From positions 1 to 64,000 of the forward strand of contig NZ_LLWC01000030.1 of the NCBI RefSeq assembly GCF_001561995.1: a DNA stretch of 64,000 nucleotides, given 5' to 3'. This document shows, piece after piece, positions 1 to 64,000 of the stretch (position 1 is its first letter; each line of letters begins with the position of its first letter). Under the pieces are notes generated by a model. That model did no database searches. It was not told the DNA's origin and saw only the letters and a list, made by a program, of their open reading frames with translations. The DNA is from Polycladidibacter hongkongensis. Lineage in GTDB: Bacteria > Pseudomonadota > Alphaproteobacteria > Rhizobiales > Stappiaceae. Made by a program: the position numbers and the translations under genes.

Positions 1-124
1 GGGACAGGTCGTAAGAACGGCTAGCCTCGGCCACCGTCGTCTTGCCCTGCAGGATCTCAATAACAAGCGCCGATTTGCGCTTCGCTGTCCAACGCTTGAA
101 ACCGTCTTCCAATGTCTCACTCAT
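1..124 (-). CDS. IS3-type transposase OrfA, N-terminal part (cut by window edge)
   Basis: The minus strand reads MSETLEDGFKRWTAKRKSAL and continues into a helix-turn-helix typical of the DNA-binding OrfA subunit of IS3-family elements (KRWTAKRKSALVIEIL, then VAEASRSYDL). Translation starts at the ATG complementary to 122-124, preceded by GAGGAAA at about 10 nt. Only about 41 codons lie in the window, so it cannot be judged whether the element is intact. The element edge may be the TGTATTGACCC-like sequence near 165-178, directly against the IS6 remnant; that is inference. Confidence 0.6.
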   Translation of the reverse strand, partial: MSETLEDGFKRWTAKRKSALVIEILQGKTTVAEASRSYDLS

Positions 125-185
125 CGCTACCATTTTCCTCACTGTAGCATGAGCAGGAATGCACTGGGTCAATACAAGGCATCAA

Positions 186-877
186 TCATGGTAGCGGTTT
201 TCCATTGGGCGAAGGCGCTGAGATGATGTAGGTGAATGTCGAATGCGGAGCGTGGGTTGTGAGGGGGACAAACAGATTGCGTAGGCCAGAGAAGACTGCC
301 AGAAACCTTTGAAGCTGTCCCGGTGGCTTGAATATCTGCATGGCCCGCTCCCGTTTTCACAATGGGACATGGTAGTTCTCGGCACGATTGTTGAGGCCCT
401 TGTGGGACCAATGTTCAACATTGGGCATGACCTTGCGTTTCGCGGCCCCGTAAAAAACAGTTTGTCAGTGACGATCAGCTTAGGTGCCATGCCCTGCTTT
501 GTCAGGAAACGGGTAAGCAACCGCTTGGCAGCCTTGGTATTGCGCCGTTTTTGCAGGATTTCGTCGAGAACATAGCCATTCTGGTCAACGGCGCGCCACA
601 GATAATAGTGTTTGCCTTGGATCAGGATCATCATTTCGTCCAACAGCCAGACATCATTCGCACAGGCTTTCTTACGCCGCAATTGACGACTGTAAGCCGA
701 TCCAAACTTATTGCACCATCGGCCAACGGTTTCATAAGGGACATCAATCCCGCGCTCCAGCAGCATGTCCTCCACTTCACGTGGGCTTAGGGAAAAGCGA
801 CAGTAGAGCCAAACCATGTGAGCAATGATCTGCGGCGGAAAGCGGTGCCGCTTGTAGCTAATCGATGATGGCGTCAT
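186..877 (-). pseudogene. IS6-family transposase, inactivated by frameshift and nonsense codon
   Basis: The N-terminal two thirds is a clear IS6-type DDE transposase: MTPSSISYKRHRFPPQII, the LWRAVDQNG block and the LIVTDKL block. Right after DKL (about 440-452) a run of six T on the coding strand is one base short. Restoring one base recovers YGAAKR, then VMPNVEHWSHKGLNNRAEN. In that restored frame an in-frame TGA follows HVPL, where an arginine codon is expected before KRERAMQ. The restored frame then runs to TGA at 186-188. Two independent lesions mean this copy should not make active transposase. A possible outer end of the element is GGCGTTGTCACG (complement, ending at 928); no matching second terminus is visible. 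Confidence 0.85.
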
Positions 878-1066
878 ACGCCAATCGCTATCTCTTCAGG
901 CTGGTGCCAAAGTTTACGTGACAACGCCATTTGGATTAGTGGGGCATGCGGTTTGCTCATTTGATGGCGTGAGCTGGCCTCAAGGTTAACTCTATCTCAG
1001 CTAAATTGAGAAGCAGAGCGAGTGTGAGAGTTGATGTTAGACAGCGTGTTTCGAACACACTGCGAA
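878..1066. other. Host/IS remnant sequence left of the prophage, no gene seen
   Basis: Positions 878-928 are probably the upstream part of the IS6 remnant. Positions 929-1066 would be host sequence that was continuous with 40313 onward before phage insertion. A short GTGT/ACAC hairpin lies near 1046-1059. No convincing reading frame is present. Confidence 0.4.
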
Positions 1067-1071
1067 CAAAT
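1067..1071. repeat. Left target-site duplication CAAAT
   Basis: The five bases CAAAT directly precede the phage terminus TGTAGCGCG. The same five bases follow the other terminus at 40308-40312. A 5-bp duplication is the known signature of Mu-type transposition. Confidence 0.85.
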
Positions 1072-1076
1072 TGTAG

Positions 1077-1120
1077 CGCGCAAGTTCGTAATGGAAAATG
1101 CGCAAGTTCGTAATGGAAAA
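1077..1120 (+). repeat. Two tandem candidate transposase-binding sites at the left end (L1, L2)
   Basis: GCGCAAGTTCGTAATGG followed by AAAA occurs twice with a 22-bp period (1078-1098 and 1100-1120). The inverse is found at the right end (40281-40302) and, more diverged, at 40166-40187. Mu-type transposases bind repeated sites near both termini, so these are the expected sites for the transposase encoded at 3922. Confidence 0.75.
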
Positions 1121-1159
1121 CAATGCGTCGCGCATTTCGCGGTATTTGCAGCTGATAAT

Positions 1160-1753
1160 TTAAGCCAGCTCAAATGCGGGTTTAAATTTATCAAGAGCGT
1201 CATTCACATTAATCAATCCAATTATGCAGCGTTGCTGATCAACCATCCATTCTGCATTTGCGTCAAACGGCACGTGTCGTGGCGCTAGGAGTGACTTCAT
1301 AATCAGGGGGTGCATCACGCCGAGAATATACGCACCACCTCGCTCACGAGCGCCTATCAGACTTTTATGGATTAGTAGGTCCAGCGCCCTCCCGCGCTCT
1401 ATAGCAGTCAAGCTTCGTGCCGTGCAAATTCTGCTGGCCTCAATAATCCGGCTGCGGTTTGGAGGTAACTTTGAGGATTTCTTAAGCCATAGATCATAGA
1501 GCATTGTAGGTGACGCGCAGCTGATTAGTCGGCAGCAGGCAATAGCTTCGCCCTCTTTCAACACAACCACATAATCTGCCTCTGGTGTGTCGTATTGATC
1601 AAATTCCCAGCCATTGCAAATACGCACTTGCCCTTTGGATTTTTGATCATAGGCCAGCCTATTAATGAACCCCTCAGACCGAAGTTTATGCTGGGCCGCC
1701 CACGCTTGGCAGCCCGTTGCCGCCAGTCTCCAATTTGTAACAGATACGCGCAT
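1160..1753 (-). CDS. luxI: Phage-borne LuxI-family acyl-homoserine-lactone synthase
   Basis: This 197-residue protein is the usual size for a LuxI enzyme, which joins an acyl chain from acyl-ACP (or acyl-CoA) to S-adenosylmethionine to make an acyl-homoserine lactone. Family-invariant positions are present: R25 and F29, then E50, D52 and D55 in GWEFDQYD, R75 in CCRL, and E105 and R108 in IIEASR. The usual W35 is Y. The ATG at 1753 has a strong AGGGAGG site 4 nt upstream. It lies 59 nt downstream of luxR on the same strand. Its stop is only 88 bp from the phage left terminus, so the gene is inside the prophage. The acyl chain length cannot be read from the sequence. Confidence 0.9.
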   Translation of the reverse strand: MRVSVTNWRLAATGCQAWAAQHKLRSEGFINRLAYDQKSKGQVRICNGWEFDQYDTPEADYVVVLKEGEAIACCRLISCASPTMLYDLWLKKSSKLPPNRSRIIEASRICTARSLTAIERGRALDLLIHKSLIGARERGGAYILGVMHPLIMKSLLAPRHVPFDANAEWMVDQQRCIIGLINVNDALDKFKPAFELA

Positions 1754-1811
1754 ATTCCCTCCCTAATCGCAGGGAATACAGCAAGCAAAAACATCTATTG
1801 GTAGGGTGACA

Positions 1812-2486
1812 TCAGGCGATCCCCAGACGCGTGGCCGCCGCTATAGCTGCAGCGGCATTACCCTTGGATAGCTTGGAGTATATTTTTCTGAGGTGAAAGT
1901 TCACACCATCACGCGTTATCCCAAGAGCATCGGCGATCTCATCGCCGCTTGCGCCCTGTGCCAAGTGGTGCAGAATTCTTTGTTGCTTACGAGTAATTTC
2001 TTGTAAAGGGTGCGCGAATAACTCGCCATCAAACGACGCCAGCGCTTTAGCGTGGAACATGGCCCCCAAACCGATAGCTTGATAGGTCTGCTTGCTATCT
2101 AGTGCACTCGAGGCACCGAACGATAGGCAAAACCTTGCTCCGCCGGGACCGAGGATCGGCATGGCGAAACCATGCCGTAGTCCATGAGCTGCTGCGGCCT
2201 GCAAGACATTTCGCTCATCCTTACAGGTGGCCAGCTCATGCCAACATAGCGGACGCCCAGCAGATAGAGTGTTTCTAACAACCGGGTCATTATCTGCCAG
2301 CCCCTGCGAAAAATACTCATCCACCCACTCAGCTGGGTAATTGAGCAGGACCGCTGGCGTGTGATGGTCAGCGCTAACATGCCCGCTTAGGCAGCCATAC
2401 GCGACGTATTCGATTCCCAAATTCGAGCAGTCAGCAACGAGTAAATCAAAATCCATGCGGTCAAACTCCGTCCAATAACTACACAT
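1812..2486 (-). CDS. luxR: Phage-borne LuxR-family AHL receptor/transcription factor
   Basis: The N-terminal autoinducer-binding domain shows the conserved W, Y, D-P, W and G set of TraR/LuxR proteins (YPAEWVDEYF, NDPVV, CWHE, GLRHG). The C-terminal 60 residues are a LuxR helix-turn-helix (ITRKQQRILHHLAQG, GDEIADALGI, VNFHLRKIYSKL). The protein is expected to bind the lactone made by the adjacent LuxI and control promoters. The start is uncertain: ATG 2486 gives 224 aa, TTG 2501 gives 229 aa and aligns best with TraR length, and ATG 2456 has the best ribosome site but shortens the ligand domain. Its promoter probably lies in the 127-142 nt gap after the repressor gene, which is on the same strand. 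Confidence 0.88.
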   Translation of the reverse strand: MCSYWTEFDRMDFDLLVADCSNLGIEYVAYGCLSGHVSADHHTPAVLLNYPAEWVDEYFSQGLADNDPVVRNTLSAGRPLCWHELATCKDERNVLQAAAAHGLRHGFAMPILGPGGARFCLSFGASSALDSKQTYQAIGLGAMFHAKALASFDGELFAHPLQEITRKQQRILHHLAQGASGDEIADALGITRDGVNFHLRKIYSKLSKGNAAAAIAAATRLGIA

Positions 2487-2628
2487 ATGCTTAGTTATCA
2501 ACAGTTGAATGACTTTTCAATGCTAGTTAAATGGCGGGTAAATTTCCCACAAAATACTAACAGCGTTATCATCAGACTAAGCGCTGCGGTCAGCCGATTG
2601 AATGAAACACTGCCGCGTTCGGTATTTC

Positions 2629-3069
2629 TCAGTCTAACAGGAATGCGATAACATCTGGCAGCGTATTGAGTTTGCTCTTAGCGACATTGCCCTCGGGATC
2701 CGCCTTGCTCAGTGCCAGATGATAGGCACTGGCCAGAACACCACCCACCTGACTGGAGGGGTATTCATTCAAAGATTTCCGCGATTTGAGTTCTCCCAAA
2801 ACAACCTCTACGACCAGTTTAAAAACAGGCTCATTTAGGTGGCCCTGAGCTATCTGCGATGAACTCTCCTCGCCGGTTATCAGCCAGTTCATGTCTGTCC
2901 CGAATTGCTCTGCATATCCAGCCAAGAGATCTGCCGGAGGTTGGCGCTTATCCTGCTCGTAATTTGCAAGGGTCGACTCCGCAACATTGAACAGTAAAGC
3001 GGTTGATCTGCGTGAGCGTGGCTCGCGTGCCAATGCCAGTCTCTGCCCTAGTGATAGGTCGTTTGCCAT
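2629..3069 (-). CDS. Mu c-type phage repressor (HTH, CI-like)
   Basis: The N-terminal XRE-type helix-turn-helix is clear (LGQRLALARE, then STALLFNVAESTLANYEQDK and LAGYAEQFGTDMNWLITGE), followed by a short C-terminal tail without an S24 peptidase domain. Divergent placement against a ner-like gene makes it the lysogeny repressor. The ATG at 3069 is preferred because GGAG lies 6 nt upstream; ATG 3096 and TTG 3105 are longer options. Without an autocleavage domain, induction is probably not by RecA-stimulated self-cleavage (inference). It is transcribed leftward, ahead of luxR and luxI. Confidence 0.8.
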   Translation of the reverse strand: MANDLSLGQRLALAREPRSRRSTALLFNVAESTLANYEQDKRQPPADLLAGYAEQFGTDMNWLITGEESSSQIAQGHLNEPVFKLVVEVVLGELKSRKSLNEYPSSQVGGVLASAYHLALSKADPEGNVAKSKLNTLPDVIAFLLD

Positions 3070-3098
3070 CAGAAGCTCCAATATTGCGCTTGCCATAC

Positions 3099-3112
3099 CA
3101 GTCAAATGACTG
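3099..3112. promoter_or_regulatory. Dyad operator candidate between c and ner
   Basis: CAGTCA-AA-TGACTG is a perfect 6+6 palindrome with a 2-nt spacer, in the short divergent control region between repressor and ner-like gene. This is where c and Ner are expected to bind. No second copy was seen, so it is only a candidate. Confidence 0.45.
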
Positions 3113-3137
3113 TTAGGTTCGTCACATACGTAAACAA

Positions 3138-3497
3138 ATGAGCGCAGTTATGAACAAACCGGCCCGCGATAAATTTGACGTTCAGAGAAAACTTGCATCG
3201 CAAAACCGCACGCTAACGAGCTTGGCCCGTGATGCCGGTTACTCTGAGTCTCTTTGTCGAGGTGCCTTTTGTCGCCCGACACTGCTCGGCGAGGCCCTAA
3301 TTATCGCCGCAACTGGCTATTGTGGCCATGAGATTTGGCCTGACCGCTACGATTGCACAGGAACTAGACACGTTCGACAAGGGAAAGCTACGCAAAACAG
3401 GTGCGTTTCACAATGTCAAACTGCCTCTGATTGTGTAGCTACAAAACTATGTAGCAACCACAAACGTAGTGCATCGCAATGTGGAGATGCCCTATGA
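3138..3497 (+). CDS. ner: Ner-like winged-helix regulator (with extra C-terminal tail)
   Basis: Residues of the Nlp/Ner family are visible (RKLASQNRTLTSLARDAGYS, then HEIWPDRYD). In Mu, Ner switches off the repressor and early promoters when lytic growth starts. It is the first rightward gene, divergent from the repressor. Typical Ner proteins end near WPxRY. Here about 45 cysteine-rich residues follow that do not look like a known domain. Start may be ATG 3138 or ATG 3150; neither has a good ribosome site. The stop TGA overlaps the next start (ATGA). Confidence 0.7.
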   Translation: MSAVMNKPARDKFDVQRKLASQNRTLTSLARDAGYSESLCRGAFCRPTLLGEALIIAATGYCGHEIWPDRYDCTGTRHVRQGKATQNRCVSQCQTASDCVATKLCSNHKRSASQCGDAL

Positions 3498-3925
3498 ATG
3501 AACTAAGCGATACATGGGGTATTGACGACCTCGGAGACAGACGCCCTCCTATTATGGGCACTGAGGTTAGTGCAGTGCTTAAGCAGCAACTTAGCGAGGC
3601 CATGCAAAACAGCCCTCTAAGCCGCGCTGAGATCGCTCACCAAATGTCACTATACTTGGGTGTAAAGATCAGCGAAGCGCTGCTTAACCAGTATGCCGCG
3701 CCTTCTGCTGGCGACAAGCAAATGTCTCTCCCCCGTTTAGCCGCTTTCATTCATGCAACAGACGCAATCAGCCTAATCCGGTTTCTACCATCACTGTTTG
3801 GCTACTCAATCATCAACGAGAAGCAGCGCGCGCTGCTGGAACGTGAGCTGCTTAAAGAGCGATTAAAAGCGCTTGAAAGTGAAATAGCCCGCGCAGACGC
3901 GACCTATCAGGGGAGCGGTCAATGA
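3494..3925 (+). CDS. Small early phage protein, probable DNA-binding regulator
   Basis: The 143-residue product begins MNELSDTWG at an ATGA overlap with the ner-like gene. A central stretch (LSRAEIAHQMSLYLGVKISEALLNQYAAP) resembles a helix-turn-helix, and the C-terminus is a charged helix. Genes of this kind sit between ner and the transposase in many Mu-like phages, but no function can be named. It overlaps the transposase start by 4 nt, so the two are translationally coupled. Confidence 0.6.
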   Translation: MNELSDTWGIDDLGDRRPPIMGTEVSAVLKQQLSEAMQNSPLSRAEIAHQMSLYLGVKISEALLNQYAAPSAGDKQMSLPRLAAFIHATDAISLIRFLPSLFGYSIINEKQRALLERELLKERLKALESEIARADATYQGSGQ

Positions 3926-6150
3926 AGCAGTGGTGGAGCACAAACGAGCTTATTGAGGCGAGATTGCCCGGTCTTGCATCCGCAGCAGCAATTTCCCGCT
4001 GTGCCACTGAAATGAACTGGGCTGCGGCACCGGACAGGTATCGCCGAAGGGCCGGGCGTGGCGGGGCTCGTGAAATCCATCTGAGTTTACTCCCGCAGCT
4101 GGCACAGGATGCGCTGGCAGCGCGTGCAGCGATGGACCGGATTAACAGCGCACCGCTAAATGAAACCAGCGAACAAATATCTTACAAGCAAGATGCAGCC
4201 AACACTTCAGTTGAGCGACGCGATCTGGATGCCAGACTGGCCATATTGTCTGCAATTCAGTCCTACCAAAACGACCGTGCATGCAGTTTCTCCAAGGCTC
4301 TGCGCGTCGTTTCGGATCAATACAACGCAGGCGAAATTAAAATTGCAAACTGGGTGAAGGACACAATCCCCAGCTTCAAAAAATCTGCCGCTTACAATTG
4401 GCGTGCAGCTATGGAAAACGGTGATTTTTCATCCCTTGCCAGCACCAAAAAGCTGTCGCGTGCACAAACAGGCGTTCTGGAGGCGGCGCATAGCGGTGCT
4501 GTCAAACAGTTCATTCTCGGGTTGATCGCCAAACAGCCGCACCTGAGCTGCAAACCGATACGCGCCGCTGTGATTGCCAAGTTTGGCGAGAGCTTCGAGC
4601 TGGTTGCCAGTTCTGGCGAGGTCAAAACCGTTGCCTGCCCGCCGCTGCGCACCTTCCAGCATCATATCAAGGCATGGAAACAGGAGCACGCCAACGAGTT
4701 GCTACGCCTCACCAACCCCGATAAATACAAGGGCAGTGTGCGCATGGTGGCCGCTGGTGGTGCCAGCGCCAATATCCACCGCCTGAACCAGCTATGGGAA
4801 ATTGATGCATCGCCCGCCGATGTTATGACCACCGAGGGGCGCTGGCATATCTACGCCTGCGTTGACGTATTCTCGCGCCGCGCATTGGTACTGGTGACAC
4901 AAACCCCGCGCGCAGACGCTGTGGGTGTGCTCATTCGTGATGCCATTGCAAAATGGGGTGTGCCAGAGGCTGTTAAAACCGATAATGGTAGCGACTTTGT
5001 TGCCAAACAGACAGAGCGGCTGTTCGCCGCCCTTGGCGTTGAGGTGCTGACCTGTGATGCCTACAGCCCCGAGCAAAAACCGCACGTGGAGCGGTTTATC
5101 GGAACATGGCAGCGCGGCTTTGCCGAGTTACTGCCCGGCTATGTGGGGCACAGCGTTGCGGACCGCACTGTCATTGAATCGCGCAAGAGGTTTTCCGATC
5201 GGCTCGGCACATCGGATGCCGAGATATTCGCGGTCGACCTATCCCCGCAAGAGTTACAGGAGGCATCCAACCAATGGGTGGAGACCGTCTACGAGCACAA
5301 TCGTCACGGCGCATTGGGCTGCACGCCATTTACCAAGGCACAGCAATACACCGGCTCCATTAAAACCGTCGATGAAACCGCACTAAACGTGCTGCTTGCG
5401 CCAATTGCCAGCGGCAATGGCATCCGCACAGTGACAAAATCGGGCATCCGCTGCAACAACGAGCACTATCTGATTGGCAACGTGATGGTGGGCGAGCGGG
5501 TGTTCTGCCGCCAAGACCCACGTGATCTGGGCAAGCTGTTTGTGTTTTCAGATGACGGCGAGCAGTTCCTCGGCCATGCCTTTGCACCGGTGCTGGCTGG
5601 GCTGGATCCGGTCAAAACCATCGCGCATGTGCGCAAAATGCAAAAAGCGCTGGAGGAAGAACAGATCACCTCCATGCGTCGCCAGATGCGCAAGATCGGC
5701 CCGCGTGATGTGTTGAACGCGGTGCTGGAACAGGGCCAAAGCAACGTCACAGCCTTCCCAAAACCAAGCGAGACACACAGCACACCGATGCTGTCCGCCG
5801 CTGGCGAGGTGACAAAACTCACCCAGCCGGAACTGCCGGACGGGCTGGATGATGTGATGGCGCAAATAAAAGCCGAGCTGGATAGTGAGACAACGCAGCC
5901 TGCCCAGCCACCAAAGACACCAAGCCAAGCGCAGACAAAGCCAAGCACGGCCACAAACACCCGCCCCATTAAGGCAGAGAGCCAGTTCGACCGTTATCGC
6001 CGCGCACTAGCCTTGGAAAAACGTATTAGCGCAGGTGATCCGCTGAGCGAGGCAGATGCCCGCTGGCTGGCCGGATATCGCGAGGGTGCGGAATACAAAT
6101 CCATGAAAATCATGGCTGACGAGTTCGGGGAGAGTTTTCTGGAGGGCTAG
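3922..6150 (+). CDS. MuA-like DDE transposase
   Basis: The 742-residue protein has an N-terminal Mu-type DNA-binding domain (WWSTNELIEARLPGLA, NWAAAPDRYRRRAGRGG), a central integrase-fold catalytic core and a C-terminal beta-barrel/tail region. The catalytic triad is read as D295 (WEIDASPAD), D354 (KTDNGSDF) and E390 (HVERF). The D-E spacing is 35, as in retroviral integrases, rather than Mu's 55. It should pair the phage ends through the 22-bp sites, join them to target DNA and thereby integrate and replicate the phage. It is the first large early gene and partners with the ATPase at 6207. Confidence 0.92.
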   Translation: MKQWWSTNELIEARLPGLASAAAISRCATEMNWAAAPDRYRRRAGRGGAREIHLSLLPQLAQDALAARAAMDRINSAPLNETSEQISYKQDAANTSVERRDLDARLAILSAIQSYQNDRACSFSKALRVVSDQYNAGEIKIANWVKDTIPSFKKSAAYNWRAAMENGDFSSLASTKKLSRAQTGVLEAAHSGAVKQFILGLIAKQPHLSCKPIRAAVIAKFGESFELVASSGEVKTVACPPLRTFQHHIKAWKQEHANELLRLTNPDKYKGSVRMVAAGGASANIHRLNQLWEIDASPADVMTTEGRWHIYACVDVFSRRALVLVTQTPRADAVGVLIRDAIAKWGVPEAVKTDNGSDFVAKQTERLFAALGVEVLTCDAYSPEQKPHVERFIGTWQRGFAELLPGYVGHSVADRTVIESRKRFSDRLGTSDAEIFAVDLSPQELQEASNQWVETVYEHNRHGALGCTPFTKAQQYTGSIKTVDETALNVLLAPIASGNGIRTVTKSGIRCNNEHYLIGNVMVGERVFCRQDPRDLGKLFVFSDDGEQFLGHAFAPVLAGLDPVKTIAHVRKMQKALEEEQITSMRRQMRKIGPRDVLNAVLEQGQSNVTAFPKPSETHSTPMLSAAGEVTKLTQPELPDGLDDVMAQIKAELDSETTQPAQPPKTPSQAQTKPSTATNTRPIKAESQFDRYRRALALEKRISAGDPLSEADARWLAGYREGAEYKSMKIMADEFGESFLEG

Positions 6151-6158
6151 ACCTTCCC

Positions 6159-6181
6159 AAAAAAAGACCGCTCGAAAGCGG
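6159..6181 (-). terminator. Minus-strand intrinsic terminator between transposase and ATPase genes
   Basis: Read on the minus strand, CCGCT-TTCG-AGCGG is followed by TC and seven T (6159-6165). On the plus strand the same hairpin lacks a U-tract, so rightward early transcription would pass. It is oriented to stop antisense transcription before it enters the transposase gene. Confidence 0.55.
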
Positions 6182-6206
6182 CCAATCTACAATTGAGGAC
6201 TAAAAC

Positions 6207-6956
6207 ATGACAGGTAACCGGAATGTTGTCAATGGCGGCTTTGCACCGCTTAAAAATGTCGCTCTAGCCATGCAACTGGCGAATAAGCTGATTGACCGTG
6301 ATTTTAGCTTACCCGGCTTTGGTGTCTTTTATGGCCCATCGGGGTTTGGCAAAACCCAGTCGAGCATTTTCGTCCAGAACAAAACCGGTGCCACACGCAT
6401 CGAAATTGCTGATAGCTGGACGAAAAAGAAAATGGTCTCGGCAATCCTGATGGAGCTGGGCGTACAAAAACCGCGCGGCACCATTGCCGATCTCACCGAA
6501 CAGGCCATTCACCTGCTTTCAGACAACCCGCACCAGCCGCTGATCATTGATGAAGCGGATAAGCTGATTGAGAAAAAACTGGTGGAGCTGGTGCGCGAGA
6601 TCCAAGAGCACAGCCAAGCGCCTGTGTTGCTGCTGGGCGAAGAGCTGTTGCCGCAAAAACTGGAACAATACGAGCGGGCACATAATCGTGTTCTGGATTT
6701 TGTCGGCGCACTGCCTTGTGATCTGGATGACACGATGGCTTTGGCGCGATGCTACGCGCCAAAACTACAGATCATGGAGGATCTGGCGCAGCGCATTTGC
6801 GATGAAACCCATGGCAGGGCAAGGCGCATTGCCACCACGCTGGTGGCGGTACGTGAATTTGCCACCAATGCCGGATTGGAGCGCATAGATAGCACTGACT
6901 ACACCGGCAAAATCATTTCCGGCGCGTCTCCGGCAACTCGGAGGCTGGGCAAATGA
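6207..6956 (+). CDS. MuB-like AAA+ ATPase, transposition target selector
   Basis: The protein has a Walker A motif GPSGFGKT at residues 43-50 and Walker B LIIDEAD near 112-118, followed by AAA+ sensor-like helices. Position directly after MuA identifies it as the MuB counterpart, which coats target DNA, stimulates the transposase and provides target immunity. At 249 aa it is shorter than Mu B. The stop overlaps the next start (ATGA). Confidence 0.88.
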   Translation: MTGNRNVVNGGFAPLKNVALAMQLANKLIDRDFSLPGFGVFYGPSGFGKTQSSIFVQNKTGATRIEIADSWTKKKMVSAILMELGVQKPRGTIADLTEQAIHLLSDNPHQPLIIDEADKLIEKKLVELVREIQEHSQAPVLLLGEELLPQKLEQYERAHNRVLDFVGALPCDLDDTMALARCYAPKLQIMEDLAQRICDETHGRARRIATTLVAVREFATNAGLERIDSTDYTGKIISGASPATRRLGK

Positions 6957-7552
6957 GCAAGATCTTGCAGCTGGATCCGGCAGTCGCTCGGGTAAATCGA
7001 GGCTTTCAGTACTACTGGGACGTGATCAAGGAATTGAGCGGGAAGCAGAAGGTGTTTACCGCTGAGGATGTGGCTCGCAAGTGCGCGCGCGGAGCGTATT
7101 CCGAGGTCGCAGACTACATTGGCCGTTTGCGCATTGCTGGATATCTTGAGGTTGCCAGCAGCTTTGGGGATGTTGAGGGCTACCGCTTGCTCCGCCGACA
7201 GCTCAACTACCCACGCATCCGGCGCGACGGAACAGTGCTGCCTACCAGCGGGCAACAATGCCTCTGGAATGCCATTCGGCAACTCGGCTGGTTTACCCCG
7301 GACGAGCTGCGCATCGCCGCATCGATAGAAGAATACCAGCCCACACCGGCAACCGTCCGGTCATACCTACTGAAGCTGAAACACGCTGGCTATTTGTCCA
7401 TGCGCAAGGGCGCGCGCGGGGTCTACCGCTATCGGCTGCAACCTGCCATGAACACCGGCCCGATGGCCCCGCAAATCCTGCGCACAAAGGCCGTTTACGA
7501 TCCAAACCGCCAGAAGATTATGGAAATCATCAGCGTGAAGGAGAGCAGCTGA
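6953..7552 (+). CDS. Early phage protein with two winged-helix-like segments
   Basis: Two stretches (FTAEDVARKCARGAYSEVAD with YIGRLRIAGYLEV; PTPATVRSYLLKLKHAGYLS) have the pattern of winged-helix DNA-binding repeats, each with a LxxAGYL recognition-helix end. The protein sits in the early operon with 4-nt overlaps to MuB and the next gene. The role is unknown; a regulatory or accessory replication role is plausible. Confidence 0.65.
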   Translation: MSKILQLDPAVARVNRGFQYYWDVIKELSGKQKVFTAEDVARKCARGAYSEVADYIGRLRIAGYLEVASSFGDVEGYRLLRRQLNYPRIRRDGTVLPTSGQQCLWNAIRQLGWFTPDELRIAASIEEYQPTPATVRSYLLKLKHAGYLSMRKGARGVYRYRLQPAMNTGPMAPQILRTKAVYDPNRQKIMEIISVKESS

Positions 7553-7926
7553 TGGCGCGCGATACACGACTGTTTTGCGAGCAGATCACCGACCATTGGC
7601 GGCCGGTGCCAGATTGGGTGGCCGCACTGGCGGGCGAGTGTGACCGCACCAGCCAAGTGAAAGTGGCCGCGCGCCTTGGGGTATCCAACGCGCTGATCTC
7701 TGGCACCTTAAAGCGCTCGTACAAGGGGGATCTCAGCCGCATCGAGGAACTGGTACGCGGGGCACTGCTCAGTGAATGCGTCGAGTGCCCGGTACTGGGC
7801 GAAATAACCCGCGATATCTGCCTCAACAACCAGAGCCGCGATTTTGTCGCCACCAGCAGCGTGCGCACGCGTGTCTATCGCGCCTGCCGCTCCGGCTGCC
7901 CGCATTCCAAACTGGAGGTGAGTTAA
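7552..7926 (+). CDS. Small HTH phage protein of the early operon
   Basis: The start is the ATG at 7552, overlapping the previous stop. The segment VKVAARLGVSNALISGTLKRSYKGDLSRIEELV is a typical helix-turn-helix followed by an interface helix. The C-terminal part has several cysteines (SECVECPVLGEI, YRACRSGCPH), which could bind a metal. Similar proteins are common in Mu-like early regions, but their function is not established. Confidence 0.6.
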   Translation: MARDTRLFCEQITDHWRPVPDWVAALAGECDRTSQVKVAARLGVSNALISGTLKRSYKGDLSRIEELVRGALLSECVECPVLGEITRDICLNNQSRDFVATSSVRTRVYRACRSGCPHSKLEVS

Positions 7927-8201
7927 TGGAAGTGCCAATCATCATCACATTGAACTATGTGCGCGAGCACCTGCTGCAACAGGCAGCAGGTGTGCCGATG
8001 AGCCGTGAGCTGTGCCTTGATCTTTCCGACATGTGCGAGCAGGCCGCCCGCGCGGCAACGCAGCTGGAATTAAGCCTGCCGCGCAGCTCCCTGCAAGAGC
8101 TTTTTAATCCGGTTTTAAAGGCAGCGGCAGAGCCGGAGCGAGCGGCCACGATCATCCCGTTCAAACAACACCAGTTCAAACAGCGAAAGGTTTCCAAATG
8201 A
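7926..8201 (+). CDS. Small hypothetical early phage protein
   Basis: This 91-residue protein starts at ATG 7926 (MEVPIIITLNYVREHLL), overlapping the upstream stop, and ends inside the next start. It is mainly helical and charged, with no recognisable motif. Tight overlaps on both sides argue that it is a real operon member. Confidence 0.55.
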   Translation: MEVPIIITLNYVREHLLQQAAGVPMSRELCLDLSDMCEQAARAATQLELSLPRSSLQELFNPVLKAAAEPERAATIIPFKQHQFKQRKVSK

Positions 8202-8827
8202 GTGAGCAAGCAGCCCAAATGACTGAACAAGAAGCAATGTGGAAGGATGGCAAGGGCCGCTTGGTGCCGCTGAGTGCCATTAAAACAGAGCACCAGATTG
8301 AGGATGGTTTGGTGCGCGCCGTGGCAAACCAAGCGGCCGAGCTGTCGCAGCTTTTAACCGAGTTTAAAAGCACTGTTCTTGAAGAAACGGAGGGGTTTAA
8401 AGACCTGCTGGCAGGCGAATACGGTATCAAACGTGGTGGCAAAAAGGGCAACATGACGCTCACCAGTTACGACCAGAGCCTCAAGCTGGAAATCCAGAAC
8501 ACAGACCGCATCGTGTTCGGCCCTGAGCTGGAGGTGGCCCAACAGCTGATAGACGAGTGCATCAAGCGCTGGTCGGTGGGTGCCAACGATCATTTGAAGG
8601 TTATCGTGCAAAGTGCATTCGAGACCGATCGCAAGGGTAATCTGTCGGTTGCCAAAATCATGGGGCTGCGCAAGCACAATCTGGATGATCCGGACTGGCG
8701 CAAAGCAATGAGCGCCATTGCCGATGCCATTCGCCCCTATGAAACGGCCACCTATGTGCGCGTCTATCAGCGCAATGAGCGCACCGGTGCATTTGAGCCG
8801 ATCACTCTTGATCTGGCGAAAGCATAA
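8198..8827 (+). CDS. DUF3164-family Mu-like early protein
   Basis: The 209-residue protein matches the DUF3164 family of Mu-like phages: MWKDGKGRLVPLSAIK near the N-terminus, then KGNMTLTSYDQSLKLEIQ and a helical C-terminus ending ITLDLAKA. Members sit in the early region between MuB and GemA; the molecular role is unknown. It overlaps the previous gene by 4 nt. Confidence 0.75.
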   Translation: MSEQAAQMTEQEAMWKDGKGRLVPLSAIKTEHQIEDGLVRAVANQAAELSQLLTEFKSTVLEETEGFKDLLAGEYGIKRGGKKGNMTLTSYDQSLKLEIQNTDRIVFGPELEVAQQLIDECIKRWSVGANDHLKVIVQSAFETDRKGNLSVAKIMGLRKHNLDDPDWRKAMSAIADAIRPYETATYVRVYQRNERTGAFEPITLDLAKA

Positions 8828-8837
8828 GGAGGTCGTG

Positions 8838-9089
8838 ATGGGTGATTTATCACGGGATCAGGATGCCATGACCATGCAACACGCCATGCTCATTCGCGAT
8901 GTGTGGGCACGTCGCGGCTATCCACTCAGTGTCACGGTGGTGAGTGAGGCCACGGAGTACGGACGCATTGCACGAATAGCCTCCGGCCTGCGCAATGGCC
9001 TGCCCCATGGCTGGACAGGCGTCAAAGCACCGGTGCCGCCGCTGCCGATCACTAAACGTCAGCGTGGAGGTTTCCATGAAGAGCGTTAG
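8838..9089 (+). CDS. Small hypothetical early phage protein
   Basis: The ATG at 8838 follows a good AAGGAGG 5 nt upstream. The 83-residue product (MGDLSRDQDAMTMQHAMLIR...) has a short basic C-terminus and no recognised domain. It continues the early operon and its end overlaps the next start region. Confidence 0.5.
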   Translation: MGDLSRDQDAMTMQHAMLIRDVWARRGYPLSVTVVSEATEYGRIARIASGLRNGLPHGWTGVKAPVPPLPITKRQRGGFHEER

Positions 9090-9327
9090 TTCCGATCGGG
9101 TCGTTATTCCGGAAGAGGCCAAGCGGCAATGCAAGGATTTTTATCGTGGTATCAGCACCGGCATCGACGAGACGAGAAAGCGGTTGCGCAGTCCAATGCG
9201 GCTGCCTTGCCTCACCGCGTTGGCCTTGACCATCAACGAACTGCTCGAGGACATCGAGGACGAGGATCTGCAGGCAGACAAACGCTCTGTGATTGTGGAA
9301 ACCATTGCAAATGGAGGTGTGGAATGA
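9076..9327 (+). CDS. Small hypothetical early phage protein
   Basis: The ATG at 9076 is preceded by GGAGG (9066-9070). The 83-residue protein is helical with an acidic C-terminal half (LLEDIEDEDLQADK). It overlaps the previous gene by 14 nt and the gemA start by 4 nt. The function is unknown. Confidence 0.5.
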   Translation: MKSVSSDRVVIPEEAKRQCKDFYRGISTGIDETRKRLRSPMRLPCLTALALTINELLEDIEDEDLQADKRSVIVETIANGGVE

Positions 9328-9974
9328 CGTCGATAAAAGCCTTGTTTGGCCGCGCCCGGCAGCTTGGACTGGCCGAGGACGACTTGCGTGATGTGGCCCG
9401 CCAGATCACCGGCAGTGACAGTTTGCGTGGTCACAACCGCGAAACCTATGAGGTGATTTTACAGCGCATGGGTCCGGCTCCGCGTCGCACCAGCCTGTCC
9501 TCACCATACCTGACCAAAGCGCGGGCGCTTTGGATTGCCGGATACAATCTAGGGCTGGTGCGCGATAAACGCGATGCCGCTTTGTATACATTTATCAAGC
9601 GGCAAACCGGTTTGGATCACGGCACATGGCTCAGCCATGAGCGCGATGGCAAGCGGGTTGTTGAAGCACTCAAGGGGTGGCTTGCGCGTGATGGCGGTGT
9701 GGACTGGAGCCGGGAGACCACCCGTCCCACTGCAATGAACAATCCGCGATTTCAGGTTGCGATCGCTATTTACCAGCGGCTGCAGGTGGCCGCGAATATG
9801 CGCGATGAATCGCCATTTGACGGGTTGATGCGGTTTATCGACGGTCATGTCGGGCCGCTCAGCCTAGCGCAGATCACTCCGGGCCAGTGGATTATAGTGC
9901 AAAACGCGCTTGGCGAGCGCTTGCGCGATGTGCGCGCTGGCCTTGGCAGCGCCGCAATTCGGCGGGCCTCATAG
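9324..9974 (+). CDS. gemA: GemA-like regulator (Mu gp16 family, DUF1018)
   Basis: The motif SPYLTKARALWIAGYNLGLV with KRQTGLDHGTWL is typical of the GemA/gp16 family. In Mu, GemA affects host supercoiling and expression during early growth. The start ATG 9324 overlaps the previous stop (ATGA). As in Mu, the gene directly precedes the mor homologue. Confidence 0.8.
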   Translation: MTSIKALFGRARQLGLAEDDLRDVARQITGSDSLRGHNRETYEVILQRMGPAPRRTSLSSPYLTKARALWIAGYNLGLVRDKRDAALYTFIKRQTGLDHGTWLSHERDGKRVVEALKGWLARDGGVDWSRETTRPTAMNNPRFQVAIAIYQRLQVAANMRDESPFDGLMRFIDGHVGPLSLAQITPGQWIIVQNALGERLRDVRAGLGSAAIRRAS

Positions 9975-10001
9975 AAGGCCAATTCCAGCGGAGTGCTACA
10001 G

Positions 10002-10421
10002 ATGGACCGCAGCTATTTTACACCAAAAATGAATGAACTGGTTGAGCTGGCCGGTATCTCCGAACACGCGGTTGAGCTGCTGATACGGAACCGGGGTGGA
10101 TGCCGCATTCGCATTCCACGCCAGCTCCGTCCCGATCATTGGCTGTGCGGATTGATTGGCGCGAAAAACGCAACGTTACTCTCCGATTATTATGGCGGCG
10201 AGGATATCGATTTGCCGCTAGGGCCGTTCTCGTCATCTGCAGAGCGGCATCAGGCCATCCGGCGGTTGGATCGGGAGGGGCTGAGCTACAATGAAATTGC
10301 CAAGCGCACGGGGGTGAACCGGCGCACAGCAATCAGGCATGTAAAAGGGACGAGCAACCGCTCACAGCAAGAACAGCCGGACATGTTTGCCGGTCACCAC
10401 CCGCGACCAAAGCGGAAATAA
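10002..10421 (+). CDS. mor: Mor-family middle/late transcription activator
   Basis: The protein has the Mor/C pattern: a dimerisation part ending GGCRIRIPRQ, then a helix-turn-helix (LDREGLSYNEIAKRTGVNRRTAIRHVK). In Mu, Mor turns on the middle promoter and C the late promoters. Only one such protein is found here, so it may serve all later transcription. ATG 10002 has GGAG about 9 nt upstream; GTG 9993 is an alternative. A strong terminator follows at 10456, ending the early unit. Confidence 0.82.
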   Translation: MDRSYFTPKMNELVELAGISEHAVELLIRNRGGCRIRIPRQLRPDHWLCGLIGAKNATLLSDYYGGEDIDLPLGPFSSSAERHQAIRRLDREGLSYNEIAKRTGVNRRTAIRHVKGTSNRSQQEQPDMFAGHHPRPKRK

Positions 10422-10455
10422 GCATGTCAATCACGCAATTCGTACCTTGCCTTTA

Positions 10456-10486
10456 GGGCCGGTGAACCTGTCACCGGCCCTTTTTC
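10456..10486 (+). terminator. Intrinsic terminator ending the early operon
   Basis: GGGCCGGTGA (10456-10465) pairs perfectly with TCACCGGCCC (10471-10480) around the 5-nt loop ACCTG and is followed by TTTTTC. The 10-bp GC-rich stem plus U-tract lies right after mor. Confidence 0.9.
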
Positions 10487-10534
10487 TTGCTCTTACTGGC
10501 AGTGTTTCAGCATCAATTGTTTGGAGTTGCTCCT

Positions 10535-11170
10535 ATGAACATACTGTCCGCCAGATCTTGTCGTAAAATTGAAGATATTCACCCCGATTTACTGCAGGTC
10601 GTATTGCTGGCCTGCGAACTAACAGAGCAGCCATTTCAGGTCAGCGAAGGGCTGCGCACGCTTGATCGGCAAAAAAAACTTTTGAAACGCGGGGCCACCC
10701 GAACCTTGAACTCGCGGCATTTGACCGGCCATGCGGTTGATCTCTATGCAACCGAAGAGGACGGCACCGGCGCATTGTGGCAATTCGCGCTTTACTGCGA
10801 CATAGCCGATGCCATGTTTGCTGCGGCCGACCAGCTGGATGTTGACCTAAAGTGGGGCGGCAATTGGCCAAAATTCCGCGATGGCCCGCATTTCTATCTG
10901 AGCCGCCAGCGTTATCCTGCAAAGAAAGAGGCACCCGCCCATGCGGGCGAGGTTCTCTCCCTATTCGCTGGATGCAGCGGGGATGTGGTTCACGTTCTGC
11001 AACAGAGTTTGCGGTCGCTTGGATTTGGCAACATCGAACCAGACGGCGATTTCGGCCCCCGCACGCGGTCCGCTGTCAAGACGTTCCAGCAGCAGCATGG
11101 TCTGATCGCCGACGGCATCGTTGGTCCGCAAACACGCAAGGCGTTGCAACAGGCCTTGCAACAAAAATAG
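10535..11170 (+). CDS. Endolysin: M15-type peptidase with C-terminal peptidoglycan-binding domain
   Basis: Residues 1-130 form an M15 metallopeptidase with the zinc-site motifs SRHLTGHAVDL and GPHF; such enzymes cleave peptide bonds of peptidoglycan. Residues about 145-208 form a PG_binding_1 domain (VLQQSLRSLGF, DGDFGPRTRSAVKTFQ, GIVGPQTRKAL). The start ATG 10535 has GGAG 8 nt upstream. It is the first gene after the early terminator and opens the lysis cassette. No signal peptide is seen, so release would need a holin. Confidence 0.85.
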   Translation: MNILSARSCRKIEDIHPDLLQVVLLACELTEQPFQVSEGLRTLDRQKKLLKRGATRTLNSRHLTGHAVDLYATEEDGTGALWQFALYCDIADAMFAAADQLDVDLKWGGNWPKFRDGPHFYLSRQRYPAKKEAPAHAGEVLSLFAGCSGDVVHVLQQSLRSLGFGNIEPDGDFGPRTRSAVKTFQQQHGLIADGIVGPQTRKALQQALQQK

Positions 11171-11238
11171 CAGTTCCTCCCGCTGGCACACGGCCCCATC
11201 ACCAAAACCCAAAACCTCTGCTTTAAAGGAGCTTAAAA

Positions 11239-11436
11239 ATGACCCCGACCAAATCCGCTTGGGCCTCGAAAATCAACTGGACAGCCACCATCGGCGCATT
11301 GGCAGGCCTTGCCACCGTGTTCGGCATTGATATCGACCCGGCGTTACAGGCCAAAATAGCCGCTTCCATTTCGGCTGTCTCCGGTGTGGCGGTGGTGATC
11401 TGGCGCACGTGGTTCACCACCAAACAAATTGGCTAG
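11239..11436 (+). CDS. Small phage membrane protein, candidate holin
   Basis: This 65-residue protein has two predicted membrane stretches (WTATIGALAGLATVFGI and IAASISAVSGVAVVIW) and a charged C-terminus. AAAGGAGC precedes the ATG. Its place between endolysin and spanin-like genes suggests a holin or pinholin, but this assignment rests on size, topology and context only. Confidence 0.6.
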   Translation: MTPTKSAWASKINWTATIGALAGLATVFGIDIDPALQAKIAASISAVSGVAVVIWRTWFTTKQIG

Positions 11437-11439
11437 CCC

Positions 11440-11679
11440 GTGAGCTGGCTGGCAGTCATCACCGCGCTTGTCAAATTGATGGGCGCGGTGGCCGCTTATT
11501 CCAAACAGATACAAACAGACAGGGCAGCACGGGCACACGTGATGGCACAGGTGCTGCAAAGGATGACCGATGACCTGCAATTGGCCGCGCGCACGCGTAC
11601 TGAGTTTGATCGTGATTTGCAGCGCAATCCTGAGCGGCTGTACGACGATGACGGCTACAAACGCACCGGTGACGCGTGA
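11440..11679 (+). CDS. Rz-like inner-membrane spanin
   Basis: Starting at GTG 11440, the 79-residue product has a hydrophobic N-terminus (WLAVITALVKLMGAVAAYS) followed by a charged helical region, the layout of an inner-membrane (i-) spanin. The following lipoprotein gene begins inside it in another frame, as in lambda Rz/Rz1. It is shorter than lambda Rz. Confidence 0.6.
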   Translation: MSWLAVITALVKLMGAVAAYSKQIQTDRAARAHVMAQVLQRMTDDLQLAARTRTEFDRDLQRNPERLYDDDGYKRTGDA

Positions 11680-11830
11680 TTTGCCCCGCATGCAATGCCT
11701 GATTTTTACGCCGCTCAGCTGGCACGATGACGACACGCGCGGCACCATAATTGGCGTCAAACGCCACAACGCTGTTTATGCCCGCCAATGTTCGTCGATC
11801 ATTCCCATCGCCAAACCGGAGATAGCGTAG
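11570..11830 (+). CDS. Rz1-like spanin lipoprotein, overlapping Rz
   Basis: The N-terminus has a signal peptide with lipobox (LIVICSAILSGC), so the mature protein would begin at the cysteine and be anchored in the outer membrane. The gene starts within the Rz-like gene in a different frame and continues past it. The DDTRGTI...HNAVYARQC stretch recurs in small phage lipoproteins of this type. Together with the product of 11440 it should fuse inner and outer membranes at lysis. Confidence 0.7.
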   Translation: MTCNWPRARVLSLIVICSAILSGCTTMTATNAPVTRDLPRMQCLIFTPLSWHDDDTRGTIIGVKRHNAVYARQCSSIIPIAKPEIA

Positions 11831-12045
11831 TGAACCAAGAGGCCCAGATCGAACAGGCACGCAAACGTGTCGAAGCCGAGGCCCGCGAGGCGATTACATC
11901 TATCCAGCAACAGCTGGATGCCAGAGGGTGCGAGCGTTGTGTCGATTGCGAGGCGGTTATTCCAAAGCGTCGCCGCGCGGCGAGCCCCAGTGCCATTCGT
12001 TGCATTGATTGCCAGAGCCGCTTCGAGATTGAGGGAGGCCGGTAA
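11830..12045 (+). CDS. TraR/DksA-type zinc-finger protein
   Basis: The 71-residue protein has an N-terminal coiled helix (QIEQARKRVEAEAREAITSIQ) and a C4 zinc finger (CVDCEAVIP and RCIDCQSRF), the layout of the short TraR/DksA-like proteins of phages. These bind the RNA polymerase secondary channel and mimic DksA-ppGpp effects. The GTG start shares a base with the preceding stop TAG. Confidence 0.75.
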   Translation: MNQEAQIEQARKRVEAEAREAITSIQQQLDARGCERCVDCEAVIPKRRRAASPSAIRCIDCQSRFEIEGGR

Positions 12046-12375
12046 ATGTGGAGCGCTGAAGACTTGCGCAACTGGCTGGCGGTATCGCTGTCGACCATCG
12101 CCATCATCACCACCATCTGGGGCTGGTTGCAAACCCGGGCCCGTGACAATTCCGGCAAAATTGAGCGCTTGTCAGAGCGTTTGGTGAAAACCGAAGGCAC
12201 GCTCAAATCATTGGAGCGCGAGCTGGAGCATTTGCCGAGCAAAGAGGCGGTGCATCAGATCGAGTTAACACTGGCCGAGGTGCGCGGCGGTCTCAATACC
12301 ATGGCCACGTCGTTCGAGAGCATCAAGCGCACCACCGAGCGCATTGAAAACCACCTGATGGAGAGCGGTAAATGA
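12046..12375 (+). CDS. DUF2730-family phage membrane protein
   Basis: One membrane segment (WLAVSLSTIAIITTIWGWLQ) is followed by a long coiled coil (residues about 35-109), matching the DUF2730 family found in this position of Mu-like phages. The function is unknown; a role near packaging or lysis has not been shown. It overlaps the next gene by 4 nt. Confidence 0.65.
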   Translation: MWSAEDLRNWLAVSLSTIAIITTIWGWLQTRARDNSGKIERLSERLVKTEGTLKSLERELEHLPSKEAVHQIELTLAEVRGGLNTMATSFESIKRTTERIENHLMESGK

Positions 12376-12671
12376 ATTATGCCGACAAAATAAATTCTGA
12401 TGTGCGCTTGATTGTATTGCGGGCACTTTACAACGAGCCGGATTATTCCTTGAATTCGTCGATCCTGACCAAAATTCTGGAGGAGTTCGGCCATGTGAAA
12501 TCGCGCGATTATGTACACAATCAGCTACGCTATCTGGAGCGCGAAGTACAGGCGCTCACATTGCGCTCCGCCGGATCTATTCTTATCGCCCAGCTCACTC
12601 AGTCAGGACGTGATCATGTGGAGCGCCGCCGTGTGCTAACTGGCGTTGATCGCCCCTCTCCGGAGGCGTGA
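12372..12671 (+). CDS. Mu gp26-position winged-helix protein
   Basis: The product (RLIVLRALYNEPDYSLNSSILTKILE, then QLRYLEREVQAL, then LTQSGRDHVE) looks like a winged-helix protein of the family usually found just before the small terminase in Mu-like phages. A role in DNA packaging or regulation is only suggested by position. Confidence 0.65.
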   Translation: MNYADKINSDVRLIVLRALYNEPDYSLNSSILTKILEEFGHVKSRDYVHNQLRYLEREVQALTLRSAGSILIAQLTQSGRDHVERRRVLTGVDRPSPEA

Positions 12672-12674
12672 TCA

Positions 12675-13262
12675 ATGGCAAAAGAGCGTGCCAGTCGTGG
12701 ACGTTTGTCCGATATTGATCTGCTGCCGGACGAAGCGCAAAGCGTGGTGGAATGGGCTGCGCAGGAGCTGGCAAAAACCGACCGCACCCAGCAAGACATT
12801 CTGGAAGAGTTTAACAGCCGGTTGAAGATTATTGATCCAACGCTCGGTCCCATATCCAGATCGGCGTTCAATCGCTACTCCATACGCCAATCAATCATGA
12901 CCAGGCGGCAAAAAAACACCCGCGAAATCGCCAAGGCAATGGCGCTCAATCTGGGCACGCAAAGCTCTGACGAGGTGACAATTTTGGCTGCGGAAGCCAT
13001 CAAGACATTGATTTTTGAAATCCTTGGCGATGCAGGCGAAACCGGCCTTGCACCGGTTGAGGCCATGCGACTGGCGACAGCGCTCAAACAGGCTACAGCA
13101 GCCCAGCATATTTCCTCCGATCGCAGAGCCAAGGTCGAGCGCGAGTTTGAAGAAAAGGCGAAGGCAGCCGTGGACCGCGTTGCCAAGAAAAAAGGCATTT
13201 CCAAAGACGCGGCCAATACCATCAAATCCGCCATTCTGGGTGTGGACATGGAGGGCAAATAA
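12675..13262 (+). CDS. Terminase small subunit-like (Mu gp27, DUF3486)
   Basis: The N-terminus (GRLSDIDLLPDEAQSVVEWAA) and the following helix-turn-helix with FNRYSIRQ identify the DUF3486/gp27 family, the recognition subunit of the packaging motor. It starts a run of overlapping head genes and ends at the ATG of the large subunit. Confidence 0.82.
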   Translation: MAKERASRGRLSDIDLLPDEAQSVVEWAAQELAKTDRTQQDILEEFNSRLKIIDPTLGPISRSAFNRYSIRQSIMTRRQKNTREIAKAMALNLGTQSSDEVTILAAEAIKTLIFEILGDAGETGLAPVEAMRLATALKQATAAQHISSDRRAKVEREFEEKAKAAVDRVAKKKGISKDAANTIKSAILGVDMEGK

Positions 13263-14926
13263 TGAGCGCACCCGTTCGCCAGAAACAGATCGAGAAGGCC
13301 GAGCGCTTAACAGCAAAGCGATGGGCCGAACTGCGAGCTGATAGCGGGCGCGTAACCCCAGCAGTCGGCAATCTGGCAGACATGGGACAAACAGATGTGC
13401 TGCTGGGGTATCAGCAGCGCTTATTGATGGCAACCGCCAGTCATCAGGTGACAGTGGTTGAAAAATCACGCCGAACCGGTGCCACGTGGGCGCTGGGGGC
13501 TGATGCGGTGCTAACCAGCGCAACGGCAAAATCCGATAGCGGCCAGAACACCTACTACATTGGCTTTAATCTGGAAATGGCGCGCGAGTTTATCGATTGC
13601 TGCGGCGAGTGGGCGAGTGCCTTCCACAATCTGGCCGTCGAGATCGAGGAGTATTTGTTTACCGATGGCAAGTTGCCGGATGGCAAGGACAACAATATCC
13701 AAGCCTTCCGGATCCGCTTTGCCTCCGGCTTCCAGATCGTGGCGCTTTCCTCCAAACCGCGTTCATTGCGTGGCCGTCAGGGCTATGTAATTATTGACGA
13801 GGCCGCGTTTCACGACGATTTAAAAGAGCTTTTAAAAGCCGCTCTTGCCCTGCTTATGTGGGGCGGCAAGGTGTGCATTATCTCCACTCATGATGGCGAC
13901 GAAAACCCGTTTAACCAGCTGGTGAATGACGTAAGGGCGGGACGCAAACCCTACGCCCTGCTGCGTTTTGATCTGGATGATGCGCTTAAGGAAGGACTGT
14001 ATGAGCGCATTTGCCTGCGCACTGGTGATACTTGGAGCGCTGAAGGTGAAGCGCACTGGCGCGAGAACCTCATCGCCTCCTATGGCGAGGGTGCAGAAGA
14101 AGAGCTTTATTGCGTGCCTTCAAAAGGGGATGGCGCTTATTTGCCAAGTTCGCTTATTCGCGCCCGCATGGAAGACGTGCCGGTGCTGCGCTGGTCCTGT
14201 CCGGACGGGTTCGTCCATGAGCCGGAAGAAAAGCGCATTGCTGATACCAGCGACTGGCTGGAAGAGCATGTGGCTCCGGTGCTGGCAGCGCTTGATCCGG
14301 ATCTGCGCCATCATGCCGGGCTGGATTTTGCCCGTGTGGCCGATTTGACTGTCCTGTGGCCCTTGCAAGTGCAGCGCAATATGGCACTGCGCACACCGTT
14401 TGTGCTTGAGCTGCGCAATGTACCGTTCGAACAACAAAAGCAAATCTTGCTCTATGTGCTGAATGCCTTACCGCTGTTCTCCTCAGCCGCTCTTGATGGG
14501 GGCGGCAACGGAGCCCATCTGGCCGAGGTTATCCAGCAGCAGTTCGGTGCACACTGTATCGAGATCATTCTGTTCAGCCAGAGTTTTTACCGCGATAATT
14601 TTCCTGTTCTGAAAGCTGGGTTTGAGGATGGCGATTTCTTCATTCCTAAAGATGACGACATCCACAACGATTTTCGCGCCATTAAAACCCAGCGTGGCAT
14701 TCCGCAGGTGCCGAGCGACCAGCGCACACTGGAGCTGGCCTCAAAGGGCAAGAAACGCCATGGCGATGGGGCAATTGCAGCGCTGCTCGCCAAATACGCC
14801 AGTGAAATGGACGTGGCCGAATACGCCTACATTACGCAGCTGAGAGATGAGCTGGACAGCACCGACGACGATGACTGGGCCGATGAGGCAACCCTTTATA
14901 ATGCGCGCACAGGTGGATTGGTCTGA
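13262..14926 (+). CDS. Terminase large subunit (Mu gp28-like)
   Basis: The 554-residue motor protein has a Walker-A-like EKSRRTGATWA near residue 65 and Walker B GYVIIDEAAF near residue 180, then a C-terminal nuclease-like domain (LDFARVADLTVLW; ALDGGGNGAHLAE). It drives headful packaging of phage DNA with adjoining host DNA in Mu-type phages. It is coupled to the portal gene by a 1-nt overlap. Confidence 0.9.
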   Translation: MSAPVRQKQIEKAERLTAKRWAELRADSGRVTPAVGNLADMGQTDVLLGYQQRLLMATASHQVTVVEKSRRTGATWALGADAVLTSATAKSDSGQNTYYIGFNLEMAREFIDCCGEWASAFHNLAVEIEEYLFTDGKLPDGKDNNIQAFRIRFASGFQIVALSSKPRSLRGRQGYVIIDEAAFHDDLKELLKAALALLMWGGKVCIISTHDGDENPFNQLVNDVRAGRKPYALLRFDLDDALKEGLYERICLRTGDTWSAEGEAHWRENLIASYGEGAEEELYCVPSKGDGAYLPSSLIRARMEDVPVLRWSCPDGFVHEPEEKRIADTSDWLEEHVAPVLAALDPDLRHHAGLDFARVADLTVLWPLQVQRNMALRTPFVLELRNVPFEQQKQILLYVLNALPLFSSAALDGGGNGAHLAEVIQQQFGAHCIEIILFSQSFYRDNFPVLKAGFEDGDFFIPKDDDIHNDFRAIKTQRGIPQVPSDQRTLELASKGKKRHGDGAIAALLAKYASEMDVAEYAYITQLRDELDSTDDDDWADEATLYNARTGGLV

Positions 14927-16485
14927 TGGATTTAAAAAAGACTTTAAAGCGTTTTGCAAAGCCTAAAAAACTGGCACAGCGCCAAGCAACCGCCACCTCT
15001 CAAGGGGTGCGATCGGTCGTAGGCGAGCCGGTGGCCAATTCGATCACACCGCAAAAGCTGGCGGGTATTTTGAAGGCGGCCGTTGACGATGACCCGGCAG
15101 AATTTTTCGAGTTGGCGCAGGAGATGGAAGAACGTGATGGCCATTACGCATCCGTGCTCTCAACCCGCAAGCTTGCGCTGATAGGGCTGGAAGATGATCT
15201 CGGCGCAGAAGACAGTGACAAAAAAGCCCAAGAGATTGCCGAGGCTGTGCGCACGGACGTACTAGAGAACCCGCTGTTTGATGGTCTGAAGATGGACCTG
15301 CTGGACGCGCTCGGCAAAGGGGTGGCTCTGGTAGAAATCACGTGGGACACTTCCGGCCCGCGCTGGAAACCCGCCGCCTTTGACTGGGTGGATCCACGCT
15401 GGCTACAGTTCGACAAACAAACACGGCGCGAAATCCGCCTCAAGCAGGATGAAAATGCAGAGGGTATCGCGCTGCAAGAGTTCAAGTATGTCACCCACTT
15501 GCCCAAGATCAAGTCAGGTCTGCCGGTGCGCGGCGGTCTGGCGCGGTTGGCGGTCTGGTCATGGATGCTGAAAAGCTACACGCTCAAGGACTGGGCGGCG
15601 TTTTGCGAAATCTTCGGCCAACCCCTGCGGCTTGGCAAATACAGCGCCAAAGCCAGTGACAAGGACAAGCGGGCGCTGTTGCAGGCGGTGCGCTCAATCG
15701 CCCGTGATGCAGCCGCTATCATCCCGCAAACCATGGATATGGAGCTGATCCAGAGTAAATCCACTGGCGGGGCCGTGTTTAAAGAGCTGGCGGAGTATCT
15801 GGACAAACAGATCAGCAAAGCCGTGCTCGGCCAAACCATGACCACGGACGATGGCTCCTCCCAGTCTCAGGCAACTGTGCATGATGATGTGCGCTCCGAT
15901 ATCAAAGCGGCAGATGCGGCGCAGCTGGCCCGTTCGATTAACACCCATTTAATCCAACCCTATGTGATGCTCAATTTCGGGCGGCAGGAACGCTATCCCG
16001 TTTACAAGCTGGTGATTGAGGAGCCGGAAGACCTCAAAACCGAAGTGGAAATTCTGGATACGTTGCTAAGCAATGGTCTGGACGTATCGCGCTCGCAGAT
16101 ACGTGATAAATTCGGCTGGCGTGCCCCTGAGGATGAGGAGGACGTGTTCCTGGTCAAACAGAAGGAGGAACCGCAGAAATCTGCCGATAAGCCACCTATG
16201 AGCACCGCACTTAACCGCCAGAACCTGCAAACTGACGCCCAAGAACACATGCATGATCACCCGGATCACTTGGACACGATCATTCAAGACGGGCTGAGCG
16301 ACTGGCAAAAGCAAGGCGACCCGCTGCTGGATCCGGTGTTCAAAGTGCTGGAACAGGCCCACGATTACGCGGGTTTTTTAAAGGCGCTTGAAAGCCTGAT
16401 GCAACAGCAGGATATGGGGCCGCTAACAGATGCGCTGACACAGGCCACTATCAAGGCACGCATAAGCGGGGCAGCGGATGAGTGA
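14926..16485 (+). CDS. Portal protein (Mu gp29-like, DUF935)
   Basis: The protein matches the DUF935 portal family: an N-terminal RDGHYASVLSTRKLALIGLE region, WDTSGPRWKPAAFDWVDPRW, and GQTMTTDDGSSQSQATVHDDV. Twelve copies would form the DNA entry channel at the capsid vertex and dock the terminase. The length of 519 aa is normal. It overlaps gp30 by 8 nt. Confidence 0.9.
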   Translation: MDLKKTLKRFAKPKKLAQRQATATSQGVRSVVGEPVANSITPQKLAGILKAAVDDDPAEFFELAQEMEERDGHYASVLSTRKLALIGLEDDLGAEDSDKKAQEIAEAVRTDVLENPLFDGLKMDLLDALGKGVALVEITWDTSGPRWKPAAFDWVDPRWLQFDKQTRREIRLKQDENAEGIALQEFKYVTHLPKIKSGLPVRGGLARLAVWSWMLKSYTLKDWAAFCEIFGQPLRLGKYSAKASDKDKRALLQAVRSIARDAAAIIPQTMDMELIQSKSTGGAVFKELAEYLDKQISKAVLGQTMTTDDGSSQSQATVHDDVRSDIKAADAAQLARSINTHLIQPYVMLNFGRQERYPVYKLVIEEPEDLKTEVEILDTLLSNGLDVSRSQIRDKFGWRAPEDEEDVFLVKQKEEPQKSADKPPMSTALNRQNLQTDAQEHMHDHPDHLDTIIQDGLSDWQKQGDPLLDPVFKVLEQAHDYAGFLKALESLMQQQDMGPLTDALTQATIKARISGAADE

Positions 16486-17692
16486 CACATTCCGCTTTGC
16501 GCAAGGACCAGCGCCGGAGGTGGCTGCCTATCTGGACGCCCGCACGGTTGCCGCCAGTTTCGACTGGCGCGACATCTACGGCCAAGAGCATGCATTTAAT
16601 TTTACGGTAGCCAAAGCCACGCAGCTGGATGTTTTGACAGAGCTTCACACGGCCACCCGCGCTGCGATTGATCAGGGCCTGCCGTTTGAAGCATTCAAAA
16701 AGCAGCTCGCGCCCAAACTGCGCTCCATGGGCTGGTGGGGCAAGCAGGAAATGGACGACCCGCAAACCGGCGAACGCAAACTTGTCCAGCTGGGTTCCAA
16801 CCGCCGTTTGAAAACCATTTACTGGGCCAACACCCGCACCGCCTATGGCGCGGGCAAGTGGCAACGGGCGCAGCGTACCAAAAAAGCGCTGCCCTATTTT
16901 GTCTATCGGCTGGGGGTGGCGAGCGAGCACCGCCCGCATCATGTGGCCAAGGAAAATGTGGTGCTGCCGGTCGATCACCCGTTTTGGGATACGTGGTACC
17001 CGCCCAACGGTTGGGGCTGCAACTGCTGGCTGCGCCAGATCACCAAGCGCGAGGCGGAGCGCTATGGCGGCGAGAGCACCCCGCCACAGGTACCAATGCG
17101 CGAATGGACCAACAAGCGCACCGGCGAGGTGTTACAGGTGCCCGAGGGCATTGACGCTGGTTGGCAAACCAACCCCGGCAAGAGCCGCGCCCACAATCTG
17201 GCACAGCATCTCAGTGGCAAACTGGACGCAGCGCCAGCGCCACTTCGCAAAGCAGCCATGCATGACATGCTGAACTCGCAGGCCTTCAAGCAGGTGCAAG
17301 GTGGTGCATTTGGGACAAGTAAAGAGGTGTTTGTGCCAGTTGCCATCGTGCCTGAAAACGTTGCTAAACAAATGGGCGCGACAACACGGGTGGCGCTGTT
17401 CTCGCCGGAAGATGCTGCCAAACAGATTCGCAAGCGGGACGGCTTGGATGGATTGAACCTGCAGCCGAATGACTATTTGAAGGTTCAGCAACTCTTGGAC
17501 AATGGCGTCATTTTACATGAACGTGAACGCAGTTTTTCCGCGTCTGGTATGATTGAAGGCAAAGCATGGTTTGCCGCCTTTAGAGTGACCAAGAACGGGA
17601 CAGAGTTGTTTTTAAAGTCATTCCGGCGGGCGAATCCGGATGAAATAGCACTGCGCATTAAGAAAGGTCGTGCAGTCGGTTCTGGTCAATAG
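16478..17692 (+). CDS. Head morphogenesis protein (Mu gp30/F-like) with C-terminal nuclease-like domain
   Basis: Residues about 45-200 form the SPP1 gp7/Mu F minor head domain (LKTIYWANTRTAYGAGKWQR, ending HPFWDTWYPPNGWGCNCWLRQI). Residues about 285-400 look like a PBECR-type (phage Barnase-EndoU-ColicinE5/D-RelE) nuclease domain (QPNDYLKVQQLLDNGVILHERE, then WFAAFRVTKNGTELFLKSF). Such domains are known as C-terminal additions on F-like proteins and may be injected with the DNA. The fold assignment is by pattern only. Three genes or elements of non-Mu origin follow directly. Confidence 0.85.
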   Translation: MSDTFRFAQGPAPEVAAYLDARTVAASFDWRDIYGQEHAFNFTVAKATQLDVLTELHTATRAAIDQGLPFEAFKKQLAPKLRSMGWWGKQEMDDPQTGERKLVQLGSNRRLKTIYWANTRTAYGAGKWQRAQRTKKALPYFVYRLGVASEHRPHHVAKENVVLPVDHPFWDTWYPPNGWGCNCWLRQITKREAERYGGESTPPQVPMREWTNKRTGEVLQVPEGIDAGWQTNPGKSRAHNLAQHLSGKLDAAPAPLRKAAMHDMLNSQAFKQVQGGAFGTSKEVFVPVAIVPENVAKQMGATTRVALFSPEDAAKQIRKRDGLDGLNLQPNDYLKVQQLLDNGVILHERERSFSASGMIEGKAWFAAFRVTKNGTELFLKSFRRANPDEIALRIKKGRAVGSGQ

Positions 17693-17781
17693 ACTGAATG
17701 GGTGAGAGTATTTTTGGTAATTGAAGCGAGTCGCAATCATTTAGACTTATTTATTACTGATCCCATTTAGGAGAGAAATTA

Positions 17782-18363
17782 ATGAGGCCCTATAACCGCA
17801 TTACTTGGTTTGAAAACAAAAGCAGAAGAAAGATGTTGTTGGAATTTCAAAGAGATGTAAACGATTATCATCAAAGTCTTGAAACTATAAGGAAAGACAG
17901 AATTCCAGACTATGTCATCGAAGGAAGCGGCAGCAAAGCTATACGCACAAAAATCAATAGAAACCTATCTCAAGCAAAAAAAACAATCGAAGCAAGTAAA
18001 GTCCCATGCGACGTGTTGGATGGTATCTTTTCTTCGTTTTCAGTTGCACATTTCGGGGCTGAAAATCAGCATTTTGCAAATATCGAGAGTTGCATCGACC
18101 AATCAATTGGCGTTTACGAAAGCTCAATTCGGGCCAGCATCTGGAGGACTGTCTGGCCACTGACTTACGTGTCTTATCTAACATCGTGGCTTTTACAAGA
18201 GATCGAGGTGACCCTTTCCCTCAAACCCGGCAAAATTACGGGAACAGTTATTGGCAAACTTGGCGAAGCAATCCTGAACCTTGCTATAGCAGGTGTCGCA
18301 ACTTACTTAACATGGGAAAACTGGTCAGCCTTCGTAGCTTGGGTCACAAAGCTATATTCTTGA
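17782..18363 (+). CDS. Unrecognised accessory (moron-like) membrane protein
   Basis: The 193-residue protein has no recognisable domain. Its middle is polar and helical and its C-terminal third has hydrophobic stretches (VWPLTYVSYLTSWLL; LNLAIAGVATYL). It has its own AGGAGAG ribosome site and a 90-nt AT-rich leader that may hold a promoter. Codon choice and AT content look unlike the flanking head genes, suggesting a recent addition. Directly after a nuclease-tipped head protein, an immunity or superinfection role is conceivable but unproven. Confidence 0.6.
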   Translation: MRPYNRITWFENKSRRKMLLEFQRDVNDYHQSLETIRKDRIPDYVIEGSGSKAIRTKINRNLSQAKKTIEASKVPCDVLDGIFSSFSVAHFGAENQHFANIESCIDQSIGVYESSIRASIWRTVWPLTYVSYLTSWLLQEIEVTLSLKPGKITGTVIGKLGEAILNLAIAGVATYLTWENWSAFVAWVTKLYS

Positions 18364-18380
18364 TAGGATAAAGGCTGGAA

Positions 18381-18463
18381 CAGCGCCCTGAGAGCCGGAT
18401 ACCGCTCCCAGAGGGTTTCCCCTCGCATCGCAGGTGCGATGGTTGTCCGTTGCATGGGCGCTG
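18381..18463 (+). ncRNA. Structured RNA candidate between two accessory genes
   Basis: CAGCGCCC (18381-18388) and GGGCGCTG (18456-18463) form a perfect 8-bp closing stem. Inside, CATCGC-AGGT-GCGATG (18426-18441) is a perfect hairpin, and GAGC/GCTC (18392-18395/18404-18407) can form another. This closed three-part layout with no reading frame suggests a small structured RNA. No U-tract follows, so it is not a plain terminator. Confidence 0.4.
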
Positions 18464-18511
18464 GACTAACAATAGTGTCGTTTTGTTACTTTTTCAATAA
18501 GGGTTTTACAA

Positions 18512-18955
18512 ATGCGAATTCTATTCCTGATAGCAATGATGTTCTCGTTCGTCTTTATGCAACCTTCAAACGCGGCTGTAATAGACGCTTACAAAATGGA
18601 AAGCGTCGTTGAACAAACGCACGCGGTCTATGACATAGCCTCCGATTTGATGAAGGCGCAAACACTGGAGGAATTTAGAGCCATCGAGAAGGCGCACATT
18701 GAACCGCTCATCAAAGCGCGTGGAGAGCTGTATCCCATCTATTTTTCACATGATGTGCTCTATTTATGTACCGATTATATTGATGACGTTCTGGAGCTCA
18801 TCGACATCACGCGTGATTTAAAAATGGGGCGGCGCTCCAAGGCCGAGTGGCTGGCGCTGCAAAAAGGGGATACTGATCGAATTTCGCTCTCTGTTCAGGG
18901 CTGCACACTGGCACTGGAATATGTGAAGGCGCTTCAAGACGAGAAAGCGCCGTAG
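18512..18955 (+). CDS. Secreted hypothetical accessory protein
   Basis: A typical signal peptide opens the protein (ILFLIAMMFSFVFMQPSNAA, cleavage probably after SNA/A), so the mature part of about 125 residues should be periplasmic. The mature part is helical with two cysteines (YLCTDY, QGCTL). No family is recognised. It sits in the accessory pocket between gp30 and the protease gene, with the preceding membrane protein and RNA element. Confidence 0.55.
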   Translation: MRILFLIAMMFSFVFMQPSNAAVIDAYKMESVVEQTHAVYDIASDLMKAQTLEEFRAIEKAHIEPLIKARGELYPIYFSHDVLYLCTDYIDDVLELIDITRDLKMGRRSKAEWLALQKGDTDRISLSVQGCTLALEYVKALQDEKAP

Positions 18956-18981
18956 AGGCGCGTCCAAAACCTCTCTGGTAT

Positions 18982-19015
18982 GTTGGGGTATGGCGAACCC
19001 AAACGTCGCCCCAAC
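18982..19015 (+). terminator. Hairpin downstream of the accessory genes
   Basis: GTTGGGG (18982-18988) can pair with CCCCAAC (19009-19015); an alternative fold uses GGCGA/TCGCC inside. It is followed by CTTTC only, so termination efficiency is uncertain. It separates the accessory pocket from the head operon. Confidence 0.4.
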
Positions 19016-19120
19016 CTTTCAAAACCCCTTTTAACGGCGAAATACTTCCCGCCACTCCACCCCCACATTACAATTTACCTGTGTGATGGCCCGTTCCAGC
19101 TGTCACCCTGACTGAATTCG

Positions 19121-19140
19121 GCCAGCTGCAGCAAGCTGGC
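19121..19140 (+). promoter_or_regulatory. Hairpin directly upstream of the protease start
   Basis: GCCAGCT-GCAGCA-AGCTGGC forms a 7-bp hairpin ending 3 nt before the ATG at 19144, where a ribosome site would be expected but none is seen. It may tune translation of the protease. Confidence 0.35.
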
Positions 19141-19143
19141 AGC

Positions 19144-20196
19144 ATGAACACAAAACCACACCACCTTGAGGCAACCGGCATTGCTCTGGCGCTCAATCGC
19201 GCTGAGGAGAAATCCGCTGTGCCATCCATGATCGAGCTGCTGCCCGCAGGCCACCTGCAGGGTATTGACGGACGCGAGTGGCTGAACAGCCAGCCAGATG
19301 CGGTGATTGCAGCGTTTAACAGGCAGGGCAATCCCCTGCCTGTCGATTATGAGCATGCCACGCACCGTAATGATGGCCAATCGGCACCAGCCAGCGGCTG
19401 GATCAATCGCCTTGAAAACCGTGATGGTGCGATTTGGGGCCATGTGGAGTGGACCGAGGCGGCTAATAAAATGATCGCCGCGCGTGAATATCGTTTCATC
19501 TCGCCTGTTTTTACCTACAGCGCATCTACAGGACAAATTTCCGCGCTGCGTTCTGCTGCGCTCACCAATCTGCCTAATCTCAAATTAACAGCGCTTAACA
19601 AGGCAGACTCTGGCGACACGCCGGAGGCACGCGCTCACATTCCTTTTGAAACGACCCTCTTACCGGAGAGCACCATGAACAAAGATCAGCGGCTGGCGCT
19701 GTGTCGCCAGCTTGGACTGGCTGACGAAGCGTCGGACAGCGCCATTTTGCAAGCGGTAACCAAGCTGCAGGATGACACGAAACTGGCCATGAACAAGGCG
19801 CAGCAGCCTGACAGTAAGCTGTTCGTGCCGCGTGCCGATTATGAAAAGGTCTCCAGCGACCTGAAAGAGGCACAAAACAAAATCGATGAGGCGCACCACG
19901 TATCCATTGAGGCCGAGGTGGATGCCGCCATCAAGGCAGGCAAAATCGCCCCATCCAGCAAGGGCTACCATCTTGCCGCATGTAAGGCCGAGGACGGCCT
20001 GAAAGGGTTTCGCGAGCTGGTTGGAATGCAAACCTCAATTAATACACCGGGCGCTGGCAAAAAAGGTGAACCGGACACCAAGCTGGCTCTCAATAAAGAC
20101 CAGCAGAGCATTCTTGTCAGCCTCGGCGTGGACTTGACTGACGAAAAACAAAAGGCCGCTGCACTGGCTGATTTGAAGGAGGCAGGCGCATGTTGA
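19144..20196 (+). CDS. Phage prohead protease/scaffold precursor (Mu gp32, I-like)
   Basis: The N-terminal half is the Mu I-type protease (IELLPAGHLQGIDGREW, then LPVDYEHAT with the catalytic histidine, REYRFISPVFTY, LTNLPNL). The C-terminal half is a coiled, charged scaffold-like region. It would assemble in the prohead and cleave the scaffold and itself. The length of 350 aa fits. It overlaps the next gene by 7 nt. Confidence 0.87.
   Translation: MNTKPHHLEATGIALALNRAEEKSAVPSMIELLPAGHLQGIDGREWLNSQPDAVIAAFNRQGNPLPVDYEHATHRNDGQSAPASGWINRLENRDGAIWGHVEWTEAANKMIAAREYRFISPVFTYSASTGQISALRSAALTNLPNLKLTALNKADSGDTPEARAHIPFETTLLPESTMNKDQRLALCRQLGLADEASDSAILQAVTKLQDDTKLAMNKAQQPDSKLFVPRADYEKVSSDLKEAQNKIDEAHHVSIEAEVDAAIKAGKIAPSSKGYHLAACKAEDGLKGFRELVGMQTSINTPGAGKKGEPDTKLALNKDQQSILVSLGVDLTDEKQKAAALADLKEAGAC
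19675..20196 (+). CDS. Nested scaffold protein (Mu Z-like internal start)
   Basis: An internal in-frame ATG at 19675 (MNKDQRLALCRQLGLAD) has GGAG about 6 nt upstream, exactly at the junction between protease and coiled scaffold half. In Mu, scaffold Z is made from such an internal start within gene I. The product here would be 173 aa. The start is inferred by analogy. Confidence 0.5.
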   Translation: MNKDQRLALCRQLGLADEASDSAILQAVTKLQDDTKLAMNKAQQPDSKLFVPRADYEKVSSDLKEAQNKIDEAHHVSIEAEVDAAIKAGKIAPSSKGYHLAACKAEDGLKGFRELVGMQTSINTPGAGKKGEPDTKLALNKDQQSILVSLGVDLTDEKQKAAALADLKEAGAC

Positions 20197-20588
20197 CACG
20201 GGGCCGCTTATATGAACGGCGGGCGGGCGAACGCCTCACCCTGCCGCTCGCACCGCAAACCGGCATACTTAAAGGCGCGCTGGTGATGGTTGAGGGCAGC
20301 ACTGTTGTGCCCGGCAAAACCGCAAAAGGCTTGGCAACAGTTGGCATTGCCGAAAACAGCGTGCAAGCCGCAGCTGCGGGGCAGACCGCCAATGTCGACA
20401 TCCGCCGCGATGGTTGGTTCCCGTTTGCCAATAGTGCCGATGACCCGATCAGCCGCGCAGATATTGGCCGCGACTGCTTTGTGGTTGATGACAATACGCT
20501 CGCCAAAACCCATGGCGGCAACACCCGCTCGGTTGCAGGCATCGTTCGCGATGTGGATGCCACCGGTGTCTGGATCTCTTTTAAATAG
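20190..20588 (+). CDS. DUF2190-family capsid-associated protein
   Basis: The short beta-rich protein (GILKGALVMVEGSTVVPGKT, GLATVGIAENSVQAAAAG, VDIRRDGWF) matches DUF2190 proteins that lie between protease and major head protein in Mu-like phages and probably decorate or stabilise the capsid. It overlaps the protease gene by 7 nt. Confidence 0.7.
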   Translation: MLTRGRLYERRAGERLTLPLAPQTGILKGALVMVEGSTVVPGKTAKGLATVGIAENSVQAAAAGQTANVDIRRDGWFPFANSADDPISRADIGRDCFVVDDNTLAKTHGGNTRSVAGIVRDVDATGVWISFK

Positions 20589-20596
20589 GTGTACCC

Positions 20597-21496
20597 ATGG
20601 ATTTAAACCATACAAATTTGCGGACAGCCGGTGTCGGTTTTAAAGCCGCTTACAATATCGGTTTTCACAGTGTGGCTCCGCTGTGGCAAAGAATTGCCAC
20701 CGAGGTGCCATCGACCACCAGCGAAAACGAATATGGCTGGCTGGGTGCATTTCCGGCCATGCGCGAATGGCTGGGCGAGCGTGTGATCAACCAGATCGGC
20801 ACCCACGATTACACACTCAAAAACCGTAAGTTTGAAAGCACTGTCGCGGTGCTGCTCGACAAATTGGCCGATGACAATGTGGGCATCTACCGCCCGCTGA
20901 TGCAGGGCATGGGCGAGGCTGCGGCGCGGCATCCAGACGAGCTGGTATTTGAAGGGTTGCAAGCCGGGTTTGAAAACACCTGCTATGACGGCCAAAACTT
21001 CTTTGACACCGACCATCCGGTGCTTGGTAAAGACAAACAAGAGCGCTCGGTTTCCAACCTGTTTGGGGCCGAAGACGGTTTTCCTGCGTGGTATTTGATG
21101 GATACCAGCCGCGCGCTCAAACCGCTCATTCGTCAGGTGCGGCAGAAACCGGAATTCGCGGCGCTGACCGATACGAGCTCGGATCATGTGTTCAATCTGG
21201 ACGAGGTGCTCTACGGCGTCAAATCCCGCGAGAATGTGGGCTATGGGTTCTGGCAGATGGCATTTGCCAGCAAGCAGGAATTTAAGGCGGACAATTTTGC
21301 CAAAATGTACACCGCCATGACCTCGCAAACTGGCGACTATGGCAGGAAGCTGGCGCTGCGCCCGAATGTGCTGCTGGTGCCAAGCGTCCATGAAGACGCG
21401 GCCAAGGTGCTGATGAGCGCTGATAAAATCAATGGCGAGCCAAACCCGCACAAAGGCAAGGTCGAGGTCATGGTTTCGCCGTGGCTGGACAGTTAG
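20597..21496 (+). CDS. Major head subunit (Mu gpT-like)
   Basis: The 299-residue protein is a Mu gpT-family HK97-type capsid subunit: NLRTAGVGFKAAYNIGF at the N-terminus, VPSTTSENEYGWLGAFPAMREW, and a C-terminal LALRPNVLLVPSVHEDAA with VMVSPWLDS. Several hundred copies make the capsid. The length is normal for the family. Confidence 0.93.
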   Translation: MDLNHTNLRTAGVGFKAAYNIGFHSVAPLWQRIATEVPSTTSENEYGWLGAFPAMREWLGERVINQIGTHDYTLKNRKFESTVAVLLDKLADDNVGIYRPLMQGMGEAAARHPDELVFEGLQAGFENTCYDGQNFFDTDHPVLGKDKQERSVSNLFGAEDGFPAWYLMDTSRALKPLIRQVRQKPEFAALTDTSSDHVFNLDEVLYGVKSRENVGYGFWQMAFASKQEFKADNFAKMYTAMTSQTGDYGRKLALRPNVLLVPSVHEDAAKVLMSADKINGEPNPHKGKVEVMVSPWLDS

Positions 21497-21532
21497 CCCC
21501 GCCAATCTAGCGCAAGTTCAAAGGGTAAAACC

Positions 21533-21865
21533 ATGCAAGAGAACACGACAAAAAAGTGGGCGGTGACAGTCACCGCCCTGACAGATCGCCGACGTGGCGG
21601 GCTAAAGTTCCTCAAAAACCAGCCGGTGACCGTACCATTTGGCGAGGGCGATGAGAAACTGCTTGAGACACTGATGGCAGACCCGATCCTCAACATGTCC
21701 GCGCCGTTTGAGTTGGAGCCGGAGGGAGGTGACAAAGGGCCTAATACTGGAGATGATGCGGCGATTGGCAGGAGTGAGCCACCGGAGACGGACAAACAGA
21801 AGCCGCCAAAACCGGCAGCGAAACCACGCAATCGCAAACCGGCCACCAAAGCACCTACCAGCTAG
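21533..21865 (+). CDS. Mu gp35-like head-region protein
   Basis: The N-terminal 65 residues (WAVTVTALTDRRRGGLKF, then VTVPFGEGDEKLLETLMAD) resemble the gp35/HI1506-like family that follows gpT. The C-terminus is a low-complexity tail rich in Pro, Lys and Ala. The role is probably structural but not established. Confidence 0.6.
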   Translation: MQENTTKKWAVTVTALTDRRRGGLKFLKNQPVTVPFGEGDEKLLETLMADPILNMSAPFELEPEGGDKGPNTGDDAAIGRSEPPETDKQKPPKPAAKPRNRKPATKAPTS

Positions 21866-21897
21866 CACAGCGTTGGGGTGACATTTCGCCTAGACCC

Positions 21898-21923
21898 GCC
21901 GCGCTGAACCCTTTCAGCGTGGC
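21898..21923 (+). other. 11-bp hairpin downstream of gpT/gp35
   Basis: GCCGCGCTGAA (21898-21908) pairs with TTCAGCGTGGC (21913-21923) over 11 positions with one G-U, loop CCCT. No U-tract follows. A conserved RNA motif (Mu-gpT-DE) is known downstream of gpT genes; membership cannot be judged by eye. Confidence 0.4.
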
Positions 21924-21970
21924 AGGTGCTCTCTGACTGCAAATCAACATCTAGATTATTGAGGTGAAGC

Positions 21971-22168
21971 ATGAAGGACACTCAAGATGATTTTTTGTTT
22001 GAGAGCGAGATTGCTGACCAGATGGGGCAGCTGATGCTGGAGGCAGTCGATCGCTTAAAGGTGGTCGATGACCTTTGTCCCGGATCTCAGGCAAAATGGT
22101 CATTTCAGTTGGATGGTGTAGCGTTCCAAGCCTGCATAAGCGTCCTGCCAAGTTCTGGGCCTGAGTGA
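21971..22168 (+). CDS. Small hypothetical phage protein
   Basis: The 65-residue product starts at an ATG with GAGG about 7 nt upstream. It is acidic, without recognised motif. It stands alone between the gpT group and the gp36 group, flanked by hairpins, so it may be accessory. Confidence 0.45.
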   Translation: MKDTQDDFLFESEIADQMGQLMLEAVDRLKVVDDLCPGSQAKWSFQLDGVAFQACISVLPSSGPE

Positions 22169-22180
22169 GATACCAAGGAT

Positions 22181-22201
22181 CTACGGACTAACGCGCCGTA
22201 G
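22181..22201 (+). other. Hairpin in the gap before 22333
   Basis: CTACGG (22181-22186) and CCGTAG (22196-22201) form a 6-bp stem with a 9-nt loop. The 165-nt gap (22169-22332) also contains a GCGG/CCGC hairpin near 22301-22312 and is AT-rich. It may hold a promoter or an RNA element. Confidence 0.3.
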
Positions 22202-22332
22202 GCATAACACGTCTTTCGGTTTGCAGACAAAACAAAGTTACCCCTCTACAAGTTGCCTTTGATGCACATTTTTCTTCATAGCTTAAAGTTTTCGCTAGGC
22301 GGTGCTCCGCAAACGTTTGAGAGATGATAATA

Positions 22333-22665
22333 ATGAATAAAGATCTAGCTGGCTGCATTAATGGAATGTCCGCAAAGTGCATTGCCGAGCACCTGACAGG
22401 GGGCGAGCCGGATGGCTCTTACCCGCATGATGCGGGTGATTTTGGACGCTGCGAGGCTTTGCTGGCAGCATTCCCGCAGCTGCGTGTGCGGCTTTTGGAA
22501 ATGGCTGAGGTCAATGACTACTGGGCGGCGCTTGCCCCGCGCTGGGAAGAAATAAGAGCCGCCCAAAATCAGAATGAAATCATCAGCTCGATTGTCCGAC
22601 CGATCGAAGATCGCGATCCCAAAGTCGCTCGCTTGGGCGGTGGCATAACAATACGTTTTAACTAG
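22333..22665 (+). CDS. Small phage protein of unknown function
   Basis: The product contains the block SAKCIAEHLTG followed by YPHDAGDFGRCEALLAAFPQ and NDYWAALAPRWEEI, a pattern seen in small proteins of transposable phages but without known role. ATG 22333 is preferred because GAGAG lies about 10 nt upstream; ATG 22324 is 9 nt earlier in the same frame. Confidence 0.55.
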   Translation: MNKDLAGCINGMSAKCIAEHLTGGEPDGSYPHDAGDFGRCEALLAAFPQLRVRLLEMAEVNDYWAALAPRWEEIRAAQNQNEIISSIVRPIEDRDPKVARLGGGITIRFN

Positions 22666-22694
22666 AGAACCGTGTTTTCTAACAGGATCCCGCT

Positions 22695-23135
22695 ATGACC
22701 TACGCAAGCATTGACGAGTTAACCCGCGCTATTGGCGAGGACGAGCTGCTGACATTGGCGGATCCGCAGCGCAGTGGCAAAGCCGATCTGGCGCTGGTGC
22801 AAACGGCGCTGGATGATGCCAGCGCACAGATTGATGGCTATCTGACCATGCGCTACCAGCTGCCATTGACAGGTAAACCGGTGCTGCTGCGCCGCCAAGC
22901 AATTGATATTGCCGTTTATCTGTTGGCGCAAAGCCATGCACAGCTCACCGAGGCCATTGAGACCAGATACAAACATGCGGTGCGGTTTCTAGAACGTGTG
23001 GCCGATGGCAAAGCCGGGCTGGGACTGGCAGAGCCGGAAGCCACTAACCCCGGAGATGCGGACGGAAGTGACAATGTGTTGTTCGACGCACCGCCTGAGC
23101 GGATGATGACCCGACAAAACCTGAGCGGTATGTAA
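22695..23135 (+). CDS. Mu gp36-like head-tail protein (DUF1320)
   Basis: The N-terminus TYASIDELTRAIGEDELLTLAD with IDGYLTMRYQLPL identifies the DUF1320/gp36 family, thought to form part of the head-tail joining region. It shares its last base with the following gene's ATG. Confidence 0.8.
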   Translation: MTYASIDELTRAIGEDELLTLADPQRSGKADLALVQTALDDASAQIDGYLTMRYQLPLTGKPVLLRRQAIDIAVYLLAQSHAQLTEAIETRYKHAVRFLERVADGKAGLGLAEPEATNPGDADGSDNVLFDAPPERMMTRQNLSGM

Positions 23136-23608
23136 TGTCTACCGGTTTTACCGTTGATTTTCCAAGCGATGAGATCAGCCGTGCGATCAGTGCGCTGACC
23201 GATCTGCGCACCTACGAGCTGCGCGATGCCATTGGCGCTCTGGTTGTCAGCCAGACTCAGCGGCGCATTGACGAGGAGAAAACATCCCCCTCCGGCGAGC
23301 CTTGGGCCGCAAACCGCGAGGGCAGCGAAACACTGGTTAGAACCGGTGCGCTGCGCGATACCATCGACCACCGGCTGGAGGGCGATGACATTATTGTCGG
23401 CACGCCGATGATCTACGGCGCGATCCACCAGTTTGGCGGCACGATAGTGCCCAAGGAGGTGCAGCATCTGGTGTTTAACGCCGGTGGCCGCAAAATCTTT
23501 GCCAAACAGGTCACCATTCCGGCGCGGCCATTTCTGGGGCTATCTGCTGACAATACACGGGAAATCGAAGAGCTGGTTACCGATATTTTAACGGAGCTGA
23601 TAGAATGA
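23135..23608 (+). CDS. Virion morphogenesis protein (Mu gpG / P2 S-like)
   Basis: Motifs QTQRRIDEEKTSPSGEPW, LVRTGALRDTIDH and IYGAIHQFGGTI are hallmarks of the Phage_tail_S/gpG family, which completes the tail-to-head interface. It sits after gp36 rather than directly after gp30 as in Mu. Confidence 0.85.
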   Translation: MSTGFTVDFPSDEISRAISALTDLRTYELRDAIGALVVSQTQRRIDEEKTSPSGEPWAANREGSETLVRTGALRDTIDHRLEGDDIIVGTPMIYGAIHQFGGTIVPKEVQHLVFNAGGRKIFAKQVTIPARPFLGLSADNTREIEELVTDILTELIE

Positions 23609-24093
23609 GCGCTTACCCCGATCCAGACACGTTGCTAGATAATATCTGCAAGCAGATTGAAGCAATGAACATTTTTGCCGATGTAGAGGTGTTGCATGGC
23701 AAGTTTCGTATAGAAGATCTGGATACGCGCAGCTTTCGCAGTCCATCCGCGTTTGTAACCATGTCCAGCGCCACACCGCGCATCCAGCACGCAGGGCAAG
23801 TGCGGCTGATGTGTGCGCTTGCTGTCATGATTGTTGCCAAAACAACGGACCGGCACATAAGCGCGTGGCAAGCAGCCACCAAAACACTGGAGCTTTGCCA
23901 TCGCAATATGTGGGAGCTGACACAAATCAGCCAGCCAACGGAATTCCAAATTATTCCGGTGGTCTCCAGTAGTGAGCGGCAAAAAAACCAAACGCTGACC
24001 GCCCTCACGTGGAAACAGAATTTAACCCTAAGCGAGCCGCAAACGCCTGCCAAACCGGTAGCGCAAACTGAAGAGGTCCGCTCCCATGGTTGA
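23605..24093 (+). CDS. Mu gp37-like protein (DUF1834)
   Basis: The 162-residue product has the gp37/DUF1834 pattern in Mu-like position: an N-terminal helix, AFVTMSSATPRIQHAG, and LTALTWKQNLTL near the end. A role at the tail terminator is suggested by position. It overlaps its neighbours by 4 and 8 nt. Confidence 0.7.
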   Translation: MSAYPDPDTLLDNICKQIEAMNIFADVEVLHGKFRIEDLDTRSFRSPSAFVTMSSATPRIQHAGQVRLMCALAVMIVAKTTDRHISAWQAATKTLELCHRNMWELTQISQPTEFQIIPVVSSSERQKNQTLTALTWKQNLTLSEPQTPAKPVAQTEEVRSHG

Positions 24094-24616
24094 TGCACGA
24101 GACATTCGCGACCTGCAGGCGCAAATTACCGATCTACAGGCACAAATTCGCAACATGGTGCGCGTTGCCACGGTTACGTCATTTGACGCCACAAACAACC
24201 GCTTGGTGGCACAAGATCAAAGCGAAGGAGATAGCGATACGCTGCAAACACCGCCAATCCCGTTCCTGCATCAATCAGGTGCTGTGCAACGCCGTGCAAC
24301 TATCAGCGCTGGTGAGCAGGTGTTGGTTATCTCGCCTTGTGGCCAGTTTGGTCCAGCCAGTTTCGCCATACCGATCGGCACCACAAACACCAACCCCAGC
24401 CCGTCGGCGGCAGAGGTGGAGGATGTGACAATTGTCGGCGAGACAACGCAGCGGCTGTTGCCTGAGCAGGCCGAACTCACGTCTAAGCGCGTGGACCTTG
24501 GCGCGACCGGCGGACCAGCGGTGGCGCGGGTTGGCGACATGGTGCAAATCGATCGAGGATCTTCCAAGGGGCTATGGCCGATTGTCACCGGCGCAAAGCG
24601 AACATTCGCGCAGTAA
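24086..24616 (+). CDS. Baseplate assembly protein V (spike-like)
   Basis: The protein is P2 gpV-like: N-terminal coiled helix, an OB-type domain (MVRVATVTSFDATNNRLVAQ, ISAGEQVLVISPCGQFG) and beta-repeats towards the C-terminus. It forms the central baseplate spike that pierces the outer membrane. It starts the P2-type tail module. Confidence 0.85.
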   Translation: MVDARDIRDLQAQITDLQAQIRNMVRVATVTSFDATNNRLVAQDQSEGDSDTLQTPPIPFLHQSGAVQRRATISAGEQVLVISPCGQFGPASFAIPIGTTNTNPSPSAAEVEDVTIVGETTQRLLPEQAELTSKRVDLGATGGPAVARVGDMVQIDRGSSKGLWPIVTGAKRTFAQ

Positions 24617-24668
24617 ATTAACGGGCGAAACGCATTCCTTTTAATAGCCTTTAAATGGTGAGGTAGTG

Positions 24669-24923
24669 ATGGCCCGAACTCCTGCAAAACCCGCAAAACC
24701 AGATCAACCAAAGCTGCCCGCATTGCCGCAGGGCTATAGCGCAAAGGATGCCCGCATCCTGCAGCGCGAGGTGATGATTGGTAAACTCTACTCAGTTGGC
24801 ACGCTGGTGCTGATCAATGATCGCGGCGACGTTAAATTCAACGCGCATCATGACATTCTCGTTCTCACCCGTGAGCTGGTTGAAAACTGGGACGCTGCCG
24901 GATTTACCACGGCATACGCATAA
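24669..24923 (+). CDS. Small baseplate-region protein, unknown
   Basis: The 84-residue product has a Pro/Lys-rich N-terminus and a short mixed domain (QREVMIGKLYSVGTLVLINDRG). It lies between V and W, where P2-like phages rarely have an extra gene. A GTG three bases upstream (24666) is an alternative start. Confidence 0.5.
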   Translation: MARTPAKPAKPDQPKLPALPQGYSAKDARILQREVMIGKLYSVGTLVLINDRGDVKFNAHHDILVLTRELVENWDAAGFTTAYA

Positions 24924-24926
24924 TTG

Positions 24927-25274
24927 ATGCTGGTTGGTATGGACCGCTATAGCGGGGCCGAGTTATCCGGCCCCGAGCGGGCCTTTCAGTCGGTAGAAGC
25001 CACGCTTGAAACCCCGCGCAAGTCGCAGGTTGGTGCACGTAGCTACGGCTCCGATTTGCCCTTGCGCATCTCTTCTCCCATGAATGAGGAGAGCGAGATC
25101 GAAATTGCTGCTGATCTAGTGGATGCGTTTTTGTGGGAACCCGAGCTGGAACTGCTCGACTACCGACTGGAGCAGGCAACACCGACCGGCATGCTGCGCA
25201 TTTCCTACCGGGCAAAATTTATTCCCTCTGGCGAAATCTATACCCGCATTATCGAAAAGGGAGAGCGCACGTGA
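24927..25274 (+). CDS. Baseplate wedge protein W (gp25-like)
   Basis: The W/gp25 fold is recognisable from GARSYGSDLPLRISSP, IAADLVDAFLWEPELELLDYRL and GMLRISYRAKF. The family forms the core of the baseplate wedge. The stop overlaps the GTG start of J (GTGA). Confidence 0.85.
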   Translation: MLVGMDRYSGAELSGPERAFQSVEATLETPRKSQVGARSYGSDLPLRISSPMNEESEIEIAADLVDAFLWEPELELLDYRLEQATPTGMLRISYRAKFIPSGEIYTRIIEKGERT

Positions 25275-26149
25275 ACGATCTATCGTTATTGCCAGCGCCC
25301 TCGCTGGTTGGCGAGCCAAGCGTTGCGGACATACTGGCACGAAAACTGGATGTGTTTTTGCGTCACTATAAAACCGAGACAGGCAAGGATTTTACAGCAC
25401 TTACTGAAAGCAGCCCAGTTGTATCATTGCTGCGCGCGGCGGCAGAGGACGAGTATAACGAGCGCTTGCGCCAAAATGCCCGTTATCGTGCCCGTTTTGT
25501 CTACTATGCAGATGGTGACAATCTGGATCTTTTGCTGAGTGAAGAAGGCTTGCAGCCGGTTGCTGGCGAGAGCCGTGCGCGCAAACAGGAGCGGATACGA
25601 TTACAAAGGGCCGGATCCTCTGCTGCCGGTCCGGCAGAGTGGTATCGCCGTCACGGCATCGGGGTGGCTCCGGACGAGATTGCCGATATCAAGGTCGATT
25701 TCCCGCAGCTCTCGCAGGTGCGTGTTACCGTGCTGGCGAGCAACGCGACGGGCATTCCAAGCACTCAGCTTCTGCAGTCAGTGAGTGCCCGTCTGCAAGC
25801 GGATGATGTGCATCCGGATGATCATATTGCCGTTTCTGTTGTCCCGGCTGAGGGCGTGCCGGTGTTTGTCCATGCCGCAATTTTTTTCGAACGCGGGGCA
25901 GATCAATCCATTTTAAAACCGCTTGAAACCGCCTTTCAGATGACATGGGCAGCCAAGCGGGCATTGGGCCGCAAACACGCTTGGAGCTGGATTTCATCAC
26001 AGTTCATGGGCGCTGGCATTGTAGATGTGCAAAATCTGGGCGCACCGCCGCCAGACATCTTGCCAAACCAAGTGCCGCTGCTCAGCGCTGTTAAACTGGA
26101 GCCACGGGTTCTGGGCGCACGATTACAAGGTACGGGAGAGAGCGCATGA
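25271..26149 (+). CDS. Baseplate wedge protein J
   Basis: GTG 25271 starts the J-family protein (LPAPSLVGEPSVADILARKL, then LRAAAEDEYNERLRQNARYRARFVYYADG near the N-terminus and a beta-rich core). Baseplate J is an essential wedge component of contractile tails. The length of 292 aa is normal. It overlaps W and I by 4 nt each. Confidence 0.88.
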   Translation: MNDLSLLPAPSLVGEPSVADILARKLDVFLRHYKTETGKDFTALTESSPVVSLLRAAAEDEYNERLRQNARYRARFVYYADGDNLDLLLSEEGLQPVAGESRARKQERIRLQRAGSSAAGPAEWYRRHGIGVAPDEIADIKVDFPQLSQVRVTVLASNATGIPSTQLLQSVSARLQADDVHPDDHIAVSVVPAEGVPVFVHAAIFFERGADQSILKPLETAFQMTWAAKRALGRKHAWSWISSQFMGAGIVDVQNLGAPPPDILPNQVPLLSAVKLEPRVLGARLQGTGESA

Positions 26150-26982
26150 GCCTGCCGCTACCTGTGAGCGCCACACCGCTCATGCGAGCGCTTGCTGCTG
26201 CCATAGCCCTGCCGGATGATATGCGAGCGCTGCCCGAGCGCATAGAACAACGGCTCAACAAACCGGCAGACGAGGACTTGCCGTTCCTGATCTGGGAATG
26301 GGGGCTGGGCGAAGTTGTCAATTACCTGCAAGACCCGCGCGCGGCGCTTGCAAAGGGGCGCGCGTGGCAGCGTATACGCGGGACTATTGACGCAGGCCAT
26401 ATGGCCCGCAACTGGATTGGCGTGAGCGCAGAGCATGAGCAACACGCAAAAAAGTACACAACACTGCACTTGGACGCCCCAACCAGCGGACGACAAAGCA
26501 ATGCGGTGGTTTCGCTTTCCAAAGCCTCTTCGTCATTGCGCTCTCATCTACATCGCCTCACGTACAATCTGGACCACCGCGCATTCCAGTTCGCAAGTCA
26601 TCATTCCCGTTATGGCCATATGATTTATGGCGCGGATAGTGGCATTCTCTTTCATCCGGACGGGCCGTTACTGTCATATTTAGACAAGGCGCATTTCACT
26701 GTTTCAACAGAGGCCGAGCCACTGGCGATCTTCTCTCAAGTAGTTGTGAGTGTTGCGCATCTAGAGGGTGACATTCGTTATGCCTCTTCACGCCTGCCAG
26801 CAATCTCCACCCGAAACACACTTGCAGCTGTCACCGGTGTGGCAACCGCTGAGGACTGGCAAACTACCGTCAATCTGGGTGGCCGAGCCGAAATTATGCC
26901 AGCACCACCAAGCGGGCTGACACCAGATTTACACCTGCCGGGCACAAGCCCCCAAGCCATTCTCGTCGTTTTTGAGGACTGA
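26146..26982 (+). CDS. Tail protein I-like baseplate component
   Basis: The N-terminal region (LPERIEQRLNKPADEDLPFLIWEWGLGEVVNYL) follows the gpI pattern, and it directly follows J as in P2. The remaining 200 residues are longer than P2 gpI and unassigned; they may attach the fibre proteins. Confidence 0.7.
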   Translation: MSLPLPVSATPLMRALAAAIALPDDMRALPERIEQRLNKPADEDLPFLIWEWGLGEVVNYLQDPRAALAKGRAWQRIRGTIDAGHMARNWIGVSAEHEQHAKKYTTLHLDAPTSGRQSNAVVSLSKASSSLRSHLHRLTYNLDHRAFQFASHHSRYGHMIYGADSGILFHPDGPLLSYLDKAHFTVSTEAEPLAIFSQVVVSVAHLEGDIRYASSRLPAISTRNTLAAVTGVATAEDWQTTVNLGGRAEIMPAPPSGLTPDLHLPGTSPQAILVVFED

Positions 26983-26983
26983 T

Positions 26984-27712
26984 ATGTCGGTTTATACAAA
27001 TTCCGGTCGCGCCACGATTGTTGAGCAGATCAGAAATATGATCCACGACCAACCGGGCAACACAATGATTGCAATTGGCTCCGGAGTGCCTTGGTGGGGG
27101 CGGCGGCAAAATGAGAAACACACGTTTTCACCACAGCGGCATATTCAGCTCGCACACCCGCCGCAAAACCATGCGGACGTGGAATTGATCATAGATGGTG
27201 ATGATAATCCAGCCCACCCGCAGGCCTATACGGTGACGCCCGCTGGACGCGTGACACTGGCACTCAACAGCGCCATCCCCGATGAGGCAACTGTTTACGC
27301 GCGGTATCGGGCCTACGTACCGCCGCCGCCGCTGGCGAGCAGCGCCCTAGTGAACGCTGTCGGGTACACACGAATTGCCGGCCTTTCCTTTCTGGACGCG
27401 GTTCCAGCGGGCCAAGCCCCTCAAGGTGATTTTATTACGGTTGGTGGCATTCACTACCAGCTGGTTGATCAACCAAGCCGCATGCTGCTCATACGCGGCA
27501 AATTGGAGGCCGGTGACGCGGTCGGCGATGACATCAACGAATTTGCGCTGATGACAGGCTGCAAAATCGCCGGGGATGCCCCAAAAGGACGGATCTATTA
27601 CCCCGCCGATCAGATGGAAAAAACTGGCACAGCGCTGGCAATCGAGCGCCGCCTACCGGTGCCGCGAGATGGCACGCTAGGCACTGATTTTGCTCTAATT
27701 CTGGTGATATAA
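26984..27712 (+). CDS. Phage tail/fibre-attachment protein, unknown family
   Basis: ATG 26984 lies just after the stop of I. The 242-residue product is mixed alpha/beta with no recognised motif (GNTMIAIGSGVPWWGRR, VTLALNSAIPDEATVYARYR). Position between I and the large fibre-like protein suggests a baseplate-fibre connector; this is context inference. Confidence 0.5.
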   Translation: MSVYTNSGRATIVEQIRNMIHDQPGNTMIAIGSGVPWWGRRQNEKHTFSPQRHIQLAHPPQNHADVELIIDGDDNPAHPQAYTVTPAGRVTLALNSAIPDEATVYARYRAYVPPPPLASSALVNAVGYTRIAGLSFLDAVPAGQAPQGDFITVGGIHYQLVDQPSRMLLIRGKLEAGDAVGDDINEFALMTGCKIAGDAPKGRIYYPADQMEKTGTALAIERRLPVPRDGTLGTDFALILVI

Positions 27713-30700
27713 TGAAGCTACCTGCAAACGCTCTAAGCGATTATACCCCTGATCAACACCGCACCTCGCTGCTTTATGGCGAGGGCGAGTATGCATTTGC
27801 CATTGACCAGTCAGTTGCCCGCGACATGGGACAGCGCCGCATCGCATCGATTGGCGATGCCATATTGGCGGATGGAAAGCTCACCTCCGGTGGAACGTTG
27901 ACCATTGATGGTGATGGAACGGCGCATCTGGAATCCGCCCAGCTCTACACTGATGGGCTGGTGCGTGATCTGGGTGCGGCCACTATTGCCTTGCCAGAGG
28001 GACAGTTGTTCATTGGTGTGATGCTGGCAACTCGAGTGGTGCCGGGTGAGCTGTTTGTAAATCCCGCTTATCTTGCCCTTGCTGAGCCCCGTGCCGCGCA
28101 AATTGAAGAGGTGCCAAGCTGGGCATTATCGACGCAAGTACCAGATGATACACCGGAAACGAGCTTCCGCTTTTTCCCGATTTACGAGATCAATGATCGA
28201 CAACTGGTTGCCTATACGCCGCCACCGGAACTCACCGGCTTTGATGCGCGGCTTGCCCGTTATGACAGGCAGGCCAACGGTCACTATGTGGTCGAGGGCT
28301 TGGAAGTGGCTTTTGTCAGCAAGCAAGCAGATAAAAGCCTCCTCTCGGTTAAAGAGGGGCTAGCCCATGTTTGGGGTCTGGAGGTGATCAAACCAAACGC
28401 CACGCCGTTTGATCTGCCCTTCGATCCTGATCTGGAAGTCATCAAGGCCGAGCCGCACTACTTCAACGATGGCGGGTCCGGCTCTCTCACCATCACATTG
28501 AATCGCACACCGATTGCGCAAATCTCAGATATCTCGGTGCTGGAAGAAAAAACGGTTGAGGTCAAACGCGGTCTGGTTGCCGGTGGTCGCGACGCGCTCC
28601 CTGATGCGCAAGTTGCGGGTATTGTCGAGATTAAACAGGGCGACACTACTTTTGCGGCCGGTAACGATTACCGTCTGTTTGGCGATGAGGTGGACTGGTC
28701 GAAAAATGGCGGTGAACCGGCAACAGGCTCCACCTATCAGGTCACATACCGCTACAAACGATCAATTGATGCCGACGCACAAACCAACACCACGGTGACA
28801 ATCTCCGGTGCTGTTACCGGCACTCAAGTTGAGATTGATTACAGCCACCAGATGCCACGCATTGATTTGCTGGTACTGGACCGTAATGGCGTATTCAAAC
28901 GGGTCAAAGGCGTCTCGCGGCCCTATCGCCCGCAAGTGCCACAAGCTGCACCGAACGACCTCACCCTCGCGCAAATCCACCACACGTGGGACGGTGACCC
29001 GACTTTGGTGAATGTTGCTGTGCGCCGCGTGCCAGTCTCGGAACAGGAGCGCACACGTGAATTGGCCATAACGGCTATGAATGAAGTCGGTCGACTGCAA
29101 TTACAACTGGAGGCTGGTAGCGCCAACGGCTATGCAAAAAGCAGTATCTGGGTGGATAACTTCATTGATGACAGCCAGCGCGATGCCGGGGTTGATCAAA
29201 CACTGGAAATCGTCTCAGGCTTTTTAACCCTGCCGCTAACCGCCACCTTGATCCATGATCTGGGCGACGGGATTTGGCAAAACACCTATAATTACGAAGA
29301 AGTGCTGGCGCAGCGGCTGGCAACCGGCTCCATGAAGGTCAATCCCTATCAGGCATTTGAACCGCTGCCTGCCAAGGTCAAACTCACACCTGCCTCCGAC
29401 CAATGGGCGCAAAACGTGACAAAGTGGCGCTCGTCCATCACCCAGCGGCTCTCGGATGTGCGCCGGTTTATCGGCTCCGGGCAGCAGGCCCGCACCAACT
29501 CTGATCTGGTGAGCACAAGTGCCACGCAAATGCTCTCGCGCCAGCAACGCGCGGCCGAGCTGTTGCGCGTACGCGATGTCGCCTATGAGATCGCAGGATT
29601 TGAAGCGGGCGAGCGTATGTTAGAAATTCGCTTTGATGGCCGTGATTTACCGCTACCGGATCCGGCACCGATTGCAGACCAGGACGGCACCCTTGTCGGT
29701 GCCTTCACGATCCCTGATGGCGTGCCAGCCGGTTCCAAACTGGTGGAGTTTGTGGGAGATCAGGGTAGCTTTGGCGAGGCCAGCTACATTGGCCGTGGCA
29801 CCATCACGGTGACAGAAATGCGCCGCGTCACCACCACCCGCCGCATTCTCACCACGCGCCGATTTGATCCATTGGGCTATATCTGGACACCGCAAGAGCG
29901 GATGCCGCTGGGTGCGGTTAGCGTTAAGGTGACAGATATCGGCAACCCCGATAATCCGATTATTTTACAGGTACGCGAAACACTTGCCAGCCAGCCAACC
30001 GGCCTGCCATTGGCCGAGGTCGAGCTGGATATGCGCGGCGTCAAAGTTGGTGACATCTTGCGCTTTGAGCTGCCGATACCGCTTTGGCTGGAAGCGGGCA
30101 CCGAATACGCGCACGTGTGGCTGAGCGATGATCCAACTCACGCACTGGCCATTGCCCGGCTAGGAAAGCGCGATCCGGATCACGGCTGGGTGCGGGCCCA
30201 GCCCAATGTCAATATGGTCTGCATATCATCTTCCAACAACACCGCATTCACCTATCATCACGACCGCGATTTGTGGACTGTGATTGAAAAAGCTGCGTTT
30301 ACCAGCACCAAAACACGGGTTGAGCTGGGTGCACTGCCAGCAACAGTCGCCACTGATTTGCTTGCTCTGGCCGGTGTTGAGCACCCCAGCGCCGAAACCC
30401 GCGCAGAACTGATCCTTACCCGTCCTAACAATAGCGAAATCCGCATGTTGCCGGGCGAGGTTGTCAACCTTCCGGAAGAACTGAACGAAGAGCTGCAAGT
30501 ATCAGTTGAACTGATTGGCACGAATGCGGCCTCGCCGGTGCTGCTGGCCAGTCCGCAGCTGGTACTGGCGCAGATTGAGCAAAGCGGCAGCTACGTTTCA
30601 AGGGCATTTAAATGCGGTGACAACCGCACCGTTGAGATTACCAGCTTTGAGCGCACACCCGGAGCCAGTTCATTCGCGCTGGCAATCCGCATCGCTGATG

Positions 30701-30885
30701 ACAACTGGCAGGATGTACCACTGCACTCCCAAGAGAACCACGGGGATGGCTGGCACAAGAAAGTGTATCGCCGCGCAGATGTCAGCACGGAGGAAACGGC
30801 TGTGCGTATCACCGCCAAGGGCAGCGCACGGGACCGGCCAATAATGGCTTACATCTATGCCGCCCCGCTTGATGTCAGCGTTTAG
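27712..30885 (+). CDS. DUF4815-type large tail protein (1057 aa)
   Basis: The N-terminal 500 residues resemble DUF4815 tail proteins (YDRQANGHYVVEGLEVAF, KEGLAHVWGLEVIK, QMPRIDLLVLDRNG). The middle and C-terminal parts are beta-rich and could form the shaft of a side fibre. It takes the place of P2 H. The ATG overlaps the previous stop by one base. Confidence 0.7.
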   Translation: MKLPANALSDYTPDQHRTSLLYGEGEYAFAIDQSVARDMGQRRIASIGDAILADGKLTSGGTLTIDGDGTAHLESAQLYTDGLVRDLGAATIALPEGQLFIGVMLATRVVPGELFVNPAYLALAEPRAAQIEEVPSWALSTQVPDDTPETSFRFFPIYEINDRQLVAYTPPPELTGFDARLARYDRQANGHYVVEGLEVAFVSKQADKSLLSVKEGLAHVWGLEVIKPNATPFDLPFDPDLEVIKAEPHYFNDGGSGSLTITLNRTPIAQISDISVLEEKTVEVKRGLVAGGRDALPDAQVAGIVEIKQGDTTFAAGNDYRLFGDEVDWSKNGGEPATGSTYQVTYRYKRSIDADAQTNTTVTISGAVTGTQVEIDYSHQMPRIDLLVLDRNGVFKRVKGVSRPYRPQVPQAAPNDLTLAQIHHTWDGDPTLVNVAVRRVPVSEQERTRELAITAMNEVGRLQLQLEAGSANGYAKSSIWVDNFIDDSQRDAGVDQTLEIVSGFLTLPLTATLIHDLGDGIWQNTYNYEEVLAQRLATGSMKVNPYQAFEPLPAKVKLTPASDQWAQNVTKWRSSITQRLSDVRRFIGSGQQARTNSDLVSTSATQMLSRQQRAAELLRVRDVAYEIAGFEAGERMLEIRFDGRDLPLPDPAPIADQDGTLVGAFTIPDGVPAGSKLVEFVGDQGSFGEASYIGRGTITVTEMRRVTTTRRILTTRRFDPLGYIWTPQERMPLGAVSVKVTDIGNPDNPIILQVRETLASQPTGLPLAEVELDMRGVKVGDILRFELPIPLWLEAGTEYAHVWLSDDPTHALAIARLGKRDPDHGWVRAQPNVNMVCISSSNNTAFTYHHDRDLWTVIEKAAFTSTKTRVELGALPATVATDLLALAGVEHPSAETRAELILTRPNNSEIRMLPGEVVNLPEELNEELQVSVELIGTNAASPVLLASPQLVLAQIEQSGSYVSRAFKCGDNRTVEITSFERTPGASSFALAIRIADDNWQDVPLHSQENHGDGWHKKVYRRADVSTEETAVRITAKGSARDRPIMAYIYAAPLDVSV

Positions 30886-30896
30886 AAAGGTTTTCC

Positions 30897-32195
30897 ATGA
30901 GCACTACAGACAATAAAAACTATCCGCTGGCCGTATTAAGCGAAAGTGAGATCGATTGTCTCTTGCGCCTGAACGACGCCATCAAAGCCATTGATGGTGA
31001 CGTGGCAGCGCTGGCGCTGGCGATTGTCGCCGCCAAAAACGATGCCATCGAAACAATCATGGGCGGGGCTACACAGGCCGAGCTGGATACCATCAAGGAA
31101 CTGGGTGAACGGCTGAATGACGATGCGGATGCCATAGCTGCGATAATGAAATCTATGGCGAGCAAGGCTGACATTCAAAAGCCTAATATATTTAAAAAAA
31201 TGCAGACTTTTGCTGCTGGGATCTATGTGAAAAGCCGTAGAATTGTGTTCAACATAGCGGATGACGCTGATCTGTCGAGTAGTGATAATGTGGACTGCAT
31301 ATGGCATGATGATAGTAAAAATCGGCTGCATATAGTCTCTGATATGCCGATAGGGACAGAGGGCAAAGATGGCAAAACCATCGTCGAGGCCGCAGGTTTT
31401 GCGACAAAAAATGGTGATGTGCTGGCAACTGGTGATGTCGCCAGCATTGATAGTATTTCATCTGATGATAACCAGCTGATAAATGCTGGCGTATTGAGGA
31501 AAGTTCTGAGTAGAAGTAGCGTTCGTATTGATATTGATTTTATTAGTGAGGACACCAGCGATCTTATTGTCTCGTCTGAAAAGTATTCCTATGCTCAATT
31601 TTTGCTGATTGGCGCGGGGGGCGGTGGTCGTGGGAATAGTCAAGAACAAAAATGGCAACATGGTGGACGTGGCGGTCGTCTATTACATAATTGTCTACTT
31701 GATGAAATCTTTGATATCACAGTTGGTAAAGCCGTGACCATACCTAAAGATGATGTTGATGGTGAAGAAGGTGGAGCAACCAAAATCAGCTTTAAGGGAG
31801 CAAATACTGAATATTTTGCTAGCGGTGGTAAGGGCGGTTTGGCATTAACAAGCCCAATTTTCGCAATGGATGGCAGCGGTTTTAAAACGCAAGGGGAAGT
31901 TACAGAACCAAGTGCTGGAGAAAGTCTCGCATATCTGAACAGATACGACTTTAATCCAGAAGTGGCGAAGATAGTTAGCTATATAAATGTTACAAGTTTT
32001 CATCATTTTCCAGCCGGAACGACCAATAATACAAAAATGTATGTACCAAGAGCCGCAATAACGCAGGATGGAAATATTATCGCAGGTGAAAGGGGGGTGG
32101 CAGAGGAAAATCCACTTCACGGTATGAATTATGCTCACGCAACAGCAGGTGTGCATGGACTGGCGATATTACTAAAGTTTAGCCATGCATTTTAA
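30897..32195 (+). CDS. Tail fibre with glycine-rich distal part
   Basis: The first 100 residues are coiled helix (NDAIKAIDGDVAALALAIV, QAELDTIKELGERLNDDADA). The distal half has a glycine-rich motif (LIGAGGGGRG, GGRGGRLLH, ASGGKGGLAL) typical of adhesin-like fibre tips. The distal half is visibly more AT-rich than the flanking tail genes, consistent with exchange of the receptor-binding part. No fibre-assembly chaperone follows. Confidence 0.7.
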   Translation: MSTTDNKNYPLAVLSESEIDCLLRLNDAIKAIDGDVAALALAIVAAKNDAIETIMGGATQAELDTIKELGERLNDDADAIAAIMKSMASKADIQKPNIFKKMQTFAAGIYVKSRRIVFNIADDADLSSSDNVDCIWHDDSKNRLHIVSDMPIGTEGKDGKTIVEAAGFATKNGDVLATGDVASIDSISSDDNQLINAGVLRKVLSRSSVRIDIDFISEDTSDLIVSSEKYSYAQFLLIGAGGGGRGNSQEQKWQHGGRGGRLLHNCLLDEIFDITVGKAVTIPKDDVDGEEGGATKISFKGANTEYFASGGKGGLALTSPIFAMDGSGFKTQGEVTEPSAGESLAYLNRYDFNPEVAKIVSYINVTSFHHFPAGTTNNTKMYVPRAAITQDGNIIAGERGVAEENPLHGMNYAHATAGVHGLAILLKFSHAF

Positions 32196-32240
32196 AGCCT
32201 GCGTAACCTGTCACCGCTGGTAGAGCATTACTGATTGGCT

Positions 32241-32269
32241 AGGGTCTTCATAAACCGCATGGAGACCCT
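32241..32269 (+). promoter_or_regulatory. Hairpin overlapping the sheath gene ribosome site
   Basis: AGGGTCT (32241-32247) pairs with AGACCCT (32263-32269). The GGAG at 32261-32264 that serves ATG 32272 partly lies in the 3' arm, so folding could limit sheath translation. It could instead be a weak terminator of the fibre gene. Confidence 0.35.
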
Positions 32270-32271
32270 TT

Positions 32272-33468
32272 ATGGCTGCCCAAGACGAATTCCACCATGG
32301 CCTGCGCTTCAAGCGCAAACTCGGCGATAGTATCGGCGCGATTAGCGTGCATGACACCAACACGGTGGGCATGAACCTCACAGCTCCTGATGCTGACAAC
32401 TCATTACCGCGCAATGAGCCGTTTCTCCTTTTTAAGCACGATCATGAAAAACGCCCGAAACTGGGCGAAACAGGTAATGCCAAGCGCAGCCTTGACCGCT
32501 TTTTTGCCGGTGTTGCTTCTGCTGCGGTGCTGGTTAACCTCTATGATACCGGCGCAACCTCAGACAAAACACTGGAAAATGCCGCTGGTAGTGAAGCCAG
32601 CCTCACGGGGCTTCACGCATTAGGCGCTGCTGCCAGCACGTTTGGCATCGCCCCCAAAATTCTGCTTTCGCCGGGTGTTACCAATTATCGTGTCGATAAT
32701 GCCGCCAATCCAGTGCTGGCGACCCAGTCGCTCATCGCCAAGCAGCTCGGCGCAGTCCACATATCCGGCGCGCCGGGCGCAACCGACGCTGATGCTTTTG
32801 CCTTCCGGCAAGACTTTGATGACGAGCGCTTGATCCTGTTTGAACCGTTCATCAAAACGGCACAAGGGCTGGCTTCGCCCGAGCCGTTTGTTGCTGCTAT
32901 CGGTGTCAACACGGATGCCGAGATCGGGTATCACGCCAGCTGGGGCAATAAAATCGCGCCCGGTGCACTGGGAATATCACGCCCGATTCAGCATCATATG
33001 CTGCACTCCGACAACCGCGCAAACTACCTGCTCTCGCACCAGATCAACACATTTATCAACCAACAAGGTGGCTGGCGCTCGTGGGGCGATTATGCCGCCA
33101 CCAGCAATGCCGCACGCCAGTTCTACTGTCAAACACGGGTGCGCGACATCATCAACGAAGCATTGTCCCGCCATATCTGGCGCGTGATTTCTGACCCGAT
33201 GGTGGCGGACAAAGTCTCTGCGGTACTCGACCGGATTAACGCCCTGCTGTTCGATCTGGTGAGCGAAGGCAAGTTATTGGGCGGTGCTGCTTTTTTTGAA
33301 GGGGATCGCAACACTGTCAATGCGCTGGAACAGGGCAAAATCACAGTGAACTACAAGTCGTTCGCACCGCCGCCGATCACCCAGCTAAACATCGAGTATG
33401 AGGATGAGCCGCAATACCTCGAGCTGCTGGTGGCCGATGTGCTCAAACAAACCCAGTTCAAGGCATAG
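32272..33468 (+). CDS. Contractile tail sheath (P2 FI-like)
   Basis: The 398-residue protein has the P2 FI layout: N-terminal DEFHHGLRFKRKLGD, a central domain (FGIAPKILLSPG), and the conserved C-terminal sheath core (GGWRSWGDYAATS, VRDIINEALSRHIWRV, YEDEPQYLELLVADVLKQ). It polymerises around the tube and contracts at infection. Confidence 0.9.
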   Translation: MAAQDEFHHGLRFKRKLGDSIGAISVHDTNTVGMNLTAPDADNSLPRNEPFLLFKHDHEKRPKLGETGNAKRSLDRFFAGVASAAVLVNLYDTGATSDKTLENAAGSEASLTGLHALGAAASTFGIAPKILLSPGVTNYRVDNAANPVLATQSLIAKQLGAVHISGAPGATDADAFAFRQDFDDERLILFEPFIKTAQGLASPEPFVAAIGVNTDAEIGYHASWGNKIAPGALGISRPIQHHMLHSDNRANYLLSHQINTFINQQGGWRSWGDYAATSNAARQFYCQTRVRDIINEALSRHIWRVISDPMVADKVSAVLDRINALLFDLVSEGKLLGGAAFFEGDRNTVNALEQGKITVNYKSFAPPPITQLNIEYEDEPQYLELLVADVLKQTQFKA

Positions 33469-33477
33469 GAGGCGCAC

Positions 33478-33987
33478 ATGAGCAAATTGCTGATCCCGCG
33501 CGACTTTAACCTCGTTATCAATGGCAATCAGAACCTCTATGGCCAGTTGAGCACGGTCACACCCGGTGGCATTGAGGTGGAGCGTAAGGAATATCGTGCT
33601 GGCGGGGCAATTCTGGACCGCCAGCCGATCACCGGCTTCAAATACAAGCCCTTCAAGTTCAAAGTGGCTGCTTATCCTGATGGGTTCGACGCATTGCCTA
33701 TTGGCGAACAATTGATCCTCTCGTTCACCGAGTATCTGGTGGACGAGAATGATGGCAGCGAACACGGACTTCGCCATGTCTACCATGGTGAGCTGGACAT
33801 GCCCGGCGAGGCTGATCGAAAACTGGGTGATCTACCCGAATGGGACTATGAGGTCAAAAACACTCGTCTCTATCAAAAGCTCAAGAATGAAGTACTGACC
33901 GATGAAGGCAACTTGAGAACAAACGAGCTTATGTTGAATGGTAGACGGGTCTGGGCACGGCGACGTTCGATCCTACAGCTGGGTTAA
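33478..33987 (+). CDS. Major tail tube protein (P2 FII-like)
   Basis: Typical FII sequence: LLIPRDFNLVINGNQNLYGQ at the N-terminus, ITGFKYKPFKFKVAAYPDG and LPEWDYEVKNTRLYQ. It forms the inner tube through which DNA passes. AGGAGG precedes the ATG, and the length of 169 aa is normal. Confidence 0.9.
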   Translation: MSKLLIPRDFNLVINGNQNLYGQLSTVTPGGIEVERKEYRAGGAILDRQPITGFKYKPFKFKVAAYPDGFDALPIGEQLILSFTEYLVDENDGSEHGLRHVYHGELDMPGEADRKLGDLPEWDYEVKNTRLYQKLKNEVLTDEGNLRTNELMLNGRRVWARRRSILQLG

Positions 33988-34011
33988 AGAACATTTTTAA
34001 AGGGCTTTAAC

Positions 34012-34377
34012 ATGAGTGAATACAAACTGATTGACCCAATTGACAAGGGTGATGGCTCGTCCATTACCACGGTGCAACTGGTAAAGCCGCGCCTGTGTCA
34101 TATCCAGAAATTTATGCTGGCGATAGGCTCGGACGTTTTGGCCGAGGTGTTGACCAAAGCAGCCGCAGGTAAGCTGGATGCAGCAACCGGTGCCGATTTA
34201 TCGCGCCATCTGCTCAAGGCGGATCGTTTTAACGCATTCAATCATGCAGTCGGCCATTATCTAGCGCTGGATGACAGTGATGCCGAACAGCTTGCACTGG
34301 AAGATTTGATCGAAATCGGTCGCCGATTAACGGTTTTTTTTCCAGCTATCCAGAGGGCGCTGGCAGCTACATCCTAA
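34012..34377 (+). CDS. Tail assembly chaperone E (short form)
   Basis: The 121-residue product is a P2 E-like chaperone in the standard place between tube and tape-measure genes. Such proteins coat the tape measure during tail assembly. The frame ends at TAA 34375-34377, but a slippery T run at 34334-34341 gives access to the longer E' product. Confidence 0.82.
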   Translation: MSEYKLIDPIDKGDGSSITTVQLVKPRLCHIQKFMLAIGSDVLAEVLTKAAAGKLDAATGADLSRHLLKADRFNAFNHAVGHYLALDDSDAEQLALEDLIEIGRRLTVFFPAIQRALAATS

Positions 34378-34511
34378 GCTGCGATGCGGTGCTGGTTGAA
34401 TTGATGGTGCATTGCGGCGGCGGGCCTGATGGCTGGTTGCAGATGGAGTTCGCCACATTGGTTAGGCTTCATCTGCAATTGCGCCAACATCTATCGAGGG
34501 CGAGTAGGTGA
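34012..34511 (+). CDS. Tail assembly chaperone E' (-1 frameshift product)
   Basis: Frame 0 reads GTT TTT TTT CCA over the heptamer T-TTT-TTT (34335-34341). Slipping back one base gives TTT TTT TCC AGC and an open frame of 56 further codons (SSYPEGAGSYILSCDAVLVE..., ending LRQHLSRASR) to TGA 34509-34511. The product is about 166 aa. That stop overlaps the GTG start of the tape-measure gene. Programmed frameshifting at this gene pair is conserved among tailed phages. Confidence 0.78.
34335..34341 (+). promoter_or_regulatory. Slippery heptamer T TTT TTT for -1 frameshift
   Basis: This is a canonical X XXY YYZ-type slip site in frame with the E gene. The run is eight T long (34334-34341). The open -1 frame continues exactly to the next gene start. 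Confidence 0.75.
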
Positions 34512-36895
34512 GTGATCTCAACTTCAAAATGGTGCTGCGCCTTGTCGAGCATGTGACACCAAAGGCGCAGGCAGTTGCCCGCGCTGTGGAGCGCATGGCT
34601 GGCCGTGTTGAGCGCTCGACGCAGGATATGGCCCGCAAGACCAATGCGGCCTTTGATCGCGCCTTTGACCCTAAGCGGTTGGAAAAGCGTATGAGCCGCA
34701 TTGAAGCGCGGAGCGAGCGCATGCGCGGCAAGCTGGTTGGTGCGCTCGCTATGGGAGCATCGGTTGTTGCTCCGCTGATGCGTGTGGGCGACTTTGAACA
34801 CCAAATGGCCAGTCTTGGCAACGTGGCAGGGCTGACCAGTGACAAACTCAAAGAGATTGAGGCGGAGCTACGCAAAAGCGCAGGTACAACCAACCAGTAT
34901 GCCACCGAGCTGCTGGGTGGCCTGAACTTGTTGATGAGTGTCGGACTACACGACAAGATCGGCATTGATGGCACCGTACAGGTCGTTGAAAATATCGGTA
35001 AAACCGCGACTGCCACCGGAGCGAGTGTGGAGCACCTGTCAAGGGTCGGATATGCGGCCTTGGGCAACCTCAATGTTGCTGTTGACGATTTGGGCGAAGC
35101 ATTTGAGGTGATGAGTGCCTCGGGTAAAATGGGCGGCTTTGAACTCAAAGACATGGCCCAGCATTTTCCGGGACTGACGGCATCTGCCAAAAACTTGAAG
35201 ATGGAGGGTGTCGACGCTGTCGCCAAGCTCGGTGCTGCCTTGCAAATTGCCATGCGCGGCGCTGCGGACCCAGCCGAAGCGGCCAATAATTTCAAGAATT
35301 TTCTGGCAAAATTTGAAGGCCCTGAATCGGTAAACAAGTTTAAAAAAATCGGCATTGATCTGCATAATGAGTTGGACAACGCCATCGCCAATGGCGTGGA
35401 TCCGATGGAATACATGCTGGTGCGCATCCATGACCTTGCCGAAGAGAACCCGCGTATCATTGGTGAGCTGTTCGGTGATATGCAGGTCCAGCAGTTTTTA
35501 AAGCCAATGATTGCCGATTTGGATGATTATAAGCGCATCCGCGATGACAGCCTGAATGCTTCTGGAGTCATTGATCAGGACTTCAATCGCATGATGGATA
35601 CGATGGTTGAACAGAGCAAGGCGGCGGGCATCGAGATGGATAATCTCAATTCTCGATCTTCTGCGCTGCTTGGTATCATTAAGGAAATTGTAGCGGAATT
35701 CCGTAGCTGGATAAAAGCATTGGACGACTTCGCTGCAAAAAATCCCGAACTCACCAAAACACTCCTGAAAACTATCACCGGCCTGCTGGCGTTCGGTGTG
35801 GTTGCACGGGTGGTCGGTTTTGGCGCGAATGTATTGGCTAGTGGGTTCACGCTCCTTCAAAATGCTGCTGGAAAGTTGTTTCGTTCCAAATGGGCCAAGC
35901 GGATCGGCAAGCTCTCACGCCTGAAGGATGTGCTCTCAAAACTGCGATTGGCCGTAATGCCGTTGGCAGCAGGTTTCGGTGCTGTGACCACCCCGGTAGC
36001 AGCATTGATTGCTCTGCTGGTTGCCGGGGCTTTCCTTATATGGAAGTACTGGTACCCGCTGGAGGCGTGGTTTACTGGCTTCTTTGACGGATGGGGCGAA
36101 GGGTTTCAAGAAGGGCTGGATGACCTTAATCAGCAGCTAGAAAGCGCCAGCGTCACACTTGGGCAGTACTTTTCTGATCTGGCTGATTTCCTTGGGCTAG
36201 ACGAAGCCCAAAAACAGCAAGTCCAGCAGTTCTTCAAGGATACCTTTGACTTTTCGTGGCTTTGGGACAGCCTTGCCGATATTGGCAGTCGTATTCGCAA
36301 CTGGTTTTCATCTGTTTTCACGCAAGCAGAAATTTCCGAAGAGGAACGGGCCGCCCTTGAGGCGAAAGGGAAGTCCGCAGGCCGTGCCCTTGGCCGCGCC
36401 TATTTCAACTGGGTCAGCGCCATGCTGCGGCTGCCGGTAAAAATGGCGGAGATCGGCGCTGAGTGGGGCAGTTATCTGCTGCAAGGCTTCCAGCAGAAAT
36501 GGCAGAAATTCAAAAAATGGCTGGGAGAGCAGGTTGATATCGTCAAAGACTTTTTCAAGTTTGACTTCGAGATCAACTGGCCGGATCCACCTGCGTGGAT
36601 ACAGGATCTCGCCCGCTTTCTCGGGTTGTCAGGCAATGAGCAAGCTGCAACAGCAGCTCCTGCTCCCGGGAACGCCAGCGTTCCGGCCTATGCACCGGCC
36701 TTTGCGCCAGCAGGAGATCCAGTTGCGGCACTGCGCGCTTACACGCAATCACTGGATGAACCAAAGCAACCTCAAAAAACCGTAACGCAGCACAACATAT
36801 TCAACATTCAAGTTGGTTCAGATAAAGCGATGGCGGACCGGATCGCTAACTCCGCCAAGGCTGCCAACAATCGGGCGCTGCGCGATACAGACTAG
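34508..36895 (+). CDS. Tail tape-measure protein (P2 T-like)
   Basis: The 795-residue protein starts at GTG 34508, overlapping the E' stop. It has a long helical N-terminal part, the PhageMin_Tail core (GDFEHQMASLGNVAGLTSDKL, TNQYATELLGGLNLLM, ASGKMGGFELKDMAQHFPGL), hydrophobic segments near residues 415-440 and 490-525 and a Pro/Ala-rich C-terminus. It sets tail length and is ejected ahead of the DNA. Confidence 0.9.
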   Translation: MSDLNFKMVLRLVEHVTPKAQAVARAVERMAGRVERSTQDMARKTNAAFDRAFDPKRLEKRMSRIEARSERMRGKLVGALAMGASVVAPLMRVGDFEHQMASLGNVAGLTSDKLKEIEAELRKSAGTTNQYATELLGGLNLLMSVGLHDKIGIDGTVQVVENIGKTATATGASVEHLSRVGYAALGNLNVAVDDLGEAFEVMSASGKMGGFELKDMAQHFPGLTASAKNLKMEGVDAVAKLGAALQIAMRGAADPAEAANNFKNFLAKFEGPESVNKFKKIGIDLHNELDNAIANGVDPMEYMLVRIHDLAEENPRIIGELFGDMQVQQFLKPMIADLDDYKRIRDDSLNASGVIDQDFNRMMDTMVEQSKAAGIEMDNLNSRSSALLGIIKEIVAEFRSWIKALDDFAAKNPELTKTLLKTITGLLAFGVVARVVGFGANVLASGFTLLQNAAGKLFRSKWAKRIGKLSRLKDVLSKLRLAVMPLAAGFGAVTTPVAALIALLVAGAFLIWKYWYPLEAWFTGFFDGWGEGFQEGLDDLNQQLESASVTLGQYFSDLADFLGLDEAQKQQVQQFFKDTFDFSWLWDSLADIGSRIRNWFSSVFTQAEISEEERAALEAKGKSAGRALGRAYFNWVSAMLRLPVKMAEIGAEWGSYLLQGFQQKWQKFKKWLGEQVDIVKDFFKFDFEINWPDPPAWIQDLARFLGLSGNEQAATAAPAPGNASVPAYAPAFAPAGDPVAALRAYTQSLDEPKQPQKTVTQHNIFNIQVGSDKAMADRIANSAKAANNRALRDTD

Positions 36896-36905
36896 GAGCA
36901 GGAAT

Positions 36906-37382
36906 ATGGCGTTGCTTGCCCTTGGCCCTCATCGTTTCCGTGTAGAGGGGCTGAACTACCAAAAGCTGGAGCGTGAATATGCAGGGCGCTGGATGGAGCA
37001 CTTCACCGCCAATGGTGGCCATGTCGACCATTTTCTTGGCGCAACACCGCGTACTTTGACAATCTCAGGCGTGTTGTTCCCGCAAAGCTACGGCGGCTAT
37101 GAAGCGGCTGAAGCAATGGGGGCATCTATTGAGGCCGGGCTGGTGTTACCACTGTTCTCGGCGCAAAAACCGTTTGGTCTCTACAAAGCGCTCTCCCTCC
37201 GGCTCTCTGATGAAAGCACCGGTCCTAATGGCGTTGTCGAAGCCAAGTACGATCTGGAGCTCAGCCTCTATCAGGGCGGGCTCAATCGGAACTCGCTGAT
37301 GTCTCGTGTTTTGCAGGGGCGAGACGGGTTGATTAGCGCAGCTAAGAGCGCTGCGTCAAAACTGGTTGAAAGGCTGTTTTAA
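36906..37382 (+). CDS. Tail protein U-like
   Basis: The start ATG 36906 follows AGGAGCAGG. The product (MALLALGPHRFRVEGLNYQKL, then RTLTISGVLFPQSYGG) is P2 gpU-like, needed for tail completion. The stop TAA overlaps the next ATG by a base. Confidence 0.82.
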   Translation: MALLALGPHRFRVEGLNYQKLEREYAGRWMEHFTANGGHVDHFLGATPRTLTISGVLFPQSYGGYEAAEAMGASIEAGLVLPLFSAQKPFGLYKALSLRLSDESTGPNGVVEAKYDLELSLYQGGLNRNSLMSRVLQGRDGLISAAKSAASKLVERLF

Positions 37383-37603
37383 TGACCATTAATCCCAAGA
37401 GCCGCATGAGCAAGGATGGTGACATGGTCGATCTCATTGCCTATGAGGAATACGGCGATGAAGCTGGCCGCTCGGCTATTCACAATGCAAACCCCGGCCT
37501 TGCCGATATGGGGCTGATATTGCCCGCAGGCATCCTACTGCAGATCCCGCGTTGGCAACGGCCCGATGCGCCCGTTCCGCATGGCGGGGTCGCTGCTAGA
37601 TGA
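37382..37603 (+). CDS. Tail protein X-like (LysM-type)
   Basis: The 73-residue protein has the gpX pattern (DGDMVDLIAYEEYGDEAG, NPGLADMGLILPAGILLQIP), a small LysM-like fold at the baseplate centre. It is coupled to U and D by overlapping start/stop codons. Confidence 0.85.
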   Translation: MTINPKSRMSKDGDMVDLIAYEEYGDEAGRSAIHNANPGLADMGLILPAGILLQIPRWQRPDAPVPHGGVAAR

Positions 37604-38607
37604 CGCCATTTTGTACGTTAGAATGGGATGGCAAGCCCTCACAGGTAGTGACAGATCACCTACGCTCTCTGAGCATCACTCTGAACAGCGGTAAGGATCC
37701 TGACAAATGTGAGGTCACGCTGGCCGATCCACTTTTGCAATTGCCCGCACCGCGAGAAAAGGCCGAATTGATCGTCACGCTGGGTTATCAAGGTGGTCGA
37801 CAGCGCCGGTTCGGTCCCTTTATGGTCGATCAATATGTTCGCGAGATTAGCGCAGAAGACAGTGACACGATGGTCATCACCTGCACCTCGGCTGATTTTA
37901 ATGGCAAGGGAAAACAGCGGCGTAGCGCGAGTTATGAGAACAGCGCTCTGGCAGACATCTTAAAAAGTGAAGCAGAGCGAGACGGCTATCAAGTGGAAAT
38001 CGATCCGGCATTAGGCGCTTTTGTGTACGACCACTTTTTCCGTGATGGCCAGTCCCTGTTCCAGCTCATTGGAGAGGTCGCAGAAGTCCACGACTTCATC
38101 GAGAAATACTCCGGGAAAAAGATCGTATTGCTGGCAAATGGTGGTGGCAAGGACATCAAGGGGCGTGAGCTGCAACACCAACTGACGCGGGCAGATGTGC
38201 AAACGCTTACCTTCACCAAGGATTTTAAGGCGCAATATGGGGGCGTCAAAGCGGTGGCCATTGATCCCAAGAAGGGCAAGCGGACCAGCGCCAAGAAAGA
38301 ACTGAACAAAGACGATCCGTTCTATGAAATCAGGCGGTTGTTTCCGGATAAAAAGGTGGCGGAGAAAGCCGCAACCAGCAAGGCCAAGCAGCTAAAGCGG
38401 GCGCAAAAGCGTATCTCGATAAAAACCAGGCAAGGCGATCCGGACCTGCTGGAACAGATTGATCTGCATCTGAAAGGCTTTGCATCAGACATTGATGACA
38501 TCTGGACACCCCAGACCGTTACGCATGACTACAACGCAGAGACGGACGGGTATTCAACAACAGCAGAATGTGAGCCAAAAAATGAGGCGAGAGACCCGGA
38601 AGAGTGA
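37600..38607 (+). CDS. Baseplate hub protein D-like
   Basis: The 335-residue protein matches P2 gpD: two beta domains (LSITLNSGKDPDKCEVTLAD; FGPFMVDQYVREISAEDSD) and FFRDGQSLFQLIGEVAEVHDF. It forms the hub on which spike V sits. It closes the P2-like tail module. Confidence 0.87.
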   Translation: MTPFCTLEWDGKPSQVVTDHLRSLSITLNSGKDPDKCEVTLADPLLQLPAPREKAELIVTLGYQGGRQRRFGPFMVDQYVREISAEDSDTMVITCTSADFNGKGKQRRSASYENSALADILKSEAERDGYQVEIDPALGAFVYDHFFRDGQSLFQLIGEVAEVHDFIEKYSGKKIVLLANGGGKDIKGRELQHQLTRADVQTLTFTKDFKAQYGGVKAVAIDPKKGKRTSAKKELNKDDPFYEIRRLFPDKKVAEKAATSKAKQLKRAQKRISIKTRQGDPDLLEQIDLHLKGFASDIDDIWTPQTVTHDYNAETDGYSTTAECEPKNEARDPEE

Positions 38608-38732
38608 GCTTCCGAATGTCGGGGTCAAGCTCCAACCAGATCCCGACCGATGTAACCCAAGCATAACACCGCTCCCGCCACATCAACTCACCTAGGCAGA
38701 TGAGCAGGAGCCTTGTTTATGCGAGAAACCAA

Positions 38733-38903
38733 ATGGAGTCTATCCGCTGCAGCAACTGTAATAAATTACTGTTCAAAGTAGAATTTATGGCCATGCATGG
38801 CCGAATAGAAATAAAGTGTGGCCGTTGTGGCTTATACAATGATGTGAGATCCGCCGAGATCCAATCCAAGGCAAACCGCGATGCAACCAACGAACCCGGT
38901 TAA
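38733..38903 (+). CDS. com: Com-like zinc-finger translational activator
   Basis: The start MESIRCSNCNKLLFK is very close to Mu Com and has the paired cysteines CxxC...CxxC (SIRCSNCNK; IKCGRCG). In Mu, Com binds the mom mRNA and opens its ribosome site. Here the gene downstream, overlapping by 23 nt, is a Dam-type methylase instead of mom. An upstream in-frame ATG at 38700 is possible, but homology favours 38733. P2-like tails are followed by the zinc-finger activator ogr at this place. Confidence 0.82.
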   Translation: MESIRCSNCNKLLFKVEFMAMHGRIEIKCGRCGLYNDVRSAEIQSKANRDATNEPG

Positions 38904-39675
38904 ACCTGTTGCGCCGTACATTGGCGGAAAGTTTCAGCTGTCAAAGCTAATTGTAAAACGGATCAAGAACATCCCGCATGACTACTATGTTGAGCCATTT
39001 GTGGGTATGGGCGGCGTGTTCTTGCGCCGCGATCATCAAGTGAGATGCGAGGTGATAAACGATATCAGCCGCGACGTCTCGGGTTTGTTTCGCATTCTGC
39101 AGCGGCATTACCCGCAATTTCTGGATGTGCTCAAGTACCAACTCACAAGCCGATCGGAATTTGAACGTTTATCAAAAACCGATCCTGAAACCCTGACTGA
39201 TCTGGAACGAGCCGCGCGGTTTCTGTATCTCCAGCGCACTAGTTTTGGCGGTAAAGTAGATGGCCGGACTTTTGGCGTATCCATGCGATCGGCGCGGTTT
39301 GATTTAACAAAAGTGGTGCCATTGCTGGAGGACGTCCACGAACGCCTGTCAGGTGTCACTATTGAATGTTTGCCATACGCGGAGTGCATCAAGCGCTATG
39401 ATCGACCTGAAACCTTATTCTATCTCGACCCGCCATACTGGGATACCGAGGACTACTATGGAAAAGGGGTTTTTTCCAAGGCAGATTTTACAGCGCTTGC
39501 CGAGCTTTTAAAGGGCATTAAAGGCCGGTTCATAATGTCTATAAATGACACCCCACAGATACGGGAGATCTTTTGCGACTTCGCGCAAGAACAGGTCAGC
39601 CTGACCTACTCGGCAAGCGCTCATAAAGCTAAAAAAGCCAATGAACTACTCATTACAAACGCGGCGTGCAAGTGA
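38881..39675 (+). CDS. Dam-type DNA adenine N6-methyltransferase (D12 class)
   Basis: The order of motifs is that of D12-class enzymes: APYIGGKFQLSKLI (AdoMet-binding), VEPFVGMGGVFLRR, and the catalytic FYLDPPYWDTEDYY. It should transfer a methyl group from S-adenosylmethionine to adenine N6, probably in a short palindrome; the site cannot be read from sequence. Methylation of phage DNA would protect against restriction or mark regulatory sites. Translation is probably linked to com through the overlap. Confidence 0.88.
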   Translation: MQPTNPVKPVAPYIGGKFQLSKLIVKRIKNIPHDYYVEPFVGMGGVFLRRDHQVRCEVINDISRDVSGLFRILQRHYPQFLDVLKYQLTSRSEFERLSKTDPETLTDLERAARFLYLQRTSFGGKVDGRTFGVSMRSARFDLTKVVPLLEDVHERLSGVTIECLPYAECIKRYDRPETLFYLDPPYWDTEDYYGKGVFSKADFTALAELLKGIKGRFIMSINDTPQIREIFCDFAQEQVSLTYSASAHKAKKANELLITNAACK

Positions 39676-39776
39676 GCAATGCCATTGCTGAGATAACCTG
39701 AACAAAGCAATGCCATGAGCTGGCAATGCTGTCGCTGTGCTCCACATGTCCAGTGTAAAAAACAAAGGAGATTACA

Positions 39777-40016
39777 ATGGACAATCAAACCGCAAACGAT
39801 GCCGTCAAGGCAACACTTGAAGCGCTTATAAAACAACTAGAGGACACGACAAGCAGAGCCAAATATGCGCTGGAGGGCTTTAATGAAGAAGGGGACCTGC
39901 AAAGCCAGCGCAATATAGTGTTCGGTGGGCTGGCAGGGCTTGAGACCCAGTTAACAGGCGCGACACAAACACTGAAAGGAATTGAAGCAATACATTTAGC
40001 AGCGCGGAAATACTAA
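39777..40016 (+). CDS. Small hypothetical protein, last phage gene
   Basis: AAAGGAG lies a few bases before the ATG. The 79-residue product is almost wholly helical and acidic-to-neutral with no recognised motif. It is the last gene before the right end, separated from the methylase by about 100 nt. Confidence 0.55.
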   Translation: MDNQTANDAVKATLEALIKQLEDTTSRAKYALEGFNEEGDLQSQRNIVFGGLAGLETQLTGATQTLKGIEAIHLAARKY

Positions 40017-40026
40017 GCAAATTAGG

Positions 40027-40078
40027 TGGAAAAGTTTAATTCAAAAAGTGGCGGTTTTCTGCCACTTAAACTTTTCCA
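40027..40078 (+). terminator. Long hairpin at the end of the rightward genes
   Basis: TGGAAAAGTTT (40027-40037) pairs with AAACTTTTCCA (40068-40078), and inside AAGTGGC pairs with GCCACTT (40046-40052/40061-40067). An 8-nt bulge lies on the left arm. It could stop transcription before the phage end. TTTTCCA also occurs in the transposase-site core, so a role in transposition is another option. Confidence 0.45.
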
Positions 40079-40165
40079 TCCGCTCTACAAAATGGAAAAG
40101 TTCACGATGCTAAATCGCAGAACTCTGGGATTCCTAAAAATGACACTCTCACAAAACTGCCGGAT

Positions 40166-40187
40166 TTTTCCATTTCAAAGTTGCGCG
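40166..40187 (-). repeat. Candidate transposase-binding site R2
   Basis: TTTTCCATTTCAAAGTTGCG matches the inverse of the left sites at about 18 of 22 positions and has the same orientation as R1. Two sites on each side fit the pattern of a Mu-type transpososome. Confidence 0.6.
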
Positions 40188-40280
40188 GCGTTCTCGATGA
40201 GGGTGACAGTTATATCGCCCTAACTCATTGAAAAACCGCTCAATCCCGTACAATCCCACTTAATCCCGCAAACTTTTCCA

Positions 40281-40307
40281 GATTCCACTACGAACTTGCG
40301 CGTTACA
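40281..40307 (-). repeat. Right terminal inverted repeat with transposase site R1
   Basis: CCACTACGAACTTGCGCG followed by TTACA is the inverse of the left terminus with two differences. The element ends in CA, directly followed by CAAAT. Confidence 0.85.
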
Positions 40308-40312
40308 CAAAT
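40308..40312. repeat. Right target-site duplication CAAAT
   Basis: It is identical to 1067-1071. Removing one copy plus the phage gives the predicted empty site ...GCGAACAAATTCTGTAAAACC... Confidence 0.85.
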
Positions 40313-40380
40313 TCTGTAAAACCAACTGTAAAACAGCGGTATTTTTAATGAAAAGTCAATTGCTAAGTTATTGAAAAGAA

Positions 40381-40457
40381 TGGCGATCCCTGTAGGATTC
40401 GAACCTACGACCGTCGGCTTAGAAGGCCGGTGCTCTATCCAGCTGAGCTAAGGGACC
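40381..40457 (-). tRNA. tRNA-Arg (anticodon UCU)
   Basis: The minus strand begins GGTCCCTTAGCTCAGCTGG and ends with encoded CCA. The anticodon loop CTTCTAA gives UCU (reads AGA), and the T-arm GTAGGTTCGAATCCTAC is standard. The 7-bp acceptor stem has one G-U pair. The prophage end is 69 nt from its 3' side, but this is not a tRNA attachment site. Confidence 0.95.
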
Positions 40458-40536
40458 GCGTTTTGCAAGGGCGCTCATGTGGGCGCCGCTGCAAGGCCTA
40501 TTTAGGTGAAAGCTTGATTGGTTGCAATGCTGAAAA

Positions 40537-40842
40537 TTAATGCGTCCACGGGGCAATGCGGTTGTGTTTAAAATTGTCCGAGTAGGAGCTGCTGCGGGTC
40601 TTGCGCAAACGCGGTTCAATCACGCGAAACTCCATGCCTTGGCGCTCGGCAAAAGCGACAGCTTCTTCTTTGCTGGAGAACTTCATGCGCACTTGCTGCT
40701 GCATATCGCTGGAAGTCGTGTAGCCCATGAGAGGATCAATAGATTTCGCCGCGCCGGGATCATAATCCAGTAGCCAAAGATTGCTTTTGGCTTTGCCGGA
40801 CTGCATGGCGTTTTTGGCTGGCTGATAAATGCGCGCACTCAT
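40537..40842 (-). CDS. NDUFS4-type NADH dehydrogenase accessory subunit
   Basis: The product starting at ATG 40842 (MSARIYQPAKNAMQSGKAKS, then WLLDYDPGAAKSIDPLMGYTTSSDMQQQV and FSSKEEAVAFAERQG) is the ETC complex I accessory subunit of the mitochondrial NDUFS4 family, found in alphaproteobacteria. It stabilises the NADH-oxidising arm of complex I. AGGA precedes the start. The length of 101 aa is normal for the bacterial form. Confidence 0.88.
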   Translation of the reverse strand: MSARIYQPAKNAMQSGKAKSNLWLLDYDPGAAKSIDPLMGYTTSSDMQQQVRMKFSSKEEAVAFAERQGMEFRVIEPRLRKTRSSSYSDNFKHNRIAPWTH

Positions 40843-41246
40843 CGACAATATCCTCGTAAATCCTGCGACTTGCCGCAGTTTGTTTGATTGGCGTTTAGCA
40901 TTTTTCTGCTGCAACGACGAGGAAATGTCAATGCTGCGTATGTTCGGGCGCGTTGCACTGCTGCGGTGCCGTGTCGACTTTTTGTTAGCACTATCGAATT
41001 AGTTTGGGTAATCGAGGTAAGATCGAGTTTTTTGACTGAGGAATATTTGTTTAGCTGGCAAATATAGCTCTTGCTTTACAGCGGTATCTTGCCTAGTTTG
41101 CGCCAAATTCCTGTTGGAATTGGCGTAATAGCTGAGCGCATCTAATAAAACGGGCGTGATACTTGGCAAATGACCACAAGGGTGACAGACAGCGATAGCT
41201 GCTGAACTCCGGGGCAACTTGTTTGTCCTTGTAAGCGAATAGAAAA
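40843..41246. other. Gene-free stretch upstream of the phosphate permease
   Basis: This 404-nt stretch separates the divergent NDUFS4-type gene and the PiT permease, so promoters for both are expected here. No Pho-box-like direct repeat, RNA gene or convincing small reading frame was seen. Confidence 0.4.
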
Positions 41247-42731
41247 ATGTCTTACAGCGCAAAAAAACCTACTCTTGATAAAGATCTAGAAAAACTCACC
41301 GGCATCGAGGCTGCGGCTTCGTTGCAATCCCGACGCTTGTTTGCGCCGGCATTGGCGCTGGTGTTTTTGTTTGTGGCGATGATTATCGCCAGTTTCTATG
41401 TCACTGGCGGCATGGGGAACACAATAATTATTGCAGCTGCCGGTATCGGTGCCTATCTGGCGATCAACATTGGCGCCAACGATGTGGCGAACAATGTTGG
41501 GCCAGCTGTTGGCTCCAAGGCGCTGTCTATTGGCGGTGCGCTGATTATTGCCGCGATATTTGAAAGCGCAGGGGCGTTGATCGCTGGCGGTGACGTGGTT
41601 GGCACGGTTTCCAAGGGGATTATCGATCCTAGCCGGGTGGCCAGTAGTGAAGTCTTTGTCAATCTGATGTTGGCAGCGCTGATTTCCTCGGCTTTGTGGG
41701 TGAACCTTGCCACATGGATTGGTGCGCCTGTTTCCACGACCCACGCGGTGGTGGGTGGTGTTACCGGCTCTGGTATTGCGGCGGCGGGTTTTGCGGCTGT
41801 AAGCTGGGGGACCATGGGCAATATCGCGGCCAGCTGGGTGATTTCACCTTTTTTGGGAGGTGTTATTGCGGCGCTGTTCCTAGCGTTCATCAAGACCTTT
41901 ATCATCTATCAAGATGACAAGGTGGCTGCCGCGCGGCGCTGGGTGCCGATGCTCATTGCCATTATGACCGGGGCGTTCTCCGCGTACCTGGCGGTCAAAG
42001 GCTTGAAAAAGATCGTCAAGATCGATCTTGAGGCCGCTATTTTGATTGGTCTTGGCATGGCTGCTGCGGCTTACTTCATCACAAGGCCGCTTATTCGCAA
42101 GCAATCTGAAGGTATGGAAAACCGGAACCAGTCTATTCGTAAGCTGTTCCGTGCTCCTTTGATTTTCTCCGCAGCGCTGCTTTCCTTTGCGCATGGGGCC
42201 AATGATGTGGCCAATGCGATTGGCCCGCTGGCGGCGATTGTGCATGCGATCGAGTTTGGCGAGATTGCGTCTAAGGTGGCGATCCCGCTTTGGGTGATGC
42301 TCATTGGCGCTTTTGGTATTTCGTTTGGTCTGTTGCTGTTTGGTCCAAAGCTTATCCGCATGGTGGGGGAGAAAATCACCAAGCTGAACCCGATGCGGGC
42401 GTACTGTGTGGCGCTCTCTGCAGCGATTACCGTGATTGTTGCCTCTGGCCTTGGTTTGCCGGTGAGCTCGACACATATCGCTGTGGGCGCTGTGTTTGGT
42501 GTGGGCTTCTTCCGTGAGTGGTACACCAAAAATTCCAAGCGTCGCGAGGCTTATGTGCAGAAAAGCACGGGTGTGGAAAGCTTTAAGAAGCCTGAGAAAA
42601 GCAGCAAGAACCGTATGTTGGTGCGCCGTGCCAGCTTTATGACCATCATTGCCGCGTGGATCATCACCGTTCCAGCCACAGCGCTGCTCTCTGCTGCGGT
42701 GTTTGCGCTGTTGAATGCTTTCGTCGGCTAA
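41247..42731 (+). CDS. PiT-family inorganic phosphate permease
   Basis: The 494-residue membrane protein has the two inverted PiT signature copies, INIGANDVANNVGPAVGS (residues 74-90) and AHGANDVANAIGPLAA (about 312-327), with some ten membrane segments and an extended cytoplasmic loop. PiT proteins import phosphate (often as a metal-phosphate complex) by proton or sodium symport. A good terminator follows at 42756. Confidence 0.9.
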   Translation: MSYSAKKPTLDKDLEKLTGIEAAASLQSRRLFAPALALVFLFVAMIIASFYVTGGMGNTIIIAAAGIGAYLAINIGANDVANNVGPAVGSKALSIGGALIIAAIFESAGALIAGGDVVGTVSKGIIDPSRVASSEVFVNLMLAALISSALWVNLATWIGAPVSTTHAVVGGVTGSGIAAAGFAAVSWGTMGNIAASWVISPFLGGVIAALFLAFIKTFIIYQDDKVAAARRWVPMLIAIMTGAFSAYLAVKGLKKIVKIDLEAAILIGLGMAAAAYFITRPLIRKQSEGMENRNQSIRKLFRAPLIFSAALLSFAHGANDVANAIGPLAAIVHAIEFGEIASKVAIPLWVMLIGAFGISFGLLLFGPKLIRMVGEKITKLNPMRAYCVALSAAITVIVASGLGLPVSSTHIAVGAVFGVGFFREWYTKNSKRREAYVQKSTGVESFKKPEKSSKNRMLVRRASFMTIIAAWIITVPATALLSAAVFALLNAFVG

Positions 42732-42755
42732 GCGACGTCGTATAATAGCTTTTAA

Positions 42756-42782
42756 GGCTCGCCCATGCGGCGGGCCTTTTTT
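42756..42782 (+). terminator. Intrinsic terminator of the phosphate permease gene
   Basis: GGCTCGCC (42756-42763) pairs with GGCGGGCC (42769-42776) with one G-U, 5-nt loop, followed by six T. Confidence 0.85.
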
Positions 42783-42916
42783 GTGGCTTGTGATGGGCGG
42801 ATCTTGGGGCTGAATAGGGGGGGGGCAGGTTGCAGGTGCGGCGAGTTTGCGTTCCCGTAATGAGTTAACGGGCTCAGGCATGCGCTGCATATTTAAAAGG
42901 GGGAGACATTTTAAAG

Positions 42917-42993
<77 letters not shown>

Positions 42994-43006
42994 AACTTTT
43001 TGATGA

Positions 43007-43083
<77 letters not shown>

Positions 43084-43106
43084 TTTCATCATATTTTTTA
43101 GAGAAA

Positions 43107-43183
<77 letters not shown>

Positions 43184-43623
43184 TTATTCTCTTGCAAGCG
43201 GTGTGCCGCTTGGCTTGGCCGGTATATAGGCCCAAGCGGTTTTTATGGCAAGAGGCAATTTGCTTTATCCATAGGCCGAAATGCATTTTCCTTGTGGAGA
43301 GAGCAGCTTGCCGACAATACCCACGTTTTAAAAGCCTGCGAAGGGAGGAGGTGTAACCGCTCACCGGCCTCTGTCGACCTTCTATGACGTATTGGTGCGT
43401 GCGGCGAGGGGTAAAAAAAGGGGAGCGAGTTGCCTCGCTCCCAAGTGTCCAGAGACCCAATTGGGTCATCAATCGCCAAACAGAGAATGATACCTAAAGT
43501 GGAATACCAAACTCATGTTTTAGATACTGTGCAGAGCGCTCGAAGTCAACGGCCAATTTTAAATATGAGCAAAAATATCATGTTTTAATTCAGGCTGTGT
43601 GAAACATGCGTTGGTTCAACACT
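43184..43623. other. Gene-free stretch between tRNA-Pro array and membrane-protein gene
   Basis: The stretch should hold the promoter of the tRNA-Pro array (minus strand, upstream of 43183) and a minus-strand terminator at 43413-43442. No real gene was recognised; short frames here lack coding character. Confidence 0.45.
43413..43442 (-). terminator. Minus-strand intrinsic terminator
   Basis: GGGAGCGAG (43421-43429) and CTCGCTCCC (43434-43442) form a perfect 9-bp stem with a 4-nt loop. On the minus strand it runs into seven T (43413-43419). It would end the transcript from the membrane-protein gene at 43624. Confidence 0.85.
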
Positions 43624-43947
43624 CTACATGGGTTGGTCGAGGGCGGATTTTCTGCATCTCTTCATAATGACAGTGGCTATCACGGCGTAGATTACAGCGT
43701 ATGCTCCAAGTGCTGTTGGGGCTGAGTAGCCGAATATGATCACAAGCCAGAGTAGGGGGCTGTCGGGGTTTCCGGCTATGATCAATAGGAACAAGATGAT
43801 TGCTGAATAGTACGCTGCGAAAGGAAGAAACAGAAAACGTAGCAGATTCAGATGTTTCTTTTGCAATGCCTGTTTGTTTCCTTCGATATAGAGAAGGTAT
43901 AGGGGGATCGCGGCAAATGGGAGAGACAAGAATACGATGTAATCCAT
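43624..43947 (-). CDS. Small membrane protein, paralogue A of a tandem duplication
   Basis: The 107-residue protein has three hydrophobic segments (FLSLPFAAIPLYLLYI; FAAYYSAIILFLLIIAG; PTALGAYAVIYAVIATVIM) around a basic loop (KQALQKKHLNLLRFL). The gene at 44133 encodes a close paralogue. No family function is recognised. Confidence 0.65.
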   Translation of the reverse strand: MDYIVFLSLPFAAIPLYLLYIEGNKQALQKKHLNLLRFLFLPFAAYYSAIILFLLIIAGNPDSPLLWLVIIFGYSAPTALGAYAVIYAVIATVIMKRCRKSALDQPM

Positions 43948-44024
43948 TGGTGCTCCAAAAAGTAGAATTTCCTTATAGTATGTTCTGCTTTTGAAAAGGT
44001 CAAAGCTATGGAAAGGTTTGCCTG

Positions 44025-44285
44025 ATGACGATGGATAGGGAAAGCAGCGGGAGAACTGCTCTAGTGCTCGGGGCGAGTGGCCTTGTGGGCGCGCAATTGC
44101 TGCGCGCTATGCATGATGATCCGCAGTACGGGCTAGTCTGGGGCGGGCTTGTTGTATATTTTTTTAATGACTGTGACGATCACGGCGTAGATTGCAGCGT
44201 ATGGGCCAAGTACTATTGGGGCGGTGAGGCAGATTCCTGCCCAATGTTTGAAATGATCGCTACTGAGGTTTGCGGCCAACATTAA
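44025..44285 (+). pseudogene. Truncated duplicate of the NAD(P)-binding oxidoreductase start
   Basis: The first 38 codons (MTMDRESSGRTALVLGASG...YGLV) match the start of the intact gene at 44551 almost codon for codon. At 44138, right after GGGCTAGTC, the homology stops and the frame runs into antisense sequence of the second membrane-protein copy. This is a leftover of tandem duplication, not a functional oxidoreductase. Confidence 0.8.
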
Positions 44286-44474
44286 AAAAAATAAAAGGAG
44301 CGCTAAATAGTAAATTGCAAAAGGAAGAAACAAAAAACGTAGCAGATTTAAATGCTTCTTTTGGAACGCTTGTTTGTCCCCTTCGATTAAGAGAAGGTAT
44401 AGGGGGAGTGCGGAAAAAGGGAGGGACAGGAAAAAGAGAGAAAAGAACAATAACACTATTAAGACCATTGGCAC
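44133..44474 (-). CDS. Small membrane protein, paralogue B of the duplication
   Basis: The 113-residue product shares LSLPFxALPLYLLxIEG, KQAxQKKHLNLLRFLFLPFA and GxYAxIYAVIxTVI with the protein at 43624. Its last codon and stop come from the truncated oxidoreductase copy across the duplication junction at 44138. The function is unknown. Confidence 0.65.
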   Translation of the reverse strand: MPMVLIVLLFFSLFFLSLPFSALPLYLLLIEGDKQAFQKKHLNLLRFLFLPFAIYYLALLLFFLMLAANLSSDHFKHWAGICLTAPIVLGPYAAIYAVIVTVIKKIYNKPAPD

Positions 44475-44550
44475 TCTCCAAGAAATAAAGTAATGATTTT
44501 ATGGTATACGCTGCGCTCGAGAAGGTCAAAGTAAAGTAAAGGTTCGCCTA

Positions 44551-45246
44551 ATGACAATGGATAGGGAAAGCGGCGGGAGAACTGCTCTAGTGCTCGGGGC
44601 GACTGGTCTTGTGGGTGGGCAAGTGCTGCGCGCTTTGCTTGATGATCCGCATTACGGGCTAGTCCGCATTCTTGTGCGACGGGACACCGGTATTCACCAT
44701 CCCAAACTCGAACAGATTATTACAGATTTTGCTGAAATTGACAGGGTGGGCACGCTTGTTGCGGCGCAGGATGTGTTTTGTTGCCTCGGCACAACGCAAC
44801 GCAAGGCAGGGTCATTCCCACGGTTTTATGCCATCGATCATGATCTGGTTTGCACGCTGGCTCGCACTGCGCAGAAAAACGGCTGTACCCACTTTTTGTT
44901 GATGTCTTCCATTGGGGCGGATCCAGCGGCGCGTAGTGACTATTTGCGAACGAAAGGCGAAGTGGAGGCGACGCTTGGCGAAATGGGATTTGCACGGTTT
45001 AGCATCGTTCGGCCATCGTTGTTACAGGGGATCCGGGAAGAAACCCGTGTAAAGGAGATCGTCTCTGCTGCGTTTCTTAATGCACTGGCGCCGTTGTTGC
45101 AGGGGCGATTGCAGAAGTACCGGCCAATTGCGGGGGCTGCGGTGGCGCGGGCGCTGGTGGCGATTGCGCACAATAAAGGCGCTGGTGAGCGCCTTTATGA
45201 AAGCGATGAGCTGGTCTTGCTCGCAGGTAGACCTAATGCACGTTAA
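44551..45246 (+). CDS. NAD(P)H-binding oxidoreductase, HTATIP2/TIP30-like
   Basis: The N-terminus ALVLGATGLVGGQVLRALL is a Rossmann GxxGxxG dinucleotide site. YLRTKGEVEATLGEMGFA and FSIVRPSLLQG follow the atypical short-chain dehydrogenase pattern of the TIP30-like group. The substrate is unknown. Its end overlaps the convergent pflA gene by 14 nt. Confidence 0.8.
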   Translation: MTMDRESGGRTALVLGATGLVGGQVLRALLDDPHYGLVRILVRRDTGIHHPKLEQIITDFAEIDRVGTLVAAQDVFCCLGTTQRKAGSFPRFYAIDHDLVCTLARTAQKNGCTHFLLMSSIGADPAARSDYLRTKGEVEATLGEMGFARFSIVRPSLLQGIREETRVKEIVSAAFLNALAPLLQGRLQKYRPIAGAAVARALVAIAHNKGAGERLYESDELVLLAGRPNAR

Positions 45247-45967
45247 GCCCTTCTGCAATAAAGGTATCTTTAGCGGCTTGTAGCACTTCCGGGCTTGGGG
45301 GGGCGGTATTGTCCAAGCGATAGGACATGCCGAGTTGCTGCCATTTGTGCTCGCCCATTTTGTGGAATGGCAGCACATCCATGCGGCTGACATTATCGAG
45401 GCTGCCGACGAACTTGGCGACGCCTTTGATGTTTTCCGGTGCGTCGGTTAGGCCTGGCACGAGGACAAAGCGCCCCCATACTTCTTTACCTTTTGCTTGC
45501 AGGCGTTTGGCGAAGTCAAGCGTTGGGGCGATGTCAACGCCGGTTACTTCCTTGTAGGTTTCAGGCACCCAGCTTTTAACATCAAGCAGCACAAGGTCGA
45601 CTAGATCGAGTAGCTCGTCATCGGCTTTCTTGCCGAGGTAGCCGGAGGTGTCGATGGTGGTGTGAATCCCCATCTGCTTGGCGCCCCATAGCAGTACGCG
45701 CAGAAACTCTATTTGGGCAAGTGGCTCGCCGCCAGAAACGGTGATGCCGCCGCCACCTTGTTCAAAATAGCTGCGATAGGTGGCGATGTCCTTCAAAAGC
45801 TCATAGGCAGACGTCATCTTGCCGCGCTTCATTTTCATGGTGTCGGGGTTGTGACAGTACTGGCAACGCAGCGGGCAACCGGACATGAAGATGATGTAGC
45901 GCAGACCCGGCCCGTCTACGGTGCCGCCGGTCTCGACAGAATGGACATAACCCATAACGTCTTCCAT
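45233..45967 (-). CDS. pflA: Pyruvate formate-lyase activating enzyme
   Basis: This is a radical SAM protein with C31, C35 and C38 in CPLRCQYCHNPDT binding the 4Fe-4S cluster, and GGGGITVSGGEPL near residue 78. It uses SAM to place the glycyl radical on PflB under anoxia. The 244-residue length is normal. AGGA lies 8 nt upstream of the ATG. It follows pflB on the same strand but is separated by a terminator. Confidence 0.93.
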   Translation of the reverse strand: MEDVMGYVHSVETGGTVDGPGLRYIIFMSGCPLRCQYCHNPDTMKMKRGKMTSAYELLKDIATYRSYFEQGGGGITVSGGEPLAQIEFLRVLLWGAKQMGIHTTIDTSGYLGKKADDELLDLVDLVLLDVKSWVPETYKEVTGVDIAPTLDFAKRLQAKGKEVWGRFVLVPGLTDAPENIKGVAKFVGSLDNVSRMDVLPFHKMGEHKWQQLGMSYRLDNTAPPSPEVLQAAKDTFIAEGLNVH

Positions 45968-46130
45968 GGTGCTTATCCTTCGCTTGCCCGTTTTCGTGTA
46001 GTTCAGAATACCTACAGACTACGACGTTTTTATAGGGTGGGGTAGGGCTTTACTTGCAGGGCAGCTATTCTGTTTTTGCTGGTGTGTCGAGCTGCCGCAC
46101 CCTGTTGTTTTCCTTAGGGTATATAGCAAG

Positions 46131-46160
46131 AAAATAGCGCGGGAAAAGGGCTCCCGCGCT
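46131..46160 (-). terminator. Intrinsic terminator between pflB and pflA
   Basis: AGCGCGGGA (46136-46144) pairs with TCCCGCGCT (46152-46160). On the minus strand the stem is followed by ATTTTC. It should stop or attenuate pflB transcripts before pflA, giving more lyase than activase. Confidence 0.75.
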
Positions 46161-46188
46161 ATCTGTTGTTATTATTCGGGCTTTGCGA

Positions 46189-48474
46189 TTAACGCTGGCC
46201 GTGGAATGTCCGGTTGATCACGTCGAGCTGCTGCTCGCGGGTCAATTTGATGAAGTTCACCGCATAACCTGAGACACGTACCGTCAACTGTGGGTACAGC
46301 TCAGGGTGTTCCATGGCATCTTCAAGGGTTTCCCGGTTGAAGACGTTGACGTTGATGTGGTGACCCATGTCGTGCATGTAGCCATCAAGCAGGTTGGAGA
46401 GGTTCTCGATACGCTCTGCTTCATCTTTACCCAGTGCGCCTGGGATAATGGAGAAGGTGTAGGAGATACCGTCCTGGCTGTCTTCGTATGGCAGCTTGCA
46501 AAGCGACTTCATGGATGCCACAGCACCTTTCTGGTCGCGGCCATGCATTGGGTTTGCACCCGGTGCAAATGGTTCGCCAGCTTTACGGCCATCCGGGGTC
46601 GAGCCGGTTTTCTTACCATACACAACGTTAGAGGTGATGGTCAGGATCGACTGGGTTGGCATCGCATCGCGGTACATTGGCTGATTGCGGATCTTGCCCA
46701 TGAATTTCTTCACGAGGTTTTCCGCGATCTCGTCCACGCTGTCGTCGTTATTGCCGAAGCATGGGAAGTCACCGTTGATTTCATAGTCAACAGCAAGGCC
46801 ATCCTCGTTGCGGATCACTTTAACTTCAGCGTTCTTGATCGCCGAGATACTGTCGGCCACCACGGACAGACCAGCAATACCACAGGCCATGGTGCGCAGA
46901 ATATCGCGATCATGCAGCGCCATTTCGATGCGCTCGTAGTTGTACTTGTCGTGGCTGTAGTGGATGCAGTTCAGCGCCTGAACGTAAACTTTTGCAATCC
47001 AGTCGAGCATTTGGTCGTAAAGTGGCTCAAGGGTGTTCCAGTCCAGAACGTCGCCGGTGAATGGCAGTGTTTGTGGACCGACCTGTTTGCCGGACTTTTC
47101 GTCGATGCCGCCGTTGATGGCGTAAAGCAGAGCTTTTGCCAAGTTGGCGCGGGCGCCGAAGAACTGCATTTGTTTACCAATGCGCATGGCGGAGACACAG
47201 CAAGCGATGCCGTAATCGTCGCCCCAGTAAGAGCGCATCAGGTCGTCATTCTCGTACTGAACAGAAGAGGTTTCGATGGAAATCTTGGAACAGAAATCCT
47301 TGAAGCCTTTTGGCATATGTTCAGACCACAGCACGGTGAGGTTTGGCTCTGGTGCAGGGCCGAGGTTCACCAGTGTGTGCAGTACGCGGAAGGAGTTTTT
47401 GGTGACCAAGGTGCGGCCATCAATGCCCATACCGGCGATTGCTTCGGTTACCCATACAGGATCACCGGAGAACAGCTGGTTGTATTCTGGGGTGCGCATG
47501 AAGCGAACCAGACGCAACTTCATCACGAAGTGGTCCATCAGCTCCTGAGCTTGCTCTTCGCTCAAGGTGCCATTGGCGATGTCGCGCTCGATGTAGATAT
47601 CGAGGAAGGTGCTGGTGCGGCCCAAAGACATGGCAGCGCCGTTTTGCTCTTTGATCGCGGCAAGGTAACCAAGATAGAGCCACTGAACGGCTTCTTGAGC
47701 GGTTTCAGCAGGGCGGCCAAGGTCGAAGCCGTGCTGGGTGCCCATTTCTTTCAGTTCAGCCAGAGCGCGGTATTGCTCGGAGATTTCCTCACGCAGACGC
47801 AAAGTTGTTTCGCTCAGCACGTTGCCATCAAGAGAGGCGTGCTGCGCTTTTTTGTCTTCCATCAGCTTGTCAACGCCATACAGCGCTACGCGGCGATAGT
47901 CGCCAATGATGCGGCCGCGGCCATATGCATCAGGCAGGCCGGTGACAATGCCAGCGGAGCGGGCGCGGCGGATTTCCGGAGTGTAAACATCAAAGACGCC
48001 GTCATTGTGGGTCTTGCGGTGTTTCTCGAAGATCTCCGCTGTTTGCTCCGAGATTTTGTAGCCGTTGCTTTCCAGCGCGGCAATTGCCATTTTCAGGCCG
48101 CCGTAAGGCTGCAGCGAGCGCTTCAACGGCGCATCCGTTTGCAGACCGACGATGGTTTCCAGTTCTTTCTGGATGTAGCCGGGAGCGTGGGAGGTGATGG
48201 AAGAAACAACTTCGGTGTCTGCATCCAGAACACCCTTTTTGTTTTCTTCTTTCATTAGCTCAAGGCAAACTTCCCAGAGTTTGTTGGTCGCGTCGGTTGG
48301 GCCGGCCAAGAACTTTGCATCCCCTTCATAAGGGGTGTAGTTCAGCTGGATGAAGTTGCGAACATCGATTTCCTTGTTCCAGTCACCTTTGACGAAGCCT
48401 TTGTAGCAGGCTGGCATGTCGTCGTTAAGAAACGGCAGGCTGGCAGCCTTGTCGATGTCTTGATGAACGCCCAT
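46189..48474 (-). CDS. pflB: Pyruvate formate-lyase (formate C-acetyltransferase)
   Basis: The 761-residue enzyme splits pyruvate with CoA into acetyl-CoA and formate. The adjacent active cysteines lie in GIACCVSAM, and the radical glycine lies in RVSGYAVNF, 25 residues from the C-terminus as in Escherichia coli. The preferred start is ATG 48474 ([12 protein letters not shown]) behind AAGGAAAG; an upstream ATG would add 8 residues. An FNR-type box lies 128 nt upstream. Its presence shows fermentative capacity. Confidence 0.95.
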
Positions 48475-48601
48475 GGTTCTTTCCTTCACTGTTGGCAATT
48501 TGGCGCGGCTCGCAGATGGATTAATCTGATGTCCTACGAGTGAGGCCTCGTTGCTTCCTTCGCTTGATGGGGTGACTTTACGCCCCCGGCAGGTCTGTTT
48601 G

Positions 48602-48615
48602 TTGATCTAGATCAA
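48602..48615. promoter_or_regulatory. FNR-type box TTGAT-CTAG-ATCAA upstream of pflB
   Basis: The sequence is a perfect match to the FNR consensus TTGATNNNNATCAA and is fully palindromic. It lies 128 nt before the pflB start, so an Fnr/FnrL regulator probably activates pflB when oxygen is lacking. Confidence 0.8.
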
Positions 48616-48805
48616 ATGCTCTCTGCACGGCAGCCCTGCACCGGGCGCAAGTCAAGTATATACAAATGAATACACTTGGCTTTTTCACTATTGTACTGTC
48701 CGCAATGTTTTTTTATTTCGACTAGTGTATCATTTTTCAATTGCGATAACGCTTTGAATTTATGCGAAAAATACCGTGATATCTGACGGGGTCGGACCAG
48801 CGGTT

Positions 48806-48838
48806 TGTTTGTGATGCTTGCACCTGTTTGTGATGCTT
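48806..48838. repeat. 14-bp direct repeat in the pflB upstream region
   Basis: TGTTTGTGATGCTT occurs twice, 19 bp apart start to start, about two helical turns. This could be an iterated regulator site; no regulator can be named. Confidence 0.45.
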
Positions 48839-49036
48839 TTTGGTTATCTAGGGGATTTTTACTAGAAAACTACTCGCTATGCAAACAAAACATAACTGCT
48901 ATGCGGGATGTGAAATATTATTTTTTTAAGAGATATAAAGTAGGAACCGGGAAAATTACTTAGGTAGTGTCTTGGGAAAATGCGCGAATTGCGCGAGTTA
49001 CTTGCGACTCATGGGCGGCTTTGCCGGTGAAACAAT

Positions 49037-49071
49037 AAAGGAGCAAGCCACATTGTGTCACTTGCTCCTTT
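49037..49071 (-). terminator. Terminator of the aldo/keto reductase gene
   Basis: AAAGGAGCAAG and CTTGCTCCTTT form a perfect 11-bp stem around a 13-nt loop, 64 nt after the reductase stop. The A/T-rich ends allow function in either direction. Confidence 0.7.
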
Positions 49072-49134
49072 ACGTGGTTTGGGCGTCAATTATAGCCCTG
49101 TGCCCATGGTTGTTTTGAGTTTACCTTTGCAAGG

Positions 49135-50178
49135 TTATCTACTCGGTCCTTTGCGCTCCGCCGATTTTGCCCAGAGGTTTATGCCGGCATCTTTGGCGTG
49201 CTCATCGATTGCTGCAAGCTCAGCAGGTGTAAACTCTAGGTTCTGAATAGCGGTGGCGCAGTCGATGATTTGCTGAGAGCGGCTGGCACCGATAAGTGCG
49301 GATGTTACCCTTCCGCCACGCAGCACCCAAGCCAGCGCCATTTGAGCCAGTGTTTGGCCGCGCCCCTTGGCGATTTCGTTCAAGGCGGTGATGGCTGCAA
49401 GAGAGCGCTCGTTTAGAAACTTCTGCGGCAGAGACTTGCCTTGGGCAGCGCGGCTGTCATCTGGGATGCCGCCCAGATATTTGCTCGTCAGCATGCCTTG
49501 GGCCAGTGGTGAGAATACGATGGAACCGATGCCTTCGTCTTCCAGTGTGTCGAGCAGGCCATCCTCTTCCACCCAGCGGTTGAGCATGGAGTAACTCGGC
49601 TGATGGATCAGGCAAGGAGTGCCCATTTCACGCAGGATCTTGGCGGCCTCGCGGGTGCGCTTGCTGTTGTAGGAGGATATGCCCACATAGAGTGCCTTGC
49701 CCTGACGGACAATCTGGTCCAGAGCGCCGCAAGTTTCCTCCAGCGGGGTTTCGGGATCAAAGCGGTGCGAATAAAAAATGTCCACATAGTCCAGCCCCAT
49801 GCGCTGCAGCGATTGGTCGAGGCTGGAAATCAGATACTTGCGGCTGCCCCACTCGCCATAGGGGCCGGGCCACATGTCATAGCCAGCCTTGGAAGAGATA
49901 ATCAGCTCATCACGCAAGCCGGAGAAGTCTTGTCGCAAGATTTGGCCAAATGCTTCTTCGGCCGATCCTTTGGGCGGGCCGTAATTGTTGGCCAGATCAA
50001 AGTGGGTGATGCCCAGATCAAATGCGGTGCGGCACATGTCGCGTTTGGTTTGATGAGGTGTATCTTCACCAAAGTTATGCCATAATCCCAGTGAGATAGC
50101 CGGGAGTTTTAAACCACTTTTTCCGCAGCGGTTGTAGACCATGTTTTCGTAGCGGTCGTGCGCTGGTTGCCAATGCAT
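49135..50178 (-). CDS. Aldo/keto reductase, YghZ/glyceraldehyde-3-phosphate reductase-like
   Basis: The 347-residue protein starts MHWQPAHDRYENMVYNRCGK behind AGGAG and has the family core: SLGLWHNFGED, ITHFDLANNYGPP with catalytic Asp/Tyr, SSKAGYDMWPGPYGEWGSRK, and a C-terminal ALIGASRSQQI NADPH site. YghZ-type enzymes reduce L-glyceraldehyde 3-phosphate and other aldehydes. Confidence 0.88.
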   Translation of the reverse strand: MHWQPAHDRYENMVYNRCGKSGLKLPAISLGLWHNFGEDTPHQTKRDMCRTAFDLGITHFDLANNYGPPKGSAEEAFGQILRQDFSGLRDELIISSKAGYDMWPGPYGEWGSRKYLISSLDQSLQRMGLDYVDIFYSHRFDPETPLEETCGALDQIVRQGKALYVGISSYNSKRTREAAKILREMGTPCLIHQPSYSMLNRWVEEDGLLDTLEDEGIGSIVFSPLAQGMLTSKYLGGIPDDSRAAQGKSLPQKFLNERSLAAITALNEIAKGRGQTLAQMALAWVLRGGRVTSALIGASRSQQIIDCATAIQNLEFTPAELAAIDEHAKDAGINLWAKSAERKGPSR

Positions 50179-50209
50179 GCGATGCTCCTTGCGGTTTGTT
50201 TTGTTGTTG

Positions 50210-50989
50210 TTAATTGAGCTCTAGCCAGACTGGAACGTGGTCGGAAGGCTTTTCCCAATCACGCACGTGTTTATCTATGCCTGTGCCTTGCAAGCGGTCG
50301 GCGGCCTCCGGTGAGAGCAGCAGGTGGTCAATGCGAATGCCGTTGTTGCGCTGCCAAGCGCCGGCTTGGTAATCCCAGAAGGTATAGGTTTTGACCGCAT
50401 CTTGGGTGGCGCGGATGGCTTCGGTAAAGCCCAAGTGATTGAGGGCGCGAAAGGCCTGCCTGCTCTCGGGGCGGTAGAGCGCATCGCCGACCCATGTCTC
50501 GGGCTTGGCTGCGTCCTGCGGATCGGGGATGACGTTGTAATCACCGGCCAGAATGAAGGCTTCTTCCTGTTGCAATGTTTGGGCTGCATGGGCGTTTAGG
50601 CGCTGCATCCATGCCAGCTTATAAGGAAATTTGGGTGTATCCACAGGATTGCCATTTGGCAGATACAGGCCGCCAAGGCGCACGGGGCCATTATCCGTTG
50701 CCACCACGCCCTCGATATAGCGTGCCTGTTCATCGGCCTCATCGCCTGGAAGGCGGCGGATGACTTCCTCAAATGGGGTTTTGGAGAGCAGGGCAACGCC
50801 GTTAAAGCCCTTTTGACCATGGGTTTCTAAATGGTAGCCAAGTGCTTCAATTGGCTCGCGCGGGAAGGCTTCGTCGATGCTTTTAATCTCTTGAAAGCAA
50901 GCCAGATCCGGTTGCTCTTCCTGCAGCCAGCGCAACACGGTGTCCATGCGGGCTTTGATCCCGTTGATGTTCCAACTGGCAATTTTCAT
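50210..50989 (-). CDS. xth: Exodeoxyribonuclease III
   Basis: Starting at ATG 50989 with AGGA 8 nt before, the 259-residue protein begins MKIASWNINGIKARMD and contains FQEIKS (metal-binding Glu), LAGDYNVIP, RIDHLLLS and SDHVPVWLEL, the order of the ExoIII/AP endonuclease family. It repairs abasic sites and trims 3' ends. Confidence 0.92.
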   Translation of the reverse strand: MKIASWNINGIKARMDTVLRWLQEEQPDLACFQEIKSIDEAFPREPIEALGYHLETHGQKGFNGVALLSKTPFEEVIRRLPGDEADEQARYIEGVVATDNGPVRLGGLYLPNGNPVDTPKFPYKLAWMQRLNAHAAQTLQQEEAFILAGDYNVIPDPQDAAKPETWVGDALYRPESRQAFRALNHLGFTEAIRATQDAVKTYTFWDYQAGAWQRNNGIRIDHLLLSPEAADRLQGTGIDKHVRDWEKPSDHVPVWLELN

Positions 50990-51128
50990 GGGGGCAATCC
51001 TCAGGTCTCTAAGCCAAACAACGATTTGATAAGGTTGGGCTGCAGCTTGGCGCGAGAACAGGGTGCCCGTCAAGGCAATAGGCGGGGCGTCCACCGCCTA
51101 GTGGGTAAACAAGAGGGAGCCGGACAGA

Positions 51129-51461
51129 CTATACGGAGAAGCTGGTGCCACAACCGCAACCGGCGGTGGCGTTTGGATTGGTGATCTGGAAGGACTGGCC
51201 CATGAGGTCCATCACAAAATCCACCTGGGCGCCTTGGAGAAATTGTAAGGAAAGCTCGTCGATGAGCATAGTGGCGCCATCGCGCTTAATGCAAAAATCA
51301 TCGTCATGCTGTTCCTGTACCAGATCGTATTTGTATTGAAATCCCGAGCAGCCGCCGCCCTCGACAGACAGGCGCAGCTTGGTGCCCTCCGGCTCTTTCG
51401 CCAGAATCTGGGCAATGCGTTTGGCCGCCGAATTTGTCAGGGTTACTTCTGTCTCGCTCAT
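51129..51461 (-). CDS. erpA: A-type iron-sulfur carrier ErpA
   Basis: The 110-residue protein has the three cluster cysteines of A-type carriers: GGGCSGF (about residue 38) and the C-terminal GCGCGTSF. It delivers Fe-S clusters to target enzymes. It is divergent from dgt, an arrangement common in Hyphomicrobiales. Confidence 0.9.
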   Translation of the reverse strand: MSETEVTLTNSAAKRIAQILAKEPEGTKLRLSVEGGGCSGFQYKYDLVQEQHDDDFCIKRDGATMLIDELSLQFLQGAQVDFVMDLMGQSFQITNPNATAGCGCGTSFSV

Positions 51462-51695
51462 AGTCTTTACTCCAAAGCCGCGGGAACGATATGGGGCAGA
51501 TGACGCTTGACTCTTGCGAGCCAGTGAAATGTCATAGGCATTCCATCAGCGGCTGATAGGGCTTAGTTAAGTTGGCCGCGATGCCGCGTCAATGGGCGGG
51601 CATGCGAAAAACCTATTATATTTTATCGGCGGTGCGAGCGATACAGCGTAATTTGCGGGTAAACTCAGTGCCTTTTTAAAGAGTGGTAGTTGGGA

Positions 51696-52913
51696 ATGAC
51701 AAAGACATTGGGGTATGGAGCGCAGCCATTGGCAGCTTACGCTTGTAAGGCGGAGGAAAGCCGTGGGCGCTTGGTAAAAGAGGCGCACAGCCCCACGCGC
51801 ACACCCTATCAGCGTGATCGTGACCGGATAATTCATAGTACTGCCTTTCGCCGGCTAAAGCATAAGACGCAGGTCTTCATCTATCATGAAGGGGACCATT
51901 ATCGTACACGGCTGACGCACACAATCGAAGTGGCGCAGATCGCCCGCTCTCTGGCGCGTGCCTTGCGGCTTGATGAAGATCTGGCGGAGTGTTTGGCGCT
52001 GGCGCATGATCTTGGGCACACGCCCTTTGGCCATGAAGGCGAGGATGTGATGGATGCTTGCATGGCGCAGTTTGGCGGGTTTGACCATAATGCGCAGTCC
52101 TTGCGGGTGGTGACGGAACTAGAGCGGCGCTATGCGCGCTTTGACGGGCTTAATCTGGCGTGGGAAACATTAGAGGGGTTGGTCAAACACAACGGGCCGC
52201 TGACAGATCGCAGTGGCGCGCCACTTGGCAAGTTTTCTGAGGACGGGTTGCCTTTTGCGGTGCGAGACTACACCCGGCGGCAAGATCTTATGTTGTGGTC
52301 GTGGCCCAGCGCAGAGGCGCAGGTGGCGGCGATTGCCGATGATATCGCCTATGACAGTCATGATATTGACGATGGTTTGCGCGCGGGGCTGTTGAGCTTT
52401 GAAAGCATGCGGCAAGTGCCGTTTCTGCGCGATATTCTGGATGAGGTGGACGGGCTCTATCCCGGCCTTGAGGATGCGCGTCGCATTCATGAGGTGGTGC
52501 GCCGCTCGATCACCCGCATGGTAGAAGACGTCATCGCACAGGCTATTGCGCGGCTTGAGGCGCTGGCCCCTGATAGTGTGAGTGATGTTCGCAAGGCAGG
52601 TGACGCGGTTGTGGCGTTTTCACCGCAGATGGCGCAGGCAGAAAAAGAGCTAAAGCGCTATTTGTTTGCCAATTTGTATCGCAATGAGGAAGTGCTGGTG
52701 GTGCGCCGTAAGGTGGCGCGCATTACGAAAGAGCTGTTTGAGCATTATTTTGCCAGCCCGCAAAATATGCCATCCCCTTGGAGTGAAGGTCTGGCAGCGC
52801 TCTCCCAGCAACAGATTGCCCGGCGTGTTTGTGACTTTATCGCCGGAATGACGGACCGCTATGCGATTGAAGAGCATCGACGACTATTTGACGATAGTCC
52901 CGATTTGGGGTAG
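51696..52913 (+). CDS. dgt: Deoxyguanosinetriphosphate triphosphohydrolase-like protein
   Basis: The 405-residue protein has an HD phosphohydrolase domain ([34 protein letters not shown]) and [20 protein letters not shown], typical of dNTP triphosphohydrolases. ATG 51696 is preferred over the TTG 6 nt earlier. It lies upstream of argS on the same strand. Confidence 0.9.
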
Positions 52914-53014
52914 TGCGCGAGACGAATAATTTCCAGCTGGATCAGGCAGGGGTGCGCCGCACAGGAGCTTGCACTTGAGGACGTTGATCCGGCGCTTTAC
53001 ATCAGGCATAGACA

Positions 53015-54769
53015 ATGAACATCTTCTCTACGTTTGCCGAGCGGGTAAAAACGGTCATTGAATCGCAGAATTTGGCGGCTGACGGCGCTGAATTGGATCT
53101 GTCACGGGTGACAATGGAACCGCCGCGTGATGCTGCTCACGGGGATCTGGCTACCAATGCGGCCATGGTACTTGCCAAGCCGCTGCGCATGAAGCCGCGC
53201 GATATTGCCGAAAAAATCGCCAAAGGTCTGCGTGCAGATGCTGATGTCGCCTCTGTCGATGTGGCCGGGCCCGGGTTTATCAACATCCGTTTGCAGCCGC
53301 ATGTGTTTTCGCAAGTGCTGGCCGATGTGGTGGTCAAAGGCAAGGAATTTGGTCGCTCCCAGCGCGGCAAAGGCGTGAAGGTGAATGTGGAATACGTTTC
53401 CACCAATCCAACAGGGCCAATCCATGTGGGGCACACCCGCGGGGCCGTGGTTGGTGATGCGCTGGCGTCCCTACTGGCATTTGCCTCCTATGATGTGACC
53501 CGCGAGTATCTGATCAATGATGCCGGGGCGCAAATTGATGTGTTGGCAAATTCGGCTTACCTGCGCTACCGCGAAGCGCTGGGCGAAGATATTGGCGAAA
53601 TTCCTGAGGGGCTTTACCCGGGCGATTATCTGGTGCCGGTTGGTAAGGCGCTGGCCGAAAAATATGGTGACACGCTGAAATCCATGGACGATGCGGCGCG
53701 CCTTGCAATCATAAAGCCGTTCAGCGTTGACGCAATGATGGGCATGATCCGCGCGGATCTGGAGCTGCTCAACGTCAAGCATGATGTGTTCTTCTCTGAA
53801 AAAACCATGCATGGCAAGGGCGGGGCAATTGAAAAGGCCCTTACCGAGCTGCGCGCGCGTGATCTGGTGTATGATGGCACACTGCCACCGCCAAAAGGCG
53901 AGCTGCCAGATGACTGGGAAGACCGCGAACAGACCCTGTTCCGCTCCACCATTGCCGGCGATGATATTGATCGCCCGCTGGTGAAATCCGATGGCTCCTA
54001 CACCTATTTTGCCGCTGATGTGGCTTATGCCGCCGACAAACTGGCGCGTGGTTTCGACCAGCTTATCTTTGTACTGGGGGCAGACCACGCAGGCTATGTG
54101 AAGCGGCTTGAGGCTGTTGGTAAAGCGATCTCTGGCGGTAAGGCGGACGTGATTTGCCGATTGTGCCAGTTGGTTAAGCTGTTTCGCGCTGGCGAGCCTG
54201 TCAAAATGTCCAAGAGGGCTGGTAACTTTATCACCCTGCGTGATGTGGTGGAAGAGGTGGGGCGTGATCCTGTACGCTTCATGATGCTGTACCGCAAAAA
54301 CGATGCGCATTTGGACTTCGATTTCCAAAAGGTTACCGAACAATCCAAAGATAATCCGGTGTTTTATGTTCAGTACGGGCATGCGCGCTGTCACTCAGTG
54401 TTGCGCCAAGCTGCAGAAGAACTTGAGTGGTTTGATGGTACCGCGCAGCAGCTGCAAAATGCAAAGCTGGAACTGCTGGAAGATGAAGGGGAACAAGCGC
54501 TTATCGCCAAGATGGCGCAGTGGCCACGGGTGGTGGATAGTGCTGCTGAGGCGCACGAGCCGCACCGGGTGGCCTTCTACCTCTATGAACTGGCGTCTGC
54601 GCTGCATGGTCACTGGGCACGAGGCAAGGAAAAGCCGCAATTACGGTTTATTAATGATAAATCGTCAGATTTGACTAAAGCTCGACTCGCACTTGTTTAT
54701 GCGGTGTCGCAGGTGATTGCTTCCGGCCTTGATGTATTGGGTGTGGAAGCGCCCCGCGAAATGCGCTAG
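53015..54769 (+). CDS. argS: Arginyl-tRNA synthetase
   Basis: This is a class I synthetase with the HIGH-type motif HVGHTRGA, preceded by [11 protein letters not shown], and KMSKRAGNF, plus an anticodon-binding C-terminal domain ([18 protein letters not shown]). It charges tRNA-Arg with arginine. The length of 584 aa is normal. Confidence 0.95.
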
Positions 54770-54857
54770 GCACGCAGGTCGATTAGACGAGACAGGAAGT
54801 ATACTACGGGAAAGCGCGGGGTCTCGCGCTCTCTCCTTAAAAGGACGTAGCAGGACC

Positions 54858-57677
54858 ATGAGTAATCGCTCCAACCAGTTTGGGCCGGAGGATGCCGCAA
54901 ACGAAACCGCCGCAGCTGTAGAGGCCGGCCAATCGTGGCAAAACCAGACTGACCCACTTGCGGAACTGGCCAAGTTGGTTGGAAACCCGCAGCCAAGTGC
55001 TCCTGCTGCGCCGATGCAATCACACTATGAAGAAGAGCGATCAGCGCCACTGGTTGCCGAGCAGCCTGTGCAGGCTGAGCCTTCCTATGAACCTACACCA
55101 ATGCCAGAGCAATTTGCGGTCGGTAGTGCCTTGCAGGATCCGGCCTATTCTACCGCTCAGGCAGAAGCACCGGTTGCTGGAACTGGTTATAGGTTGCATA
55201 AACAAGCTGTGGCAGATGGCTTTGGTTCCTATCATAGCCCGGAGCAGGCTTATGCAGATCCCTTTGCGCTTGATGCAAATGGTACGATAACGGAGCCCGC
55301 AGCGGAGCCCGCGGATTTTGTGAGCGATTTGCCGCCTGTTCCTCGCATTGTTGCTGATGCTGCGCCCATGGCGCCCGCCACAACTGCGCCGCAAGAGACT
55401 ATTCCTGCCTATGCGCCGCAAGTTTCGGCATCGACCTATCAAGAGGTGCCACAGGCTGGTCCTGCGCTCGGCGAGAGCCTTGATGCGCAATTGGCACAGG
55501 ATCTGGAAGCGGAGATGGTGGCAAGTTTTGGCGGGGCGCCTGCGGCACTGGATCAGGCCGCGGTGAGCAACCCACGCTTGAAGCGCTCATTGCCTCGCGC
55601 CACTCCGGTGGCACAGAAAGACAGTAATCATATACCGGCTTCGCAGGTGGCTGCGGAAGAAGCCGCTGCTCAGGCTTATGCTGCGCAACTGGAAGCTGAA
55701 GAGGCGGCGAAGCTACAGATACAGATGCAGGAAGAGGCTCTGGCGCTTCAAGAAGCTGCACGCGCCAAGCCTGTCGAGGAAGAGTTACAAGCTGAGTTGC
55801 GCGGGCCAATTAATGAAGAGGAATTGCTGCCTGAGGCGCAGGTGGAGGTTGCAAGCGCGCCGCAAGGGTCACATGTTCTAGATGAACAGATGACTGCGGC
55901 ATTTCAGCAGGAAATGGCGGCGCTTTCCAGCGCGGACGACATGACGCCTGCCGAGGCGGCTGTGGGCAGTTTAGACGAGTTTGCACAAGCAGGCGCTGCC
56001 GCGGCACAGGCGCTGGCGGCTACTGCGGTACAAGCGCCTGTTGAGGCCGCTGATCCCCTTATAGATGCTCTTGGTCAACCCGATCCTCAACGAGCAGCAA
56101 AGCAGCATCCAGTTACCACCCCAAGCCTTAAACCTCAGAGCAGGCAACCTTCGGAAGATCTGGAGGATATCCTTTTGGATCTCAATGCCCCTGCGGTGGT
56201 TCGAGAGACGCAGGCTAGTGAGAACGCCGAACCCGAACCGGCATTTGGGCCGTTGCCCGGAGCAACTGTGGAGACAAATGTCGCTGGCGAGGCTTTTGCT
56301 GCTGAATATGGCAAGCAAGGGGAAATGCGCGCGTCGATCGCAGCTGGGATCGACGATATGTCTTGGCCGCAGGCGGCAGAGCATATAGGGCAGGACGACG
56401 AGGATTTGTTTGCGCTGGATGACAAGCAGCAAGCACCTGCGCAGGGCTATGATTTGAGTGAGGTGGCGGAAGCAATGGCAGAGCGTGATCCTAGTGTGCG
56501 GCACGGAGTTCTGCCCGGATTGCCACCAGTAACGCCGCAAGTTGTTGAAGAGAAAAAATCTCCTGGCACGCAAAAAGGGGTGATGGCAGCCGCTGCTGTT
56601 GGCGCGGTAATTGTGCTCGGCGGTTTGGGGGCAACCTTTATTGACTTTGGTGGCGGCACGAACCTGCCAAACGGGGAACCTCCGCTGGTTCATGCAGATA
56701 GTGCGCCAATGAAAAAGTTCCCACAGGTTGCCGATGCGGACCAGAATAGCGATGATCAGTTGATTCTACCTGCGCAATCCGATCTGAAGGTGGAGAACGA
56801 GGTGATGCTGCCGCGCGAGAATGCCGCAGTGGAGCCATTGCCACCTGCACCGGTTGCGGGAGAAGATGTCAGCACCGCTGTTGTTGCGAATGCGCCTAAA
56901 AAAGTGCGCACTATCACGGTGCGTCCTGATGGAACCCTCGACTACGGCAATGAAAATGGCGCGAAGTCTTTGGCCGACCAGCTGTTGGCAGCCCAACGTC
57001 AGGCGCAACATGCCGGTACGACAGGCGATCCAAAAGACATGGCATGGCTGAACCAGAATGGCAATGAGCAGGCGGCTGCTGCGCCGGTTGATAACGGCCC
57101 GACCAACTTGCTGCCAGATGTGCCACAGCGTAGCGTGAGCACTCAGCCGATTACCCGGCAAAACGGTGCCCTGCCGCAGACGGGCGGCGCGGTAACGACA
57201 ACGGCATCCGTCGCGCCTAATCCCTTTGGAATAGACAATGCTGCGGCTGTGGCGCCAAATGTTGAAACTCGGCCCTTGCAAAAACCGCTTGGCGGCGTTC
57301 AGGTGGCAGCTGCGCCACAAAGCGCTGGCCAGCCGCTTGATTTGACGGGTGGGGCGCAAGTCAACCAGCCGCAACAGCCGGTAGCAGCACGACTACAACC
57401 GACTGCACCTGCTGCGAATATGGCAGGTGCTGCCTATGTGGTGCAGCTGTCTTCCGTACGTAGTGAAGATATGGCGGCGAATGAAATTTCCTCGTTTCAA
57501 CGCCGGTTCCCTAGCTTGATGCAGGGCGTGCGGCCCGCAGTGGTCCGCGCGGATCTTGGCGAGAAGGGCATTTACTACCGTGTGCGTGTACCATTTGGCG
57601 ATAAAGACGGGGCGATCAACTTCTGTACTTCGCTAAAAGAAGCGGGCGGTGATTGTTTCGTGCGGCGTAACTCCTAA
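54858..57677 (+). CDS. SPOR-domain protein with one membrane segment
   Basis: The 939-residue protein starts at ATG 54858 (AGGA 4 nt upstream). The N-terminal 570 residues are low-complexity, rich in Ala, Glu, Gln and Pro. One membrane segment lies at about 574-594 (VMAAAAVGAVIVLGGLGATF). The C-terminal 80 residues are a SPOR domain (AYVVQLSSVRSEDMAANE, YYRVRVPFGDKDGA), which binds denuded septal peptidoglycan. The long region before the membrane segment would be cytoplasmic. It sits in the conserved argS-nagZ interval. Confidence 0.85.
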   Translation: MSNRSNQFGPEDAANETAAAVEAGQSWQNQTDPLAELAKLVGNPQPSAPAAPMQSHYEEERSAPLVAEQPVQAEPSYEPTPMPEQFAVGSALQDPAYSTAQAEAPVAGTGYRLHKQAVADGFGSYHSPEQAYADPFALDANGTITEPAAEPADFVSDLPPVPRIVADAAPMAPATTAPQETIPAYAPQVSASTYQEVPQAGPALGESLDAQLAQDLEAEMVASFGGAPAALDQAAVSNPRLKRSLPRATPVAQKDSNHIPASQVAAEEAAAQAYAAQLEAEEAAKLQIQMQEEALALQEAARAKPVEEELQAELRGPINEEELLPEAQVEVASAPQGSHVLDEQMTAAFQQEMAALSSADDMTPAEAAVGSLDEFAQAGAAAAQALAATAVQAPVEAADPLIDALGQPDPQRAAKQHPVTTPSLKPQSRQPSEDLEDILLDLNAPAVVRETQASENAEPEPAFGPLPGATVETNVAGEAFAAEYGKQGEMRASIAAGIDDMSWPQAAEHIGQDDEDLFALDDKQQAPAQGYDLSEVAEAMAERDPSVRHGVLPGLPPVTPQVVEEKKSPGTQKGVMAAAAVGAVIVLGGLGATFIDFGGGTNLPNGEPPLVHADSAPMKKFPQVADADQNSDDQLILPAQSDLKVENEVMLPRENAAVEPLPPAPVAGEDVSTAVVANAPKKVRTITVRPDGTLDYGNENGAKSLADQLLAAQRQAQHAGTTGDPKDMAWLNQNGNEQAAAAPVDNGPTNLLPDVPQRSVSTQPITRQNGALPQTGGAVTTTASVAPNPFGIDNAAAVAPNVETRPLQKPLGGVQVAAAPQSAGQPLDLTGGAQVNQPQQPVAARLQPTAPAANMAGAAYVVQLSSVRSEDMAANEISSFQRRFPSLMQGVRPAVVRADLGEKGIYYRVRVPFGDKDGAINFCTSLKEAGGDCFVRRNS

Positions 57678-57721
57678 AACAGCTTGAGGGAAGGGCGGCC
57701 GATTGGCCGCTCTTTGATTTT

Positions 57722-58795
57722 ATGCATTGCAAAGCATTTATTAGCGGGTGTGCGGGCTTGTCGCTCAGTTCGGACGAGCGTGTCTTTTTCGCAAACGAAC
57801 GTCCATTCGGGCTGATTTTGTTTGCCCGGAATTTTTCTAGTCCAGCGCAGGTGCGTGAACTTGTGGCACAGTTTCGCTGCGCTGTTGGCTGGCATGCGCC
57901 TGTGTTTGTTGATCAGGAAGGCGGGCGGGTCCAGCGTTTAGGGCCGCCGCTGTGGGCGGATTATCCAGCGGCTGGAACAGTGGCACAGGTTTGGCAACAC
58001 AGCCAAGGTGATGGGGTAAAGGCGGTGTCTTTGTTCGCCGAGGCTCTGGGGCTTGAGCTGGCGGGCATGGGGCTTTCGGCCAATTGTATTCCTTGCCTTG
58101 ATGTTCCGGTTGCCGGGGCAAATGACATTATCGGGCTTCGGGCGTTTGGCGGCGATGCGCAGATGGTGGCGCAGCTGGGTGCTGCGGTGATCGATGGTTG
58201 CCGCAAGGCGCATATTTATCCGGTTATCAAACATATGCCGGGGCATGGCCGTGCCATGGTGGATAGCCACAAACAGCTGCCTCGGCTGGCGTGCTCTTTG
58301 GATGAGATGCGTGCCTCTGATTTTGTTCCCTTTCAGGCGTTGAATGACAGCCCGTTCGGGATGACAGCCCATGTGGTGGTGGAGGCACTGGACGATGCAA
58401 GGCCTGCTACGCAATCGCCAGTGGTGGTTTCGCAGATCATTCGCGGAGAGATCGGTTTTTCCGGTCTTCTGATGAGCGATGATCTGTCCATGATGGCGCT
58501 TGATGGCGATATTCGCACGCGGATCCGCGGGGTGTTTGCGGCTGGTGTTGATATGGCGCTGCATTGCAATGGCGAGTTTTCGGATATGCAAGCGGCGGTC
58601 CTTGAGGTTCCCGAGCTTGCCGATAATGCTCTTGTCCGCGCAAAAGCGTCGCTTGAGTTTGTAAAGGCACCACTGGCGCAAGAAGAGGCGCAAGCGCGGC
58701 TGCCACAGCGGCGTGCAGCACTGAATGACCTGCTAGGCCGCTATGGCTTGCAGCAAGTACGCCTACCAGATGTTCGGCAGGGGATGATAGTATAG
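57722..58795 (+). CDS. nagZ: beta-N-acetylhexosaminidase
   Basis: The family 3 glycosidase pattern is present: FVDQEGGRVQRL, NCIPCLDVPVAG, KHMPGHGRAMVDSH and LMSDDLSMMAL (nucleophile Asp). It removes GlcNAc from anhydro-muropeptides in cell-wall recycling. It lies 2 nt before scpA in one operon. Confidence 0.92.
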   Translation: MHCKAFISGCAGLSLSSDERVFFANERPFGLILFARNFSSPAQVRELVAQFRCAVGWHAPVFVDQEGGRVQRLGPPLWADYPAAGTVAQVWQHSQGDGVKAVSLFAEALGLELAGMGLSANCIPCLDVPVAGANDIIGLRAFGGDAQMVAQLGAAVIDGCRKAHIYPVIKHMPGHGRAMVDSHKQLPRLACSLDEMRASDFVPFQALNDSPFGMTAHVVVEALDDARPATQSPVVVSQIIRGEIGFSGLLMSDDLSMMALDGDIRTRIRGVFAAGVDMALHCNGEFSDMQAAVLEVPELADNALVRAKASLEFVKAPLAQEEAQARLPQRRAALNDLLGRYGLQQVRLPDVRQGMIV

Positions 58796-58797
58796 CA

Positions 58798-59673
58798 ATG
58801 GCAGAGGAGCAAACGATCGCTCACGAGCCAAATGCAGATGTAACTGTCGCTGTGCAGGTCGCGCGAGGGGCTGGCAGCGATGAGCCGCGCCTTGAAGTAG
58901 ATCTTGACGGCTTTGAAGGGCCGTTGGACCTGCTGTTGACGCTGGCGCGCGCGCAGAAAGTCGACTTAACGAAAATCTCCATTTTGCAGTTGGTCGAGCA
59001 ATATCTTGGCTTTGTTCAGGAAGCGCGGCGGCTGCGCCTAGAATTGGCCGCAGATTATTTGGTGATGGCGGCATGGCTCGCCTATTTGAAGTCGCGCTTG
59101 CTGATTCCAAAGCAAGAGGAGAGTGAAGAGCTTAGCGGCGAAGAAATGGCCGCAGCGCTGGCTTTTCGCTTGCAGCGGCTAGAGGCCATGCGCGAGGCCG
59201 CAGCGCGGTTGATGGCGCGGCCACGCTTGGGGCGTGAGGTGTTTGCACGCGGAGCTCCAGAAGATTTTTCGGTGGTGCGGCGCAGCACGTGGCGGGCCAG
59301 CCTGTTCGATTTGCTCACGGCCTATGCATCGCAGCGACAACGTAACTCCGTTGTGTCGCACCATGTGCAAAAGCGGCAGGTGTGGTCGCTAGCCGAGGCG
59401 AGGCAACTGTTGGAACGGCTGATTGGTGAGGTGCATGGCTGGATGGCGCTAGAGCCCTATTTGCTGCGATATGTGGTGGAGCCAGAGCATCGGGCCAGTG
59501 CACTGGCGTCTTCTTTTACCGCCTCGCTAGAGCTGGTGCGTGAGGGGCGGGCACAAATTCAGCAAGCAGAAGCATTTGCTCCGATCTATATCCGCGGCAC
59601 AGCACAGAGCGCAGCTGCGGACGGTGCGATGCCGGATGATGCCGGGCAGCATCAGTTTGAAGAGGTTGACTAA
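58798..59673 (+). CDS. scpA: Segregation and condensation protein A
   Basis: The ScpA signature FEGPLDLLLTLARAQKVDLTKI is near residue 40, followed by YLVMAAWLAYLKSRLLIP. It is the kleisin that bridges SMC heads, with ScpB. The 291-residue form has the extended termini usual in alphaproteobacteria. Confidence 0.93.
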   Translation: MAEEQTIAHEPNADVTVAVQVARGAGSDEPRLEVDLDGFEGPLDLLLTLARAQKVDLTKISILQLVEQYLGFVQEARRLRLELAADYLVMAAWLAYLKSRLLIPKQEESEELSGEEMAAALAFRLQRLEAMREAAARLMARPRLGREVFARGAPEDFSVVRRSTWRASLFDLLTAYASQRQRNSVVSHHVQKRQVWSLAEARQLLERLIGEVHGWMALEPYLLRYVVEPEHRASALASSFTASLELVREGRAQIQQAEAFAPIYIRGTAQSAAADGAMPDDAGQHQFEEVD

Positions 59674-59675
59674 CG

Positions 59676-60362
59676 ATGCAAAGTGGTTTGTTTCCTCCAG
59701 AAGAAACGCAGGCGGCGGCGGTTGAGGACGCCATTGAAACAGTGGATGCGGATCTGTTGTTTCAGCACGTACGCGTGGCGGAGGCGCTGTTGTTTGCTGC
59801 CAGTGAGCCATTGCCCGAGCGGGAAATCAAAGAACGCTTGCCCCGGGATGCGGATGTTAAAGCTGTGCTGGATGCGTTGAAGCACTCCTATGAAAAACGG
59901 GGGGTGCGCGTGGTGCGGGTGGCCGATTGCTGGGCGATGCGCACCGCACCTGATCTTGCTGGTTTGCTGCATCGCGAGCAGGCAGAGCAAAAACGGCTTT
60001 CGCGCGCGGCGCTGGAAACCTTGGCGATTATCGCGTTTCACCAGCCGGTAACAAGGGCCGAAATTGAAGAGATACGCGGTGTCTCAACCTCCAAGGGCAC
60101 GCTTGATGTGTTGTTGGAGAGTGAATGGGTGCGCATGCGCGGACGGCGGCGCACACCGGGGCGACCTGTGACCTATGGGACCAGTGTTCAGTTTCTGGAT
60201 CATTTCGGGCTGGAAACCATCAAGGATCTTCCCGGCCTTGAAGAGCTGAAAGGGGCAGGGCTGCTTGACAGTGCCATTCCGATGAATTTTTCTGTGCCAA
60301 GTCCTGACGACAGCGAAGAGCTGGAGGAAGACGAGTTGCCGCTGGAGGCGGTGGAAGAGTAG
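59676..60362 (+). CDS. scpB: Segregation and condensation protein B
   Basis: Two winged-helix domains are visible (VAEALLFAASEPLPEREI; LSRAALETLAIIAFHQPVTRAEIEEIRGV), ending in YGTSVQFLDHFGLETIKDLP. It is the partner of ScpA in the SMC complex. It starts 2 nt after scpA. Confidence 0.93.
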   Translation: MQSGLFPPEETQAAAVEDAIETVDADLLFQHVRVAEALLFAASEPLPEREIKERLPRDADVKAVLDALKHSYEKRGVRVVRVADCWAMRTAPDLAGLLHREQAEQKRLSRAALETLAIIAFHQPVTRAEIEEIRGVSTSKGTLDVLLESEWVRMRGRRRTPGRPVTYGTSVQFLDHFGLETIKDLPGLEELKGAGLLDSAIPMNFSVPSPDDSEELEEDELPLEAVEE

Positions 60363-60491
60363 CGCCCTACGGGGCGACCTTACGTTAGTGCATTTCATTC
60401 TTTCGGCTATTCTGTTGCAACACTCCGGCGTTACTTTATGCGGTAAATAACTGTGATTGCGGTTGTTTTGCCAATTTTGATGGAGGGGGCA

Positions 60492-61316
60492 ATGGTTGCA
60501 TTACAGCAAGGCAAACGCACCTGCGAACAGGCATTGGCGCGCCGGGATGCTGGTATTCCGCAGTACTCTCTTGCAAAAATTCTAGGAATTTGGGCGATAG
60601 TAAGTGTGCCGATGCCGCTCTTGGCGTTTGTTCTTGCGCCGGTGCTGGTGCCTGAGGATTTGGTTAAGCAAGGGCTGGTGATCTGGCTCCTGCTGATTGG
60701 CGGCATGGTGTGGCAATGGATTGTCGCCATGGTGTTGCTTTGGCAGGAGGGGGCGTTGCAGTCTTTTGCTGTGTTTCGTCAACGGATCTGGCTTTTGGCA
60801 CCGCGCCGTTGCGCAGGAGGCAAAGCTGATCTGCATCTGTTCTGGTGGTTGATCCCGGCTTTTATGGTCTACGCGGCAGCGGAACTTAGCGTCATTGGCC
60901 AATTACTTAGCGATGGTTTCGCTACCCTTGTCCCGGAACTTGCGCAACTACCGCAGCTCGATCTTAGGGTACTGGCGGTGGAGGAGAACGTTGGCAACTG
61001 GTGGCTTTTGTTAGTTGCCGGGCTTTCTTTTGTATTCAATTACTTTTTAGGCGAGGAACTACTGTTTCGCGGTGTGTTGCTGCCCAGAATGCGCGGCGTC
61101 TTTGGCAAGTGGGACTGGTTGGCAAATGCGGTGTTGTTTGCGACATATCATCTGCACAGACCGCTGATTATTCCTGCGACAATCATAGGCGGCATGGCTT
61201 GGAGTTATCCATCGCGGCGGTTTCGTAGTATTTGGTTTGCAATTATCCCCCATATGCTCGAGGGGGTGTTTCTGGTTGTAGCTGTTGGTGCAGTTGTGGC
61301 TGGATTGGCCGTTTAG
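60492..61316 (+). CDS. CPBP-family intramembrane metalloprotease
   Basis: The protein has about seven hydrophobic segments and the CPBP motifs GEELLFRGVLLPRM (EExxxR) and FATYHLHRP (histidine motif). Such proteins cleave membrane substrates or process prenylated peptides and bacteriocins; the substrate is unknown. ATG 60492 follows GGAGGGGG; a GTG at 60453 would add 13 residues. It interrupts the usual scpB-tatA neighbourhood. Confidence 0.8.
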   Translation: MVALQQGKRTCEQALARRDAGIPQYSLAKILGIWAIVSVPMPLLAFVLAPVLVPEDLVKQGLVIWLLLIGGMVWQWIVAMVLLWQEGALQSFAVFRQRIWLLAPRRCAGGKADLHLFWWLIPAFMVYAAAELSVIGQLLSDGFATLVPELAQLPQLDLRVLAVEENVGNWWLLLVAGLSFVFNYFLGEELLFRGVLLPRMRGVFGKWDWLANAVLFATYHLHRPLIIPATIIGGMAWSYPSRRFRSIWFAIIPHMLEGVFLVVAVGAVVAGLAV

Positions 61317-61413
61317 CCGCTTTTTCTAGATTTGATCTCGGGCAAGACATGGGGCGGAAACGGTGATATAGGCTTGTCAGGAATAAGAGGCATTTTCAAA
61401 AAAGAGGTGGAGC

Positions 61414-62499
61414 ATGGGGTTGCAGCTCGCAACAGAACAAGAAAAGCAGCGGGCGCCACATCTGGAATTTCGCAATATTGGCCATAACTATGGCGGCCTG
61501 CCAGCGGTGCGCGATGTTTCCTTGCAGCTTGAACGTGGTGAGGTCTTGTGTTTGCTGGGGCATTCTGGTTGCGGCAAGACGACTTTGCTGCGCATTGCTG
61601 CCGGGGTCATTCGCCAGCAAGCTGGCGAGGTGTTGATTGATGGCGCGGTGGTGGCAAGTCATGAGAGCTTTCTGCCCCCAGAAGCGCGCGGCATTGGCTT
61701 GATGTTTCAAGATTACGCCCTGTTCCCTCATTTAAGTATTCTTGACAATGTATTGTTTGGCCTATCAACCCTGCCACGGGCAGAAGCCAAGACGCGGGCT
61801 CGTTCCGCGTTGGAGATGGTTGGTATGTCGCAGTATCTGGAAGACTATCCGCATGCGCTTTCTGGGGGCGAGCAGCAGCGGGTGGCTTTGGCAAGGGCGA
61901 TGGCGCCGCGTCCTCACACATTGTTGATGGATGAGCCGTTTTCTGGCCTTGATTCCCGTTTGCGAGAGGATGTGCGGGCACATACGCTGGAAATGATCCG
62001 CGAACAGGATGCAACGGCGGTTGTGGTGACGCATGATCCGGAGGAGGCGCTAAAGCTGGGAGACCGAATTGCGTTGATGCGGCGCGGCGAGATTGTGCAA
62101 CTGGCAACACCTGAAGAGATTTACTTCCGCCCGCAAAGCCTTTTTGCCGCAGAGTTTTTTAGTGAAGTAAACAAGGTGGATGGCGTGGTTGAAAATGGTG
62201 TGGTTGCTACGGTGTTTGGCGCTGTACCAGCAAGCCACTTGCATGAGGGTAGTCAGGCCACCGTGTGTGTCCGCCCACATCATGTGCGGCTGGAACCTGC
62301 AAAAGGCAACGGACAGAGAGGCGTGCACGGGCGCGTGGTGCGACGCAGCTTTGGCGGGGAAAGTGACGTATTATCCCTTAGCATAGAGGGCTGCGAGCAG
62401 GAATTCCGTGTAAAAAACCATCAGCCGGGGCAGTTTTTGATTGGTGAGCTTGTAGAAATTCATATTGCCGATGAAAAGTTTATGGTATTTGCTGCGTAG
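61414..62499 (+). CDS. ABC transporter ATPase, FbpC/PotA-like, with C-terminal TOBE domain
   Basis: Walker A GHSGCGKTT, Q-loop FQDYALFPH, signature LSGGEQQRVALARAM, Walker B LLMDEPFSGLD and switch VVVTHDPEEAL are intact, and a TOBE-like substrate-regulation domain fills residues about 240-361. Close relatives energise iron(III) or polyamine uptake. No permease or binding protein is adjacent, so it is an orphan subunit here. Confidence 0.85.
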   Translation: MGLQLATEQEKQRAPHLEFRNIGHNYGGLPAVRDVSLQLERGEVLCLLGHSGCGKTTLLRIAAGVIRQQAGEVLIDGAVVASHESFLPPEARGIGLMFQDYALFPHLSILDNVLFGLSTLPRAEAKTRARSALEMVGMSQYLEDYPHALSGGEQQRVALARAMAPRPHTLLMDEPFSGLDSRLREDVRAHTLEMIREQDATAVVVTHDPEEALKLGDRIALMRRGEIVQLATPEEIYFRPQSLFAAEFFSEVNKVDGVVENGVVATVFGAVPASHLHEGSQATVCVRPHHVRLEPAKGNGQRGVHGRVVRRSFGGESDVLSLSIEGCEQEFRVKNHQPGQFLIGELVEIHIADEKFMVFAA

Positions 62500-62587
62500 C
62501 CCCTTAGTATAAAAGGGATTTGATTTATGCGCGGGCGGTCAGGACACTGCGGCCTGCAGGGTAACAAACGTCAAGGGAGTTTGGCAG

Positions 62588-62830
62588 ATGGGTTCTATTG
62601 GAATTTGGCAGATCGTCATTGTTGCGGTGGTTGTTGTGCTGCTGTTTGGTCGCGGCAAAATTTCCGAGCTGATGGGTGATGTGGCCAAAGGTATCAACAG
62701 CTTTAAAAAAGGGCTGAAGGATGAAGAGACCGGTGCCAGCACGACAACCACTGCAAGTGACGAGACCAAAGTCATCGATCACAACCCTGCTCCAAGCGTT
62801 GAGAAAACACAGGAGAAGGACAAGGCGTAG
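62588..62830 (+). CDS. tatA: Sec-independent translocase subunit TatA
   Basis: The short N-terminal membrane helix ([20 protein letters not shown]) is followed by the amphipathic helix with [20 protein letters not shown], and then a polar tail. It forms the variable pore of the twin-arginine export system. The length of 80 aa is normal. Confidence 0.93.
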
Positions 62831-62968
62831 TTTTTACGGCTTGCTTCATTGTGGGGTGGTTAGCTGATTTGGCATTTGCCGCTGTGGCAAGGGGGTGGTT
62901 TAAAACCCTTTGCGCTAGGGCGCATAGCGGTGCAGGCAGATGCCAGACAGGGTGCGAAGGACTGAGAG

Positions 62969-63418
62969 ATGTTTGACATTGCGTGGACCGAGTTGCTGCT
63001 GGTGGCGGTGGTTGCCATTTTGGTGGTGGGCCCAAAAGAGCTGCCGGGGATGTTGCGCACAGTGGGGAAGGCCATTGGCTCGGTGCGGCGGATGGCCAGC
63101 GATTTTCAGTCAACTTTGAATGATGCGGTCAAAGAAGCGGAAAAGCAGGCAGGCATTGACGAGATGCGCGCGCAAGCTGATGCTGCCCAAAACTTCAATC
63201 CTTTAAAGGACCTAAAAGATTCGCTTGAGAGCGAGCGTAAGCAGATTGACAGTGCAGTTAAGGGGGGCGCTACACCTGCGCCGCAAGCGGGTGTCGCAGA
63301 GGATGATCCGTCGATTGCGCCAGAACCGGCTGTGACCCCGCTTGGGGCAGATCCGGCCATGCAAAGCAAGAAAAGCGCAAGCGTTGTTACTGCTGATAGT
63401 AGCGAGAAAGACACTTAA
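62969..63418 (+). CDS. tatB: Sec-independent translocase subunit TatB
   Basis: The N-terminus MFDIAWTELLLVAVVAILVV with GPKELPGMLRTVGK is diagnostic. A long amphipathic helix and a low-complexity Ala/Pro tail follow. With TatC it forms the receptor for twin-arginine signal peptides. Confidence 0.92.
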   Translation: MFDIAWTELLLVAVVAILVVGPKELPGMLRTVGKAIGSVRRMASDFQSTLNDAVKEAEKQAGIDEMRAQADAAQNFNPLKDLKDSLESERKQIDSAVKGGATPAPQAGVAEDDPSIAPEPAVTPLGADPAMQSKKSASVVTADSSEKDT

Positions 63419-63497
63419 ACCTGGTCGCTTTAATGGGATTTTCTGATCGCTGAGCATGTACCTTGCGATTGTCATGTGGGATGAAAAGGCAATATTG

Positions 63498-64000
63498 ATG
63501 TCTGAAAACGAAATTGAAGAGAGCAGGGCACCGCTGATCGAGCATTTGATCGAGTTGCGGCAACGCTTGATGCGCTCGGTCATTGCCTTGGCGATTGCCT
63601 TTGTCCTGTGTTTTATCTTCGCCAAGGATGTATTCAATATTCTGATTTGGCCATATGAGCGGGCCGCAGGCACAGACCATGTGATCGAGCTGATTTATAC
63701 GGCGCCGCAGGAATACTTCTTCACACAGATGAAACTGGCGCTGTTCGGGGCGTTGTTTATCTCGTTTCCCATCGTTGCCAACCAGATTTACATGTTCATT
63801 GCGCCGGGCCTTTATAAGCACGAGCGAAAGGCGTTTATTCCGTTTCTGGTGGCAACGCCGGTGTTGTTTGCGATTGGTGCGGCGCTGGTTTACTTCCTGA
63901 TTATGCCAATGGCGATGGGGTTCTTCCTGTCGATGGAGCAAGTGGGCGGCGCGGGTAAAGCCTCTATCCAGCTGCTGCCGCGGGTCAGTGAATATCTCTC
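63498..64000 (+). CDS. tatC: Sec-independent translocase subunit TatC (cut by window edge)
   Basis: ATG 63498 starts MSENEIEESRAPLIEHLIEL, with the TatC motif HLIELRQRLMRS, then FAKDVFNILIWP and YTAPQEYFFTQMKLALFG. About 167 residues are present, including at least four membrane helices; the rest lies beyond the window. Confidence 0.93.
   Translation, partial: MSENEIEESRAPLIEHLIELRQRLMRSVIALAIAFVLCFIFAKDVFNILIWPYERAAGTDHVIELIYTAPQEYFFTQMKLALFGALFISFPIVANQIYMFIAPGLYKHERKAFIPFLVATPVLFAIGAALVYFLIMPMAMGFFLSMEQVGGAGKASIQLLPRVSEYL

Follow-up and report, generated by a model that had tools for sequence, protein, structure and literature searches.

What a luxR-luxI pair is doing beside the repressor gene at the left end of a Mu-like prophage is the question raised by this locus. 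The window, the whole 64,000-nucleotide stretch that was analyzed, represents contig C2 of a 3.74-Mb genome of a marine Pseudovibrio bacterium, assembled in 38 contigs. Both lux genes had been placed within the element in an earlier note on this DNA, and the phage termini and CAAAT target duplication do enclose luxI and luxR (Table 1). The left end, TGTAGCGCGCAAG, begins at position 1072 directly after CAAAT, and the right end, ...GCGCGTTACA, finishes at 40307 with CAAAT next. The terminal motif has four matches in the window compared to 0.01 expected. luxI ends 88 bp from the left terminus, exactly as noted earlier. Read from the left end, luxI, luxR and xre are on the minus strand, followed by hth, the early regulator gene, and the MuA and MuB genes on the plus strand.

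Table 1. Positions in the window of the prophage ends, principal genes, lux-box-like dyads and adjacent tRNA gene.
Feature	Position	Strand	Evidence
CAAAT target duplication, left copy	1067-1071	.	sequence
Left terminus	1072-1120	+	repeat GCGCAAGTTCGTAATGGAAAA at 1078 and 1100
luxI, putative AHL synthase, 197 aa	1160-1753	-	PF00765; phrog_31881
luxR, putative AHL receptor	1812-2501 (longest ORF, TTG 2501; likely start ATG 2456)	-	PF03472, PF00196; alignment to two phage relatives
First lux-box-like dyad AACTACACATATGCTTAGTT, just before luxR	2477-2496	.	aligned in three phages
xre, short CI-type HTH repressor, no peptidase match	2629-3105 (likely start ATG 3069)	-	PF12844, PF07022; phrog_4, phrog_2328 repressors
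hth, divergent early regulator, HTH_35 type	3138-3497	+	PF13693, 45 bits; phrog_769
Second dyad GCTACAAAACTATGTAGC, leader of early operon	3438-3455	.	matching place in three phages; weak alone in window
Early transcriptional regulator	3479-3925	+	phrog_2345, 87.5 bits
MuA-like transposase	3922-6150	+	rve, Mu-transpos_C; phrog_310
MuB-like transposition ATPase	6207-6956	+	AAA_22, TniB; phrog_296
Endolysin	10487-11170	+	phrog_465
Packaging, head and contractile-tail genes (terminase, portal, protease, major head, sheath, tape measure, baseplate)	12675-38607	+	PHROGs
DNA methyltransferase	38881-39675	+	phrog_56
Right terminus	40281-40307	-	inverted copy of end motif
CAAAT target duplication, right copy	40308-40312	.	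sequence
Host tRNA-Arg(tct)	40381-40457	-	3' end 73 bp from right terminus

The element has the hallmarks of a Mu-like phage, namely TGT...ACA termini with a 5-bp target duplication and a MuA-type DDE transposase accompanied by a MuB-type ATPase. When 30 further prophage proteins were compared with the PHROGs collection, 26 matched a family and four did not; the matches included both terminase subunits, portal, protease, major head, sheath, tape measure, baseplate parts, endolysin and methyltransferase. With terminase, head, tail and lysis genes thus represented between well-defined termini and a target duplication, the prophage (1072-40307, 39,236 bp) looks complete. The IMG/VR record of the same prophage, in which the transposase is 100% identical, begins at approximately window position 3494 and therefore lacks the whole quorum-sensing block. 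An ORF for an IS240/IS6-type transposase is located at 182-877, near the contig start and 194 bp to the left of the prophage.

The LuxI protein scored 58.4 bits against the Pfam Autoind_synth profile, for which the cut-off is 24, and thus possesses the synthase domain. About ten positions were taken by us as invariant in LuxI proteins, and two of them are altered by aromatic-for-aromatic changes (W to Y35 and F to W89), the rest being kept. All but one of the invariant residues had been said to be intact, which needs correction to all but two on this list; Y35 and W89 are common to the LuxI proteins of all three phages considered below. The window LuxI is predicted to synthesize an AHL; the two changed positions count against the switch function proposed below. 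The LuxR protein combines a ligand-binding domain (Autoind_bind, 88.6 bits) and a GerE helix-turn-helix (39 bits) with the six residues which we take to be the ligand-pocket set, W59, Y63, D72, P73, W87 and G111. All six are present, as the earlier note had proposed, and are invariant in the three phage LuxRs. The gap between luxR and xre, put previously at about 140 bp, is close to that figure when measured from the longest luxR ORF (127 bp), but extends to 172 bp from the likely start at ATG 2456. The luxI, luxR and xre frames of the window are all open. In comparisons of the window with Pseudovibrio stylochi, dN and dS were 0.235 and 1.33 for luxI, 0.216 and 2.13 for xre, and 0.068 and 0.478 for MuA, and dS was saturated for luxR. 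Both luxI and xre are under purifying selection. A further luxI comparison, between the P. stylochi C43 copy and the C13 stub, was discarded because an internal stop spoiled the codon alignment.

A search for other Mu-like prophages with luxI in the same slot, the check proposed at the outset, recovered two related phages. Their carriers, P. stylochi UST20140214-052 and uncultured Pseudovibrio X9, are the closest found and both are assigned to the genus of the window host. Each phage has the xre-luxR-luxI block and divergent hth in the same slot, early gene order is the same in all three, and MuA identity to the window protein is 89-90% in P. stylochi and 64% in X9. Among 61 genomes (the window host's own and 60 relatives), ten gave any LuxI match at E 1e-3, and long, good matches were confined to P. 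stylochi (65% and 64%), X9 (36%, nearly full length) and the own genome. Identity between the window and P. stylochi prophages is 65-74% for the four cassette proteins and at least 85% for 22 of the 29 others that could be matched; two further window genes that were queried had no match in the P. stylochi prophage. The remaining seven matched proteins, among them a regulator at 6953, the endolysin and the tape measure, are at 55-80% identity, so that the cassette is just one variable region among several, and its standing as a unique hot spot for swapping is weakened. Occurrence of luxR-luxI at the same chromosomal place in relatives without the prophage had been suggested as an argument against phage ownership. 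The P. stylochi luxI adjoins the same tRNA-Arg gene as the window prophage, but this is not such a case because it sits in a full prophage in the opposite orientation and with a GCTGT duplication.

More distant relatives reveal what else occupies the slot. MuA was detected at E 1e-60 in eight of the 384 further genomes sampled from the class, and no LuxI was found by tblastn beside these eight loci, two of which (L070 and L075) show only ~1.1 kb before MuA. ORFs in the repressor position were tested at six of the loci: four have an S24 peptidase and two (L075 and L077) a short HTH. The slot in phage RS1 also holds a CI-type repressor with an S24 peptidase. Within this group of phages the slot is thus often occupied by a repressor of self-cleaving type, which the quorum-sensing block replaces in the Pseudovibrio phages. 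Among the best 80 of 211 MuA relatives in IMG/VR, luxI was found in two, P. stylochi and L122, a count that is a lower bound as many IMG/VR records, including that of the window prophage, end short on that side. L122 (IMGVR_UViG_3300049822_000359) is a metagenomic Mu-like contig whose transposase is 44% identical, and luxI and luxR, each confirmed with Pfam, are on its left side (41-1589). They are set past an additional gene and a distinct repressor-like ORF, an arrangement that constitutes a second layout of phage luxRI. Degraded copies also exist. A stub on contig C7 of the own genome (L003 6012-7024) has a remnant left end, an open luxI that is 94% identical to the window copy but three residues short, and a luxR reduced to its C-terminal part. 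In the P. stylochi C13 stub (L020 8647-9459) luxI is broken by a stop and only the C-terminal part of luxR is present.

The two luxI genes of the own genome, the window and C7 copies, are both phage-derived and no luxI was found outside them in that genome; the phage would therefore be the cell's sole source of AHL. The LuxI domain occurs in five of 16 genomes of the genus, comprising the three that carry the phage plus G006 and G012, for whose LuxI proteins no relation to the phage group was found. At least one protein with an AHL-binding domain is encoded in each of the 16. The own genome has one further gene of AHL-binding LuxR type, an orphan at G000 C36:68226-68651, and genes similar to it occur in the other 15; its product is a candidate host receptor for the phage signal. 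AHL-type LuxR proteins with no luxI have been described for Pseudovibrio strains FO-BEG1 and JE062 in the account of these genomes by Bondarev et al. (2013, PMC3806328). A host origin of luxRI was not supported in the class and genus genome samples. In the class sample of 385 genomes, eight besides the own genome matched the LuxI profile at E 1e-12, and at the ten loci involved luxR lies beside luxI with no match to the XRE model and no MuA.

The earlier note left the novelty of a phage luxR-luxI pair unverified, and precedents exist. A phage listed as Myoviridae sp., in which LuxR and LuxI genes adjoin, was pointed out in 2019, and the account given there proposes an arbitrium-like use for a receptor and synthase that lie side by side as in the window phage (Silpe and Bassler, PMC6456758). 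More closely, a Mu-family prophage of Phaeobacter inhibens is described as promoting its own lysogeny by a four-gene module, as determined by experiment: XRE and AHL-LuxR turn on a lysogeny promoter, and blocking the signal leads to lysis (Bunsick et al., preprint July 2026, PMC13345283). The gene order that marks the module, with xre, luxR and luxI in one direction and hth divergent within a prophage, is the order in the window. As far as gene order and domains show, the likeness to Phage A of strain T5 in the preprint's description extends to its Mu family membership and to xre-luxR-luxI with divergent hth replacing the usual repressor (PMC13345283). The Phage A host, in contrast, belongs to the Roseobacter clade and has pgaI/pgaR of its own and a signal that opposes the phage, and no recognizable Ner is reported in that description, whereas the luxI genes of the window host are both phage-derived and the window hth matches HTH_35 and phrog_769. 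Phage B of the same strain, as portrayed there, shares the four-gene order and its AHL favors lysogeny, but it is not Mu-like and has attachment sites (PMC13345283). Rhodovulum phage RS1 and Rhodobacter phage RC1 have a related transposase (37% identity) and a similar gene order, and the left end of RS1 resembles that of the window prophage, but these phages carry a CI-like repressor with S24 peptidase where the window phage has the quorum-sensing block. Arbitrium in Bacillus phages of the SPbeta group follows similar logic, in that the signal is made by lysogens and high levels favor lysogeny. It is a peptide system with AimR/AimX, and we know of no reason to expect a sequence relation to the window module.

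The preprint confines the module to the Roseobacter clade, and its screen was of complete genomes with at least two luxI genes (PMC13345283). The name Pseudovibrio is absent from its main text, and no report of an xre-luxR-luxI module in Pseudovibrio was found in literature searches. Pseudovibrio belongs to the Hyphomicrobiales (Stappiaceae) and Phaeobacter to the Rhodobacterales (Roseobacteraceae). The Phaeobacter phage was not recovered by LuxI, LuxR, XRE and MuA scans of IMG/VR or by one scan of named genome contigs. Neither was it among Rhodobacterales genomes with MuA matches (two of 390) or XRE matches (30 of 292), and no luxI or luxR was alongside at the 20 XRE loci inspected. Overall, the module was known before in kind and the Pseudovibrio phages add members from outside the Roseobacter clade.

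In each of the three phages, dyads of lux-box form, which we take to be CT-N12-AG, precede both luxR and the transposase operon, at matching places. In the window and P. stylochi prophages, the second dyad reads CTACA-N6-TGTAG at an aligned place. Scored alone it reached 8.6 bits in the window, which is within the control range, and 9.1 bits in P. stylochi, and a pattern made from the window copy gave at least one match in 18 of 100 shuffles. The dyad model was built from the three pre-luxR sites, and those sites therefore score high by construction. The second dyad copy in the X9 early-operon leader, which is outside the model, scored 22.9 bits compared to a best score of 15.0 in 20 random 64-kb sequences. 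LuxR is predicted from these patterns to bind the dyads, and we infer that at the second it would hold the transposase operon down. The first dyad is centered ~30 bp before the likely luxR start. The site of a class II LuxR activator is usually placed elsewhere relative to the gene start, so the first dyad may serve in repression or be bound by XRE. XRE may also bind at the second dyad.

The block is probably the lysis-lysogeny switch of the prophage, with AHL-LuxR and XRE jointly holding lysogeny. In a lysogen the xre-luxR-luxI genes would be on, LuxI would make AHL, and LuxR would bind it. AHL-LuxR together with XRE would then keep the divergent early lytic genes (hth, the regulator gene, MuA and MuB) off. 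Because only lysogens would make the signal, high AHL would report that the neighboring cells are lysogens already, and the prophage would stay dormant; when the signal is scarce, the early operon could open. The direction of control, toward lysogeny, is proposed for the window phage by analogy with the P. inhibens experiments as the preprint relates them (PMC13345283).

Other functions were weighed against the gene content and its conservation. The end of a Mu-like genome, downstream of the repressor, is a usual place for passenger genes. As luxR-luxI sits there, it might be cargo that is transcribed with the repressor in the lysogen and that serves the bacterium or an animal host with no role in the switch, and its position in L122 past another gene and a distinct repressor-like ORF would suit a passenger. 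Conservation of order and slot in three phages, the matching dyads in the early lytic leader, and the switch function ascribed to a similar module in the preprint on P. inhibens (PMC13345283) all make this explanation unlikely. The broken cassettes of related stubs, with only a C-terminal luxR part in C7 and a stop in luxI in P. stylochi C13, raise the further idea that the cassette is decaying or silent in the window prophage, which is very improbable as the window frames are all open and dN is below dS in the compared genes.

In phage VP882 a high level of host signal turns the lytic operon on. High AHL might similarly cause LuxR to turn on the lytic operon of the window phage, and the dyad before the transposase operon is a possible place for an activator too. 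However, the phage makes its signal from the lysogeny strand, so that the signal would report lysogens, and the module of P. inhibens as depicted in the preprint acts toward lysogeny (PMC13345283); sensing that promotes lysis is consequently improbable. Under the favored interpretation of a switch that holds lysogeny, a more elaborate version can be put forward tentatively: the prophage may bring the sole AHL synthase of the cell and thereby keep a private count of lysogens, with LuxR at two operators (its own gene and the transposase leader) and the signal shutting down transposition directly. The signal may also switch on the orphan host LuxR, changing host behavior only in lysogens.

The location of these phages in host genomes follows a pattern of its own. 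Six of seven insertions or stubs are 73-126 bp downstream of the 3' end of a tRNA gene: own C2, 73 bp (Arg); own C7, 94 bp (Met); P. stylochi C43, 84 bp (Arg), C19, 95 bp (Met) and C10, 73 bp (Pro; counted from a ~25-bp match only); and X9, 126 bp (Lys). The corresponding tRNA-side intervals are window 40307-40457, L200 11021-11192, L019 4375-4536, L241 3689-3861, L242 9419-9569 and L021 395-597. The own C2 and P. stylochi C43 insertions are separate events as they have opposite orientations and different duplications at the same tRNA-Arg gene. In P. stylochi C13 no tRNA was found in the 8.6 kb on the visible side. With 58 tRNA genes in 3.74 Mb, and with a 130-bp limit chosen after the data were seen, six in seven would arise by chance with a probability of about 5e-16, or of 1.5e-10 if insertion were open only to an intergenic part assumed to be 12%; omission of C10 (five in six) gives 2e-13 or 8e-9, respectively. 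In the virion record of RS1 (L071 1-293), the terminus is preceded by 293 bp of non-phage DNA that is probably from the host; what was read by eye as the 3' end of a tRNA is at 179, and the phage end is at 294. A universal tRNA rule was rejected: the virion end of RC1, which is near-identical to RS1, is in other DNA, and P. stylochi C13 lacks a tRNA on its visible side. In a distant relative (G181) the phage end is 23 bp from tRNA-Gln. In E. coli, Mu is described as avoiding mature tRNA sequences but inserting in their 5' leaders and 3' trailers (PMC7350765). The open-licence literature searched yielded no description of a Mu-like phage with a preference for sites downstream of tRNA genes.

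The three Pseudovibrio phages extend the range of the module beyond the Roseobacter clade and into a genus whose members detect AHLs but for the most part do not produce them. As both luxI genes of the own genome are phage-derived, signaling by lysogens could be studied here with no opposing host AHL, which makes for a simpler experimental system than that of P. inhibens. Should the orphan host LuxR respond to the AHL of the phage, a listening cell would become a signaling one by carrying the prophage.
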